Below, one piece after another: positions 1 to 64,000 of a DNA stretch of 64,000 nucleotides. The position numbers and the translations under genes are program-made. Position 1 is the stretch's first letter, and each line of letters starts with the position of its first letter. Origin of the DNA: Emydura subglobosa (lineage: Eukaryota; Chordata; Testudines; Chelidae); assembly GCA_007922225.1 (NCBI GenBank), contig ML679956.1:69804111-69868110 (forward strand). Direction: 5' to 3'. The notes beneath the pieces are model-generated. The model did no database searches. It had not been told where the DNA came from and saw only the letters and a program-made list of their open reading frames with translations.

Positions 1-129
1 ATTGTTCCAAGCCTTTTGCTTCCAACAGTGCCCTGATGAGCTATGACTTTCCCCAAACTATAACTCCACTGTGCAAATTGTAAATAATTAGGACCAAATC
101 CTGGTCTCACTGGAGTCAGTGGGAGTTTT

Positions 130-730
130 GCCCGTGGATCAGAATTGACCTTCATCACCTTTCGGCTGGATTGCAGCCATGGACTATATTGGTGCGTGAA
201 GCCTTTAGGGCTTCAGAAGCTCCCTCTGATATAGAATGCTGCACCATATCTCAGTAACAAAGGCTACTGTGAGCCCTATGCTGGTTTCCAATAGAATTTT
301 AAATCAGGTTCAAAGTCTTGGTCCTTAACTTCCAGCTGCTCACTGGGCTGGGCCCTTTAAAAATTGCCTAGCGCTCCAGGATGAAAAGTCTGACTGACAC
401 CTTTGCTGCTCTGGCATAACGGAACTTTCTATAATAAGGGTCACGCTTGTCTGTGCAAGAGACAGATTTGTCTCAGGGGCCGGGCCAAGACTGGGAACGA
501 ACTGCTCCAGGGACTAAGGACCATCCCAAACTTCACAACCTTCCACTCCAAGCATAAGGCATGTTACTTTGACCTAGCTTTCTGCATAGCAACACATGTA
601 TATACACACACACTACATATACAAATTTCCAAACCAAGACACTCCGCTACACACACTTCTTCTCTGGGGAGTGGACGGGAACAAACATGACAGATGTTAG
701 TCACATTGCTTAATGTATTACTGGAAAGCA
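130..730 (-). repeat. LINE-derived repeat copy A (L2/CR1-like 3' region)
   Basis: Read on the minus strand this matches the segment 11,126-11,760 over several hundred bases, for example tgacagatgttagtca, the phrase around gtggaaggt, and cagtagcc..ctgttactgag. The family resembles amniote LINE 3' regions of the L2 type, with phrases like 'ttgaagataagg' and 'ttctgtaccagttgga'. Spurious small reading frames inside it were ignored. Confidence 0.7.
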
Positions 731-2829
731 CTCACATCCTACGGTGATACGCATGGATAAGAACCTGTTTAGAATACTAAGTGGAAGTCTGCTCTTTTTT
801 CTCATCTCTCCCAATATTAAAATAGCTCTCTCTCAGTGGGAAGCTGCATTCCCCCACGCTCTCCATAGCTCAAACCCTCTGCAGCGCACACCCAAAAGTT
901 GCGTAAGACATTGCAATGCCTGTGTTGCCACGGTGGTTGTCCTTTGCTTGTGCGGTAAGAGCCACTGTGGCGATAACAGCTAATGAGTTTATGCCATATC
1001 TTCTGTACGATAGCAGCAGCTGCAACAAATCCCAGTGACATTCCAGAGCCACGCAGTGAGTCGGCAAAAATGCTAATCCCAGAGCATTAGTGATCTGAGG
1101 AGGAAACAATGGGAGAGAAACAGGCCGCTGCATGATTGAAAGCATAGGAGATCTCTTATCACCGCCCCACAAAATCAGACTGATCCACAGGACACCTGAA
1201 TCCACCCTTTTGGTCTTCATGGAGGAAGCCCAGAAGGCTACCTGACAGCACTCTACTATCTACAGTGTTATGTTCTTATTTTATAAATAAATTTTTAAGT
1301 CAGATTTCAGAGAGGATTTTCCAATTAAAAAAGACTGTTCCAGAGGCACCGATTGGCTTGATCAAAGTACAGAATCCCCAAACATGCAAGGCACAAGCTT
1401 TACGCGGAATGATTTGCAATATAAGAAAATATATTCCAGAGAAAGCATAGGAGACAGAATTAGTTGCTCGGTTTTATTGGAGCCAGGTGCACAGGGTAAT
1501 CTCGCCACAGGTGTCACAGCCAAAGTGCCTCAGTACATCACAGAATGACAATCTGCTTCTCTGCCAGGGCCTTGACATAGAGTGTGCCTCCAAAATGAGC
1601 ACAGGACTTACAGAAGCCAGCAGAAACCCAACCACATTCATTTAAAGGAGTAACGTTTTGGACTTATGGCAGGGTTGATCCTTGCTTAGCTCCATTTAGC
1701 TACATCATGAACTAGCTCATCTACTCTTCATCAATGGGAGTTGCAGTAGCTTCATCCAGACTGGCATTTAATCCTCTGTATCTCTCATGGTGGAAGGCTA
1801 GACAGTAGGATACTTCCAAATTCTGCTAGCTGAATTTTAAGACTTGGCAAGATCCAAAATGAAGTCCATGAGGGCAAAATGAGATATTGCTTTGTTGTAG
1901 GTCTTATGATCCCACCCCACCCTCCCAGCCACTTCCATCATTAACTACAATTTCAAAGTCATTTAAAATAATAGCATGGCTATTCACTGCCATTTCTCGA
2001 ATTACGTATGGTGAATTTTTGCACACAAATGCCCCAGACATCATAAGCGTTTTTTTTCAGGAAGATGATACATACTTAAAAGTCAGATAGCAGAGACTCT
2101 AATCAGAGTGCTCTCTTAACAAGTATCATGTAGAGAAACATCATCAATAATCCAGCAGAGTATCTGATTTGTCATGTTAAGCAGCAATGCATGCCTGGGT
2201 GTTTGAGAGGTGACTGAGACCCTTCATGGGAACACAATGCATTAAGTCTATGGAATTAATCTTCACTTGTAGGGAGACAATAATTTGTCAAAAGACAAAT
2301 TACTTTGAGTCCAGGAGTTGATAGGTTCAGCTCAAATGGGCTTATAACATTATCTGGGCTCACTTCTAGAACTGAGCAAATAATTGATTTTTTGGTTTGG
2401 TGGCCAACTGAAAAATCCCCCCCAAATTGTTTAAGATTTTGAGGGGAGGGGAGTTTCCCTGCCAAAATGAAACATGTTCATTTGGGTCAATTCAAAATGC
2501 CATTTCAGAAAAGAAAGGGTTTGATTCAAAATGAAATGTCAAATTGGTTTGTTCTGAAAATGTCAAAACAAACTGTTAAAAAATTAGGAAAATTGTGAAG
2601 AATTCTAAATTCAGCTGAAACTATTCATCAAGTTTGACCTGAGTTTGTGAATAGTTCTTGCCCCGAGACAGCATTTTCCACTGAATTTACTATTTGCCAA
2701 AATTTTTTTTATCAGCCCTACTTGCTCCTGGCTCTCAAAATTGTCAGCAGGGTGATGAACCCCCATAAGGACTACAGAAGAGCCTAAAATAAAGGGCACC
2801 ATGTATAATATACAGGACACTGCAGCCTA
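731..2829. other. Unassigned intergenic sequence
   Basis: No gene recognised on either strand. A segment around 2,400-2,740, rich in phrases such as aaaatgaaatgtcaaa, looks like a decayed interspersed repeat; similar wording occurs near 6,540-6,650 and 19,450-19,560. Confidence 0.4.
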
Positions 2830-2990
2830 CATTTTCCAGAAGTGACTAGTGATTTTGGTGCCCAACTTGAGACACTTTAGAGGGACCCATCTTCAGACGG
2901 TGTGTGATCAGCACTTTGAGAACCTTTAAAGGGGGCTGACTTTTCAAACTGGGCACCCAAAAGTCACTAGTCACTTTCAAAATTCTTGCC
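2830..2990. repeat. Foldback (palindromic) MITE-like repeat
   Basis: The left arm contains aagtgactagtgattttggt then gcccaact; the right arm contains gggcacccaaaagtcactag then tcacttt. They are near-perfect inverted complements about 85 bp apart. A related degenerate copy occurs at 8,810-8,930 (gggcaccccaaaagc ... aatcactaatcagg). Confidence 0.7.
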
Positions 2991-5900
2991 CCCCTACAAC
3001 CAACAGCCCATGGGTGCCTACATCACACAGTATATTGCTAACGTGCTTCTAAATAAGTGTCCGTGGATTGAAGGCTACCTAGCTCTCATTGTGTGCTAAG
3101 GTATACTCAGAACATCTTTTCCATGTGAAGGGCTCAAGCCATTTTAGTTTAATGTGGAGGGTGGCTTTATTTACCATGTATTGGGAAGTACATGATAGGG
3201 GATTTCTCTTTTATCAAGTCTGACGTATATGGGGTGGTTGCTTTCCTAAGGGATTTTAAGTTATTCTGCTATATATTATCTCTGCTTTATTCAAATGCCT
3301 TTTAAAGAGCAACAGTTGCCAGCAAAGACAAACCCTGGGAGAGAACTGCTCTTAGAGGCTGTTAAATTATATCGAAACAAAGCAGCAGGCACAACAACAA
3401 TAAGCCATTTAAATGGAAGCTGCCATGGTTGCCAGAAAAGACATTACTGTAGCAGGACAACATTGCAAAGACTTTATTTTTTAAGCCTAATATAAACAAC
3501 CTTTTAGAGCTCAACAGCTCTTTACAAGGCCGTCAAATTAGGGTAAAAGAAAAGCTGGAGCTACATAATTTTAAAGCCTTTCTAAAAAGCTAAGGGGAGT
3601 GTTCCGTTATTTGGTTGTACTCGCATCTGCCAGCCTTATCTTTGACCTGCAGCATGTGGTTGGTCACAGTTTGTGATGTCATAAAAAGACACCAGCCGAC
3701 AAGAAACAACTGGGAAGGCCTCCTCTCCCGTCTTATGTCTAGACCATAGATTTACCGTGCCTCTGTAATGTGCGTGCATTACTGGTCCCCCTCGCTGCCA
3801 TTCCACAGAGGATATGAGTTGACACAGCTACTGGTTGTAGTTGCTTGGCTGTTTAGCTCAAGTTGTAGGAGCTCATGTGCTGGACGTCTGTCCTTCCATC
3901 TCCAGTATATCAGCCAAGATGGCGGCTGATCACTGTGTGCTGCTGCTCGGATGGTTAACCCTTTCAGTACTTAACTGAATGCACCACAAATATTTTTAGT
4001 CATCTTCCATTTACAGTCCAGGGTGATGGGCTTGAGTGGGAAGAAGCTTAGATTGAAATATGCAGGCTTCACAGCATCTAAGTTTAGGGGTATTCACATC
4101 CTGTGAGAGGGACTAGATCCTCGTGACTTCTGTTACGCAGATAAACCTCACAGCACTGGAGGATCGGGGCCTCTTTGGATTTTGTATTCCCCAATAGAAC
4201 CACTGCAGGCTGTAGAACAGAGAAATATAAAATTCTCAGTCCAACAGCTCAATGTGTTTCATCAATGGCACTTTTAGTTAAAGTAAGCTTGACTTTCAAG
4301 TTGTAGCAGGATTTGTAAAATTTGTAAAATGACCCTTTAACAGAGATCTGCTTGCCATCCCAAAGAAATGTGTGGATTTAGCTTAATTGCTAGGACTGAT
4401 AGAAGTGTGACGCTGAGTTAGCGGAGAATCTATTGCAAACAAGACTCCCAATTCAACCACCAAATTAAAGCTGAAAACAAAAGCATTCACCACACTTCCC
4501 ACTGGCTGTCCGACACTGATTGCTAGCATTGTTCTTGTGCCTGTGCAAGTTGATGACAGCTGGGATATTACTCCAGGGACGTTTGGGCCAAACAATTGAT
4601 TAGATCTATAATTGCAATTTACTAATTTCTAGTCAAGAAAAGAGACTTCAATCCAAACTGCAGGTACTAGGAAGTACAATGACATTGTGTTTGCCTGTAA
4701 TTCTCCAGCCAGGACTGGATTTGTGATTTGCAGGCACAAGCAATGTCAAGAAGCTCACACAGGGCCTGGAAACCAGGCTTTGAGTTGGTGCTTCTAGCTC
4801 CAGTTCCAGTGTTGGAAAAGAGGAAGTTGGCTCCCTTGGGAGTTCTGCTGTTAGAAGGAAGAAATCTGGTGGAATTTGCCCTCTTCTGTTGCTGGTTCTC
4901 CTGCCAGATGAGGTCTTGTGTCTGGTCCGCAAGTCACCTCCTGCATAGAAGAAGAGCTCAGATCTGCTTTCTAATTGTCAGACCTGTCCCCAACTTCTCA
5001 AGGGTAACAAACAAAGCAGCCAATAAACCCAGCAGACACAGAATGAGAGGATAAAAAAAACCCCACATGAACAACTTACAGCTGAGGTTAATGTCTCCCC
5101 AGGATGCCAGGGTTTAATGCAGTTTGGTGTATCCCAGCCTATGGTACTTGGCTGCTTTTAATTAAAAAAAAAATTAAAGGATTTATGCTGGGATTAAATG
5201 GGATAATTATTGATTGATCTCTGCCTTGTAAATTGAAAAGCATTTGGATTAATCAGTTTTTAAGTAAGAAATCACTCTGGTTTGGATAGGAAGCTGGGTT
5301 CAGCCCCTCAGTTCGCCTCTAGCGTGTTTTTCTTTGCCGCTGAAAGGAAAATATTTCTTTCAGCTTCTTCTCTTGCTATTTAGTCACCAGAGCTCAGAGG
5401 AAAGTAGATTCACGAAAACAGGCTCTGAGAAAACATCATGCATTTCAGGCATGGTTTGCAGCCATGCCATCTTTTACTGCCATTCCTGCAGGTCTGACTG
5501 ACTCAGGGGCATCAGAGCAGGTCTGCTTGGGAGATCTCCTATCTGAGGAGACCTGAGATGCTGGGGATTTGGGAGGTGACCCCCTTCCTGCTGAGTCAGC
5601 ACTGTAATAATGGGCCAGCATGGTGACAGGAGGCACTGTGCTGCTGTCTTTTAGATGAGACAGAGCAGAGGTCCTGAGCATTCATGCTCATTGATGATCA
5701 CAAGGACTATGTCAGATTAAGGGTGTCAAGACTTATTTCTGACTACATTCTAATGGGTTTGATACTCCCTCTGGTGACATAAGCTGTAGGAAGGCAGTTT
5801 GAGTGGATGTGGGGGGCACAAATGAGGGGGAGTAATATACTTCACTTCCCCAGAGCCGGAAGAGGCTCCTGGCCTACATAATGCACATTGAAGTGCTCTG

Positions 5901-7127
5901 CAGTTGTGTTGGGGAGAAGTGGCATTAGGTTAGGATGGCCTTTCTGACCTTTTAAACTCTCAGTGAAGATAAGGGAGGCTAGAGCTAGGAGGAACCCCCA
6001 AACTTTTCCCTATTGGAAATTTCAGAAGAAGGCCTCTTTCAAGACTTCTGTCAGAAACTGTGGTTTCTAAAGAAGATTTTAATCTCTGAATGAAATTTCC
6101 ATCAGGTCAGTTTTTGGATCCTCACCTTCATTTAAGCCTGTCAGCCCTTCACTTTCTGGGTTTGCCCTCTCTTTCGGTCTCCTGGCTGTTTCCCTGGAAG
6201 CAGCCTGCTACAGGGATGTTGCCACCTTGCTATCCCAGGCCTTTCTGCCTCCCTTTCCTTTGCTACCCTCTCTGCTTCATAGCAGGCCCTGTTTCCTTTA
6301 TTGTTTGCAGCTGTGGGTGCCTGCCTTCATGACTGGCAGCTCTGGCAGCTGCTTGGTGTTGTGATCAAGCTCTGTGCTTGTAAACACGAAGGACTCTTCT
6401 CCCGCACCTCTGTCTATGTTCAGTATGGGATTTGTAGACCCCATTACACTCCACCACTGGAAAGAGTTGGAAAATAATAAGAATGAGTGTGGAAACCCCC
6501 TTCCCACAGGGGGAAGAGTTTAAAAAAAAATGGGGGCAGAAGAGGAGGAAAATCCAAACCCAAAAGTTTGTTCCTCAGAAGAAATCAATGACATTTTAAG
6601 GAAGGAAAAACATTGTTTCAAAATGTAAATTCCAATCTCATCAAGTTTTGCCATCTGGAAAATAGAAGCGTTTCCTCAAAATACACAGACCTCAGTTAAA
6701 CCACATTTTCCCTCCCCATTGTGAGCCTCCCTCCCTGGTACCCAACATAACTAAGTGAATAGGCAGGATAGTGGCAGATGAAAAGTTGACTGACAGATGC
6801 AGCATAATTCACATTGGAAGGAATAATCTGAACTCCTCATACATTGCTGGTTCTAAATTCACTGTTCAGGAGAAGCTGGGTATCCCTCTCAGCAACTCAA
6901 TGAAAGCCTCTGCGCCATGCATAGCTATGTACAGTTGGCCCACGCTTTACGTATCCTGAAACGATGCCATTCTACAAGCCAGTGGTGTGGTCTCTATGGG
7001 AATAATGGGTTAAAAGGTGATATGGTAGAAAGGAAGGAGGTTCAGGGACAAATGAAAAAATAATTAGAGATTTAAAAGATAAGCTTGAGTGATTAGCATT
7101 TTGGGTGCCTTGATTTGCCTCAACTAT
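2991..7127. other. Unassigned intergenic sequence
   Basis: About 4 kb with no exon-like or repeat structure I can name beyond short low-complexity tracts. Small open frames here (up to about 108 codons, such as 4,728-5,054) show no protein-like signature. Confidence 0.4.
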
Positions 7128-8250
7128 ACATAAGAACATAAAAACAGCCATACTGGGTCGGACGAATGGTCCATCTAGCCCAGTATCCTGTCTTCCAACA
7201 GTTCTGACATGGCACAGTGCCAGGTGCTTCAGAGGGAATGAAAAGAACAGGACAATTATCGCGTGATCCATGCCCTGTCAGCCACTCCCAGCTTCTTGCA
7301 GTCAGAGCCGAGGGACACCCAGAGCATGGGGTTGCATCCCTGACCATCTTGGCTAATAGCCATTAATGGACCTAGCCTCCATGAACATATCTAATTATTT
7401 TTTGAAACCAGTTATACTTTTGGCCTTCACACCATTCCCTGGGAATGTGTTTTACAGGTTGAATATGTGTTGTGTGAAGAAGTACTTACTTTTGTTTGTT
7501 TTAAACCTTCTGCCTATTAATTTCATTGAGTGACCCTTGATTCTTGTGTTATGTGAAGAAGTAAATGACACTTCTTTATTCATTTTCTCCACACAATTCG
7601 TGATTGTATTGACCTCTATCATATCCCCCCTTAGTCATCTCTTTTCTAAGATGAACAGTCCCAGTATTTTTAATCTGTCCTCATATGGAAGCTGTTCCAT
7701 ACCCTGAATCATTTTTGATGCCCTTCTCTGCAGTTTTTCCAATTCTAATACATCTTTTTTAAGATGGGGAAACCAGATCTGCACCCAGTGTTAAAGTAGT
7801 GGGTGAACCATGGATTTATATAGTGGCATTATGATATTTTTTATCTTATTACCTATTGCTTTCCTAATGGTCCCTAACATTCTGCTAGCTTTTTGGACTA
7901 CCATTACACATTGAGCAGATGTTTTCAGAGAACTAGCCACGATAACTTCCTTGAGGGGTAACAGCTAATTTAGACTCCATCATTTTATATATATAGTTGG
8001 GATTATGTTTTCCTATGTGTACTACTTTGAATTTATCAATATTGAATTTTATCTGCAATTTTGTTGCCCAATCACCCAGCTTTGTCAATTCCTTTTGTAA
8101 CTCTTCACAGTCAGCTTTGGACTTAACTTGCTTGAGTAATTTTGTATCATCTGCAAATTTTGCCACCTTTTTCCAGCTCATTTATGAATAAGGTGCCAGT
8201 GCAGATCTCCAGGGATACCACTATTTACCTCTCTCCACTCTGAAAAATGG
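7128..8250 (-). mobile_element. CR1 LINE fragment, 3' part including end of reverse transcriptase
   Basis: Opens on the plus strand with acataagaacataaaaacag and ctgggtcggacgaatggtcc, the complement of a common turtle CR1 tail. The minus strand codes a reverse-transcriptase piece around 7,950-8,180 with the catalytic FADDTKL and LQIKFNIDKFKVVHIG downstream of it. It is 5'-truncated, as usual for CR1, and broken by stop codons. Confidence 0.9.
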
Positions 8251-8289
8251 ATACCTAATAACTATGAATATAACTAACAACTATGTGGG

Positions 8290-8775
8290 TGAAACAAGAT
8301 CATCACTATGCTATGAATGAACCCAGACAGAAAAATGATAAAAGAAAAAAAAACCATGAGCAAGCACTTTTCACAAAGCAATCACTTCACCTTGGACGTT
8401 TCAGTCTGCATCTTCAAAAGAAACCTGCACAAACTCTTCAAAAGATGAGCCTGGGAGCTTAAATTCATAACTTTGTTGGGCTCAATAAAGACGCTGGATT
8501 TATAGTTCATTACAGCAAGCTATAACCCACCAAACCTCCTTTGTCCTACGATTGCAGAGATGTTAACTGTCCACTTCACCTTGAACAGTCTCTTACAACA
8601 TGTTAACTCCTCATGCTAAACAATCTATTCCATATTGTGTGTAGCTGTGACACTCTGAGTATCTTTACCAGACCTGAAGAAGAGCATTATATAAGCTCAA
8701 AAGCTTGTCTCGCCAACAGAAGTTGGTCCAATAAAAGATATTACCTTGCCCACCTTCCTTCTCAACTTTATATAG
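8290..8775 (+). mobile_element. Penelope-like element 3' fragment
   Basis: The phrases gagcctgggagcttaaattc, cagacctgaagaagagc and gttggtccaataaaagat belong to a very abundant turtle/crocodilian repeat. The broken frame has a lineup of HFxxxSLH..., GAxIHNF and GLNKDAGF resembling the end of the GIY-YIG region of Penelope-like elements; that assignment is from memory. Stop codons interrupt it. Confidence 0.6.
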
Positions 8776-8809
8776 TTAGTCAAAGGCTAGTGATTTTTGG
8801 ATATTCATC

Positions 8810-8930
8810 TTAAAGGGGCCCAATTTTCAGAAAGTGCTGCACCTTATGAATATTAGCCGCCTCTATGGTGTCTTATGCTGGGCACCCCAAAAGCAAGGCA
8901 GCTAAAAATCACTAATCAGGTTTGACTATA
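8810..8930. repeat. Degenerate foldback MITE copy
   Basis: Begins gggcccaattttcagaaagt and ends near aatcactaatcagg; the family is related to the foldback at 2,830-2,990. Confidence 0.55.
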
Positions 8931-8969
8931 TACAGTTTAGAGAGGAAACTAATAGGTAATGAGGAGAGG

Positions 8970-9366
8970 CAGGGGCGTAGCAACGGGTGAGCCTGAGTGG
9001 GCCAGGGCCCACCCGCTTTGAAAGCAGGCCCACCCAAGCTCTGCTTAAACTACCCATGCAACTGGAACTTTCTCAGCTGGTGGCTCCCCGAACTTCCTGC
9101 ATCCGGTCACGTGGTTGGAAGCAGGAAGTTCGGGAAGCGACTGGCTGAGAATCATTAATCTGCCTGATGCTCCAGTTGCCTTTGGCAACTGTGCATTCAG
9201 TATGCACCCCCTTACCCTCCCTCAGCCAAGGGCAACTGTAGTGTCAGGCTTCCCGAGCTTCCCGCTTCTGGTCACGTGACCAGAAGCAGACAGTTCGGGT
9301 TTTGCAGCCAGTCCACCCGTGTCAGCCAGAGGCCTTGCCAGAAGATCACATCTGGCTACTCCCCTG
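8970..9366. mobile_element. Non-autonomous hAT-like element with two CACGTG hairpins
   Basis: The left end caggggcgtagcaac and the right end, read in reverse, caggggagtagccag form terminal inverted repeats. Flanks aggagagg and gggagaag match at 6 of 8 positions, compatible with an old 8-bp hAT target duplication. Inside are two hairpins: 14-nt arms at 9,087-9,100 and 9,121-9,134, and a perfect 22-bp palindrome at 9,265-9,286, each centred on CACGTG. No transposase is coded. Confidence 0.65.
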
Positions 9367-10074
9367 GGGAGAAGTATAAGAAAATGAATGATTTAGAGAT
9401 GATATGTTGGGAGCTCCTAAATTACCTTTCCTCAAAGAACACGACTACAATTAGTGTCATTAAAAGGCAAACTTAAAAAGTGATAAAAGCAACTTATTAA
9501 AAATCAAATGATGCCTCTTCTAACTGTAGGACTCATTGCCATAAGATAGAGGCCAAGAAATTGTTGACAGAATTAAAAAATTACATGAATAGTGATAACT
9601 TCCAGAGTTATGCTAGATAGGATATATATTTTTATAAGGAGTGCAAGATATGTTACAAGGCATGCACCAATCACGGAATGCCTGGTGCTAGGAAGTTGCT
9701 TTATTCTACACTTAGCCATTATAGGGGTTTTCACCTATCTCTGAAGCATCTGGTATTGTTGGAGACAGGCACTGCTGAAAATCCCATCCCTTGAATGGAT
9801 TAGTAGCACAAGTCAAGGGTACCACACTAGAAGGATTACTAGTGTAGTAGAACAGATTGAGTCATATGAACATGGCCAAGAACATGTTCTTGCAGCTCTT
9901 TCTCCTCCTCCTAGGCCGGTACCTGGAGTGAAAACTGAAATCAAATGTAAGACTTATTTCTGTAGATTGTCAAACAAGTGGATGGCTAGTAGCCAGGTAT
10001 TACACAATAATGTAATTTTCTTTGTCTTGGCTTTTGGCTAGTGGTTCAGAGATTTCACACTATCATATATGTAC
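9367..10074. other. Unassigned intergenic sequence
   Basis: Nothing recognised. Confidence 0.4.
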
Positions 10075-10680
10075 AGTCTTTAAGGCCAGAAGGGCCCATC
10101 CTGATAATCTAATCTGATCTTCTGCATATTGCAGGCCACAGAATCTTGCCCACCCACTCCTGTAATAGAGCCCTAACCTCTGGCTGAGTTACTGAAGTCC
10201 TCAAATCATGGTTTAAAAACTTCAGATTACAGAGAATCCACCATTTACACTAGTTTAAAGCTGCAAGTGCCCTGTGCCCCATGCGGCAAAGGAAGGCGAA
10301 CCCTCCTCCCCATCCCCCACAGGGTTTCTGCCAATTGGAGCTGGATGAAAATTCCTTCCTGACTCCAAATATGGTGTCAATTGCACCCTGAGTATTTTGG
10401 CAAGAGTCAACAGCCAAACACCTGGGAAAGAATTATCTGCAGTGACGTGGAGCCCGCCCCATCTAGTATCCCATCACCAGCCATTGGGAATATTTGCTAC
10501 AAGCTGTTACAGATTGGTACATGCCATTGTAGGCAGTTTCATCAGACCATCCCCTCCATAAACTTACCAAGTTCAGTCTTGAAACCTGTTTTTTTTGTCC
10601 CCACTGCTCCCTTTGGAGGGTTGTTTCAGAACTTCACACCTCTGATGGCGGAAACCCTGATGATCATCATCATCTGTTGA
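10075..10680 (-). mobile_element. CR1 LINE 3' fragments (possibly two subfamilies joined)
   Basis: Plus-strand text ctttaaggccagaagggccc, tctaatctgatcttctgc and aattccttcctgactccaaa matches the complement of CR1 3' regions of reptiles. After about 10,380 the text changes, still CR1-like (tcttgaaacc, ggttgtttcagaacttcaca), which may be a second fragment. No coding part retained. Confidence 0.75.
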
Positions 10681-11125
10681 AGCTGGATGTCCCTAAAAGC
10701 AGTACCCCCGTTGCCCACAATTCAACAAGACACTTAGGCATATGCCTAGCTTTAAATAGTATGTGTCCCAGTGAAGTCAATGGAACTATTCATGTGCTCA
10801 AAGTATCTAAAGGTTAAGGACCATGCTGAACTGGGGCTTTAGGACCAAATCCTGAAGCTCTTTTTTAGACAGAACTCCACTGATTTCAAAGGGATTTTTG
10901 TAGACCTATTGGGAAACTTGCTGGTGTTGAAGGACTGAACAAGGACTGCTAGATGTGGCCCTTATTAGAGCAGTACTAAAATATTTACCTAGGAGTCCAA
11001 AAGTTTAAGAGCCAGTAAGATACCGGCAGTGTGGAGTCATATTTAACCTAGAGTAAGGCCAGGACAGGGGAAAGACAGGAAGTCCCATTCTATTTTGTAG
11101 AAGTTCTTATACTGTACTCATCACC

Positions 11126-11985
11126 ACAGCATGATCAGTGCATTAAGCAACATGACTAACATCTGTCACTTGTTTGTTCTTTCATCCTCGCCCCAGGGGG
11201 AAGTGTGTGCAGTGGAGTGTTTTGTTTTGGAATTTTTTTTTTAAATGTTATACACGCACGTTGCTATATTAGAGAAAGCAAGGTCAAAGAAAGATGCCGT
11301 GCACTTGGCATGGAAGGTGATGCTGGCTGGCATGGTCCTTAGTGCCTGGGGGAGTTCACTCCAGTCTTGGACTGGCCCCGAGGACGTTCAGGCTCCCGCA
11401 CCGAAAAACTTTTGCATCCTATTAGGGAGTTCCACTGTGCCAAAGAAACAAAGCTGTCAACCAGTCTTCACCCCACAGCTTTAGTCGATCTTCTACATAC
11501 CCTGGGCCCATGCCATGGAGCACCTTGAAGATAAGGCCTATGACCTTGAACTTGATTCAATACTCCCTGGGAAGCCAGTGTAGAGAGTAGAGGCTGGGTC
11601 TGATGTGCTTTCAGTAGCCCCTGTTACTGAGGAAATGTGCTGCAATGTTCTGTACCAGTTGGAGTTTCCTAAGCACTGAAGCCTTTGTGGCCAGTTATAT
11701 CCCATAGTTGTAGTCCAGGCAAGATATGATGAAAGCATGAATAATTGAGGCCAGGTCCTCACCTGCCAGGACAGGATGGAGTCTCCTAGCCCACTAGAGA
11801 TGGTAAAAAGAATTCTTCACCGACACCAAGCACTTGCATAGCAGCATCCAAGAGCTTCAGTAGCCATCTCTGGAACACAAATAGGCTCCATCAACTACAT
11901 CCTGGTGAAGCAATGGAAAGACTCTCCAAAGACTCATCTTGGACACCTTGATGCTTTGTAGTGTTGGGATAAAAATGTATCCAGT
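11126..11985 (+). repeat. LINE-derived repeat copy B (L2/CR1-like 3' region)
   Basis: Inverted partner of the copy at 130-730, extending about 220 bp further. It contains ttgaagataagg, aagccagtgtagaga, ttctgtaccagttggagttt and tagtccaggcaagatatgat, which resemble the 3' region of amniote L2-type LINEs. No intact reading frame. Confidence 0.7.
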
Positions 11986-12459
11986 TTAAGGGGCTACAGA
12001 ATTGGAGTCGAAATATTAACCCTTAGGCAGCCTGCAAATCCCTGTGTTAAGCTGATGTAGAGAATGGCACAGAGGAAGCCATTTGCAGGGCACAACTAAT
12101 TTTATTAGTACAACGGGAACTATGCTATATATTCCCATACGAGGACCTGCCTTGGGGGCCTGTGCTTGGAAGCCTATGGCTGTCCTACACAAGTGCATGC
12201 ACTGAGGGAAGTTCTTCCCGGCAGGACTAGAACGGCAAGTTCTTACATGGGGGTGATGGGACTGATGTGGAACGTACCATTTTAAAAGTGTGGGTCTTGG
12301 ATCAAAGCCAGCCTTAAGGAGTTAAGTGACGTTTCCTGAGAGCAAACACAAGATGGCTGGCATTAAGTAATATTTTCATTCCTTTAAGAGGAAAAAGAAT
12401 CCCACCAGAGGAGCTACTAAAATAGACATGCCAGAATTTCTGTCGCAGAACTGCCTAGA

Positions 12460-12560
12460 GGCTTGTACAGGTCAGGGCCCCATTACGCCAGGTATTTGCA
12501 CTCCTGTATGGGAAACGACAGTCCCTGCCCCAAAGTGCTTATAAAGACAATAAAGTGATC
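12460..12560 (+). repeat. MIR/CORE-SINE-like fragment
   Basis: Carries gtcagggccccattacgcca, agtccctgccccaaagtgct and tataaagacaataaa, wording shared with the SINE at 15,985-16,205 and, in the opposite orientation, with 34,375-34,512. Confidence 0.65.
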
Positions 12561-12712
12561 TTTAATGGGTTTGTATTTTTTTCTCCCCTACTCAAGTTTC
12601 TTTATTCCTTTTCTCTCTTTCCTCCCTCTGGAAACCCTTTACAGGCATCCCTGATCTCTTCCCCCAACTCTGATTCTGTCCCCTGTTCAGACTTAAAGAA
12701 TCTCTATGTTGT

Positions 12713-12797
12713 GGGCCAGCTCCTTAGCTGGTATAAGTCAGTTTAGCGCCATCAGTGTCAATGTAGCTGCACCAATTCCCACCAGCTGAGAAGCTAG
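12713..12797. repeat. Palindromic MITE (CAGCTGGTGTAAAT family)
   Basis: Starts ggccagctccttagctggta and ends accaattcccaccagctgag: a foldback whose arms read as reverse complements around 'agtgtcaatgtagct'. Same family as 53,783-53,873, 57,987-58,068 and 60,978-61,070. Confidence 0.6.
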
Positions 12798-12799
12798 CC

Positions 12800-14884
12800 C
12801 TTTTCTGCTGCTCTCGTTCCTTTCTCCATTCCCAATTCCCTGGGTTTCTCTAGCCCTCTTGATTCTCATTCTCTCTCTCTTGTGGCCTATGTAGTTTGAA
12901 AGTGTGATGCCTTTTCTTCTGTGTGCTCTAAATTTCGGAGAATCCTGCCTGTGTGAAGAGAGCAGCCATTTTATTCTCAGAAGTGCTGTAACCCGAGTGG
13001 GCGAATTAACTTTTGCTCCATCTAAAATACAAGTCAGTTCCACTGAAATCGAGGCTGCCATACAAATAACCGTAACAGCCCCATGCTCCTGGCAGGTGTT
13101 GGGATCTTTATGACTGGCTGGTTCTCTCTGCCCACCCCCCCAGACTCACATGCAGAGGGAGATCTTCAGAAACCGCAGGGAGGTGGAAGGGTTCTTTGGA
13201 TTGCAGGATGGGGGAAAGAGAACCTCTAAAAGGAACAACAGATGCCAATGCTAGTGGTGCAGCAGCAGTAGCAGCAGAGGGAGTTGTACAGGAGATTTTT
13301 TTGTCACCCCCCTGGAGTCAGGCTCCCTATGCCTACAACTGCTGTTGCAGAAACCTTTCCCAGAAGGTTTTCAAGGCACCCGTGATTTTAGGTTTGCACA
13401 CTTTGTTCTTTGGTTTCAGGTCCCTTGATCCCTGGCTGTAATTCCAGTGTTGTTAAGACAGTTCTGCCAGGCTCAATTCTGCAAAATTCAACCTAGTGAC
13501 CAGCACGGTGCCTTCCAGTATAACTTCCATCAGCTGCATAGGAGTCACTCAGTGTTTTAAAAAGGGAATTACTGAAATGAATTCTAGAATCCTAAGTGAG
13601 CTGCTTCATAATCCCTCAATCTGCTTCAGACTGTCTCATTTTCATACTATCTGCCAGGCACTTAAAAAAAAAATGATTTTTTTAGCTTCTCGTCACATTT
13701 CACACACTGGAGTTTCCCAGCACTTAATCCCACTCTCACTAGTTCTAAATATTTGTTACATCGCTTTTAAAATATTTTGAATCACATCTGAAGTTTGCAG
13801 TGTGCTGCACATTCTGAAATTGGGCTTCTAGAGCAAGATCTCTTGAGTGACTGCTGAATCCAGATTTGTAATAGTAAACTGTGGATTTTAAAAAATCCCA
13901 ACAGAAACTATGCCTGGTGTTCCTGGTGAAGCTCAGCATTCATGGCAAATTCTTATTCAAGGGAAAAAAATGTTCTGTCTCCTCTGTTGTGCAATCAATA
14001 GCTCTCCTAACCACAGTTTTAACATGCTCTGTGAAAGCCAATTGTGGTTATATAATACTGGCTCTGAAACAGATGCTACCATGTTAGGGCTGGGAGATTA
14101 TAACTGGAATGCACAACTAATGGAAGCTTTCTGACAAATGCAGCCTTCCCTGCCAGCCAGATGAAAACAATGAGACAGTCATTCTGAACGGTCACACTCA
14201 CTGTGCCTTTCCGGAAACTGAGAGGTATTTGTTCACTGTTCTCAGTGCACACCCTGACTTCAAATATTACGTGGCTTGGACCCAGTTTGATTTTTCTCAC
14301 TCAAAATGGAAAGAGGTCTGTATCTCTTCTTGTGGAGAGAAACTAATCCTACAAAACGTTATGGCTGGTGGAAAAACTGGACTAGATTACTTTCAGAGAC
14401 ACAACCAGAAGTTAGCAAGAGTTATTCTGGACCAAGTTAGCTTCATTGATAGGCAGATGGAGGTGTGTTATGGGTTTGCGTTTTGGAACGGATGGACTGT
14501 GACAGTTGTACATCATCGCTGTGAGGAAGATGATATATAATGTCTAGAATGGGTTAGTGTATTCCTTTGGTTGAGGATCTGAGTGACTATTTCTTCATGT
14601 TCCTTTGTGATTTGCCACGTTCAGGATATCAAGTGTCCCATTACCTTTTTCAGTATCATGACTTTGCCGGGTGGCATGCACAGCCTCATGCCATCATAGA
14701 AAAGGAATCAGCCTTTATCGCTGTGTACCGACTGTCCCTAAGAGACATGCCGTAACTCCTAGATAGCGAAACACTATCTGAATAGCGAATGGACTGTGAC
14801 TACGCCTGAGAAAATGTCCTGCACAGACATTAGGTTTTCCATTTGAAAGTATTTGTATTATGTGTCAGTTAGATGCCAACCAAC
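12800..14884. other. Unassigned sequence with a run of open frames
   Basis: No known gene recognised. Between 13,910 and 14,755 the plus strand has three successive frames of 74, 103 and 62 codons that do not join, without splice-supported structure or a protein family I know. It could be an old retroelement or chance. Confidence 0.3.
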
Positions 14885-15085
14885 TTCAGAGACTCATATG
14901 TATGGTAAGGGACAGTCCCTGCCACAGGGTGATTAAACTAAGTAGGCAGAAGCACAGCGAGGTGTTGTAACTTTCCCCCAGGTTACAGAGCAGGTCAATG
15001 GCAAAGTCAGGACTAGAACACAGGGCACTGGCTTGGGAATATAGAGACCTATCCACTGGGCAATACCACCTCTCCTCTATGTTAC
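14885..15085 (+). repeat. MIR-like SINE fragment
   Basis: gaagcacagcgaggtgttgt, ttacagagcaggtcaatggc and caggactagaacacagggc follow the MIR 3' half pattern (cacagagaggttaagt ... cacacagc ... ggattcgaaccc). Confidence 0.65.
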
Positions 15086-15984
15086 CATTATAAAGTATTG
15101 CTCAATGCCCAAATCCACCCTGGCCCATAGGGAGGAATACAGGGGTTGCCAACAGGACTGCTGTCGCAGAGATGTTCTCATTGCAGTGTGGTGAGAATTA
15201 TAAATCCAATTCCCTTCAGATTTGTAAAGATATTAAGTGTAGCTCCAGTGAAGTTACATTACTGTAAAATGAGCATGGGAGAAAAATTGGGGCCTTATGT
15301 CTCTATGGGGCCCCAGGCACTCACCCTAGACAGCACTGCATTTTTCAAAGCCCTGTCACCTGTTGAGGTGCAGTTTTTTTTGGCAGGGGTAAGGAGGTGA
15401 TAAAATTAAGGACCCAGGAACAAAATATAAGCAAGCAACTGCTGGCGATGCTTTGCAGAAACACTACCAGTGTTATTGTACTCGCTCAAACGTGTCTGTC
15501 ACTGAGGCCCACATACAACATTTACAGATCATGTGTCATATAAACCAAGTCAATCTAAGCCCAACCTGAAAAATCAAACAGGCCAGTTCCACATTCATCC
15601 CACCTGGGCAAGAGCCACTGGGAGAGAGGGTTACCCCAGACTCTGAAGAAGTAAGGCTTGTCTTCTGCCAGGCCCAGGCTGAGTCAGACCAGTGGGGTAA
15701 GAGGTTCCAGAGCCATGGCGCATCCCAGAGACCATCTGGGCCTCCTTGTAATGAGCAATGCAAACCTAGGGATGACTGAGCACATTCCATTTGACCTCAG
15801 CTGTTATGGAATCCGCTGTGTCCCTAGTTGGTATCAGAAGAACAAAAGTGACAGAATTTCAAGCCTATTAGTGTTGTGATACTTAACAAACTAGAGTTAT
15901 AGTCTCCTTACATCTCAGTTCCAACTGAATACATTCCTCACTGTCTGTAAAAAGCTTTCAGTGCTGCTGTCATTAATTATTGTA

Positions 15985-16205
15985 TGTATTTCAGCGGCTC
16001 CAACCAAGATCAGGGTCCCATTGTGCTAGGTGCTGTGCACACATTTGAAGCAGTATTCCTTTTCTTAAAGCGCTTATATCTAATTGGAGAAGGAATGGAG
16101 CAGGGAGTAAACAACTGGCCCAATGTTCCATAGTCTGTGGTAGAGCCAGGAATTGCATCCTGATCTCCTGATTTCCAGCCCAGTGCCTAAGCCACCAGAC
16201 CATCC
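15985..16205 (+). repeat. MIR/CORE-SINE element
   Basis: Contains agatcagggtcccattgtgc, taggtgctgtgcacac, aactggcccaatgttcc and gagccaggaattgcatcctg, a typical turtle MIR-type SINE with the 'gagccaggaattgaa' box. Confidence 0.75.
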
Positions 16206-18064
16206 TTCTCCTGATAAACAGCAGCTGTAGCTATAGCCACCTCTGGGATGGGATACATTCCAGTGATGACTGAAGTCAGTCAAGTATATTTTCTCCCCCC
16301 TACAGCACCACAGAGGCATGTTAGGAGGCTCAATAAAGGTTTGCAAAGTATTTTGCACGCCTAAAATGAACGTGCTGATAGAAGGCAGAGCAATAGTATT
16401 ACTGAAGTTTGGAAACCTGTGTAAAAATGCTCATGAGGCTAAGAATTGTGTGTGAAACCCCCACACATCAAGAGAAGTTTATACTCCCTTGTGGTGGAGA
16501 ATTTGTTATAACTTTGAGTGCCATCCTATTGCACATACAGCTAATCATTCTTCTTAATGGATGTGCTTTATTCCAAGTGGAGCAAGGTGTTAGATGCAGC
16601 TAATCTTTCTCTCATGCTATCCTTTCTGCCAACTTGGAAACTTGTTTGTTGTTAAAGAACAAGTCTCTCTATTAAATCCAATGCTAGTTTTCAACTACCC
16701 AGGTTCCAGCCATGAAGTTTCCCTTGCAAAAATATCAGGGGGCATGGTTCTATGATTGGCATACATGCCCCTTCATGGGGGCAGTCTTAACCTTGAACAC
16801 AGCAGAAGTGGTGCAGTTTTGCTGCACAGAGATCGCACAATTCAGGCAGGTATCAGGAAGCCTATGCTATGGGACTATGCTCTGAGCTGATCTTCAGAGC
16901 CACAACAGCAGGGCAACCAAAGGCTGGACCAGTAGAACTCTCCAGCTACAAGTTCATTATCTCCCCTCAGTGAAAATCACAATGAATGTAGAGGCTGACA
17001 CAGTCCTAAGGATGCAATAACATTTGAGGAGACAATCTCTGTAATAAACTACTAGTGGCATGATGTGTGGAGGAGTCTATCAACCCCACAGAAACCTCTA
17101 GAAGAGTGGCCATTTACTTTGGCTGCTTAATGGGGAGAAGCTTTGCCCCACCAGCATAAAGAAGAGATGTTAGACCAACAGGGATTTCAAGTAAATGCTT
17201 TCAATTGTTCCCTTGCATTAGGATCAGATGTTAATCCCCTTTGTTCAGTTTATGTTTGACGGGAATCTAGTTAAGCTACTTATAAAAATATGAAAAATAT
17301 TTATAGTCATGGAGATTGGCTTAGGAGATGTGGAGTCTTTCACCTCTTGGACATGGGTGCAACTCCAGGCCAGGCTGCTAACAGAGCAGAATCAAAAAGT
17401 CTGATCTGCAATGCTTAGAGTTGGGCCAGAGATTCGGGGAAGTCAGAAATCAACATAGGTTTGGCACCTAAATATCTTCTAGGATCTGGGCCTAAATGCT
17501 CAGACTTGACCCAGGTTCATAGTCTTTTCATCTGATTTTGGTTTTGCTGTGAGCAAATCAAAGCCCTGATTGGTAACAGCCAAAAGCCATTGTTAACCAG
17601 TGGCTGATTGGAAGGCTTGATGGAATAAACTAGGGTGTGTGTTCTCAGGGAATGGGACTGGAGGCCCCCAATCAAAAGTTCAGTTTCACCTTTCACAATA
17701 GGTCCACCCTCCACCCCGCTCTTGATGATTGCCTCCTTGTGAGTCTAAGATGGAATGGGACTTGGATACTGAACGTTGGTTGAGTAATGGACTGGATCCC
17801 ATGTTGTGCCTGTTCTGTGGCTAAAGGACATCAGTCTCCAGGGTGGTCAAGATGGCACCTTGTACAAGAAAGGAATCCTGGTCAGAATACCCCTCACGGA
17901 GGCACGGGGAAGCGAGACAAAAGAACCTGGTGATGAGGTGCCCTTTTAGAGCATCACCAAAAGATAGCTTAGAGAGGTTGGGGCCCTATACTTAGCTTCC
18001 TTCTTGCCCAATGGGCTCTACAAGGAGAAAATGACTTCTGTCTCGGTACTTACATGGTCTCCCA
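16206..18064. other. Unassigned intergenic sequence
   Basis: Nothing recognised over about 1.9 kb. Confidence 0.4.
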
Positions 18065-18235
18065 TTGCCATAGTATCAGAGTACCTTACCGTATTTCTTG
18101 TATTTATCCTCACAACACCCCTGTGAGGTCGGGATGGCAGAGAGATCACTCAGGAAGTCTGCAGCCAAGCAGGGAATTGAAGGCAGGTCATGCATCCGAG
18201 GCTAGCATCTAACCATTAGACCATCCTTCTTCTTG
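18065..18235 (+). repeat. MIR-like SINE fragment
   Basis: tcctcacaacacccctgtga, ggtcgggatggcagagagat and gcagggaattgaaggcaggt match the MIR body (caacacccctgtgaggta, then an internal block, then attgaacccaggt). Confidence 0.65.
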
Positions 18236-21019
18236 GCCTCACAATCTCCCTATCTCTCATGCAACCATGGAGATCCACCCCTCCTACTAGAGGATCGGAG
18301 GAGGCACCTCTAGCATCTCACATCCCATCTGTGGCAGCAGGGGAGTGACAGGTTTCACCTCGGATTAAGGCAGTAGTGTTGGGTGGCTGCAGAACATTTC
18401 TGTAGATGCTACTGCAGCAGGCCCCTTGCAGAAGGATTTCACCTGGCGCCCTGCAGACTTGGAGCCTGGCTAAGCTACAGACTTGCCCTGAGAACTCTGT
18501 CACTGGTGTCTGCAATCGGGCATGAATGCTTCATACACTATGCAAGTGTACACCTGAAGGATTATGTATTTTTAGTGTGATGTGACAAGGGCGACTGGGT
18601 CTTGAACCTTTTTTGACCCACATTTAGCCAGGGGTGCAGTTTGAGCTTTCCTGATGAGTGGGGCAGGTGGCATACCAAGATTTCTTACACGCCTGACCCA
18701 TCTGCAGGGAGGGACAGCTGCAGTCATGAGACATGCCCAGAGCATCCTTTATAGCTTGGTGGCAGTCATGCTATCAGAGGTGGGGCTGGCAGGAGGGAGA
18801 GATGATGCTCAGTTTCTGCTGAGTCAGATTCACTGGCGTTGTTCCTGGCCACAGGTTGTGTAACAGATGTGGATGCCACCTGTGAGACAAGATGTCTGTG
18901 GTGGGAGGACTGACCCTTCGCCCTCCATCACCTCTTGCGAAGTGAGGTACTGGGCAGGAATGGGGACAGAGCAAACTCCAAGCCTTTTACACTGGGGTTG
19001 CCAGCTACTTCTTGAAAACCTCTAGACCCAGTGGCTGCCTTCTCTAGCGGGGAGATTTCACTCCCCAGTTCATAGCTTGCATTCCTTCTGGCCATTTAGT
19101 TGAAAGCTACCAGACCTTCGAGCTCTGCCAACATTTTATTTTGTGGTTGGTTTGCTATGTGAGTGTAACCGAAGCCTTCGAAGTTTTTTGTCTCTTAGAA
19201 CTGCATCCATTTTTAAAGTATAAAATATCCAACATTAACATTCTTTAAAAATAAAGAGCACATTTCTGCCCCCCAACATCCCTGGAAGGTAAGATGATTT
19301 CTGATCTTTTTCATAGCTTAGGAAAGGGGCGCCCTTCCCAGAAGAACGCCTCCAGAAATGTCTCCTGCAAGGTACATATTTTTCACCCTTGTCTATGGCT
19401 GTTTCAGTTTATAGAGCAGATTTAAATGAGCTTATCTAGTACTTGCGGTAGCAATGGGCGAATAATGGATTTTTCGCTTTGCTGGCAATTAAAAAGTTTG
19501 ACAATAGTTTGTTTTGGGTCAAACTGACAATGGAAATTTCAGCCAATCAAATTCTGCCTAATGCCTATTGTGGCCTTATACGCAGCTATAGTAAGTGCTA
19601 GGATTACTGCTAGGATTCAAGAATTCCTTGACTGTTAGATTTAAGGGACCATTTTTTCAGAGCCTCTCTCGGTGACATGATACTGTTAAGAAAACCTGTA
19701 CCTTGAAGGCAGATCTGCCCGACCCATTAGCTCATTAAACAGATGAGAGTTTGAAACAGAAACCCGTAGCCTCGCTCCATGGCAGGCCAAGAAGACTGCA
19801 TCATAGAGGATCAACAGAGGTGTCTCAGACTGAGTCACAGTGAGCTGAGCAGATTGGATACGGTAAGAGGTGTCTGTGCTCCGGGGCATGTCAAATGCCT
19901 ACATTAATGATGACAGGAAGATCTGAAAGCCAGTTAGGTGAGGGAGAGACTGGTAGCAAATGGGCATCCCTGGGGTACATGGAGCCTCTCAGAACATAGA
20001 GGCTCATTTGCACAGCATTGGCCTGACACCCCAGGAGAGGTAAGTGAAAAGCCATATTTGGGTCAGGAGTCTGAGTCTATTTGGCCAGTAGCTATAAAGG
20101 CATTTACATGTATTTAATCCAGGCAGTCACTGGCTGCAGCAATCCCAGCTTTCATTTTAGTGCTGGGTCAGTGCTTGGATGAGTCTGACAGCGCTAGGGT
20201 TTTGTGGCATACACACCTGCTGCCACGCATCCTGCTGGAGTGAGTTGTCATGGCTGGGGAAATGGTGTGAGAGGCTGCAGTGCCAAGTAAGAAATGGCTC
20301 CTGGAGGTCCCAAAACAAACACTCTACCTCAGGGCTCAGTTTTAGCACTGATACCTTTCAGCTTCTTCACAAATGACCTTCCAAACATCTCTGGCAGGCG
20401 TTTTATTTATCCAGACCACATCTGTGTGGCAGCAAACGACCAGAATTTCAGTTGCCTAGAGTACCATCTTCCCCTTGAAATTCTTGAGTTCTCTGGTGAA
20501 AACATGCTCTTTCATAAACCACATTTCTCTGAGGTATAAACTACACACCAAACACAGCCAGAACCCTTCCAGTGTCATCTTTGTGACTGTCTTGAGTAAA
20601 GTCAAAGGATTTAAAGATATGTTCTGCTTGCTTCCAAATAGCATAAATCAAAGATGATACCTGTATATCTCCAGTTTCTTTCTGAAATTTGCTTGCAATT
20701 CAGAATCTTGCAAAATACTGCTTCCGGGCTGTCCGTTGTGAAGATTTGTGAGAGGGGAAGTTCACTGGGGCATTGAAGAGTGTTGATGAGATCCTGCACT
20801 CTTTGTTTGCTTTGTTTTTTCCGTTTCTGTTCTTAGTTTATTCCAGACACCAGGCCATGTTACTGTACCAGATGTGGACTGGCTAGGAGCTTGCTTATAC
20901 ACACTCCAGACGTGTTCACCCTAATACCTTTAATGCTCTTCCAGCTATGGCTAAGGTTAATTTAAATAAGGTATTATGCACAGTGCCACCTAGTGGCTGA
21001 ACCATATAATACAGTTAAG
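18236..21019. other. Unassigned intergenic sequence
   Basis: No gene recognised. Possible decayed repeat near 19,450-19,560; small frames show no conserved protein features. Confidence 0.4.
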
Positions 21020-21190
21020 CATTGCATTACACCTCTCCCCACATGGTCTCGGAGCCTGAGCTTCAGACCAAACCCAAATGCTATACTGCAATTTTCTAGC
21101 CCTGCAGCATAAACCCTGTGAGCCTGAGTCAGTCAGCTGGGGCCAGCCACAGCCATGGTGTGGGTCTTTATCACAGTGGAGACATACCCA
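21020..21190. repeat. MITE-like turtle repeat
   Basis: Phrases such as ggagcctgagcttcagacca, ggccagccacagccatggtg and gtctttatcacagtggagac resemble an abundant turtle foldback repeat ending in 'gcagtgtagacatacc'. A related block is seen near 24,910-25,135 (agccatgggtgtgtaattgt). Boundaries approximate. Confidence 0.5.
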
Positions 21191-21224
21191 CAGATAACCT
21201 CTCCAAAGAGGCCATTGCAAGGGG

Positions 21225-22700
21225 AAGGAATCCTGGAATCGTAGGACTGGAAAGGACCTTGAGAGGTCATCTAGTCCAGTCCCCTGCACTTATGGCAGGA
21301 CTAAGTATTTATCCAGTATTTATTCCAGTGCTTAACCAACCTGAACAGAAGTTTTTTCTAATGTCCAACCTAAACCACCCTTGCTGCAATTTAAAGCCCA
21401 TAGTTTCTTGTCCTATCCTCTGAGGTTAATTAGAACAATTTTTTTCCCTCCTCTTTGTAACAACCTTTCATGTACTTGAAAACCGTCAGCCTTCTCTTTT
21501 CCAGATCAAATGAACCCAGTGTTTTCTAGATTTTTTTTGTTGCTCTTCTCTGGACTTTCTCCAATTTGTTCACATCTTTCCTGAAACGTGGTGCCCAGAA
21601 CCGGACACAAAGTTCCATTTGAGGTCTACTCAGCGTGAAATAGAGTGGAAGAATTAGTTCTCGTATCTTGTTTACAAACACTCCTGTTAATACTTCCCAG
21701 AATGATTTTTGCAAGTGTTACACTGCTGATTCATATTCAGTTTGTGATCCACTATGACCCCCAGATCTCTTTCCGCAGTATTCTTTCCTAGGCAGTCATT
21801 TCCCATTTTGTATGCTGCAACTGATTGTTCCTTCCCAAGTGATGTACTTGGCATTTCTCCTTATTAAATTTTATCCTCTTTACTTCAGACCATTTCTCCA
21901 GTTTGTCCAGATCATTCTGAATTTTAATCCTATCCTCCAAAGCACTTGCAACCCCTCCCAGCTTGGTATCATCTGCAAACTTTATAATGGTATTCTCTAT
22001 TGCCATTATCTAAATCAATGATGAAGATATTAAACAGAACTGGACCCAGAACTGATCCCTGTGGAACCCCCCCTCGATATGCCCTTCCAACTTGACTGTG
22101 AACCACTGGTAATTACTCTCTGGGAACTGGTGGAAAATCTTTATGAACCCACCTTATGGCAGCTCCACCTACGTTTTATTTCCCTAGTTAGTTTATGAGA
22201 AGGTCATGTGAGGCCACATCAAAAGCCTTACTACAGTCAAGATACATCACATCTACCACTTCTTCCCTATCTACAAGGCTTGTTATGAGGCTCTGTCAAA
22301 GACAGCTGTTCGGTTGGTTTGACATGAGTTGTTCTTGACAAATCCAAGCTAAACTGTTACTTATCACCTTATTACCTTCTAGGTGTTAGCAAATTGATTG
22401 CTTAATTATTTGCTCCATCATTTTTCTGAGTACTGAAGTTAAACTGACTGGTCTGTAATTCCCTGGGTTGTATTTATTTCCCTTTTTATAGATTGTCACT
22501 ATATTTGTCCTTTTCCCATCTCTCCCATCTTTGAGTTTTTGAAGATAATTGCTAATGGCTCAGGTATCTCCTCAGTCAGCTCCTTGAGTATTCTAAGATG
22601 TACTTCCTCAGGTTCTGGTGACTTGAAGATATCTAATTTGTCTCAGTAATTTTTATCATGTTCTATCCCTATATTAACCTCATCTCTTACTTCATTTTCA
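21225..22700 (-). mobile_element. CR1 LINE, 1.5-kb 3' portion with reverse transcriptase end
   Basis: The 3' end on the plus strand is gaatcgtaggactggaaagg then accttgagaggtcatctag. The minus strand codes CR1 reverse-transcriptase pieces at 21,788-22,006 ([12 protein letters not shown], the catalytic FADD intact) and 21,526-21,714 (RFWAPRFRKDVNKLEKVQRR). Frameshifts separate the pieces. It extends 5' to about 22,700, where CR1 similarity fades. Confidence 0.92.
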
Positions 22701-25700
22701 CTGTCCAAGACCAATAGGATTCTAGGATTCAAGACTGCAAAGATTCTCACCTGCCACAATTTCGTTATCTTTGACTCACTGATTTTTATGTTTTTGGGCA
22801 TTTGTGGAGGAGAAGGACTTTGAACATTTATAAATTATGAGTGACACCCACCCCTCTCCCAGCCCTAGTTAATTTTGGGTACAACCACTGCCCAGAACCT
22901 CAAAGAGAAGATAGGAGAAGCATCAGAGCCAACTAGGGATTCTTTATTACACACACCAGGAGTCTGAGGATTCATCATCAAGCTGAGGTCTCACCTTTCA
23001 GATGGTAAGTGAAGGGTAGGAAGGAGCTGGTTGCCGCTGACCAGTCAGAGAGCAAGTCACAGCTGGGCTCCAAAACACCAGCGATGAACTGATAGGTCAT
23101 GAGGATTGTTTGACTGTTCTTATGGCTGTGGGCACTCAGCAGGTGCATGTGGCATGCTCAGTGTAGGCACTTCTTATGGTGGGAAAAGAGAAAGTGATGG
23201 GCTTTCTTTAATATGCCACAAAGTGGCACTTAACCCCTTGAGTCATGCATGACCGATGCTGGCTAAAAGGAGGCAGGTGGTTTCACTTTGAATGCACCAT
23301 TCTTTCCTCAGTCAGATTTAATGGAAGGTGACTTTACTTCAGCTGCATTAAGAGGATTTGAGATCATTAGCTGTTAAATAGGACCAAGAAATCCCAGTTT
23401 CACAAGCTTGCTACATCACCCATCTCCTCCCTCCCCCACCCTTCATTAAGAGTCTGCAGCATAATGAAGAAAGCCTCTTTCTAGTCAGGCAAACCATAGT
23501 CTGAGAAACACTATTTTACTGTAATCCTCCAGTGCCATCTCAGTAGTGGAGCAAATTGTACCTCTTTCACTCAATAGAAGGGTCTGAAAATTCAGCCCAG
23601 GCAGTATCAGTGTTTTTTTCTGGATACAGATTGTAGACCTGCTCATTTTCCAATTGAAATCAGTGGGGGTTTTGCTGCTGACTTTAATGGCTACAGAACT
23701 GGGTCTCAGAATGTGTAGTTTTAGATATAATTGACATTTCTGAACCTCCAGCTGGAGTCTTCTAATTGAGCTACAAGCTGCTTGCACGCTCAGTGCTAGA
23801 TCCTTAACAGAGGAAGGGAAGTATTGCACAGTAGTGGCCCAGCACAATGGTTAGCCCTCAGTGGTTCCCACTGGGGAGGTAGTGCAGAATTCTGTAGGAT
23901 CTGGGAACCGTCCAGTCTTACTGTTTAGAAGGTAACGATCTGAGGGTAGACTTGAACCCGCACGCTAAGTGAACCCAGAGTTTTAGAAACAGAAATCACT
24001 GGGAATAAGGAAATCTAACTGGGCTTGGCATATTAGAAACATAAGGAGAGTTGGGTTTGATTCTTACTCCGTGCTGCTGTTTAGGAATACAGACAACTGG
24101 GGAACGGACCCAAATTGCAAACTTTACACATCCATACACAGGGAGAAACATACAGAATATTGCCTTCTCATGTGCCAATCACAGAGACGGATAGATTTGA
24201 AAGCGGCCATCAGTGCAGTCTTTTGTACGATAAAATCCATATATCAAATGACTTGCCCAGCTGACCCGGGCATACAGATAAATCCATCTCAGAGTAATAG
24301 CTGCAGAGATGTGCAGTCATCTATTGTACATAATCGCAGAGATCACATCGCAGCATTACTTGTAGAAATTCACACAAGAGCGCAGCATTCTTAAGATGCT
24401 ATTATTGTAGCTAGAGCATTTCCCATTGTTAGAGGGGAAGTAGAGCAATGCTGTTCTCCCCCCAGTTTTCATACCTATTTCCTTGTAGTAGAGGGTCACT
24501 GTTCAAGTATTCATACTCTGGTGCATATATTTATGCTGCCTCTCACACATCCACTAAAGCTTTCAAGATATGGACTTGCTCTACATAAGTACCTGCATGA
24601 GCTTGATTTTGCACCATCCTTTCTTCCTCCATTCCCTCCCCTCTCTCCCAGGCTTTAGGTTATAAACCCTTTGAGGCAGCAGGAGGGGATGGCCTACCTC
24701 TCAAGACATCAGGAGTGCAGCAGTACCTGTTCTCTGCTGGACCATCTTCATCAAACTGACAGTACATTTGGACTCTCCAGCCAAATCAAGAGTCCTTTCC
24801 TTCCAGAGTAAGGAGAGTCTAAGCAAAAAAGCCAAACAAGTCCTTTAGCCCTCAGCCCTCTGCTTTGGACCTATGAGACTGTTGAATACTTCCCCACTTG
24901 TTTCAGGGACTCCTTCTCCCCTTAGATCAGGAACGGCCACCCATAGCTCTCCTTCGGCCCCTCTGGGCAATTAAATACCTGCAGCCTCCCTCCTCATGGG
25001 GTCCAGGGCCTGGGCTCCAGCCTGAGTCCTGACTGCCACATCTCAATTAAACAGCCCCTAGCCCGAGCCCTGCAAGCCAAGTCAGCTGGCCCGGCCCAGC
25101 CCAGCCATGGGTGTGTAATTGTTGTGTAACCAGACCCTAAGTCTTTCCCTTCCCTTGCAGGGTTCCCACATCACTCCTCCAGGTGGCATCACAGAGCTGG
25201 GAGCCCCCATCTCCACTACAAGCCATAAGCCTCAGTCCTTAATGCACAAAAGACCCATCAGCCCAAAATTGCCCTGCATGACTGTCTGCAATGGCCAGGT
25301 GTCATAGAGCATGCCTGGCCAAGCATGGCACGCCTCAGTTTCTCCATACCCAGGATTTCTGTCTGTCCCAGGGGTACACATGGCTCAGCCCTCTCGGTGG
25401 GTCAGTCTCAGGGTTTTGTTCCCTTGGAAAGGGACTGGAGTCCAAACAAACAATTCTTGCACTGTGCTTGGGCTCCTCTTTAGTCCACCTTCGGGGCTGC
25501 CCTTAAGTATCTGTTTCCTGGGATAGGGCTGCTTCCCTAGAGACCTTTTCACAATCTCTTCCCTTCTAGACCTCTTTTCCAATTTCCCGGAGCCACTTTT
25601 CTAACTTCTCTGCTTTGAGCTAGAAGCTGATTCTCCAAAATACCTTCCAGACCCTCCGTTAGCACCTTCCAGAGAAACCCAACCTGCTCCATGGAGTTTT

Positions 25701-26654
25701 TACCCAGCATAACTTTTCTCTGCCTTTTTATGAGGCCCAGGTGATTCGGGCTGTTACCTGATCCAAATTAGTCCAAGCGTCATAGGCTGGGAGAGCTAAT
25801 TATGGCACAGACAGGGCTGATTAAACAGGGCTGGCTACCCGCAGGCCTCATGGCTCTTAAACATCCAGGCAATCTGTGACACACTCTCAAAACTGTTGTG
25901 CAACTTTATCTTAGATTGTAGCTGAAATGAAGATGTCTGTGTGGACTTGCATTTAAAGTGTGGTTCTGTCCTCTTCTGAAAAGTGACTGTAAAAATGGAA
26001 TGGTGGCATTCCAGAATTGTTTGTCTGTCAATCACATATCAGCTGTGCTGAGGTTACACACAAAAAGATGTTTTCTTATAAGCAGCCCTGCAGAATCAAC
26101 CTAGGTTCTTTCCTTCTCAGACATGATGAGCAATAAAGGTTCTGCAGGCCAGATTATGTGCTAATGCAGCCCAATTGTTTCCAAAATACACTGTCAGTGG
26201 AGATGCACGGGTATAAACTGAGCTTAATAAAAAAGTCACTGCTAATGTACAAGGAGGATTTGACCTCTCAGAAAAAAGCAATTATGAAAAATTACCAAAC
26301 CTGGGAGAAAGTGAGATGGCAGACCCGGCCATTACCCGGCCATTACACTACATAGCAACCTCCCGCTGGACCAAGAATGGGCACTGCTGTCAGATGGAGA
26401 AAGGAGATCAAACTCGATACATAGTTATGACCCTATCCTGGGTGGGCTGGACCATTCTCTGAGAGTCACCTAAGGGGTCTTTGTCTCCTTTACGCTTTGG
26501 AAACACTTGTACAGCATGTCATGCTAGTAACATTCCATTGAAGTGAATTGAAATCACCTAATTTTCCTTTAAGTGTTTTCATGCTGCAGGGTTAAGAGCA
26601 GTAAAACTATATTTTTGTCACTCAGGAGAGTAGCTAAGACCATGAATACAGAGG

Positions 26655-26735
26655 TGAGGGGTGAAATCCTGGATTCATTGAAGTAAATGGCAAAACTTCT
26701 ATTGATTTTAATGGGGCCAGGATTTCACTCAAGGA
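26655..26735. repeat. Palindromic MITE (GTGAAATCCTGG family)
   Basis: Begins gtgaaatcctggattcattg and ends atggggccaggatttcac; the two ends are inverted complements around aaaacttctattgatttt. The family is common in turtle and crocodilian DNA. Confidence 0.65.
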
Positions 26736-28389
26736 GTAGATCTATTGAGTAAGAAAATGACATTTGAACTAGTCTCTTTCCAGCATGGAATGGCACTTGA
26801 ATTACCAATGTTGCCACCTCTCACAATTTTGTCACAAGATCTGGTGTTTTACTTAAAGCCCCCGCTTATAGAGTCATGTGACTCTGTGAGACTCTCAGTC
26901 TTCATTTAACAAAAATGCTTCTAGCCCTCATGGTTTAGAAGAAAAGCTTGAAAACACGACTGTAGCGCACTCTAAAAGCCTAGAAACCAGAAGATGAATA
27001 AAATGAACCCCAAACTTTATTAAAAAAAACTCATGGTTTTTTAAGCCAATCTCATAATGGTTTGAAACCTGATATGATTTTTTACATGCTTAGATTGTAT
27101 AACATTGCACACAGTCGCTTTTCAGAGCAAAACAGCACTGGAATTCCCTAGAATCCCAACTCTCTAGTGTAAGGCAATGTCATTTGGGAGACATACCCGT
27201 AGACTCCATAACTCGGATAATCCTACTAACCCCGGAATTGGTTTTAAGAACTCCACTCTGGTAAAAGCACATGGCACGTGAACCTACTCAAACGGCTGCG
27301 TTGTCAGCTTGCTAAAATAGCTTATGCAGAGGTGCTGACAAAACTATACCCTCATTGCCGTCCAACACCTAATCAGGGTTATCAGTGACGTGACTCTGAA
27401 GCATTTTTCGCTTGCTGCCAACAGCCATTCTATTTGAACTATTTGCTTTCGCATGTTTTCCCTTTGACACAGGTGCTATTTCTTTGTCATATATAAACAC
27501 TCAGCTGGATATCCACATTTGTTCTTTGAAAAAAAAAACAAACAAGAAGGAATTTATGCCACAACAATATGTAAAAATTGACACTAAGAAGCTGCCTTTC
27601 TCATTTACAATTTCAAGGGGTTTTTTTGTGTTGTTTTCCTGCCTGTTTTCTCTTTATTTAACTCACTTTCTGGTCTCTTCTGAGCACCCGTACCAATAAT
27701 TCATTGCTGTTGTCAGGAACACGATACTTCTATTGTCACTCTGCATGGGAGGCCTTTGATATTAGACCTTGGTGGTGACTCTGGGTACAAAACTATCAAC
27801 ATGTCTTTTCTTTACTTGTGCCCCACCTGCTGTGGTTGAGATCATTACGTTTTAGGGACAATTTTCAAAGCAAGATGCCATAACTTATTGTAACAGTACT
27901 CCCTAAACTAACCTGCACTCATGTAGCATTAGGAATTTAACCCAAACTGCTATATCTTCAAAGTTGTCCAGGTATTTAGTCATACAAATCCCATTAACGT
28001 AAACAGGAACTAAAGTCACTGCAAGCTTTATGACAACAATCTGTGGTCAACTTTGAAAATGCAGGGCCTGATTTTGATCTCACACTGATTTTAGATTCAT
28101 TGGGTTTCATTTTCAACTGGCTTTGCACTTTGTGTAGTCATTTACACACAGGCAAAACTAGCCTAATTCTCAGCTAGTGTAAAAGTGACACAACTTTAAT
28201 AACTTCAATGAAGCTTCACTGATTTATACTAGCTGAGGTATAAATCAGTGCCCCCCCATCCCATCCCCAGCTCTCTACCCATAACTGCTCAGAAGTCAGT
28301 ACATTATTTATTCTTCAGAAATAGGATAAATGGTTACTATAATATACTTTTAAGTAAACATCCATCTTTTAAGGAGAATCAGAGCTTTT

Positions 28390-28640
28390 CTGCATGTACA
28401 ACTGCACTACTTGAACTTAAGGTGTGATTTTAAACTAGTTTTGTTAAACCAGTGAAAAAGACAGTGTGAACACTTATTTCAGTGTAAACCAATCTCGTTT
28501 TGGTTCATTTGAGAGTGATTGGGAACAAGCTACCTTAAAAAAAAATAAGAACATCCTAACAGGGGTTTGCACTACTTTAACTAAACTTGTACAAGTCTGT
28601 GTGTAGTCAAGACCTGATTCAATCAAAGTAGCTAAAATAG
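28390..28640. repeat. MITE-like repeat, related to 60,605-60,860
   Basis: gttttgttaaaccagtg, cagtgtgaacacttatttca and gtgtgtagtcaagacctg echo ttagttaaaccaatac and gtctacacac at 60,605-60,860. Probably two copies of one decayed family. Confidence 0.4.
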
Positions 28641-29099
28641 TAGTAATAATGATAACAATGCTAAGCAATATGATTAAATAGGAAAAATCTGTATTATCAT
28701 CAAGAGAACATCTCATGTGCAAAAGTTATTTACATCACTTAGGCTTTCCACATTCCTAATATACTCCATATTCCTACTAAGTCTACTGGCAAGGATTGGT
28801 TGAGCTAGAAAAGCAGGACTGGTCCTATATATTACTCATTTTGGACAGAAACTTTTAGGACCCGATCCAAATCCTGATGAAGTTAATGGGAATCTTTTTA
28901 TTGACTAACAAGATTTGGATCAAGCCTTTAATGTGCAGCAGTCAGCCCTACAATAAATGTTTCTTGAGTGTATTTAATTGATTTGTCATTTGTAATACAC
29001 ATGAAGTTGCCTTGCATTTCTCAACCAAATTTAGCTGCCAAAGAAGACTTGGAGAAATCATGTAAATGTTGGTACATAAAAAACATTATTTGGCACAGA

Positions 29100-32000
29100 A
29101 AGTATGTGTTATCTGTATTTATTTAATAAAGAAACATAGTAAACTTGGCTTTTTCCAGATACAAATAGCTTAATATATCCTGTGATATTGGCTGAAGTTT
29201 TCTCTGCTCTTTTTGTAGTTAGAATGATTCATGCTGTACGCTTTATTGAACAAATCAGCAGAAAATGACAGCACCCATCATGCTTTAGTCAGTATGCACT
29301 GTCTATCAAGTCACTAACTACAATATCACTACACTGGGAGGTTGTGCCACTGATACACTGTGATCAGTATCTCCTTTAGTAAAGAGTTGCAGGTAAGGTA
29401 CTTGAGCTTTTTAAGGGAGTCCTACATATAATACAAATGCAGCAATTATGCTTCAGTTCTCAAGAAATGTTCCAGAAAACAATAGAAAATCCAATAGAAA
29501 ACCAATGTTCCATTTTACAAAGCTTTTGAACCTAATTTACAATTTATTTTTAGAAAGTTTTACTGTAAACATCTATAGTTAAGACCCTCTTTCAGACTCA
29601 CTTTTTTACAGCTTTGGGGTACAACATAGTATAGTTTGCAATTGTATTGACATGGTAGAGTCTTGCAATAATTAAAAAAATTCTTGGCTTAGGGGTCCAA
29701 ATGACTGCTGGAAGAGCTTTCCTGTAACATTATCGGTGACCAGCTAATCTATCACATCGCTCTCATTATTTGGCTTCAATGTTATTTATAGTACATGAAG
29801 AAATCACATTTGAATATAATATTTGCTAAATGAAGTAACAAATTAAAATAATAACAAAACAATGTAAGCAACCTATCACCGCATCATGTAAGCTCTTCTT
29901 TCTTTTGGTCTAAAAATAGGATCTTTTGTGTATTAAGAAATTAGATGAGCAATATCCATTCAATTAGCATGTTTTCCTTCCTCCTTTTGTTCTTCAACTT
30001 TGAAAAGAAAATACTCCCGCTAGTGTCAACTAATAAATGTGGTTTTGTTTGGCATGTCTGTGTATCTACTATTTCCTAACTAAACCTTCAGTTAGAGGCA
30101 GCAGCTCATTTCTAATGATCGATAATTCTCTTTCAGGATAAAACATTTTAATCCATAAATCATGTTGTTTGAGTGTCAGCCACCCTAAAAACTTGCATGA
30201 TACATACATATAAATATAAAAATCACATATTCTTTCTGAGTGATATGTACAATCAGAATAATATTACATCATAAATTACACAAGGGATCTATAGAAAGGT
30301 TCTCTAACTTGAGAAGTCATGAGCAAAAAAATTTTGGGGGGGTAGGGGAGGGGAAGAAAAAAAAATTCCACTCTGAGAAACACATTTGGAGTAGCTCCCT
30401 TAAGTTGGAATCTAATTACATACAAGATTCAAAGGCAACAAAATCCCAGAAGGAAAATCCCTATGGTGTAAACCATAAAGACAGGGTTAAGGGGACAAGA
30501 GAGAATGATTATAATAATACTTATAGAGTGCCTTTCACCTTCATACTGCTTTGCAGCCATTAATTAAGTCTTACAACACCCCTGTGAGGTAGATAAGTAT
30601 TATTATCCCCATTTCATAGATGAGTAAACTGAGGCACAGAGAGGTTAAATTATTTACCTAAAAATTACATAGCAATTAGGAACAGACCACAGGAGTTCTG
30701 ACACCGAGACCCCTGAATAATCAATAGACCACTCTGACAATTGAATGCCTTCATCTCAGTGGATGTAGAAAATTCATTAATATATATGAAGTCATATTAT
30801 TTTACATATCTTCTTTGCATATTCTGACTCATTTTGTCAACAGATGATGTGGTCATAGGAAAATTTCATTGTAACACAGTCTTGTTGCTGGATATCTAAG
30901 ATTCTCGTCAATAACCCCATGTGGATTTTGACACCTTTATAACCCGGAATGTAACTAAATGTCAACTACGGTACACTTGGAATACATTTTTGATAATTCT
31001 TTTTCTCCAAGGTGAAAAACATGGCTACTTTTCCTTGTGGTGCAATGGCTCATTACAGACTTCTCAGGCAAGACCTCCCATGAAGACCCACCAAACCCAA
31101 GTACCATCATATTTGAAAATAACAAAGAGAGGATTTTTCTGTAACCATGGACTTGTCTCTTTATATTCCACAGACACTTCCTCACATTCTGCCAAGGCTG
31201 GAAGTTTGATAATAAATTACATTTTTTTACAGCATAAAATCCTTAACAATGTCTGCTCTTAAAGAACTTATAATGGGACCCCATTGCTGTTATATGTTTG
31301 GCCTGAGGCTGATTGATATTTCAGCTGCAAATAGTCCTCTGCCTGCCTGTGAAAAGGAAGGTTCCCCAGTAATCTAAACATGCTTCAAATAAAGTGAAAG
31401 ATGGAAACCAAGAAGAGATTTTAAATATCAGAACTTTTGTACAGCTCTTCCCACCTCATTGACAGCACCATAACAACCCTCCTGCACTGCACAACCTGGA
31501 TCAAAGCATTAGAGAGTAATATTGATACGCAGAGCTTGCAGTAAGCATGCTTAGCTCCATGGCATTGGAGAAAACAGATTCCATCCCACTCACTTAACAG
31601 AAAATCTACTTGGCTACATAATACTTTGAGACGCTTTACATCAGATTACAGGGTCATAACTTATTTCTAGGAGAGTTTGATTGCAATAGGCAAAGCACAT
31701 TCTTCAAACATACTAAAAAGTTAGTGTTTTTATTAATAGTTTTCCAAGCAGCATCCATTACTGTCTGATTTCCTGTAGGGTATAACAAGCCATTTCTTTC
31801 TCTTATTATTTGACATCACTTTCTTCCTCCTAATTTTTTTTTATTACTGCTGACAAGCAGTTATATGTCCCAAAGGGAAAGTCATATTGTAATAGACAGT
31901 TACATGTTGTCGATTAAATATTTTACTTTGCAACAACTTTCCTCTATGAATGATGGAAGTCCCACCAATTACTGTTACCTTGATTCAGAGTTTAACATGT

Positions 32001-32540
32001 AGAGTGTAAGGATCATCTATCTCCATGGAAAAAGAGACAATTATTTCATTTAAGTAAAAAAATATCAAATATAATAAATTTATGAAAGACCTTTCACAAC
32101 ATATACAGTAAGTGTTACATTTTGCTACAGCAGCTGTGATATATTTTTTTCTTTTTAGAATGCAAGGTCATACGTTGCCATAAGTAAACACGCTAATATG
32201 AGTAAGACCTTAATGAATGTTTACAGCCTGGCTTTATCTGTGGATAGATATACACTGTGTTTACTGTTTTACAGTCTAGCATATTCATAATCACACCACT
32301 GATATAACAGCTATGACCCTGAACAGATTCTTCCTGTGCATATATAAATATAAATATAAACATTGAGCGATGTTGAAAAGAGCAGGGTCAAAGGTTATAA
32401 CTTATCCACTCCCATAGTTAAGGGTAAACACTCCATTGTTTCTTTTGCAACTAATATTTAATAAGAAGGCTGCTTCAATTGTTGTGTAGTTACAGCATTA
32501 CATTCTGTAAACAATATTTTAAAGCATTCTAAACAAACAT
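29100..32540 (-). other. SCN5A: Candidate SCN5A 3' untranslated region
   Basis: AT-rich, mostly non-repetitive sequence directly after the SCN5A stop codon, without a plausible exon. Possible polyadenylation hexamers (AATAAA on the minus strand, TTTATT on the plus strand) occur near 31,840, 31,728, 29,242 and 29,117. Human SCN5A has a 3' UTR of roughly 2 kb, as I recall, so an end between 31.7 and 29.1 kb is reasonable, but the site actually used cannot be chosen from sequence. A MIR-type SINE lies inside at about 30,510-30,740. Confidence 0.45.
30510..30740 (+). repeat. MIR SINE
   Basis: Excellent MIR wording: acaacacccctgtgaggtag, attattatccccatttcata, gatgagtaaactgaggcaca and gagaggttaaattattta. 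It lies inside the candidate SCN5A 3' UTR in antisense orientation to the gene. Confidence 0.9.
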
Positions 32541-33775
32541 TTAAACAATTGATTCTTTATCTCTGTCTGGAGATAGCAGATAATCTACAGGTTCATCACT
32601 TTTGCTAGAGTCTGTCACCTTTAGCTGGAGGTTGTCACTAGTAGCTCTGGTGACACTGTCATAGGATGGAGGGAAAGATGTTGATGACAGAGTTTCTGAT
32701 TTGTCTAGTGGCCTACCATAATTTTCATTCATCATGAATGCAATGAGACCTTCCTTCTCAGGTGCCTCATCTTCAAGCATGCTGCCATCACAAGCCTGAT
32801 GACGGTATAAGAAAGAGGCCTGCTTCAAGAAACGTTGAAACAAATGACTCCTGTAGGCCCTCTGGATAATAATGGCAGAAATTTCCTCTTGTTTCCGTCT
32901 GAGTGTAGTTGTGATTGGTTCATAAGAAATTTTAGATGGATTGGCAGACATAAACTTTTCCTCCATCTGTATTTTAAGGGCATCCATCTCCCCAGATTCT
33001 CCTAGTACCCGTTTGGTAAAAGCAAATAAAATATCCAAGCAGTGGATCCTTTCTCCACTGACCATGGGGAGGTCCATTGCTATGAGTTTAATTTTGTTTG
33101 GTTTTGCTATGCGTAAAGGTTCTGCCAGAGCATCTGCAAAGTCTGAAAGTACAGAATACTCAATAAATTGAGTTGCTTCAGGATCAAACTTCTCCCAGAT
33201 TTCATAAAACATATCAAAGTCATCTTCACCTAGAGGCTCTGTACTTTCCTCAGTGGCTACACTGAAGTTCTCTAAAATAATGGCTATGTACATGTTTACA
33301 ACAATGAGAAATGATATAATGATATAAGTAACAAAGAATAAAATCCCTACAGCAGGGCTTCCACAGTCTCCCTTTGAACCATTTGCATTGATTATGTTTG
33401 GATCACAATATGGCGGTCCAGTGTTTAAAATAGGATTGAGAAGACCATCCCAGCCGGCTGATGTGGTAATTTGGAAAAGACAGAGCATACTGTTAGCGAA
33501 GGTTTGGAAGTTGAACATGTCATCAATCCCATGCTCCTTTTTAACATATGCAAAATTAGCCATTCCAAAAATGGCATAAATAAACATGACTAGAAAAAGT
33601 AGGAGACCAATGTTGAACAGAGCAGGAAGAGACATCATTAAGGCAAAAAGGAGAGTTCTAATTCCTTTGGCTCCCCGTATAAGTCTGAGGACTCGGCCAA
33701 TCCGAGCCAAGCGAATGACTCTGAAGAGTGTAGGAGAGAAAAAATATTTCTGAATGATGTCAGAAAGCACGGTAC
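32541..33775 (-). CDS. SCN5A: SCN5A exon 28 coding part: domain IV S4-S6 and C-terminus
   Basis: Last coding exon, about 410 residues plus a split Gly codon shared with exon 27. The acceptor is ...cttaaag followed by GTACCGTG; the stop is TAA at 32,541-32,543. Residues 18-36 are the domain IV voltage sensor S4, with Arg or Lys every third position ([19 protein letters not shown]). Residue 106, in TTSAGWDG, is the Ala of the DEKA selectivity ring. S6 follows at about 140-175, ending in NFSVATEES. The cytoplasmic tail has the EF-hand-like region ([19 protein letters not shown]), an IQ calmodulin-binding motif near 304 ([14 protein letters not shown]), a Nedd4-type PY motif PPSY near 368, and a C-terminal SIV suited to PDZ binding. 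No frameshift or premature stop was seen. The roles come from knowledge of mammalian Nav1.5. Confidence 0.97.
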
Positions 33776-33937
33776 CTTTAAGAAAAAATGAAACAAATAA
33801 CCAATTAATACATGGCCAACATTTCTAGATGTTATCATAAAATGTTCATTCCAGATTACAGACAAGAACAATGAACACGCCTCTACAATGTCCTACTAAC
33901 TGTGCCTTTGCCTTCTCTTAGAGGAAACATGACTAAG

Positions 33938-34110
33938 GGGGTGATGGATAGGTTGGATTTTCATGCAAATTCAATCCTCAGGCTCTTTGTGGAGTTTACG
34001 GACAAAGATGTAAATTATAGTGATAGTTTTTATGATATGGACACCTGCCTATTATGAACTGGGACTGAGATCACCAGTTCAATTAATACAGGACACAAGT
34101 AGTTATAGCT
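33938..34110. repeat. Intron 27 copy of a dispersed repeat
   Basis: Shares ggtgatggat, ggttggattttcatgc, atcaccagttca and surrounding text with 35,384-35,560 in the same orientation. Family unknown. Confidence 0.6.
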
Positions 34111-34374
34111 TTCAGTCACTACTCATCTGAGCCACTGCTCTTGAGGTGACAGACTATAATACCCCTCTGATCATCCCCCCCGAATACATTTACTTTGACA
34201 AAAATGTATAAAGAAATATAAATATCTTTGGGAGATATGTGAGTTAAATACTGGTCTCAATGAAAATAATCTCCAGAACATTCCCCGGTTAATTTTGTTC
34301 ATTTGATCAGTCATTCATCTCAAACTGTATCATCTTCCCAATTGCTATTTTCTTTCTAATTGACAGTTTATACT

Positions 34375-34512
34375 TAGATTGTAGGCTCTTTGGGACAGGG
34401 ACTGTTGAACATGCACAGAATAAAACATCCCCTAGCATAATGGGGTTCTAGTCCATGAGTGGGTCTTATAGGCACTACTGTGATACTAATAATAAATAAT
34501 AATAATAATTGC
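34375..34512 (-). repeat. MIR/CORE-SINE-type repeat with AAT tail
   Basis: gattgtaggctctttgggac, agggactgttgaacatg, cctagcataatggggttcta and an (AAT)n tail form the complement of the turtle SINE seen at 12,460 and 15,985. Confidence 0.75.
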
Positions 34513-34975
34513 CCCAGCAACTTTTGACTTTTCCTCTTAAGCCCTGACGCATTGCAACTACTAATCCTCTGAAAGCCATTTCTCTAACACACTCTGCTAT
34601 GTTGCCATCAGCCACTAAATGGCCATTGAAAGGCATGTGAGGGTGTTACGAGGTACTTTCAGCAGTATGGTATGTACTACCTGAATCTATCTGTTATGTT
34701 CAGTACATCCAAACTCTCTACTTTTGCTGGTTGCAGCACATTTAATTGTTATGCAGTGTTATGTTGATATGATTTAAATATAATTAAAATATTTAGGATC
34801 CGATCCTGTGAGTGGCTCTCCCATTAGTGGGGCTGAGGATGCCCAACACCTACCTAGAGTGGCTCAGCACCATACTGTAAAAAGCATTTAATATGGGCCA
34901 AACAAATCTCTACTTCCATCTTTTATTTGTTCAGTTTTTGGCAAAAAGACATCTCTGCCATTGAATTTTACCTAC

Positions 34976-35246
34976 CCACAATGGAGAGAATCACAACAAC
35001 AAAATCAAATATGTTCCAGCCATTGGTGAAGTAATAGTGTCTTAGAGCCAACATTTTGATGATGCACTCTGCTGTGAAGATGGCAACAAAGAGCATGTTG
35101 ATTTTATAAAGGATGTTCACTTTTTCTAGACTCTGGTCATCTGTTTCCACCATCATGGTGACCATGTTAAGGCAGATGAGAATCATGATGAAGACATCAA
35201 AGGCTTGTTTTGAGACTATGTCAAAAATAAAACCTTGGTATTTGTT
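34976..35246 (-). CDS. SCN5A: SCN5A exon 27: domain IV S1-S3
   Basis: 271-nt exon, the length expected for this Nav exon. The acceptor is tttgtttcag before AACAAATAC (NKYQG); the donor is GTGG followed by gtaggt, leaving a phase-1 split Gly codon completed by exon 28. It codes [18 protein letters not shown], then the S1 helix ([17 protein letters not shown]), a short loop, S2 ([17 protein letters not shown]) and S3 ([17 protein letters not shown]). The acidic Glu of S2 and Asp of S3 that form the gating charge-transfer centre in Nav channels are present. Relative to human Nav1.5 as I recall it, changes are conservative and no break is seen. Confidence 0.97.
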
Positions 35247-36596
<1,350 letters not shown>

Positions 36597-36734
36597 CTTT
36601 TTCTTTTGTTGGTTAAAGTTGTCAATAATGACGCCTATGAAGAGATTCAATGTGAAGAAAGACCCAAAGATGATGAAAATCACAAAGTAGAGGTACATGT
36701 ATAAATTACATTCCCATTCAGGTTGCTCCTCACA
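36597..36734 (-). CDS. SCN5A: SCN5A exon 25: domain III S6
   Basis: 138-nt exon, 46 codons, phase 0 at both ends. The acceptor is tttgcag before TGTGAGGAG; the exon ends AAG before the AT-AC intron. It codes [14 protein letters not shown], then the pore-lining S6 helix ([18 protein letters not shown]), then [14 protein letters not shown] leading into the inactivation linker. S6 residues of this domain form part of the inner pore and of the local-anaesthetic region in Nav channels. The first residue is Cys, where mammals carry Tyr (YEEQ) as I recall, and a second Tyr to Cys change occurs at WECN. Confidence 0.96.
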
Positions 36735-38001
36735 CTGCAAAGATAAAAGGCAAATGTAAAAAGAAGAGGGAGAAAAACTGTACCATCATCACACACACAC
36801 ATCAAAAGATTAAAAATAAACTGTTACTCAATAACACAGAAAATACTATAAAAATTAAGTTCCCATTCAGTGTTTAAGCATTCAGTGGTTGCCATTAAAA
36901 GGTCACTACTGGTATCTCAAATACCACAATCATTTCAGTTATACTTTATAATACTATCATTATGATCACAATGTAATTACACTGTATTTGCAGTGTAAAT
37001 ATAGAGTGTAATCCACGTAGTTAATCTTTGGTTAGAAGATTTTGTACTAGGTGCATGTATCAAAAAGTGCAACTTCAGAATAAATCTGCTGTAATGCATT
37101 AAATTTAAATCGAAAGGGGAAAAAATAAATTGATCTTCTGGTTATACTTCTGCTTATATGAACTAGTGGTAATCATGGATATTAATAGCATAACCACAGT
37201 GTAATTACATGTTAATTGCAATGTAATTGCAGTGTTCAGTCACTGTAGTGTAAACTACACCATAGGTAGAGTTGATCTATTTTAAACAATATGCTTTGTT
37301 TCATCTACTAAGAATAGAAAATCATTGTGAAACCTGTTTGCTATCTGTTGGTAAATGTTAATTTCTTTATGGTGCTGCATATTAATCATTCTAATCACAA
37401 TTTCCACTTAATAAAACAAAAAATTAAGATCTATGGAAAATCTAAAGAACCATTCAGCTTTGTCAGTCTCAGGTTTGTAGCCACCTTTATAATGACCTTT
37501 CTGTCTGGTGTATACAGATTGGAAAACTTCATCCAAGGCTTTATGAGATGTAAATTGATATTGCTCCATTATGTCAATTTATGCCAACTGAGGATCTGTC
37601 CCTCCAAATCTGAGTCTCCTGTTGCAAGACAGGAGGTCAGTTAGTTAGCTGTCACCTGGGAGTTAGTTGTGTCCTGAGGAGTTGGTTCCCAGGTTTTAAT
37701 TTTTAAAATATTCTTGTATTCCAAATACTTGCATTTCCAAAGTGGTCCACAATATAAACCCCACTACACAAATGATGGTGCACATCCTATACCCATTTAA
37801 GTCAATGTAAATTTCACTAACACATCAGACACAATTATGCCCTAAGTTAAATTTGGTGCATCCCTAAAGAAGTCAAGTGAGTTGCACACAAGCAGAGGAA
37901 TGGCAGTATTAGTTTTGCTGCTAACCAGCCAGAATGGTGCAAAATTCAGCTAAATAGGAAAGAAGGATGCTAGGAGAAAGCATTTAATTTGAATGACTTA
38001 C
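36735..38001 (-). other. SCN5A: SCN5A intron 24
   Basis: 1.27-kb GT-AG intron, AT-rich. The short phrase gtgtaattaca recurs several times between about 36,960 and 37,260, suggesting a decayed low-complexity or MITE-derived segment. Short CA repeat near 36,790. No exon-like sequence seen. Confidence 0.8.
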
Positions 38002-38055
38002 CCCTCGTGAATCTACTGCTGCATACATAATGTCCATCCAACCTTTAAACGTTGC
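38002..38055 (-). CDS. SCN5A: SCN5A exon 24: domain III pore loop (selectivity Lys)
   Basis: 54-nt micro-exon, 18 codons, coding ATFKGWMDIMYAAVDSRG. The Lys in TFKGW is the K of the DEKA ring, which makes the channel Na+-selective over Ca2+. The acceptor is ttttttcctag before GCAACG and the donor is GGG followed by gtaagt; both are strong. Length and phase match the equivalent mammalian exon. It is flanked by the 16.6-kb intron 23 and the 1.27-kb intron 24. Confidence 0.97.
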
Positions 38056-38370
38056 CTAGGAAAAAACAAAACACATAATTAGGAAAATCATAAGTTTATG
38101 TTCAAACGGTTAACTTGCTGCTTAAGTGTTTTTCTGGAAAATAGTATGGTAACCATGTTCATCATTGTTAATAAATTGCTTTTAGTTTAAAGCAAAATAT
38201 ACCCATTAATTTCTGTTCATGTGAGCACCTGAGATCACACTGAAGTCGTTTTCCCTTCTGGATTCTCTTTTTCATGCTATTTTCTTTTTCTTTCTTTCTT
38301 GTAATTTTTAGTGGTAAAAATATTGGCTTTTACTGGAGGGTTTTTTTTTTTAAAAAAAACATGGCAATTC

Positions 38371-38590
38371 ATAGAATCATAGAATATTAGAGTTGGAAGG
38401 GACCTCAGGAGGTCATCTAGTCCAACCCCCTGCTCAAAGCAGGACTAACCTCAGCTATATCATCCCAACCAGGGCTTTGTCAAGCCTCAGCTTAAAAACC
38501 TCTAAGGATGGAGATTCCACCACCTCCCTAGGTAATCCATTCCAATGCTTCACCACCCTCCTAGTAAAAAAACTATTAAATCTTCAAAAT
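38371..38590 (-). mobile_element. CR1 LINE 3' end
   Basis: The plus strand begins tcatagaatcatagaatatt, the complement of the CR1 terminal octamer repeats, then ggaagggacctcaggaggtc and atctagtccaaccccctgct. About 220 bp, strongly 5'-truncated, well conserved and so relatively young. A T/A homopolymer tract precedes it at 38,340-38,360. Confidence 0.95.
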
Positions 38591-41500
38591 TCAGAAGAGT
38601 TTCTTTCTGCAGGTAAGAAATTGAAGTAAATTGGAAATATCAATGTGTCACTGTAGAATAAAAATATACCTGGTTGACTTCAGGCAAAAACAAAATATTG
38701 CCTTGTTTCTTGAATCTGGCTGAGTTATGTTTAGTGCAGACCTTACGAGGGGGGAGGAGGAAAGGGAAGGGGGATTTATCCCATCTTTGCTGCTCCCTGA
38801 TTCAGAGGCTAGGAAGGGACCTGTTCTGATAACTGAGAACTGCTGGATCAGAAGCTCTCTGGCCCTGTCCCTTTCTTCTGGCTACACCTGCTATAATGGG
38901 GAGTGGTTGCAAGGGGGGCATTGACGGGAGAACCCAGATGTGGTCAGATCTGCCAGATTGCAGGAGGACGAGGGCCTGCTATTAACATCTTTTGAGGTTT
39001 ATAACTTGACCTTTTCAATCATCATATCAGGTTGCTTTAGAATAAGAAAAATTCTGAAGACTTAGGGCCCAACTACGAACCCCTTATTTGTTGGTGAGCA
39101 CTGACTCCTGTGTGCATTCATAGTGAAGCTCCAGTTCTGCTCTCATGAAGTAAAGCGGGGTAACACTCTGACATCGGGGTAACACTCTGAAAATCAACAG
39201 AGTCACACTGCAGCATAAGTAAGAGCAAAATCAGGCTCCCGGTGTCCAGCTTTAAAGAGAGTTATCACAAGCTGTGAATGTACAGGTGCATATCATGCTC
39301 AGCAGACAGGTGGTGGGAAAGTTTTAAAGAACATGCTCCCATCTTACACAATGAATCAGGATTAAATTTAATTTTAAAAATGCATGTGGAAATATAAGGT
39401 TTGGGTAAAGAACATGGAGTAGTCTGGAGATAAGCCATTACAGAGATTTCACTGCTGATTATGGCTGTATAGAGGGATTTTTTGGGGCCAAAACTTGAAT
39501 AAAAGAACATTTATAGAAAAACAATGTGTTTGACCAGTGATTTTTCTGTCCCCTCTGCTATTAATGCGGATATGTATTTTAATAAGGACTTCTACTCTCC
39601 TTACTTTGTTCCGCACACTTATTGACACTCCAGTGAAGTTACAAGGGCTGGTTCTCATTTACCCTACTGCTCTGGCATTATAAAGAGGCCTTAAAGTGGG
39701 TGTGAATGTAATTTAAGGACCTTTCACAGTGTCAATGCAGTGAAAAGGGGTATTGATATAGCCCCTGATAATGAAAATGGAGCCACAATCCTATTTTTAG
39801 GACATCAAGATCTATTGCCATCATACTAAATTGACACAACATTGGGCCTAATTCTGGCCTAAATTATACTGGTTTTACAGCAGTGTAATTCCACAGAACC
39901 TGAGTCTCATTTTACTGACACCATCATAAAGAGGGAGTAAATCGCTGGATTTACACTGCTTTTAAAATTGGTGTTAGGGAAGAATCAGACAGATTTACTT
40001 CCAATGAGTTACCCCGACTTACAACAGTGCACTGTGCTCATGAGTGCATGAGAGCAGAACCGTGTACAACATTTTTTAAAATCTTGCTGACACCCGGGTT
40101 AAATTTGTATTGTGGCATCTAGGCACATAATTCCAGATAATGCTAACTGGAATTGTGCGTGGTTCTCAACGGGAATTCAGCCCTTTGTGTTCAGCTAGGT
40201 ATGTCCAAAGTGCTTTTTCAAAGCTCCATTATATACTCTCTGTTATTAAATTAAATCCTTAAGGTAATGCATTCTATTCTTGCTTTTAAATTCTGCTTAC
40301 CCAATGGAAAATTCATACAGAAGTCAACACTATTTATTTTTGATGAATATATATAAAACTGTGGTTATAATGTTGTACACATTCCCACCCACTGGATAAA
40401 ACACATTAGTCCCTGAAAATCAGCACCGTTTGGAAAATCTATATAACTTTTCAGAGGATCTTTTCAGAGGATCAGTAGTTTCACTGAAACAAATGATTAT
40501 TTAACCCTGTCATGTTCATCCCTCACAGCTGCTCTACTGGTTTCTTTTTTTGCAGCTCTTTCTCTAATCCTGTGAAAGGCTTTCCAGTTTTTTTACAGTC
40601 ACTTTCCATTTGCAGCTCAATCTGCTGTTCAGAGAGGCTGGAACTGGAGGAAATAAGAGGTCACACTCTTTCTGTGACAGCAGAAATGGCATGCTTACAA
40701 ATGGATATGATGTTAACTTGTACTTTTCTCCCAATCTTTTATATTCCTTAGGCATTTTATCCCTGGTTATTTACAGTAAGTGGGCTAGATTCCAGCCAGT
40801 GTGAGAGTGGAACATTTAGCATACAACATGTTTGTACTTTGTGACTGTGGCTGGTGAACTGATCTGATGAAGATAAAATATTATAGGAAAGCAGGACTGT
40901 GATTTTATATTTTCCTAAATGGTCTACAAGTGAGATAATTAAAAATCCTATTAGGCTTCTGGAAGATTTCCTTAGACATTTCATCTGCAAAGAGCAACAG
41001 ATATCAGGAATGAAAGAAACATAACACTGGAAAAGGAAATTATTTATCTGGAATTAGTAGCCACTTACATACTGGATAAAGAAGTGACAAAAATCTTCAT
41101 GGGAGTGTTTGTGATATTATCCTGCCTGGAAGCTATCCAGAGAAACATCATTTTCAACTGAAATCATCATGTGATGAGATTATCTGTAGATAATCTCATT
41201 TTGGAACATGATTATATTTTGTTATACAAATGTGGTAAATTAGCACGGGGAGAGGAAAGGTGGACTTTGAATATCTGTCAGAATATTTATCAGGCAATCA
41301 AAAGGCAAATATCTTAAAGTAAAACAAATGCTTCAAATTTGGCAGTTGGAGACACTCTCTTTAAATGGAGGAAATCCAATATGGCCACCACAAAAAATTC
41401 CAATGGCTGTTTTTGAAGGCAGAAATGTTTCATTTTTATATTTTCAGAATGCCTCTTTGAACATGGCTCTTGCTTAAAAAAAGCATTTTAAGACTAAAAC

Positions 41501-41785
41501 AAAGCATTCTACACCACAGTAGGGTTAGCTCCTCATAGGGACACATTTAAGATGGCACCAACAAGCAAGAACAAGTTCCTTCTTCTGCTGCGCTAACTCT
41601 GTTCTGTGCCATTTTTACTGTTGCATTTTTCCAGTCCATTTTATTTTATAATTAATATTAATTTAATGTTATGGACATTTGCTGTGGAGGGCACTAAAGA
41701 ATAATGTAAACATGAAGGTCCAAGAAAGCTATACAAGCCTTTCATGGCATATAGCTTTTCTACCTGAACAGATATATAACAGAGA

Positions 41786-42569
41786 TTATATGCCAAAAAA
41801 AGCATCCAATCTAGATGCCTCTACCAGGGAATAGTGTTTTGTAAATGTGTGATTAGCTACTCTACATATTTGTGCAATGGGAACACTTCTGAAAGAGGCT
41901 GCAGAAGCTGTCTGAGCTTGATTGGGATGAGCCCTGACCTCACCTGGACAAACTAAACTAGCTAACTAGTAACAAAGCTTAATAAAGTGTGAGACCCACT
42001 TAGATACCCTTTCAGATGAAATGGCTTGGCCTCTTATTCTCTCTGCAAAGGCAACAAACAAACAATGTAGGCAAGGCCCTGGATGATTAAGATCTATCTA
42101 GGAAAAACAGGACAGCCTTATGGATATCTAAAGAGTGGACTCTCTTGGCTGCCCTGGCTGCAGTGTGGTTTAGGGAAGAACAGTGGTAGGGGAATCGTAT
42201 GGTTTAAATGGAACTCAGAAACCATCTTGGGGAGAAATTTTGGATAGGGCCTAAGTGTGACCTTTGTGAGAAACAGTGCATGGAGGGCACACCAGGAGTG
42301 CTTGCAGATCCCCAAAGGACTGAAGTGATAGCCATTAAGAAGGCTGCCTTCATAGTATGATGGTGCAATAAACTTAATGCCATGGGCTCAGAGAAAAGAC
42401 CCATCCATTCAAACAGAACCACATGGAGATCCCAGGAGTGAGGGAGTTCCTGCATCAATGGAAATATATGTGTTAGGCCTTTGAAGAATCTAGCTACTAC
42501 TTGATGTGAAAATGCAGTGTGATCCTGTATAGTGGGGTGGTGTGCTGATATAGTTGCCAGATGCACCAT
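41786..42569 (-). pseudogene. Tyrosine recombinase remnant of DIRS element A
   Basis: N-terminal part (42,204-42,569) reads MVHLATISAHH, then PHSWDLHVVLFEW, FSEPMALSLLHHHTMKAAFL and AITSV, the DIRS recombinase layout. After a frameshift the C-terminal part reads RAHPNQAQTASAASFR, then VPIAQICRVANHTFTKHYSL and a stop at 41,786. The nucleophile-type Tyr (KHYSL) is kept, while the usual H-x-x-R box appears as HPNQ. Not functional as it stands. Confidence 0.75.
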
Positions 42570-44783
42570 TATCCGTATCTTTTTAATGACATTAAGTAAT
42601 CCAGAATATTAGGAATCTTCTAGTCTGTTGGAGAAATATTGTGTTGCTCTGCCCAAAAAGAGCCTCTTCTACTTTCCTGCTTCCTTTCTGCTTTTTATGA
42701 GGATGCTTCAAGTGTCTCTAGAACAAGTTCTCTGCACAGATGTCAATCAGCCAGCATCCAGGCTGTGAGATGTAGAGATACTGGGTTTGGATGTAAGATG
42801 CTACCATTGTCCAAGAAGACCAGGTATAGACTCAGTGACAATGCAATGGGATAATAAATTGAAAGTCTCATGAAATCCAGGTCTCGGAATTGCCTGGACC
42901 AACCTAGTGCTATCAGGATTGTCATAGCAGACTCTTGTTTGAACTTCTTTAAGACCCTCGGTATGAGAGGAATCAGTGGATATATATATATTAGACCTGG
43001 GGTTCAAGGAATGACAAATTCATCTAAAATAGTTCCTAGACTCAGGCCTCCCCTTTAGCAGAAGGTAGGACACTTTTTGTTTATTTCTGTGGCAAACAGG
43101 TCCATGGATGGGTGACCTTACCTGTGAAAAGCTCTCCAAATGACGAGTCCATTTTTGCCCATTTCTGGACATCTGCAAATTTCCTGGTCTGGTGATCTGC
43201 TAGAGTTTTCTGTAGTCCTGGTAGGTGAATGGCTGTAAGGGTGATCTGGTGGCAGGTGCATCAATTCCACAGTTGAATTCCTTCCCAACATAGTGATCAT
43301 GTTCTTCCACATGGAATTTTGCTGTGGTGTTCTCTGTCAAATGAATCGTTCTGAGTACTGAGACATTAATGTGAAAATGACTCTCCTCTTGGGGACATAA
43401 ACCCTGAGAATGATGTTGATTTAGACATGCTCCCCAACTAAGGCTGAAAGCATTGGTCTCTATTATCCTTGAAGGCAGAATAAAAGGAGTACTCTTGCAT
43501 ATCTGAATGGGATTCTTCACTAATCTAGTGATTTTAGGACACGTCTAGGAATATGGACTGGCATATTGATATGATGTTTGCTCAGAAGGTAATAGATTTC
43601 AGCCACTCTTGCATACAACGAAGGTGAAAGTTGGCATATAGAGCTATGAATGTGCATGAGGCCATGTCACGCAATAATTTCAGATACATTCTTACAATGA
43701 TCTGAGGTTGCTTTTGTAACGGACTTCTGAGATCTTCCATGGCTTCAAATCTGGCCTAATGTAGGTATACTCTCACTCTTGTGGAGTGTAGAAGTGCTGC
43801 CTTAAACTATTTTCTGGGTGGGTACTATGGATGACTTCTGTTCATTGATCTTGAGTCCCAAAATGGCAAAGAGCTGTAGGATATGCTGAACATAGTATGT
43901 TATCTGTTGAGGTGAACAATCAACTATCAAGTGTAAACTTGTATTCTTTGCCACCTTAAATATGCTGCTTCTATTGCAAGCCATTTTTTGAAAATCTTGG
44001 GCGTTGTTGATAACCTGAAGATCTCGAATTAGAAATATGAAGTCCTTACTATAAATCTTCAGTATTTCCTGTGTCTTAGGTGAAATGAAATATGAAAATA
44101 TATGCCCTGGTGTTTGAGAGCTGCAAACAGGTACTGAGGATCTAGGGATGGGGTTAGTGAGGGAAGGGTTACCATTCTGACAAATGAAGATCCAGAATTG
44201 GGTGCTACCCTCATTTTTTCTTGGAGATTAAAAATAATGCGAATAAAAACCTTTCCTCCTGTACTGAAAAGGTGCACCTTTTATTGCTCTCAGAGACACT
44301 GTCCTGTTGTGTTAGTCTCTTGTGAGAGGGGTCATTGAAAAGGGGACAGAGAGGATAGATGAGGAGTAGGAGGAGCTTGAAACTGTATTGAATATCCAAC
44401 CTGGATGTCTTCCAGGACCTAGCTTATATTATTATATAATCCTAGGTTATATTGGTCCAGGCATCTTGAAAATAACAAACAGTCCCCAAATGGGGTAGGT
44501 CAGGGGCAAAGATCCTTTGGGTGTGATTCTATGTAGCTCTTGACTTACTAAACCATCAAACTGGTAGGAACCAGTCTCACGTCTTATGCATGATCTTTGT
44601 TTCTTTGTAGGAGTTTCTGATGGCCTATGGTCAGGAGGATACAATGGGGAAGAAGTATACCTAGGATAGGACTGTTTAAATTGTTTCCTTCTGGGTTGTG
44701 TAGTATATACATCCAAAGATCTAAGAGTTGCTTGGGAGACCTTTAAAGACTGAAATGCATCATCTGTCTTGCAGCTGAAAAGG

Positions 44784-45233
44784 TCACAACTCTCCAAAGA
44801 GAAATTCTTTATTGCAGTCTATTCTTCTTTGAGGATCCCTGAAGATCATAACCATGATGCCCATTTCATCATCATTGCTGTTGCCATTGTCCTTCCTGTA
44901 GTGTGATGCACCAGTTGCAGCCTGTAAATAGGTCCGAGCTCTTAACTGACTCTTTGCAATTAAGGATCTTAATTTTTCCCTTGAATCCTGTGATAATTCA
45001 TCTGCGAAGTCTGATACCTTATGCCAACTGATATAATCATACGTGGCAAGGAGTACCTGGTAAACGGCAATACTAACAGCAGAAGTGTAGCTCTTCCTTC
45101 CAGATTGATCCAGGCATTTGGGCTCTTTTTCTTCAGGTTTCGCCTTAGAGCTTTGCTTTTTCATCCTCTCTTGGGCAGCATTTACAACAAGAGATCCAGG
45201 TATGGGATGAGAGTGAAAATACTCAGATCCCAA
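44784..45233 (-). pseudogene. Gag-like frame of DIRS element A
   Basis: 149-codon open frame with HPIPGSLVVNAAQER, KCLDQSGRKSYTSA, ATYDYISWHKVSDFADEL and ARTYLQAA, which match the conserved core of DIRS Gag proteins in reptiles as I remember them. It is the longest DIRS frame in the window. The frame ends before a full-length protein, and no start context was judged. Confidence 0.7.
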
Positions 45234-45656
45234 AAATGGAACCTGGTATCTTCTGTCTATCTTTTAACATGTTGGAGGAATAGATGCAGGTGTCTGCCAT
45301 AGAAGCTGTGCAGGGTCTAAGAGTCCCTCATTTACTGGCATAGCCAGACTGTCTGACATAAAGGTGTGCAAGGTGTCTAACAATATATAGGATTTTTCCT
45401 GCACTCCCTCAACTAGAATTTCTATGCCATCTAATGAAACAGGTCTTGAAAGGATTTGTAGTTGGCAGGGTGTGGTTGAACATTTGAGACCACAATTTGT
45501 TGTCTGAGGATGATAAGATGGCAGTAACAGAAAGTTCAGCCGACCAATGGATTTCTTTCTCAGAGACTTGAAATTGTTAAGGATCAGCAACTGCCACTTG
45601 GAATGGCCAAAAGATTCCAATCTCAAGTGCATGGGGTATATGCACGCCAAGAGGGC

Positions 45657-45693
45657 TGTGTGTGTGTGTGTATGTGCGTGCGTGCGTGCGGGG
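45657..45693. repeat. TG/CGTG microsatellite
   Basis: Uninterrupted GT repeats pass into tgcgtgcgtgcgtgcg, a simple repeat inside the 5' part of DIRS element A. Confidence 0.9.
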
Positions 45694-46689
45694 ACAAGCA
45701 ATTAAAGAAGAAAGGAGAGGTACTCCAACGGAGACAGCCAGAACTTCTAGTCAGTTACTGAGAAGAAGTACGGTCTTCAGAAAAGCAAATTCAAGTGCTG
45801 GAAAGTTGTAGGAGTGACAGGGTGAGGCTAAATCTCTTAATCTACAATCAAGATGAAAAAATATCCGTGTGGGACCCTTTTAAATGATGCTCCCTGTTTT
45901 TTATCTTAGAACTCAGAGTATGTCTTCTATATATAGACACACATCTTTACTCTCTTCTACTTGCCCTCTATCTTCTGGCCTTCCCTGTAAACATAGCTCT
46001 GCTTTTGTCTCCTTCTCCCACTCTTAGCTTCAAGTCACCCCCTATGTCACAGCAGACATCTTTTTAACATCTTCCTTGTCCCATATGCCAAGTGTGCTCC
46101 TTCTCCTCCTTCAAATCCATCTAATACCCACCTCATTTAGGGAACCTTAATGGGGAGGAAGGATGGTCTTGAAATGTTATGTAGGGAGAAGCTGCAAATT
46201 AGTCTGATGTGCATTCTCCTGAGAGGGCCAAGTGGAAGATGATGCTCAGGTTACCAGCCTGAGTGACTGGGCAAGGGTGTTGTTGTCAGCACTGACAGAG
46301 AAGTGAAGGGAAGACAAAGCATTGTAACCTGAATGTCACAAGGAAGTCAAGTAAGAAAGAAATATATATTAATAACTAGAGTGCTCAGTACACACTTCAA
46401 TCATGTATCAGAGAGCTGTGTGCAAAAGTGCTTAATTTTTCAGATTTGATCCTTAGGCTTAAATTAACACTGAACAGAATATATTTTCTACACTTTATCT
46501 ATATTAATTGAATTTGAAAAAGTTAAATTTGTTCAGAACAGAAAATATGTGGGCTTTCAACATTGAAAGGATGTCTTGCCAATTAATTACTATGAGAGGT
46601 CACTACCAGTTAATGTGGAGAGGTCTTTGCAATATGCTTTATATGTGTATTTCTCCTTGAGAGTATCACACAGGAAACTGTCTGTGTAG

Positions 46690-47056
46690 AAGAAGAAGGT
46701 ACTCACTCCAAAAACACACTTCAAAGAGAAACTGCTGAATTAGAAACGATCTGCAAACTTGACACATTCAAACTGGGTTTAAACAGAGACTTGGAATGGC
46801 TATCTCACTACCAAAGGTAAATTACTTTGCTCACCCATTCTCACCTCCTACTCAATGGTCGTCATTAGGTCTTAAGTACTGGACTCCACCTCCCCCATTG
46901 TTCTCAATGCACCTGGATACCTATAAGATACCTCTGTGTTACCTATTTTCTGTATTACTGCATCTGAAGAAGAGAGCTAAGTCTCTCAGAAGCTCATGTC
47001 TGCAAATATTAAATTTGTTAGTCTTTAAAGGGCCACAGAACTCTCGTCTTTGTGTA
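46690..47056 (+). mobile_element. Penelope-like element 3' fragment
   Basis: One frame reads RETAELETICKLDTFKLGLN then RDLEWLSHYQR, followed by a stop and the tail catctgaagaagagagc, aaatttgttagtctttaaag and ggccacagaactctcg. This is the classic 3' end of an abundant turtle repeat that I assign to the Penelope-like class. It abuts the left end of DIRS element B. Confidence 0.65.
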
Positions 47057-47059
47057 GTA

Positions 47060-47106
47060 ACTGTGGTTCTTCAAGATGTGTCCCCCTATGGATGCTCCAT
47101 TTCCGG
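47060..47106 (+). repeat. DIRS B left terminal inverted repeat
   Basis: Reads aactgtggttcttcaagatg then tgtccccctatggatgctcc; the inverted partner is at 53,527-53,573 with a few differences. Confidence 0.85.
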
Positions 47107-47322
47107 TACGCATACTCTTTTCCAGCTCTTGATTTGAGATTTTCCATTAGCAGTGTCCATTTGGCCTCTGTATGCATCCAATACATCCTCATGCTGTGCA
47201 CTGTGGCTATATAAGGTGGCATGGGCAAACCGCCCTCAATTCCTTCTTTATCTGAATGTCCCACAGAGAATAGCCTAATGCAAAACACAAGGAGGACGGG
47301 TAGTGGTACACCCATAGGGGGA

Positions 47323-48400
47323 TCATTTCACAGAACCAGTTACTACATAGCGCAAGTAACCACTTTTTCTTTTCTGAATAGCAGCCCTATGGGTGCTCCA
47401 TTTCAGGTGACTCCTGAGTAGTATCCCCAAGGGAGAAGAAAGCTTTGGAATTGAGTCCAGAACTGAAGACAGGACTGTGTTACCAAGTGTCGCACCTGAA
47501 TAGGAGGCATGGATCAAAGCATAGTGTTTAGGAAATGTATGTACTGAAGCCCTAATGTATCTTAGATACTGTAATATTTTTGTGTCATGCCGTAGAAATT
47601 GCTTGTGATCTGGTCGCATGTGCTATCACCCTTTGAGGAGGGTTGAGCACCAACTGCATCATAACAAGTGACAATACACCCAGAAATCCACCTCCACTGT
47701 CTTTGGGCAGAAATTGTGGACTCCTTGGATCTGTCTGCAATGGACATGAACTGTCGAGGTGACTTTCAGAATTGCTTGGTCCTATATAGATAGAAGGCCA
47801 ATGGCCATCTGACATCTAATGTATGAAAAGAGATCTCTGTTGAGACTATGTGCTTTTTGAAAAAACACTGGTAGGTGAATGAACTGGTTAAGAAGAAAGT
47901 CCAGCTGTAACTTTGGTAAGAATTTAGGATGTGGGCGGGCAATAAACAGATCTTGTCTTTGAAGAACACAGTTAAGGGGGGACTCTGCTATCCAGGCCCT
48001 AATTTCTCTGACTCTATGGACCGATGTGATAGCTACTAAAAAGGCTGATTTCATAGATAAGTGAAGCAAAGAATAGGTGTTGTCGTTGGTTTGAATGGCA
48101 GTTTTGTGAGATATCTAAGTACTAGGTTGAGCTTCCAAATCAGAGTGGAGTCCCTAACTTGGGGGTAGAGTACTCTAGGTTCCTCAAATTCTTAATAAAC
48201 CTTGAAGATATAGGGTGAGCAGATAAAAAAATCCTTCTACTGGAGGATGAAAAGCTGATATTGCAGCCAATTAATCTGAATTGAGCTAACTGATAACCCT
48301 GGTTTCTTTAGGTCCAACAGGTAATCCAGGACAACTGAGAGCAGTGAGGATTCAGAGATGAGTTGGTGGTGTTGACACAAATGGTTGAATCTCTTCCACT
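47323..48400 (-). pseudogene. Tyrosine recombinase remnant of DIRS element B
   Basis: The segment at 47,782-48,069 reads HLSMKSAFLVAITSVHRVRE and, further on, FIARPHPKFLPKLQLDFLLN, the conserved DIRS recombinase core. The segment at 47,323-47,619 carries ASVHTFPKHYALIHASY with the candidate nucleophile Tyr. Frames are offset by indels and separated by stops. Confidence 0.75.
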
Positions 48401-48899
48401 TCTGCAGGTAAGTAATTCAGGTTGACTCCTTTCTACTGTTCAGTAACATTTGTAGTTCCAAAGAGCAGGTAGATTCTAACCCCGCAAGCCATCGTGGAAC
48501 CATACACTGAGGTGGAGGATCCCTAGTTTGGGGTGAAGTAAATGACCTGCATCTTGGAAGATGAGATGAAGAATGACTGGAAGTTTGGTCACTGGGTGGA
48601 TGCACTGGTGAAGCGGGTAAGGATAACAAGCTGTCTCAGCCTGATTGGTACTAGAAGGCTAAGATTAGCTTTGTCCTGTCTGGTCTTATTCATCACTCTC
48701 AGTATTAGCAGTGTTGGAGGAAATGCATAGAGTAGGACCTTCATCCAAGACAGGAGAAAGGCATCTTGAAGAGAATGATGGCTTAGACCTCCTCTTGAAC
48801 AAAACAGAAAACACTTCTTGTTCCTGGAGGTAGCAAAGAGGTCCACCTCTGGAAGTCCCCAATTTAGGAATATGCCATGGAGAATTTGAGAGTCCAGTT

Positions 48900-50345
48900 C
48901 CTATTTGTAATCCTGGGAGAAATGCCTGCTGAGAATATCCGCTGTGATGTTCTGAACATCAGGGAGCTAGATGGCTGAAGTGTTGATCTGAGGGGCTATA
49001 CACCTGTTCCACAACTTTATTGATTCAGTGCACAGTTTGAGGGATCTTGTTTTTCCTTGTTTATTCATACAGAATACACAGGCCACATTGTCCATCATAA
49101 TCCTGATTGATTTGCCCCTGTTGAGGGGTAGGAAATGAAAACAAGCATTCCTGACAGCCTTGACTTCCAATAGTTTGATGTGGAAATTATTTTCCTGATG
49201 TGACTAACTGCCTTGAACTATGAGGGTACTGAGATGCAACCCAGCAGGGATGTATCCATTATCATGGTTATTGTTCAAGCTGGGCAAATGAAAGGAATGC
49301 CTGCACCAATGGCCATTTCATTTTTGCATCAATCTAAGGAGTTCTTTACATGAAGGGGAACTGCAACTTTCTTCTCCAAATTCTCTGGTTGCTGAATAGA
49401 TTGATCTGAGCCAGCCTTGGAAGCAATGGAGGTTGATTGGTCATGAAGATGCAAGCTGCAATATGACCCAGGAGCTGCAGATGGTTTCTTACTGAGGTTC
49501 AAGACTCCCTTGAATGGTTCTGACTGGATTTGATAAAGTTATTAAAATCTGTCTGTGGGAAAATAGGCCCTGGCTGTCATAAATCCATGTCCGTATGAAA
49601 TGTATTGTCTTTGCATAGGTTAATGTGGATTTATTTACACTGAGCCGAAGAACCAATTCTTGGAAAAGGGTGGAAAAAGCTGTCTGAGTGGATGACAATA
49701 CTGCTTCATCAGTCTGACACTTGAGCAGCCAGTTGTTGAGGTATGGAACGACTAAAATTTCCTCCCAAAGAAGGTAAGCCGAGAGTACTGCTAGGACCTT
49801 TGAGCACACTCTTGGAGCTGAGAAGAGGTGGAAGTAATGTATTCATTATTCAAAATGTTTCTGGCAAATTATAAGGCTTAGGAGTTTTCTGTGAGATGGG
49901 TGCATTGCTATATGAAAATTAGCCTGTTGTAGATTGAGGTCCAAAACCCAATCTCTTGGCTCTAGTCAAGGGATTATAGCTGCCAGAGTCACCAGCCTGA
50001 ACTTTTGAGACTTTCAAATTTGTTTAGTGGTCTTAGATCCTAGATTGGTCTCCACCCTCTGTCCCTCTTTGGCACAAGAAAATACCTTAAATAGAACCCC
50101 TTTCCTTTGTGAAGAGCTGGGACTGGTTCTTTTGCTCCTAAATGAAGGAGAGAGTCTATTTTTTGTCTCAGTAAACGCTTGTGAGAGGGATCCCTAAAGA
50201 GGGATGGGAAGATGGGTGGAAAGGAAGGAGGGATATAAATTGGATGGTGTAGTCTGATGTTATGACCTCTATGACCCACTTGTCTGTAGTGACTCACCTC
50301 CCAGCATATTGGAAATAGGAAAGGCGTCTCCAAAAGGGAGAAGGA
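48900..50345 (-). pseudogene. Reverse transcriptase-RNase H remnant of DIRS element B
   Basis: RT start at 50,040-50,333: DPSHKRLLRQKIDSLLHLGA, then GKGFYLRYFLVPKRDRGWRP. Further on, at 49,489-49,809, VVPYLNNWLLKCQTDEA occupies the place of the catalytic YLDDW motif, with both Asp replaced by Asn. RNase H at 48,967-49,170: MEVKAVRNACFHFLPLNRGK, then MMDNVACVFCMNKQGKTRS, with the conserved Asp in MDN. Inactive by these changes and by frameshifts. Confidence 0.8.
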
Positions 50346-50599
50346 GGGTAAAAGGTTGCAGCTGCTGAACTAGAGGTATGAGAGGATTCGAACCCTTGAC
50401 TGACCCATCAAAACTGTTGTTTCGATGATGACTGGATACTTGCAGAAGAAGAATGAGAAGCCCCTCTTTCTCTGGAACTTATGTCTCTTCATGGAGAGTT
50501 TGGTGGATCTGTGAAACCCAGACAGCTGAGCAGGGTGAGATCTCTGGCCAGTTTGTGACCTATTCAATTTTCTTTTATTTGTAGGAATTACATATACCT

Positions 50600-52210
50600 G
50601 GAGATCTTAACATGATCCTGCAGTCTTTTAGTGTGTGAAGAGACTCATCCGTGGTTTCTGAGAACAACTTTCAACCATCAGAGGGGAGATTCAGATCTCA
50701 CGGGAATCCCAGGAGTTAGAGCCATGACACCCTGTGCATAACTACTGCCATAAAAATGGACATGGCAGTGGTGTCTGCAGCATCCAAGGACACTTGAAGA
50801 GATATCCTGGGTAATAACTGACCCCTTCATGATGATGGCCTGATGTTCCCTCTGTTTCTGTGGAAGATGATCAATAAAAGCCATATATTTATTATAGCTT
50901 CTGAAACTATATTTAGCTATGACTGCTTGATAGTTTGAAATCCAAAATTGCAGGTTGCAGATGAATAGGACTTCTGTCCAAAGAGGTTTAAGCACTTTTG
51001 ATCTTTGTCATACTGGGCAGACTTGGAGAAGTGTTTCTTACCTTGTTCCAGTGGTTCCCAACCTTTTTGGCTCAAGGGCCACAGATATCATTTTTACAAA
51101 CCTGAAGGGCCACCAATCTCTGCCAGCAAGACCCCTCCCCTCAAACTGCAGCCAGAAGGAAGGAATTCAGCAAAGAGGCTGCCTCCTCGCTGATCTCCCG
51201 TCTTCTTGGCTGCAGCAGGAAAACCGCACACATCCTGTAGCCGTGTGCGCTCCACCTAAGTCCTTAGGCAGTGGCTCCCTTCTGTAGCCAGGGGGACAGG
51301 AGATCAGTGCTCCCCTCCCTCTGGCTCCAGCAGGGACCCCAGTGCCTCGGGACTGAGGAAGAGCGCTTTGCCGTGCTCCCTGCTATAGCCAAGGGTAGGG
51401 GAGCGCTGATCTCCCATCCCCTTGGCTGCAGCAAGGAGTCTGTACCCGTCTTTTAGCCCCACTGAAACACGCTCCACCTCAGTCTTTAGGCAGTGGCTCC
51501 CTTCTGCAGTCAGCAGGAGGGGAGCCGCGGACCACTTTGAATGCCCCCACGGGCCTATTTTGGCCCCTGGGCCACAGGTTGGGAACCATTGCCCTGTTCA
51601 TTCACTGCATCCACCAGAGAATTACATGGGGCATGGGAGAATAACATTTTGGACTCCTTAGAGGGGACATAATATTTTTTTACCTGCCCATTTTCAAGTT
51701 GGTGAAATGGTAGTGGGTATTCTCCAAATAATCTTTGCTGGGTCCAAGAGTGCCTAATTCATGGGTAACACAACCCTGGTTGGTGTTGCTGATTGTAACG
51801 TCAAATAATTTGTGTTGCGAATCCTTGACCTCTTTCAGTCGTATTTGAAGAGTGTTAGCTAACTGCTTTATAACATCTTGAAATTGCTGGAAATCATTGG
51901 CCATGGTGGTGGAGGCATCACTGCCTCATCTGGAGACAATAAAAAGAGGAATTTGAGGGGTGACTTTTTTATCTGCCCTAGCTTTCTGTTCCTGAAATGT
52001 CTCCTTGTGTTGGCGTCTCAGTTGAGGAGAAGACTGAATATCTCTAGCCTCCCGATGTGTTGGAGCTGATGGTCTGGCAAATTGCTGTTGGTATGCAGCC
52101 CAGGAATCCCAGTATGGCCATTGGAGGAGCCCATTTGGGAGCAGGGGTGGCTTCCAGGGTTGGTCCCACCACACTTTCGTGTCATGCATGAGGGTCTTCT
52201 CTATGGGTGT
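50600..52210 (-). pseudogene. Gag remnant of DIRS element B, split by a hAT insertion
   Basis: 50,678-50,995 codes NYQAVIAKYSFRSYNKYMAF then IDHLPQKQREHQAII, resembling reptile DIRS Gag. 51,680-51,904 codes DFQQFQDVIKQLANTLQIRL on the other side of the 543-bp hAT MITE (51,049-51,591), so the Gag frame was one unit before that insertion. Confidence 0.65.
51049..51591. mobile_element. hAT-type MITE nested in DIRS element B
   Basis: The left terminus cagtggttcccaacc and the right terminus, read in reverse, caatggttcccaacc form classical hAT inverted repeats. Flanks ccttgttc and ccctgttc are an 8-bp target duplication with one difference. 543 bp, GC-rich, internal near-repeats of phrases such as gatctccc..tccccttggctgcagcagg. 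No transposase. Confidence 0.92.
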
Positions 52211-53526
52211 CAAAGAATCAGATCCTGTATGGGTGGATAGGAGAATGCTGCACTGAGATGGAAGAGATTACATGGAGATCTCCCTCATCCTCTTCAATAG
52301 CCTCCAACTGGGGGGCACCAACAGAAAACGTTGGAGAATCTGGCAATATTGGAGAGTGACGGTAGTCTGGAAATTGGGGTCTCGGTACTGAGAAGCATAT
52401 GGTACCCATGAAAAGTGGAGATTCTGGTTCATCTGCTACTGATGATACTTATATATTTAGATACTTTTGAGTATCTAAACTCGTGTGTTACTGAGTGAAG
52501 AATTGATCCTGACGTGGTAGTGTGCTTGGCAATAGAAGCAGATAGTGTTCTAGATTTAGAGCATACTGAAGTAGGTGCCAATGATGTCTGATGCTTTGGT
52601 TTGCACAGTGCCTAGGGTCCTGACTGGGGAGATACAAACAATGGAGCTCTGCTCAATGGTACCAGTCTGGAGGAGTGCTTATCCTTGCCCTTTTTGTCCC
52701 ATGTAGATGATACCAGGACTTTGTCAGAGCCATGTTTCTCTTTAGACCTCTGAGAATCTTTCACTTGTATGATACCAAGCTGAGCCATCAGGCTTCTGAT
52801 AGCATGCCCAGAGTGGGGGACTGAGGTCTTTTGGGAGCAGGCTTCTTAGGGAGGAAGTCATAGCTCCTCTTCTTGGCAGCCTTCACTGAGTCCTCAAGAG
52901 TCTTCCCTTTCTTAGGGAAGATTTGTGCTGAGGTTGAAGGGGCACTGGTTCTGGCCAGAGACAGATGTCCAGGAGGTGGGAATCTCTCCTGACCTGACTC
53001 TGAAGTGGGTCAAAGGGACTGCGCCATCAGCAGCAGCCTCAACTTGATCTCCTGATACTTCCTTGTCCTGGATTTTAGGGCAAGCAGATGTTACACTTCT
53101 GGGAGACGTATGACTCTCCCAGGCAGCAGTCACACTTAGAGTGTATGTCACTAACTAGAATAGCCCCCTGACAAGAGAGGAAAAGTTTGAATCCTGGAAA
53201 GCTGGGCATGCCTCGCCAGACAGTAAGGCTCCCTGAAGGAAGGGAGAAGAACAAAGTTAATCCTCACGCTACTTATCTACAAACTAACAACTATCTAATA
53301 CTAAATAATACTAAACTATAAACAAGAAGTTAGCTGATGCACACTCAAAGCAGACACGGTAGGGCTCTATCTCAGGCTGAGGTGACTGAGGAAGAACTGA
53401 GGGTGGTTTTCAGTACAGTCCTTTATAGCTTTGGTGTGCGGCATGAGGATATATAGGAAGCACATGCGGCCCAAACAGACACCACTAGTGGAAAATATCC
53501 GATCAGGAGCTCAAGAGATATATATG

Positions 53527-53573
53527 CACTTGAAGTGGAGCATCCATAGGGACATGACTTGAAGAAGAACTAA
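53527..53573 (-). repeat. DIRS B right terminal inverted repeat
   Basis: On the minus strand reads agttcttcttcaagtcatgt then ccctatggatgctccacttc, matching the left terminus in reverse orientation. Confidence 0.85.
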
Positions 53574-53782
53574 TAGATGAAGTTTGGACATGATCACTCC
53601 AGAACATGTCTGGATGCTAGTATATCAAGGAGGGGTCAAAATTTTTCACAGTGTTGACCGCATTTCAATAGAGATTGTCTCATAGACACCTCGTCTCCCA
53701 TTTTGTATGGATCACTTCCCCTCCCATTCGTACAACTACAGCAAAGGTTTACATGAAAGGCATTTGGAAGGCGTTAAAGGCA

Positions 53783-53873
53783 GGATTCTCAGCTGGTATA
53801 AAAGGGTTGAGCTCTACTGACTTCAGTGGAGCTACAACAATTTACAGCAGGTGAGGATCTGGGCCTTAATGGT
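53783..53873. repeat. Palindromic MITE (CAGCTGGTGTAAAT family)
   Basis: gattctcagctggtataaaa to caatttacagcaggtgagga then tctgggcc, foldback around ctgacttcagtggagct. Confidence 0.7.
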
Positions 53874-54638
53874 ATTTAGCTGTCTTTTAAGTAAATTTAG
53901 CAGCTGGAAGTGAGGAGGAGGAGCCAGCATCATGTGACCAGACAGATCTCTACAATATGTCCTCTGCAGACCACTGTGGTCATTGGATGACAACTTTGAA
54001 TCTTTACTAGGTGGTGAAATGATTTGAGTAAATGACTTTGAGCTGAATTCCCCCCCTCACACTACTTTTACTCCCATATTAACTGCATTGACTTCAGCTG
54101 ATTTACTGCCAATTTACAGGAGTGTAAATGAGAGAGAATCAGGCCTTTTTCACCTAAGGTCTAACTGAAACACTGGTGACCCCATCACAGGTTCAGTAAA
54201 GCCAATAAACTGTATCCTGGAACACATTCCTTAACAGAGTGATATTTTCATTTTAGGATCTCTGACTCAGTTTTGCTCTGGATTATAACAGGAAGAAGAA
54301 GAAAAAAATGGTTTCAAATCCACCCTGGGGTTTTGACCATCTCCAAGAAGACTCTATAACAGTGGTGAACATCCCTGGAAAGTCCTAATCTCAGCCTAAA
54401 ACCAGAAACTACAATAAATATTTATAGGAAGGATACATCAGCAAAAGTATAAATCATTTACACCTGTTAAAATGAATATGTTTGGCCGTTTAAGTAAAAA
54501 GGAAAAATGTAGTTGTTAACTTGGAGTCAGATTCTAGGAGGTGCTGGTTTTAGTGGGAGCTGACAACACTCAGCATCTCACATGATTGGAACACTGGATG
54601 TCTACCTAACAAGAACAAGTGTATCTGATAGAACTTAC

Positions 54639-54920
54639 CACCTGTAGAAGAGCCAGGTAACCAGCACCAACGTTATCAAAGTTGACTTTAACTTTTGTCC
54701 AGTAAAGAGACCCTGTCATGTTTTTGGACATGCATTCGCTCATGTTATTAACATCTTTAGGTTCTAATGGCGTATCTCCTAGTGTCTTGTTAATGCATTT
54801 TCCAAACTTTCCTGCAAACAGGTTCACTCCCATGATGCTAAAAATGAGCCAGAAAATGAGGCAGACGAGCAGAACGTTCATGATGGAAGGGATGGCACCT
54901 ATCAGGGCATTCACAACCAC
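54639..54920 (-). CDS. SCN5A: SCN5A exon 23: domain III S4-S5 linker, S5 and outer pore
   Basis: 282-nt exon, 94 codons, phase 0. The acceptor is cacttatttaag before GTGGTTGTG; the donor is CAGGTG followed by gtaagt. It codes [20 protein letters not shown] and the S5 helix, then [10 protein letters not shown], an extracellular turret and [18 protein letters not shown] into the pore helix. The turret has two N-glycosylation sequons (NKT and NMT); turret residues vary among Nav channels while the Cys residues in KCIN and SECM are kept. The protein is continuous across the junction with exon 24 (LLQV-ATFKGW). Confidence 0.97.
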
Positions 54921-55144
54921 CTTAAATAAGTGAAATGAAAGAAAAACATACAATTACTGCAGGCCATCACATGAACACATCCTTAAACAGCTATTTTGTA
55001 CACTAAACTAACTGGGCCAGATCCTCAGTTGATGTAAACTGGATTAAAACTGTAGAGCTGGTCCACTATTTTGTAAAATTTAAGAACACTTAAGATTCTT
55101 CTTTTTTGTACCTTAAAAAAAATAATCTATCAGTATCTCAAGAG

Positions 55145-55770
55145 CAGGCCCACCGACAAGGGGGTGGGGGGAGGGGAATGGGTGGATGGCAAAGGGGACA
55201 ATTGCCCAGGGTCCTGGTAATTTTTAGGGGGTCTGGTGATTTAAAAAGGGGCCTGGGCCATGGGACAGCGGGGTGAAGGCTTCTTCTCGGACTGGCCAGC
55301 TTCACATCCCACCTCTTCGGCCTGTGGCCCGCACAGTCCACCCCTACTCCATCCCAGACCCCACCATTGCCCCACTTGCCGCTGCATCCACCCTCACCAG
55401 TCCACCTCCCTGCTTGGTCCCCATCCTCTCTTCCACACCCCCCTTTCCCCGCTTGTCCTCCCCACAGCTGTGTCCCTCCTCCCCACTCAGCCCCCCCTGC
55501 CATCACTCACCGCGTGCATCCCTCCTCTCCTTCTCCACTCGCCTCCCCGCCATTGCTCGTCACGTCCTTCCCCACTTCCCCCACTTAGCCTCTCCAGCTG
55601 TCACTCGCCACCGGGGGGAAGAGGAGTGTGGAAGAGAGGAGGGGGACTGAGCGATGTGGGGGGGAGGGATGCAGTGGTGAGTGGACCAAGGGGGGGAGGG
55701 GACTGGGCCTGGGATAGAAGGGGTGGGACTGTTCTGCTGTGGGGGCCCGGAATTCCTGTTGGCGGGCCTG
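55145..55770. mobile_element. GC-rich hAT-type MITE with perfect 8-bp target duplication
   Basis: Terminal repeats caggcccaccgacaagg (left) and, read in reverse from the right, caggcccgccaacagg. The 8-bp flank ctcaagag is present unchanged at 55,137-55,144 and 55,771-55,778. The 626-bp body is strikingly C/G-rich with long C-T runs, giving chance open frames up to 236 codons with no protein signature. Located in intron 22. Confidence 0.93.
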
Positions 55771-57986
55771 CTCAAGAGCATTTGCTAATTGGCAACCAAT
55801 TGTTGTTTATAACAGGGCGAGATTCCAGTGCCTGTCAGGATTCTCTCTGCTTTATATTGGACCCTACGTTTAGGGATGTGTTAAGCACATCATTTGAAGT
55901 CTGTGGGACACAACAAATATTTTCACAATGTTTAAGGGACCAGGAGAGAGGAAGAGAGGCTTCCTTCTAAGCAGCAAAGTATCTAAACCTCTTTCTGAAC
56001 TCCGGTCTCCTACACAATACCTGACATTTTAACTCTAACTATGAAGGGCATTGATTAGCTGAGTAGTAATTGATCCAGTGGTGTCTCATCTGTCAAAAAT
56101 ACCATTGATTGGAAACCACTATTACAGTGATGAAGCAGGGTCACTGAAATGCTTGGACCAGCGCAGCTATGGAGGATCTACTGTTATAATTTAATCCCTT
56201 CCATTACTACGCCTATTTTTACAGTGTTTAGCATTAGAACAGCCAACACGCCTTGATTTAATATACATCTGACTCATATTTTCCCACTATATACTGTACC
56301 AAAATCTTCATAATTCTGTTTTCTGCAGAGTTCCATCGCCTCCAGGCAGTATTAACGTGCAAACCCCATGAATACAACCACACATAAAAATATTGTATAG
56401 GAAAGAACCCAGTCCTGAATACGGTCCTGAACCAATGCAAATGGAATATACAATATGCACTTGATAGACCTCAATCACAAAATTTCAATAATATCAACAT
56501 GCACGCCAAAAGGTTAATATAACAACCACATAATAGATGTTATATAGCATTCTAAACCACCATACAAACTGTAAAGCCTTTGATGCATGCTAAGCATAAC
56601 ATGAAAGACATTTTCCCAAGAAAAACCATTGTCACAAAATGCATTTTTTTCACACTATATTAATGGCTTGTACAATTTTTACATATCCACAGCTACTATA
56701 GATGCTGCCACTATTTTGCAGAAACCCATCCAAAGTAAACTGGCTGCCATTCTACAGATTCCAGACTTTAGTATATGAATTTGTCTCCTTGTTTGTTTCA
56801 TGCTTTCAAGATTAGAATCTGATATACAGATACTAAGCCTTTTCCCTTCTCAATTTACATTTCTGAAACCGAGACAAAGTGATATCGATCCACAAAAATG
56901 AAATTTTATTCAATTGTGAATCTGGTTATGGAAAATGTCAGTTCTTGTATTCTATCATATTGTGCAATTTTCTGACAAGCCTATAATATAAAATTCATTT
57001 CACCACTACTTTTGTGTTTCTGGGAAGGAAAAAGCGTACAGTAAAATGATTTTAAACATTTAGAGCAGGCAGTTTATTCTGGTACATTGAAGAAAATATA
57101 CAATTACATAACTCTTTCGAGGCCTGGAACTATACTTTGCACATTTCTGAAAGGAGCAAATGTTTAGCAAGACCGTGTACCCATTTATGCCATATGCAGA
57201 CTTTTTACAACTGATGTCCCTTTTGCTAATTTTATCTTTCATTTTTAGATTTAGTGCATTCTTAACTTTATAGTTTTAACCCAACCTTTATTTTGTAAGC
57301 CAAAAGGCAAAATAATTCATGAAACAAATGATCATTTGAATACTGCCCAAACTGATATCTTAATAATTTTCATTTGCTCTTTAGTGTCATGGTTTTGTTC
57401 AATGTCCATCCATGCTGGCCCAACAACACTACAGCTACCCTACATGTGACATAGAGGAAAACATTATGACTGTTAGAGATAGAGAGATTACAGTGCAAAT
57501 GATCATGCTTAGGAACAAAACATCATCATTCACGTTAGACAATACAAATAATGGCCATGCATGCATCCTCCGGTTTTTTTGTTGCTGAATTATGTTCAGT
57601 GGCTTGTAAATAATAAAATATGACACAAGACTTGAAGCAAATCATGTAACACCTCTTTGAATGAATTATTAATGAAGGGCCTAATTCCCTTCTTGTTTAT
57701 ACTGATTTTACATAAAGAAACTATTAATAATTTATGTTAGAATTGAGATCCAAACTTCGCTAAAGTAAGGACCAAATTTTTGTTATGTCTAGAAATAATA
57801 ATATGTACAGTACAGTCATCTATGAGAGATAGTTTCATAGCACCGCATTCCTACTAATATCTTATAGGCCGTGCCTGAAACCTCCTTCCCCATAACTTCT
57901 GTTGGGGGTAGCCTTTTGTCACCCAATCCCCTACTTGGCATCTGGAGGATATTTAAATCTTCAACATTTCTTTTCAGATTCATAAT

Positions 57987-58068
57987 GGGGCAGATCCTCA
58001 GCTGGTGTAAATTGTCACAGCTCTACTGACTTCATGGACTATTATACCAGTTGATGATCTGCCCAGTA
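57987..58068. repeat. Palindromic MITE (CAGCTGGTGTAAAT family)
   Basis: ggggcagatcctcagctggt then gtaaattg, ending accagttgatgatctgcccag, inverted complements. Confidence 0.7.
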
Positions 58069-58072
58069 GATT

Positions 58073-59530
58073 TTAAGGCTTGAAAGTAGCATTGTGAACA
58101 TTTAGTTTGATCTTCTGTCTAGTACTGGCCACAGAAAAGGTCACCCAGTAATTCCGACATCAAGTCCATACCTTCTGGATTATCTAGGATCCTATCTTTT
58201 AGCAAGACATCCAATCTCATTTTAAAGATTTCAAGTGATGGAAAAGCCACCACATTATTAGGTAAATTGTTCCAATGTTTAATTATTCTCACTGTTAGAA
58301 ATGTGTGCCTTTTTCCTAGCCTGACTTTGCTGAGTCAGAGCTTCTAGCCACTAATCTCACTATGCCTTTGTCTGCTAGATTAAGAGCCCTCTACTATTAG
58401 AACTCTTTTCCCCATGTCAGTACTTATAGATTGTGATCAAGTCACCTCTTAACTTTCTTTTGGATAAGCTGAATAGATTGAACTTCTTAAATCCCTCCCA
58501 GTAAGGCAGGTTTTTCAGCTCTTGAATCATTCTTGTAGCTCTTTTCCAACTCTTTCCAATTTTTCAATGTCCCGTTTTAAATGTGGATGCCAGAATGTCA
58601 GTATTTCAGTAAAGGTCTCATTTATGCTGTATGAAGAGGCATTATCACCTCCCTACTCCTATTTTATATTCCCTTGCTTATCTTGGAAGAATCACATTAG
58701 CTCTGTTAGCCATCACATCACTATGACCCCTGAGCCCTTCTCAATCAGCATTTTCCAGGATACAGTTCCCTCTCTTATGAATGTGTCCTATTTTCTTTGT
58801 CCCTTGGTGTATGCTGTACTTGGCTCTACTAAAATGCATGTTGTTCAAGTGAGCCCAGTTTACCATCCTAAAGATCGCTCTGCTTAATTGATCTGTCCTT
58901 AACGTTATATATAATTTCATCAATTTTTGTATCATAAGCAAGCTTCACCAGCAATGATTTTATATTTTCTTCCAGGTCATTGATAATGATATTGAACAGC
59001 TTTGGATCAAGATCAAACCCCTGATACCACACTAGAAACATTACATCATTGGATAACAAGTGTCCATTTACAATTACTTTTTGAGATCTATCAGTCAGAC
59101 AGATTTTGGCAGAAGAGTTCGGCAGCTGTGTATGCACCATGTTGCTGCCTCAGGACTCTGCTACCGTTGCCCTGGGGAAGGCCGCCATCCACAGAGTTTT
59201 CTTTTGGGATAGCTGGAAGAGTGGCTGATAGTTTCCTCCTAACTCATAGAACCCTCTAAGGATATTATATCAACACAGTTACCTTTATTAACCAAACTTG
59301 CAATCCAGTCATAAAACAAGATCAAAGTTTTTGGCAAGACCTTTTCCCATGAAATCATGATAACTGGCATTAATTATGTTATCATTTTTTAATTCTTTGG
59401 TGAATGTGTCCTGTATCAGCTTTTCCATGATTTTGTCAGGGATCAGGGTCAAGGTAACTGGCCTATCTGGGTCACTTATCTTATCTGGGTACTCCCATTT
59501 ATCCTTTTAAAATATTGCCACAACATTCCA
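58073..59530 (-). mobile_element. CR1 LINE fragment, interrupted
   Basis: The 3' region on the plus strand includes agacatccaatctcatttta and aaattgttccaatgtttaat. The minus strand codes RT remnants at 58,868-59,140 (LFNIIINDLEENIKSLLVKL, then AYDTKI where FADDTK is expected). Unrelated text at about 59,131-59,262 interrupts it; CR1 wording resumes (tttgtcagggatcagggtca) to about 59,530. Confidence 0.8.
59143..59262. repeat. Local repeat copy 1 (inside CR1)
   Basis: Ends with ttttgggatagctggaagag, tttcctcctaactcatagaa and ccctct, matching 59,655-59,772 in the same orientation. Family unknown. Confidence 0.6.
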
Positions 59531-59654
59531 TGCGGGAGCCGGACTTGCCAGACTGCCATGACTGGAATTACACCTAGACACACTAAAGCTGAGTCACAGA
59601 CTCCATCCTGAGGGAAGGGGCAAAGTTTGGCGGTTATGTGGCTTCCCCTGGGCA

Positions 59655-59772
59655 CCAGCAGAAGGCTCTGATGCTGTTGCCCTGTGGGAGACCCCCTCCA
59701 CAGGCTTTTTTTTTGGGATAGCCGGAATAGTGGTAGGTAGTTACCTCCTAACTCATAGAACCCTCTCTTGGG
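59655..59772. repeat. Local repeat copy 2
   Basis: Shares gctctgatgctgttgccctg, tttgggatagccggaatagt and cctcctaactcatagaaccc with the copy at 59,143-59,262. Confidence 0.6.
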
Positions 59773-60604
59773 ATGGTACGGACTGACGATTTCTTCTGCC
59801 TGGACTGGAACCCAGCCCACCGGCAGATAGGAAGAAATGAGATATGGAGGGCAGGGGGCCTGGTCTGCTACGCAATCAAGGAGCCCTTGTGTGGGTGGGA
59901 CCTTGCAGACACCACCCCTCCAAACACACTATGTCTCCAGTTCACTGGCCCCAAATCACCTATCTACCTCTCTTGCCTTTAGTTGGGACCAATTGACTCC
60001 AAAGCCTAGGTACAATACAGTTTATTGAAGCATCCTTGCATCCACCTTATTCCTGCAAAGTACTTTGAACTCCTCAACTGAAGGCACTACACAAACACAA
60101 ACTATTAATATCTCCTCACTTTGTGTGTTTGCGTCTCAACATTAACATTATTTAATACATCTTTGCTCTGGTAATTTTTCTTGTGCATTCTGGAGCATAT
60201 GAGTTCCTAATAATGAAAGGTCTTATTGTCCCTAGCCATGATAAGTATGGTTAAACATGCTAAAAATATAATTTGATTTTCCAGTAGCATGTAGTCTCAG
60301 TTATACTTTATCATAATTTACAAGCTAATTCAGTACCTCTGAAAGCAGAAAAAGAGGAGGCACAAAGACTGTATACATTCCAACTATACCTATCGGGCAG
60401 GGAGGAAAAGAACTTCATGTCAGGAAACCTGGGATACCTCTGAATATGGGCATTTTAGGAACAGCACTTGTGGTAGTGATGTAATAGAAAATGGTCTCCT
60501 CCATGTAGGACTACAGCAAATCATCCTCTTCTCCAGCTCTCAGTAAACATCCCATCAACCTTCCTTCAATGTTTCTCTACTCCCACAGCTTTTCAACCTC
60601 TCAA

Positions 60605-60860
60605 ATGCCCGATACTTGAGACTTGTCTACACACAAAAGTTTCTAGGTTTAACAACCATTTAGTTAAACCAATACAAACTCATGTGTGGACATTCTTATA
60701 ACACTTTAAAACTGGTTATATCAGTTTTGCTTGAGCTTGTATATTACCAACGTAAGCTAAACCAATATAAGCCAGGTCTAAATCGAATGAAGAGGTCCAA
60801 GCATAAATCATACCTTTAGTTAAACTGGTGCAACTCTGGGTCTAGATCAGGATCTTTGTC
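60605..60860. repeat. MITE-like repeat
   Basis: Contains gagacttgtctacacac, tttagttaaaccaatac, actcatgtgtggacattctt and caggtctaaatc, a pattern of abundant turtle MITEs. Related to 28,390-28,640. Confidence 0.45.
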
Positions 60861-60977
60861 TCTCTCATCTGTGCCATATTTGCTCTGCTTCTGTTAGGGC
60901 TCCTGAATGTGGTAAAGCAATAGGACCTGTGGTAGGTGAAGCTGAGTATATGGCACAACCCACACTTAATAAAGATA

Positions 60978-61070
60978 TGGGGCCGGATCCTCAGCTGGTG
61001 CAAACAGAAGTCATTCTATAACTTCAATAGAGCTGCACCAATTTACACCAGCTGAGAATCCGACTGCTTA
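60978..61070. repeat. Palindromic MITE (CAGCTGGTGTAAAT family)
   Basis: ggggccggatcctcagctgg to accaatttacaccagctgag, with inverted ends around acttcaatagagctgcacc. Confidence 0.75.
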
Positions 61071-61472
61071 AGCCTATGCCCTGTTTTTGGTGTGAATACT
61101 CTTTAAAATACAATATCATATGGGTTCACTAAGAAGAGTGCAGATGAACCAAAAAAAGTTCAAATTTGGATGCCCCAAACTGCTCCACCAATGTACTTTA
61201 TCTCTAGGGTTAGCTCAATTTTTAGGCCCATTCAGTCCTCTCTGGCTGTCTTACTATGGTACGATTATAATATAGAAACTGGACCACTAGGACTTCAGCT
61301 GAAACCACCAACTCATTGCACACAAACTCTATAGACTTTTGATCACTAGTGATTTATATTGAATTTGAACTTGTGACCTAGAGGCAAAAGAAGCCATATC
61401 CCAAATTTATTTTATTAACATCTTATCATTTTCCTTGACATATTTTAGGGATTTGGGTTCTTCAGATAGGAC

Positions 61473-61736
61473 AAAAACAACGAGAGTTCTGTAGCACTTT
61501 AAAGACTAAGAAATTTAATTTCAACAGGCATAAGCTTTCGTGAGCTTCAGCTCACTTCCTCAGATGCAGTTGGTAGAAATGATACAGCAAATAGGTAACA
61601 TATATAGTAGGCAACATTTACATATCCTCTCACGAAAGCTTATGCCTGCTGAAATTAAATTTCTTAGTCTTTAAAGTGCTACAGAACTCTCGTTGTTTTT
61701 GCTGTATACAGACTAACACAGCTACCCCTCTGGAAC
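61473..61736. mobile_element. Penelope-like tail-to-tail foldback with 11-bp target duplication
   Basis: Arms at 61,473-61,544 and 61,629-61,700 are near-perfect inverted complements of 72 nt separated by an 84-nt loop. Both carry the Penelope-like tail (aaagcttatgcct, aatttcttagtcttta, aagtgctacagaactctcgt), also seen at 46,980-47,045. The flank tcagataggac occurs at 61,462-61,472 and 61,737-61,747, a perfect 11-bp duplication. Confidence 0.82.
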
Positions 61737-62567
61737 TCAGATAGGACAGATGTCATTTTACATATATATCCATCAGAAATCTTGGAAATGGTGCTTACAT
61801 TGGTATCTTATGTGCTCACAAATGTTACAGGTTGTGCCATAAAGCGATTTGTTTTGTTTTGCCATGTGATTTACAGTATTAGTGATAACCTTGACTAGTA
61901 CAGAATGAAGTTATCATCTTTTGCTAGTCATGCATGACAAAAATAGTTTAAAAAACAAAGCCCAAATCCAGATCCTTAAACATACTTGCTATGCTAATCA
62001 AGCACAAATAAATATGCATGATAGCTGTGGACACAGCCATACATTCAAGAAAATGCAAATTGGAGAGGACAGACATGCAAGATAGAACAATGAACACAAA
62101 TCACATGGTTACAATGCTAATCCTGGCATTCTATCTTAAAATTCAAATTCTTCAGAGGAAATTTTTTGTGAATTTGCTCATTTGTTTTTCATATATAGTA
62201 TGCCTCTAATGTTCATTTTCTTTATTAGTGAAAAAGTCCTCAACAACTTTGTGATTCATTCTAATTTTAATAAAATTTGGAGGCAGGAGCAAACATGTAG
62301 CAAAATTATTTTCCCCAATGTGATGCATAATTAAAGAGATAATTATTAGCCAGATGTTACCTCATCCAAAAAGCTGTTTTTAAAACATAATATGACAAAT
62401 AATGCAGCGGGATTAGCTTATCATGAAATCAATCAAAGAGTAAAAGCTGCAGCTATACTACTGCAATCAAGACAATGAAGGTGGGTTTTTTTTTTTAATA
62501 TGGCATTATCATTCATTTCCTTTGCAGTCATAATGAAAACAAAACCAAAGAAATATGGCCCTTTTAC

Positions 62568-62572
62568 ATGCT
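62568..62572 (-). promoter_or_regulatory. GCATG (RBFOX-type) element downstream of exon 22
   Basis: On the minus strand the sequence reads aagcatgtaa, about 47 nt into intron 22. RBFOX proteins bind (U)GCAUG, and such sites downstream of an exon usually favour its inclusion; RBFOX has been reported to promote the adult exon 18A of SCN8A. No GCATG was noticed in the roughly 100 nt downstream of the duplicate exon. A five-base match is weak evidence on its own. Confidence 0.3.
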
Positions 62573-62618
62573 TGATGTTCACACAGATGGGCTTCGATGA
62601 TTACTTATTTACTCTTAC

Positions 62619-62741
62619 CCTCATCCCTTCAAATCGTGACAATGCTCTTAATGGTCTCAAAGCTCGGAGGGTCCTAAGGGATTTAATAGGACCCATTTCG
62701 GAGTATCCAAGTGAGTTAGCTATGAGGCTTATTAAAGAGAC
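62619..62741 (-). CDS. SCN5A: SCN5A exon 22 (canonical): domain III S3-S4 voltage sensor
   Basis: 123-nt exon, 41 codons, phase 0 at both ends. The acceptor is tgtctccattcag before GTCTCTTTA, with a good pyrimidine tract; the donor is ATGAGG followed by gtaaga. It codes [17 protein letters not shown] (end of S3 and S3-S4 loop), then the S4 helix with regularly spaced arginines ([18 protein letters not shown]) and GMR. This closely matches the mammalian exon, so I take it as the constitutive version. Exon 23 continues directly with VVVNALIG. A similar exon lies 798 bp upstream. Confidence 0.97.
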
Positions 62742-63539
62742 CTGAATGGAGACATAAAGCAAAAGTCCAAACTATTAGCACAATCCTATCATTTTACTTC
62801 TCTTCTGCCTTTCCTTTCTGAAAAGAAAAAACCTGTTAGTGGAATGATGATGAAATAACCTAAATGGAGGACATAGAATTAGACCAATACAGAAAGAAAA
62901 GAAGGTTTAACATCCAAATATATACACAATTCTTTTCATGATTCCTTCAGAACATAAAGTCTTTGTTTCCAATTTAATGTAAACTCTTAGAAATAGAGTA
63001 TTAAAGTTGTCTATTTCCCTCTAGTGAAGCACGCAGAGTGCTTAGTAATGTCCATAGGAGCTATGTGGTTAGAAAAAGGGGAGATTACAATCACAAAAAT
63101 ATTATTCTGTGGCACTAACATTTTATTTATTTTATACCTGACAGAGGTGTGTGTGCATCTATCATTGTTAAAAGTATTATTAAATCATGTAAATGCTATC
63201 ATTTGGTGCTCTCCAATGAATCATTTTAAGATTCTTCAATATCCAATGATTTATTAAAATGGTAGAAGATTTTAAGATTTCATTGTAAAACGAATGGTCA
63301 ATCCTAAATACTGATTAAAAAAAATCTCTTCCTAAATTGCCACTGGATCTGAGTCTATTATAGACTCTTTAAAAGAATTATGTATATAATTTGTTTGGCT
63401 CTTTCCATTTTTCACTGTTATCTGGATCCCCACACAGCACCTAAAAGAGAAGACTCCATGTTATTTTCCTGTAAGGAAAGTTAGAAGGTGCTCAGCATTA
63501 AAGTGCACATACTTCATAGACACTAAAAGGTACCCTTAC

Positions 63540-63662
63540 CCTTATGCTCTCAAATCTGGATAGGGCTCGGAGGGGCCTCAATGCCCTGAGTGTTCTGAGA
63601 TATTTCATAGCGCCCAGCTGGTCATAATCAAGAGTTGTTGCTATCAGGCAAACAACTGAAAT
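63540..63662 (-). CDS. SCN5A: Duplicate of exon 22 ('22N-like'), alternative domain III S3-S4 exon
   Basis: A second exon of exactly 123 nt, phase 0, upstream of canonical exon 22. The acceptor is tctgcacag before ATTTCAG (its pyrimidine tract is weaker than that of exon 22); the donor is AGG followed by gtaagg. The 41 codons have no stop: [17 protein letters not shown], then [19 protein letters not shown] and SIR. All S4 arginines are kept, the S3 end and S3-S4 loop differ, and the exit is ESIR instead of EGMR. In the stretch [17 protein letters not shown] the proteins are identical, but 14 of 17 codons differ silently from exon 22. Known precedent: SCN8A 18N/18A at the same position, where 18N carries in-frame stops. 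Expression cannot be judged here. Confidence 0.85.
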
Positions 63663-64000
63663 CTGTGCAGATTGAATGGAGTTTGAGATTACAGGTCAGA
63701 TGAACAAACATGGAGTAAATGGATTTTACATGCCACAGTTGCTATTCATAGCCTGAATTCTTACTGACCAGGGAGTGAAAAAGGAAGCTATTCCCATACA
63801 CTGCAACCATCTTTCTGACTTTCAAGAGTAAATTACATGGATTAATTTCTGTTCCATCTTTATAATCTTTTCTATTCCCAGGAATTGAGATTTTACAGGC
63901 AACCTGTATTAATATGTGCATTGTTGACTTTGACAAAACCTTCATTCCTGTGTATCCACAGGATGTATGCCCCCTCTTACTCTAATATCTGAGTGCTTTA
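63663..64000 (-). other. SCN5A: SCN5A intron upstream of the duplicate exon (partial)
   Basis: No coding similarity to exon 21 (domain III S1-S3) is visible up to the window edge, so that exon lies further right. Confidence 0.7.

Follow-up and report, generated by a model that had tools for sequence, protein, structure and literature searches.

A probable coding alternative to exon 22 of SCN5A for the domain III voltage sensor in the turtle Emydura subglobosa

In the sodium channel gene SCN8A, exon 18N precedes exon 18A; exons 6A and 6N of SCN5A code for the S3-S4 region of domain I, and exon 20N of SCN1A is placed after the S3-S4 exon and not before it, as judged by arithmetic on isoform lengths. 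The SCN8A pair codes for S3-S4 of domain III and is described as mutually exclusive (PMC3809569), and its member 18N carries an in-frame stop (PMC3809569, PMC13011093), a precedent to which the initial annotation of the DNA studied here had appealed and which these papers bear out. RBFOX is described as activating exon 18A of SCN8A (PMC3809569). As far as the accessible parts of the reviews go, domain III exon choice in vertebrates is presented as an on/off device in which 18N leads to no working channel (PMC3809569, PMC13011093, PMC4309913). The Drosophila para gene has the alternatives K and L for domain III S3-S4, with 16/41 residues different, and the choice between them changes persistent current (PMC4309913). 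The adult and neonatal exons 6A and 6N of SCN5A are described as mutually exclusive (PMC13011093), and the SCN1A poison exon 20N, 64 bp long, frame-shifting and located between exons 20 and 21, is described as conserved and high in fetal mouse brain (PMC7790302). In the available text of a 2021 study of four brain genes, a second exon pair was reported in SCN8A only (PMC8383430). Here we describe an exon of turtle SCN5A, exon N, which, judged from its sequence, is very probably a functional coding alternative to exon 22 that replaces exon 22 in some transcripts.

The window, by which we mean the whole stretch of 64,000 nucleotides of Emydura subglobosa DNA that was analysed, carries the 3' part of SCN5A on its minus strand; exon 21 and the start of its intron fall past the window edge. 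The last 414 residues scored 778 bits against human Nav1.5 and 635 bits against the next paralogue, Nav1.4, and we therefore identify the gene as SCN5A. Its last exon is 97% identical to the Emydura macquarii SCN5A-like isoform X2 (P0019) over 425 aligned residues. The canonical exon 22 (A), whose number was taken over from the initial annotation, was located by reading and alignment at positions 62619-62741 of the minus strand; it has 123 nt in phase 0 and runs GTC...AGG between a ...ccattcag acceptor and a gtaaga donor. Exon N (22N), delimited by translation and splice dinucleotides at 63540-63662 of the minus strand, is the upstream copy and exon 22 the downstream one, the two being separated by a GT-AG intron of 798 nt (62742-63539, minus strand). 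Translation of the minus strand showed that exon N likewise has 123 nt in phase 0 and is stop-free; it runs ATT...AGG between a ...ctgcacag acceptor and a gtaagg donor and codes for the S3 end, the S3-S4 loop and S4 of domain III. The initial annotation had claimed a stop-free 123-nt, phase-0 exon 798 bp upstream of exon 22 with AG acceptor and GTAAGG donor, and all of this was confirmed at exactly these coordinates. The next exon, which codes for the domain III S4-S5 linker onward and to which N or A would be joined, was placed approximately at 54633-54920 (minus strand) by tblastn with P0019. In that protein the residues of exon N are identical to those of the window and the flanks of the exon are domain III sequence; a homologous N peptide aligned with human Nav1.5 (chain 8vyj_A) over residues 1281-1321. 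Comparison with the Emydura protein revealed no further duplicated SCN5A exon pairs in the window.

Some other features of the window were recorded. Within the large intron, a run of open frames at 42204-52267 (minus strand) looked by eye like a decayed retroelement, and a Pfam search gave no match for six ORFs at 43.8-50.4 kb. At 55138-55970, also within an intron, overlapping long GC-rich open frames occur on both strands, one strand being proline-/serine-rich; they are probably low-complexity sequence. The intron after exon 22 contains a near-perfect inverted repeat (61472-61544 and 61629-61701) with 73-nt arms that are 99% complementary and lie 84 nt apart; it has the look of two repeat copies in opposite orientation.

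The peptides of N and exon 22 have 26/41 residues in common and differ at the other 15/41. The initial annotation had listed a swap of the S3 end, the loop and the S4 exit with every S4 arginine retained; the S4 basic residues are indeed kept, but the differing positions are more numerous than it had implied. In human numbering, the turtle changes from exon 22 to N include S1285C, G1292D, S1294D, E1295Q, P1298A, I1299M, S1301Y, G1319S and M1320I. At the DNA level 76/123 bases are shared, and the 47 differences are distributed 15/4/28 over the first, second and third codon positions. Estimates of dN were 0.21-0.30 by three methods, and those of dS were 2.4 and 3.8 by two methods, dS being saturated and not computable in a third; dS is thus far above dN, with synonymous change near saturation. 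We simulated neutral divergence with 100,000 exons, each starting from exon 22 and receiving 47 random substitutions. None of the 100,000 reached a residue identity of 26/41 (maximum 25) or accumulated at least 28 third-position changes, while 24% stayed stop-free, so that an open frame alone is weak evidence. N and exon 22 match within the exon only (66% over 119 nt, E 3e-12); in the flanks, compared over 338 nt on each side of the exons, the best match had an E of only 2.3. The two are adjacent homologous exons of the same length and phase, both open and constrained, as expected of tandem duplicated coding exons. By these measures exon N is intact and constrained at the protein level. A relic exon that is spliced no longer in this species could still show an open frame, given the proportion of simulated exons that remained stop-free, but we consider it highly improbable: donor, acceptor and frame are intact, dS far exceeds dN against exon 22, and the N peptide has 100% identity with that of the Emydura isoform and, among the matches listed, 95-98% with those of other turtles.

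Evidence from other species consists of proteins, namely a comparison set of 140 retrieved database entries, all of which are predictions. Using the open frame around N (65 residues) as query, 2 matches were obtained among 15 candidates: a gecko model that joins the N end to exon 22, and a short protein whose frame continues past the donor into sequence resembling the window's intron. A second search, in which long proteins were scored against exon N only, had 56 candidates, 45 of them listed, and a third, with the elephant-shark N exon, was represented by the best 120 of 5488 matches. Both of these searches scored the exon only, which moves two-copy proteins up the ranking and over-represents them among the matches listed, and the database clusters at 90% identity hide isoforms. 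Among the matches listed, N was found in nine turtle genera, Alligator, Crocodylus, frogs, newts and the squamates Hemicordylus, Lacerta, Crotalus, Sphaerodactylus, Tiliqua and Pogona, and also in channels of cartilaginous fish, lungfish, sturgeon and teleosts. Most tetrapod carriers have the label SCN5A or SCN5A-like and some are entered as 'hypothetical protein' or 'sodium channel protein', and the fish carriers had mixed labels (SCN1A, 2A, 4A, 5A, type V-like, hypothetical). N-like exons were present in lamprey, hagfish and amphibian SCN2A isoforms.

With a residue rule, the 140 proteins were divided into 36 with N only, 61 with A only, 30 with both in tandem and 13 others; these 13 unclassed proteins were left out, three of them (P0009, P0054, P0057) being N-A pairs missed by the pattern. 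The N-only proteins keep normal neighbours, with ...LDFLIV. before and VVVNAL... after the exon. They comprise turtles (Emydura X2, Carettochelys X2, Trachemys X6, Chelydra, Pelodiscus, and four numbered isoforms plus one UniProt entry of Chrysemys), lizards (Hemicordylus X5, Sphaerodactylus X2, Tiliqua X4), and further sharks, rays, lungfish and newts. The initial annotation had named absence of the frame from other reptiles as one half of the outcome that would speak against its reading; instead, the frame is conserved in N-only isoforms of turtles and lizards. Its reading of N as an alternative coding exon is thereby supported, but the exon is confined neither to this genome nor to reptiles. 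Since matching versions occur in predicted proteins of sharks, frogs, lizards, crocodiles and turtles, exon N looks like an old and little-noticed splice option.

Several proteins in the set showed peculiarities of their own. The N exons of teleosts (P0049-P0051, P0053, P0055-P0064; labelled SCN4A-B-like or otherwise) have drifted yet are open; those read end in RFAGIR, RFAGMR or RLAGIR, and the first S4 lysine is replaced by arginine. Four Callorhinchus models (P0030-P0033) continue past the N donor into VRPPI... and then into differing tails, which are perhaps truncated transcripts or model errors. In two bird proteins labelled 'SCN5A-like', P0045 (Pluvialis) and P0046 (Cinclus, a cluster of 39), the domain III S3-S4 exon is altered. 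In Cinclus the block counts 36 residues, the loop being shortened (VSLINLFGSTLGAMKS), and combines ends of the A type with an AMK of the N type; this gene may not be SCN5A itself, because it sits on a long branch beside SCN10A. The canonical exon of Chelonoidis abingdonii (P0009) reads LGSSEIDTMKS, unlike that of other turtles, which is either a real change or a sequence error.

Another reading is a conserved regulatory exon whose transcripts lead to non-functional or dominant-negative channels, as with SCN8A 18N, which lies at the same site, has a stop and is described as lowering the amount of functional channel. In the window, however, the in-frame stop or frameshift of an 18N-type poison exon is absent (123 nt, open) and the S4 basic residues are kept. 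The S4 basic residues, at seven positions, are also retained in 28/28 distinct N-type sequences of the chosen set, but the databases pre-select openness and the DNA of the window is the cleaner evidence. The openness of all N exons in the set reflects in part how the data were selected, because an N exon bearing a stop would hardly show in predicted proteins. Taken together, a purely regulatory role at this locus seems very unlikely.

The proteins with both exons in tandem bear on a further alternative, that N is a cassette exon included together with exon 22 in one transcript, giving an 82-residue form with a doubled S3-S4 segment. Double inclusion keeps the frame because N has 123 nt, the 798-nt intron and ordinary GT-AG sites permit it, and tandem proteins make up 30/140 of the set and come from several groups. 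Neither the length of the intron nor the frame forces one exon over the other. The 30 tandem proteins mean that exclusivity may be false, or else that these models may be artefacts, and N and exon 22 make up a putative rather than an established mutually exclusive pair. On the other hand, 36/140 proteins have one N-type exon only under the residue rule, numbered isoforms among them; a second S3-S4 should disturb the topology of the voltage sensor; and tandem proteins are favoured by searches that scored nothing but the exon. We regard double inclusion as unlikely, and replacement of exon 22 by N in some transcripts as the better account of the data.

To estimate the age of the duplication, trees were built from 42 hand-chosen proteins of the 140. 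The exon tree had 54 rows (from the 42 proteins and the window's two exons) and 41 columns, which is few for so many rows, and its N and A labels were assigned by eye. In this tree a branch (90/98, not starred) separated the 22 A-type rows from the rest, and exon N of the window grouped with the N of turtles, crocodile and lizard (8 rows, 96/92). A single clade of all 31 N rows could not be rejected (p 0.356), although this is no demonstration of such a clade. In AU tests, with groups named after inspection of the tree, one clade for N and A together was rejected for reptiles (p 3.5e-5), for sharks and rays (0.010) and for frogs (0.022), and was not rejected for teleosts (p 0.0585). That exon 22 was duplicated recently and independently in turtles or reptiles would fit the tandem position and equal length of the two exons, but the first of these rejections and the N-type exons in sharks, frogs and lungfish make it barely credible. 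From the rejection of the reptile, shark/ray and frog clades it follows that the duplication is older than reptiles, and most likely it predates jawed vertebrates. In a protein tree built without the exon (42 rows, quick method), N carriers fell in SCN4/5/10, in amphibian SCN2 and among cyclostomes; this placement of paralogues is rough because of long branches, which put one catfish SCN4A with cyclostomes and one bird SCN5A-like protein with SCN10A. For SCN2 and cyclostomes, the assignment to N depends on N-like residues that were labelled by visual inspection.

One difference between the two exons recurs across species. The 30 tandem proteins reduce to 21 distinct pairs, to which ray-finned fish contribute 11, and in these pairs the exons are told apart by position, so that the following count is not circular. 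The downstream exon had its loop acid at human Nav1.5 position 1295 in 21/21 pairs and at 1294 in 0/21, against 18/21 at 1294 and 1/21 at 1295 for the upstream exon. Three frog tandem pairs are without an acid at 1294, and crocodilian N has acids at both 1294 and 1295. In the chosen set, an acid was present at 1295 in 19/19 distinct A and at 1294 in 23/28 distinct N sequences, counts that are partly circular because the N and A labels came from residues. For human Nav1.5, a close approach of E1295 to R1739 in the IVP2-S6 loop is described; the substitution E1295R caused depolarising shifts of ~4 mV in activation and 7.6 mV in inactivation, and E1295K has been associated with arrhythmia (PMC8551724). 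An AlphaFold2 model of the Pelodiscus N-only fragment from 22 aligned rows reached a mean pLDDT of 48.6 and a pTM of 0.24, and nothing was drawn from it.

On these grounds, exon N would provide Nav1.5 with a second form of the domain III sensor, unchanged in the S4 basic residues but different in the S3 end and S3-S4 loop, and splicing would pick N or exon 22, one or the other. The shift of the acid from 1295 to 1294 may retune the contact of VSD-III with the IVP2-S6 loop (E1295-R1739). Such a retuned contact could change inactivation or persistent current modestly without abolishing the channel, in a direction that is not confidently predicted. Putative branch sites, assigned by consensus, are a ctgac at 63695-63699 and a ctaat at 62774-62778 (both minus strand); their A residues stand 34 nt ahead of exon N and exon 22, respectively. 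The RBFOX core motif GCATG occurs upstream of N at 63729-63733 (minus strand), separated from it by 66 nt, and downstream of exon 22 at 62567-62571 (minus strand), at a distance of 47 nt. GCATG upstream of N and downstream of exon 22 is the arrangement in which RBFOX would favour exon 22, and RBFOX-like control may set the choice between the two, as for 18A of SCN8A. The density of the motif in the window is an ordinary 1.08 per kb, with motifs near N and exon 22 no denser, and these sites are therefore a lead only, with chance a plausible explanation.

If a coding pair has been kept since early vertebrates, domain III exon choice would be a tuning device as well as an on/off one, and a pair of that age would point to an origin for the poison exon. 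A broader reading, which we offer tentatively and find rather more doubtful than probable, joins these points. Exon N would be one half of an ancient vertebrate switch, older than the split between SCN1/2/3 and SCN4/5/10, which would retune inactivation through a one-residue displacement of the acid in the S3-S4 loop of domain III; 18N of SCN8A would be a surviving copy decayed to a poison exon; mammalian SCN5A would have lost a coding form that ectothermic hearts may still use; and fly K and L may even share descent with the pair. The analysis names one testable change, the acid at 1295 versus 1294, at a site tied to arrhythmia variants, and N exons would supply variants of the cardiac channel's voltage sensor III that arose naturally and have been tested by evolution. 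The exon would also be relevant to work on turtle, crocodile and lizard hearts, in which Nav1.5 may be taken to exist in one form only.

The initial annotation knew of no described coding pair at this position in SCN5A. Among the papers listed by full-text searches of the open-licence literature, which mostly leaves out subscription papers, we recognised none that describes exon N, and the passages on SCN5A consulted in a 2026 review name exon 6A/6N and exon 17-18 events and not N (PMC13011093). The statement holds as far as description goes, but N is already present in predicted isoforms: SCN5A-like entries of NCBI and UniProt (for example Emydura X2 and Trachemys X6) contain it as computed models with no exon description. 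Because of these database isoforms exon N is not new as sequence, and it may be new as a described feature. Among characterised systems, SCN8A 18N/18A belongs to the same channel family and affects the same segment, but 18N has a stop whereas N of SCN5A is fully open. Drosophila K/L and cockroach G1/G2/G3 are alternatives at the same site in an insect channel, K and L differing at 16/41 residues compared with 15/41 for N and exon 22. The 6A/6N pair lies in the same gene as N and exon 22, but in domain I and not III. SCN1A 20N is, like N, a conserved alternative exon and lies in a paralogue, but its 64 bp shift the frame, in contrast to the in-frame 123 nt of exon N.
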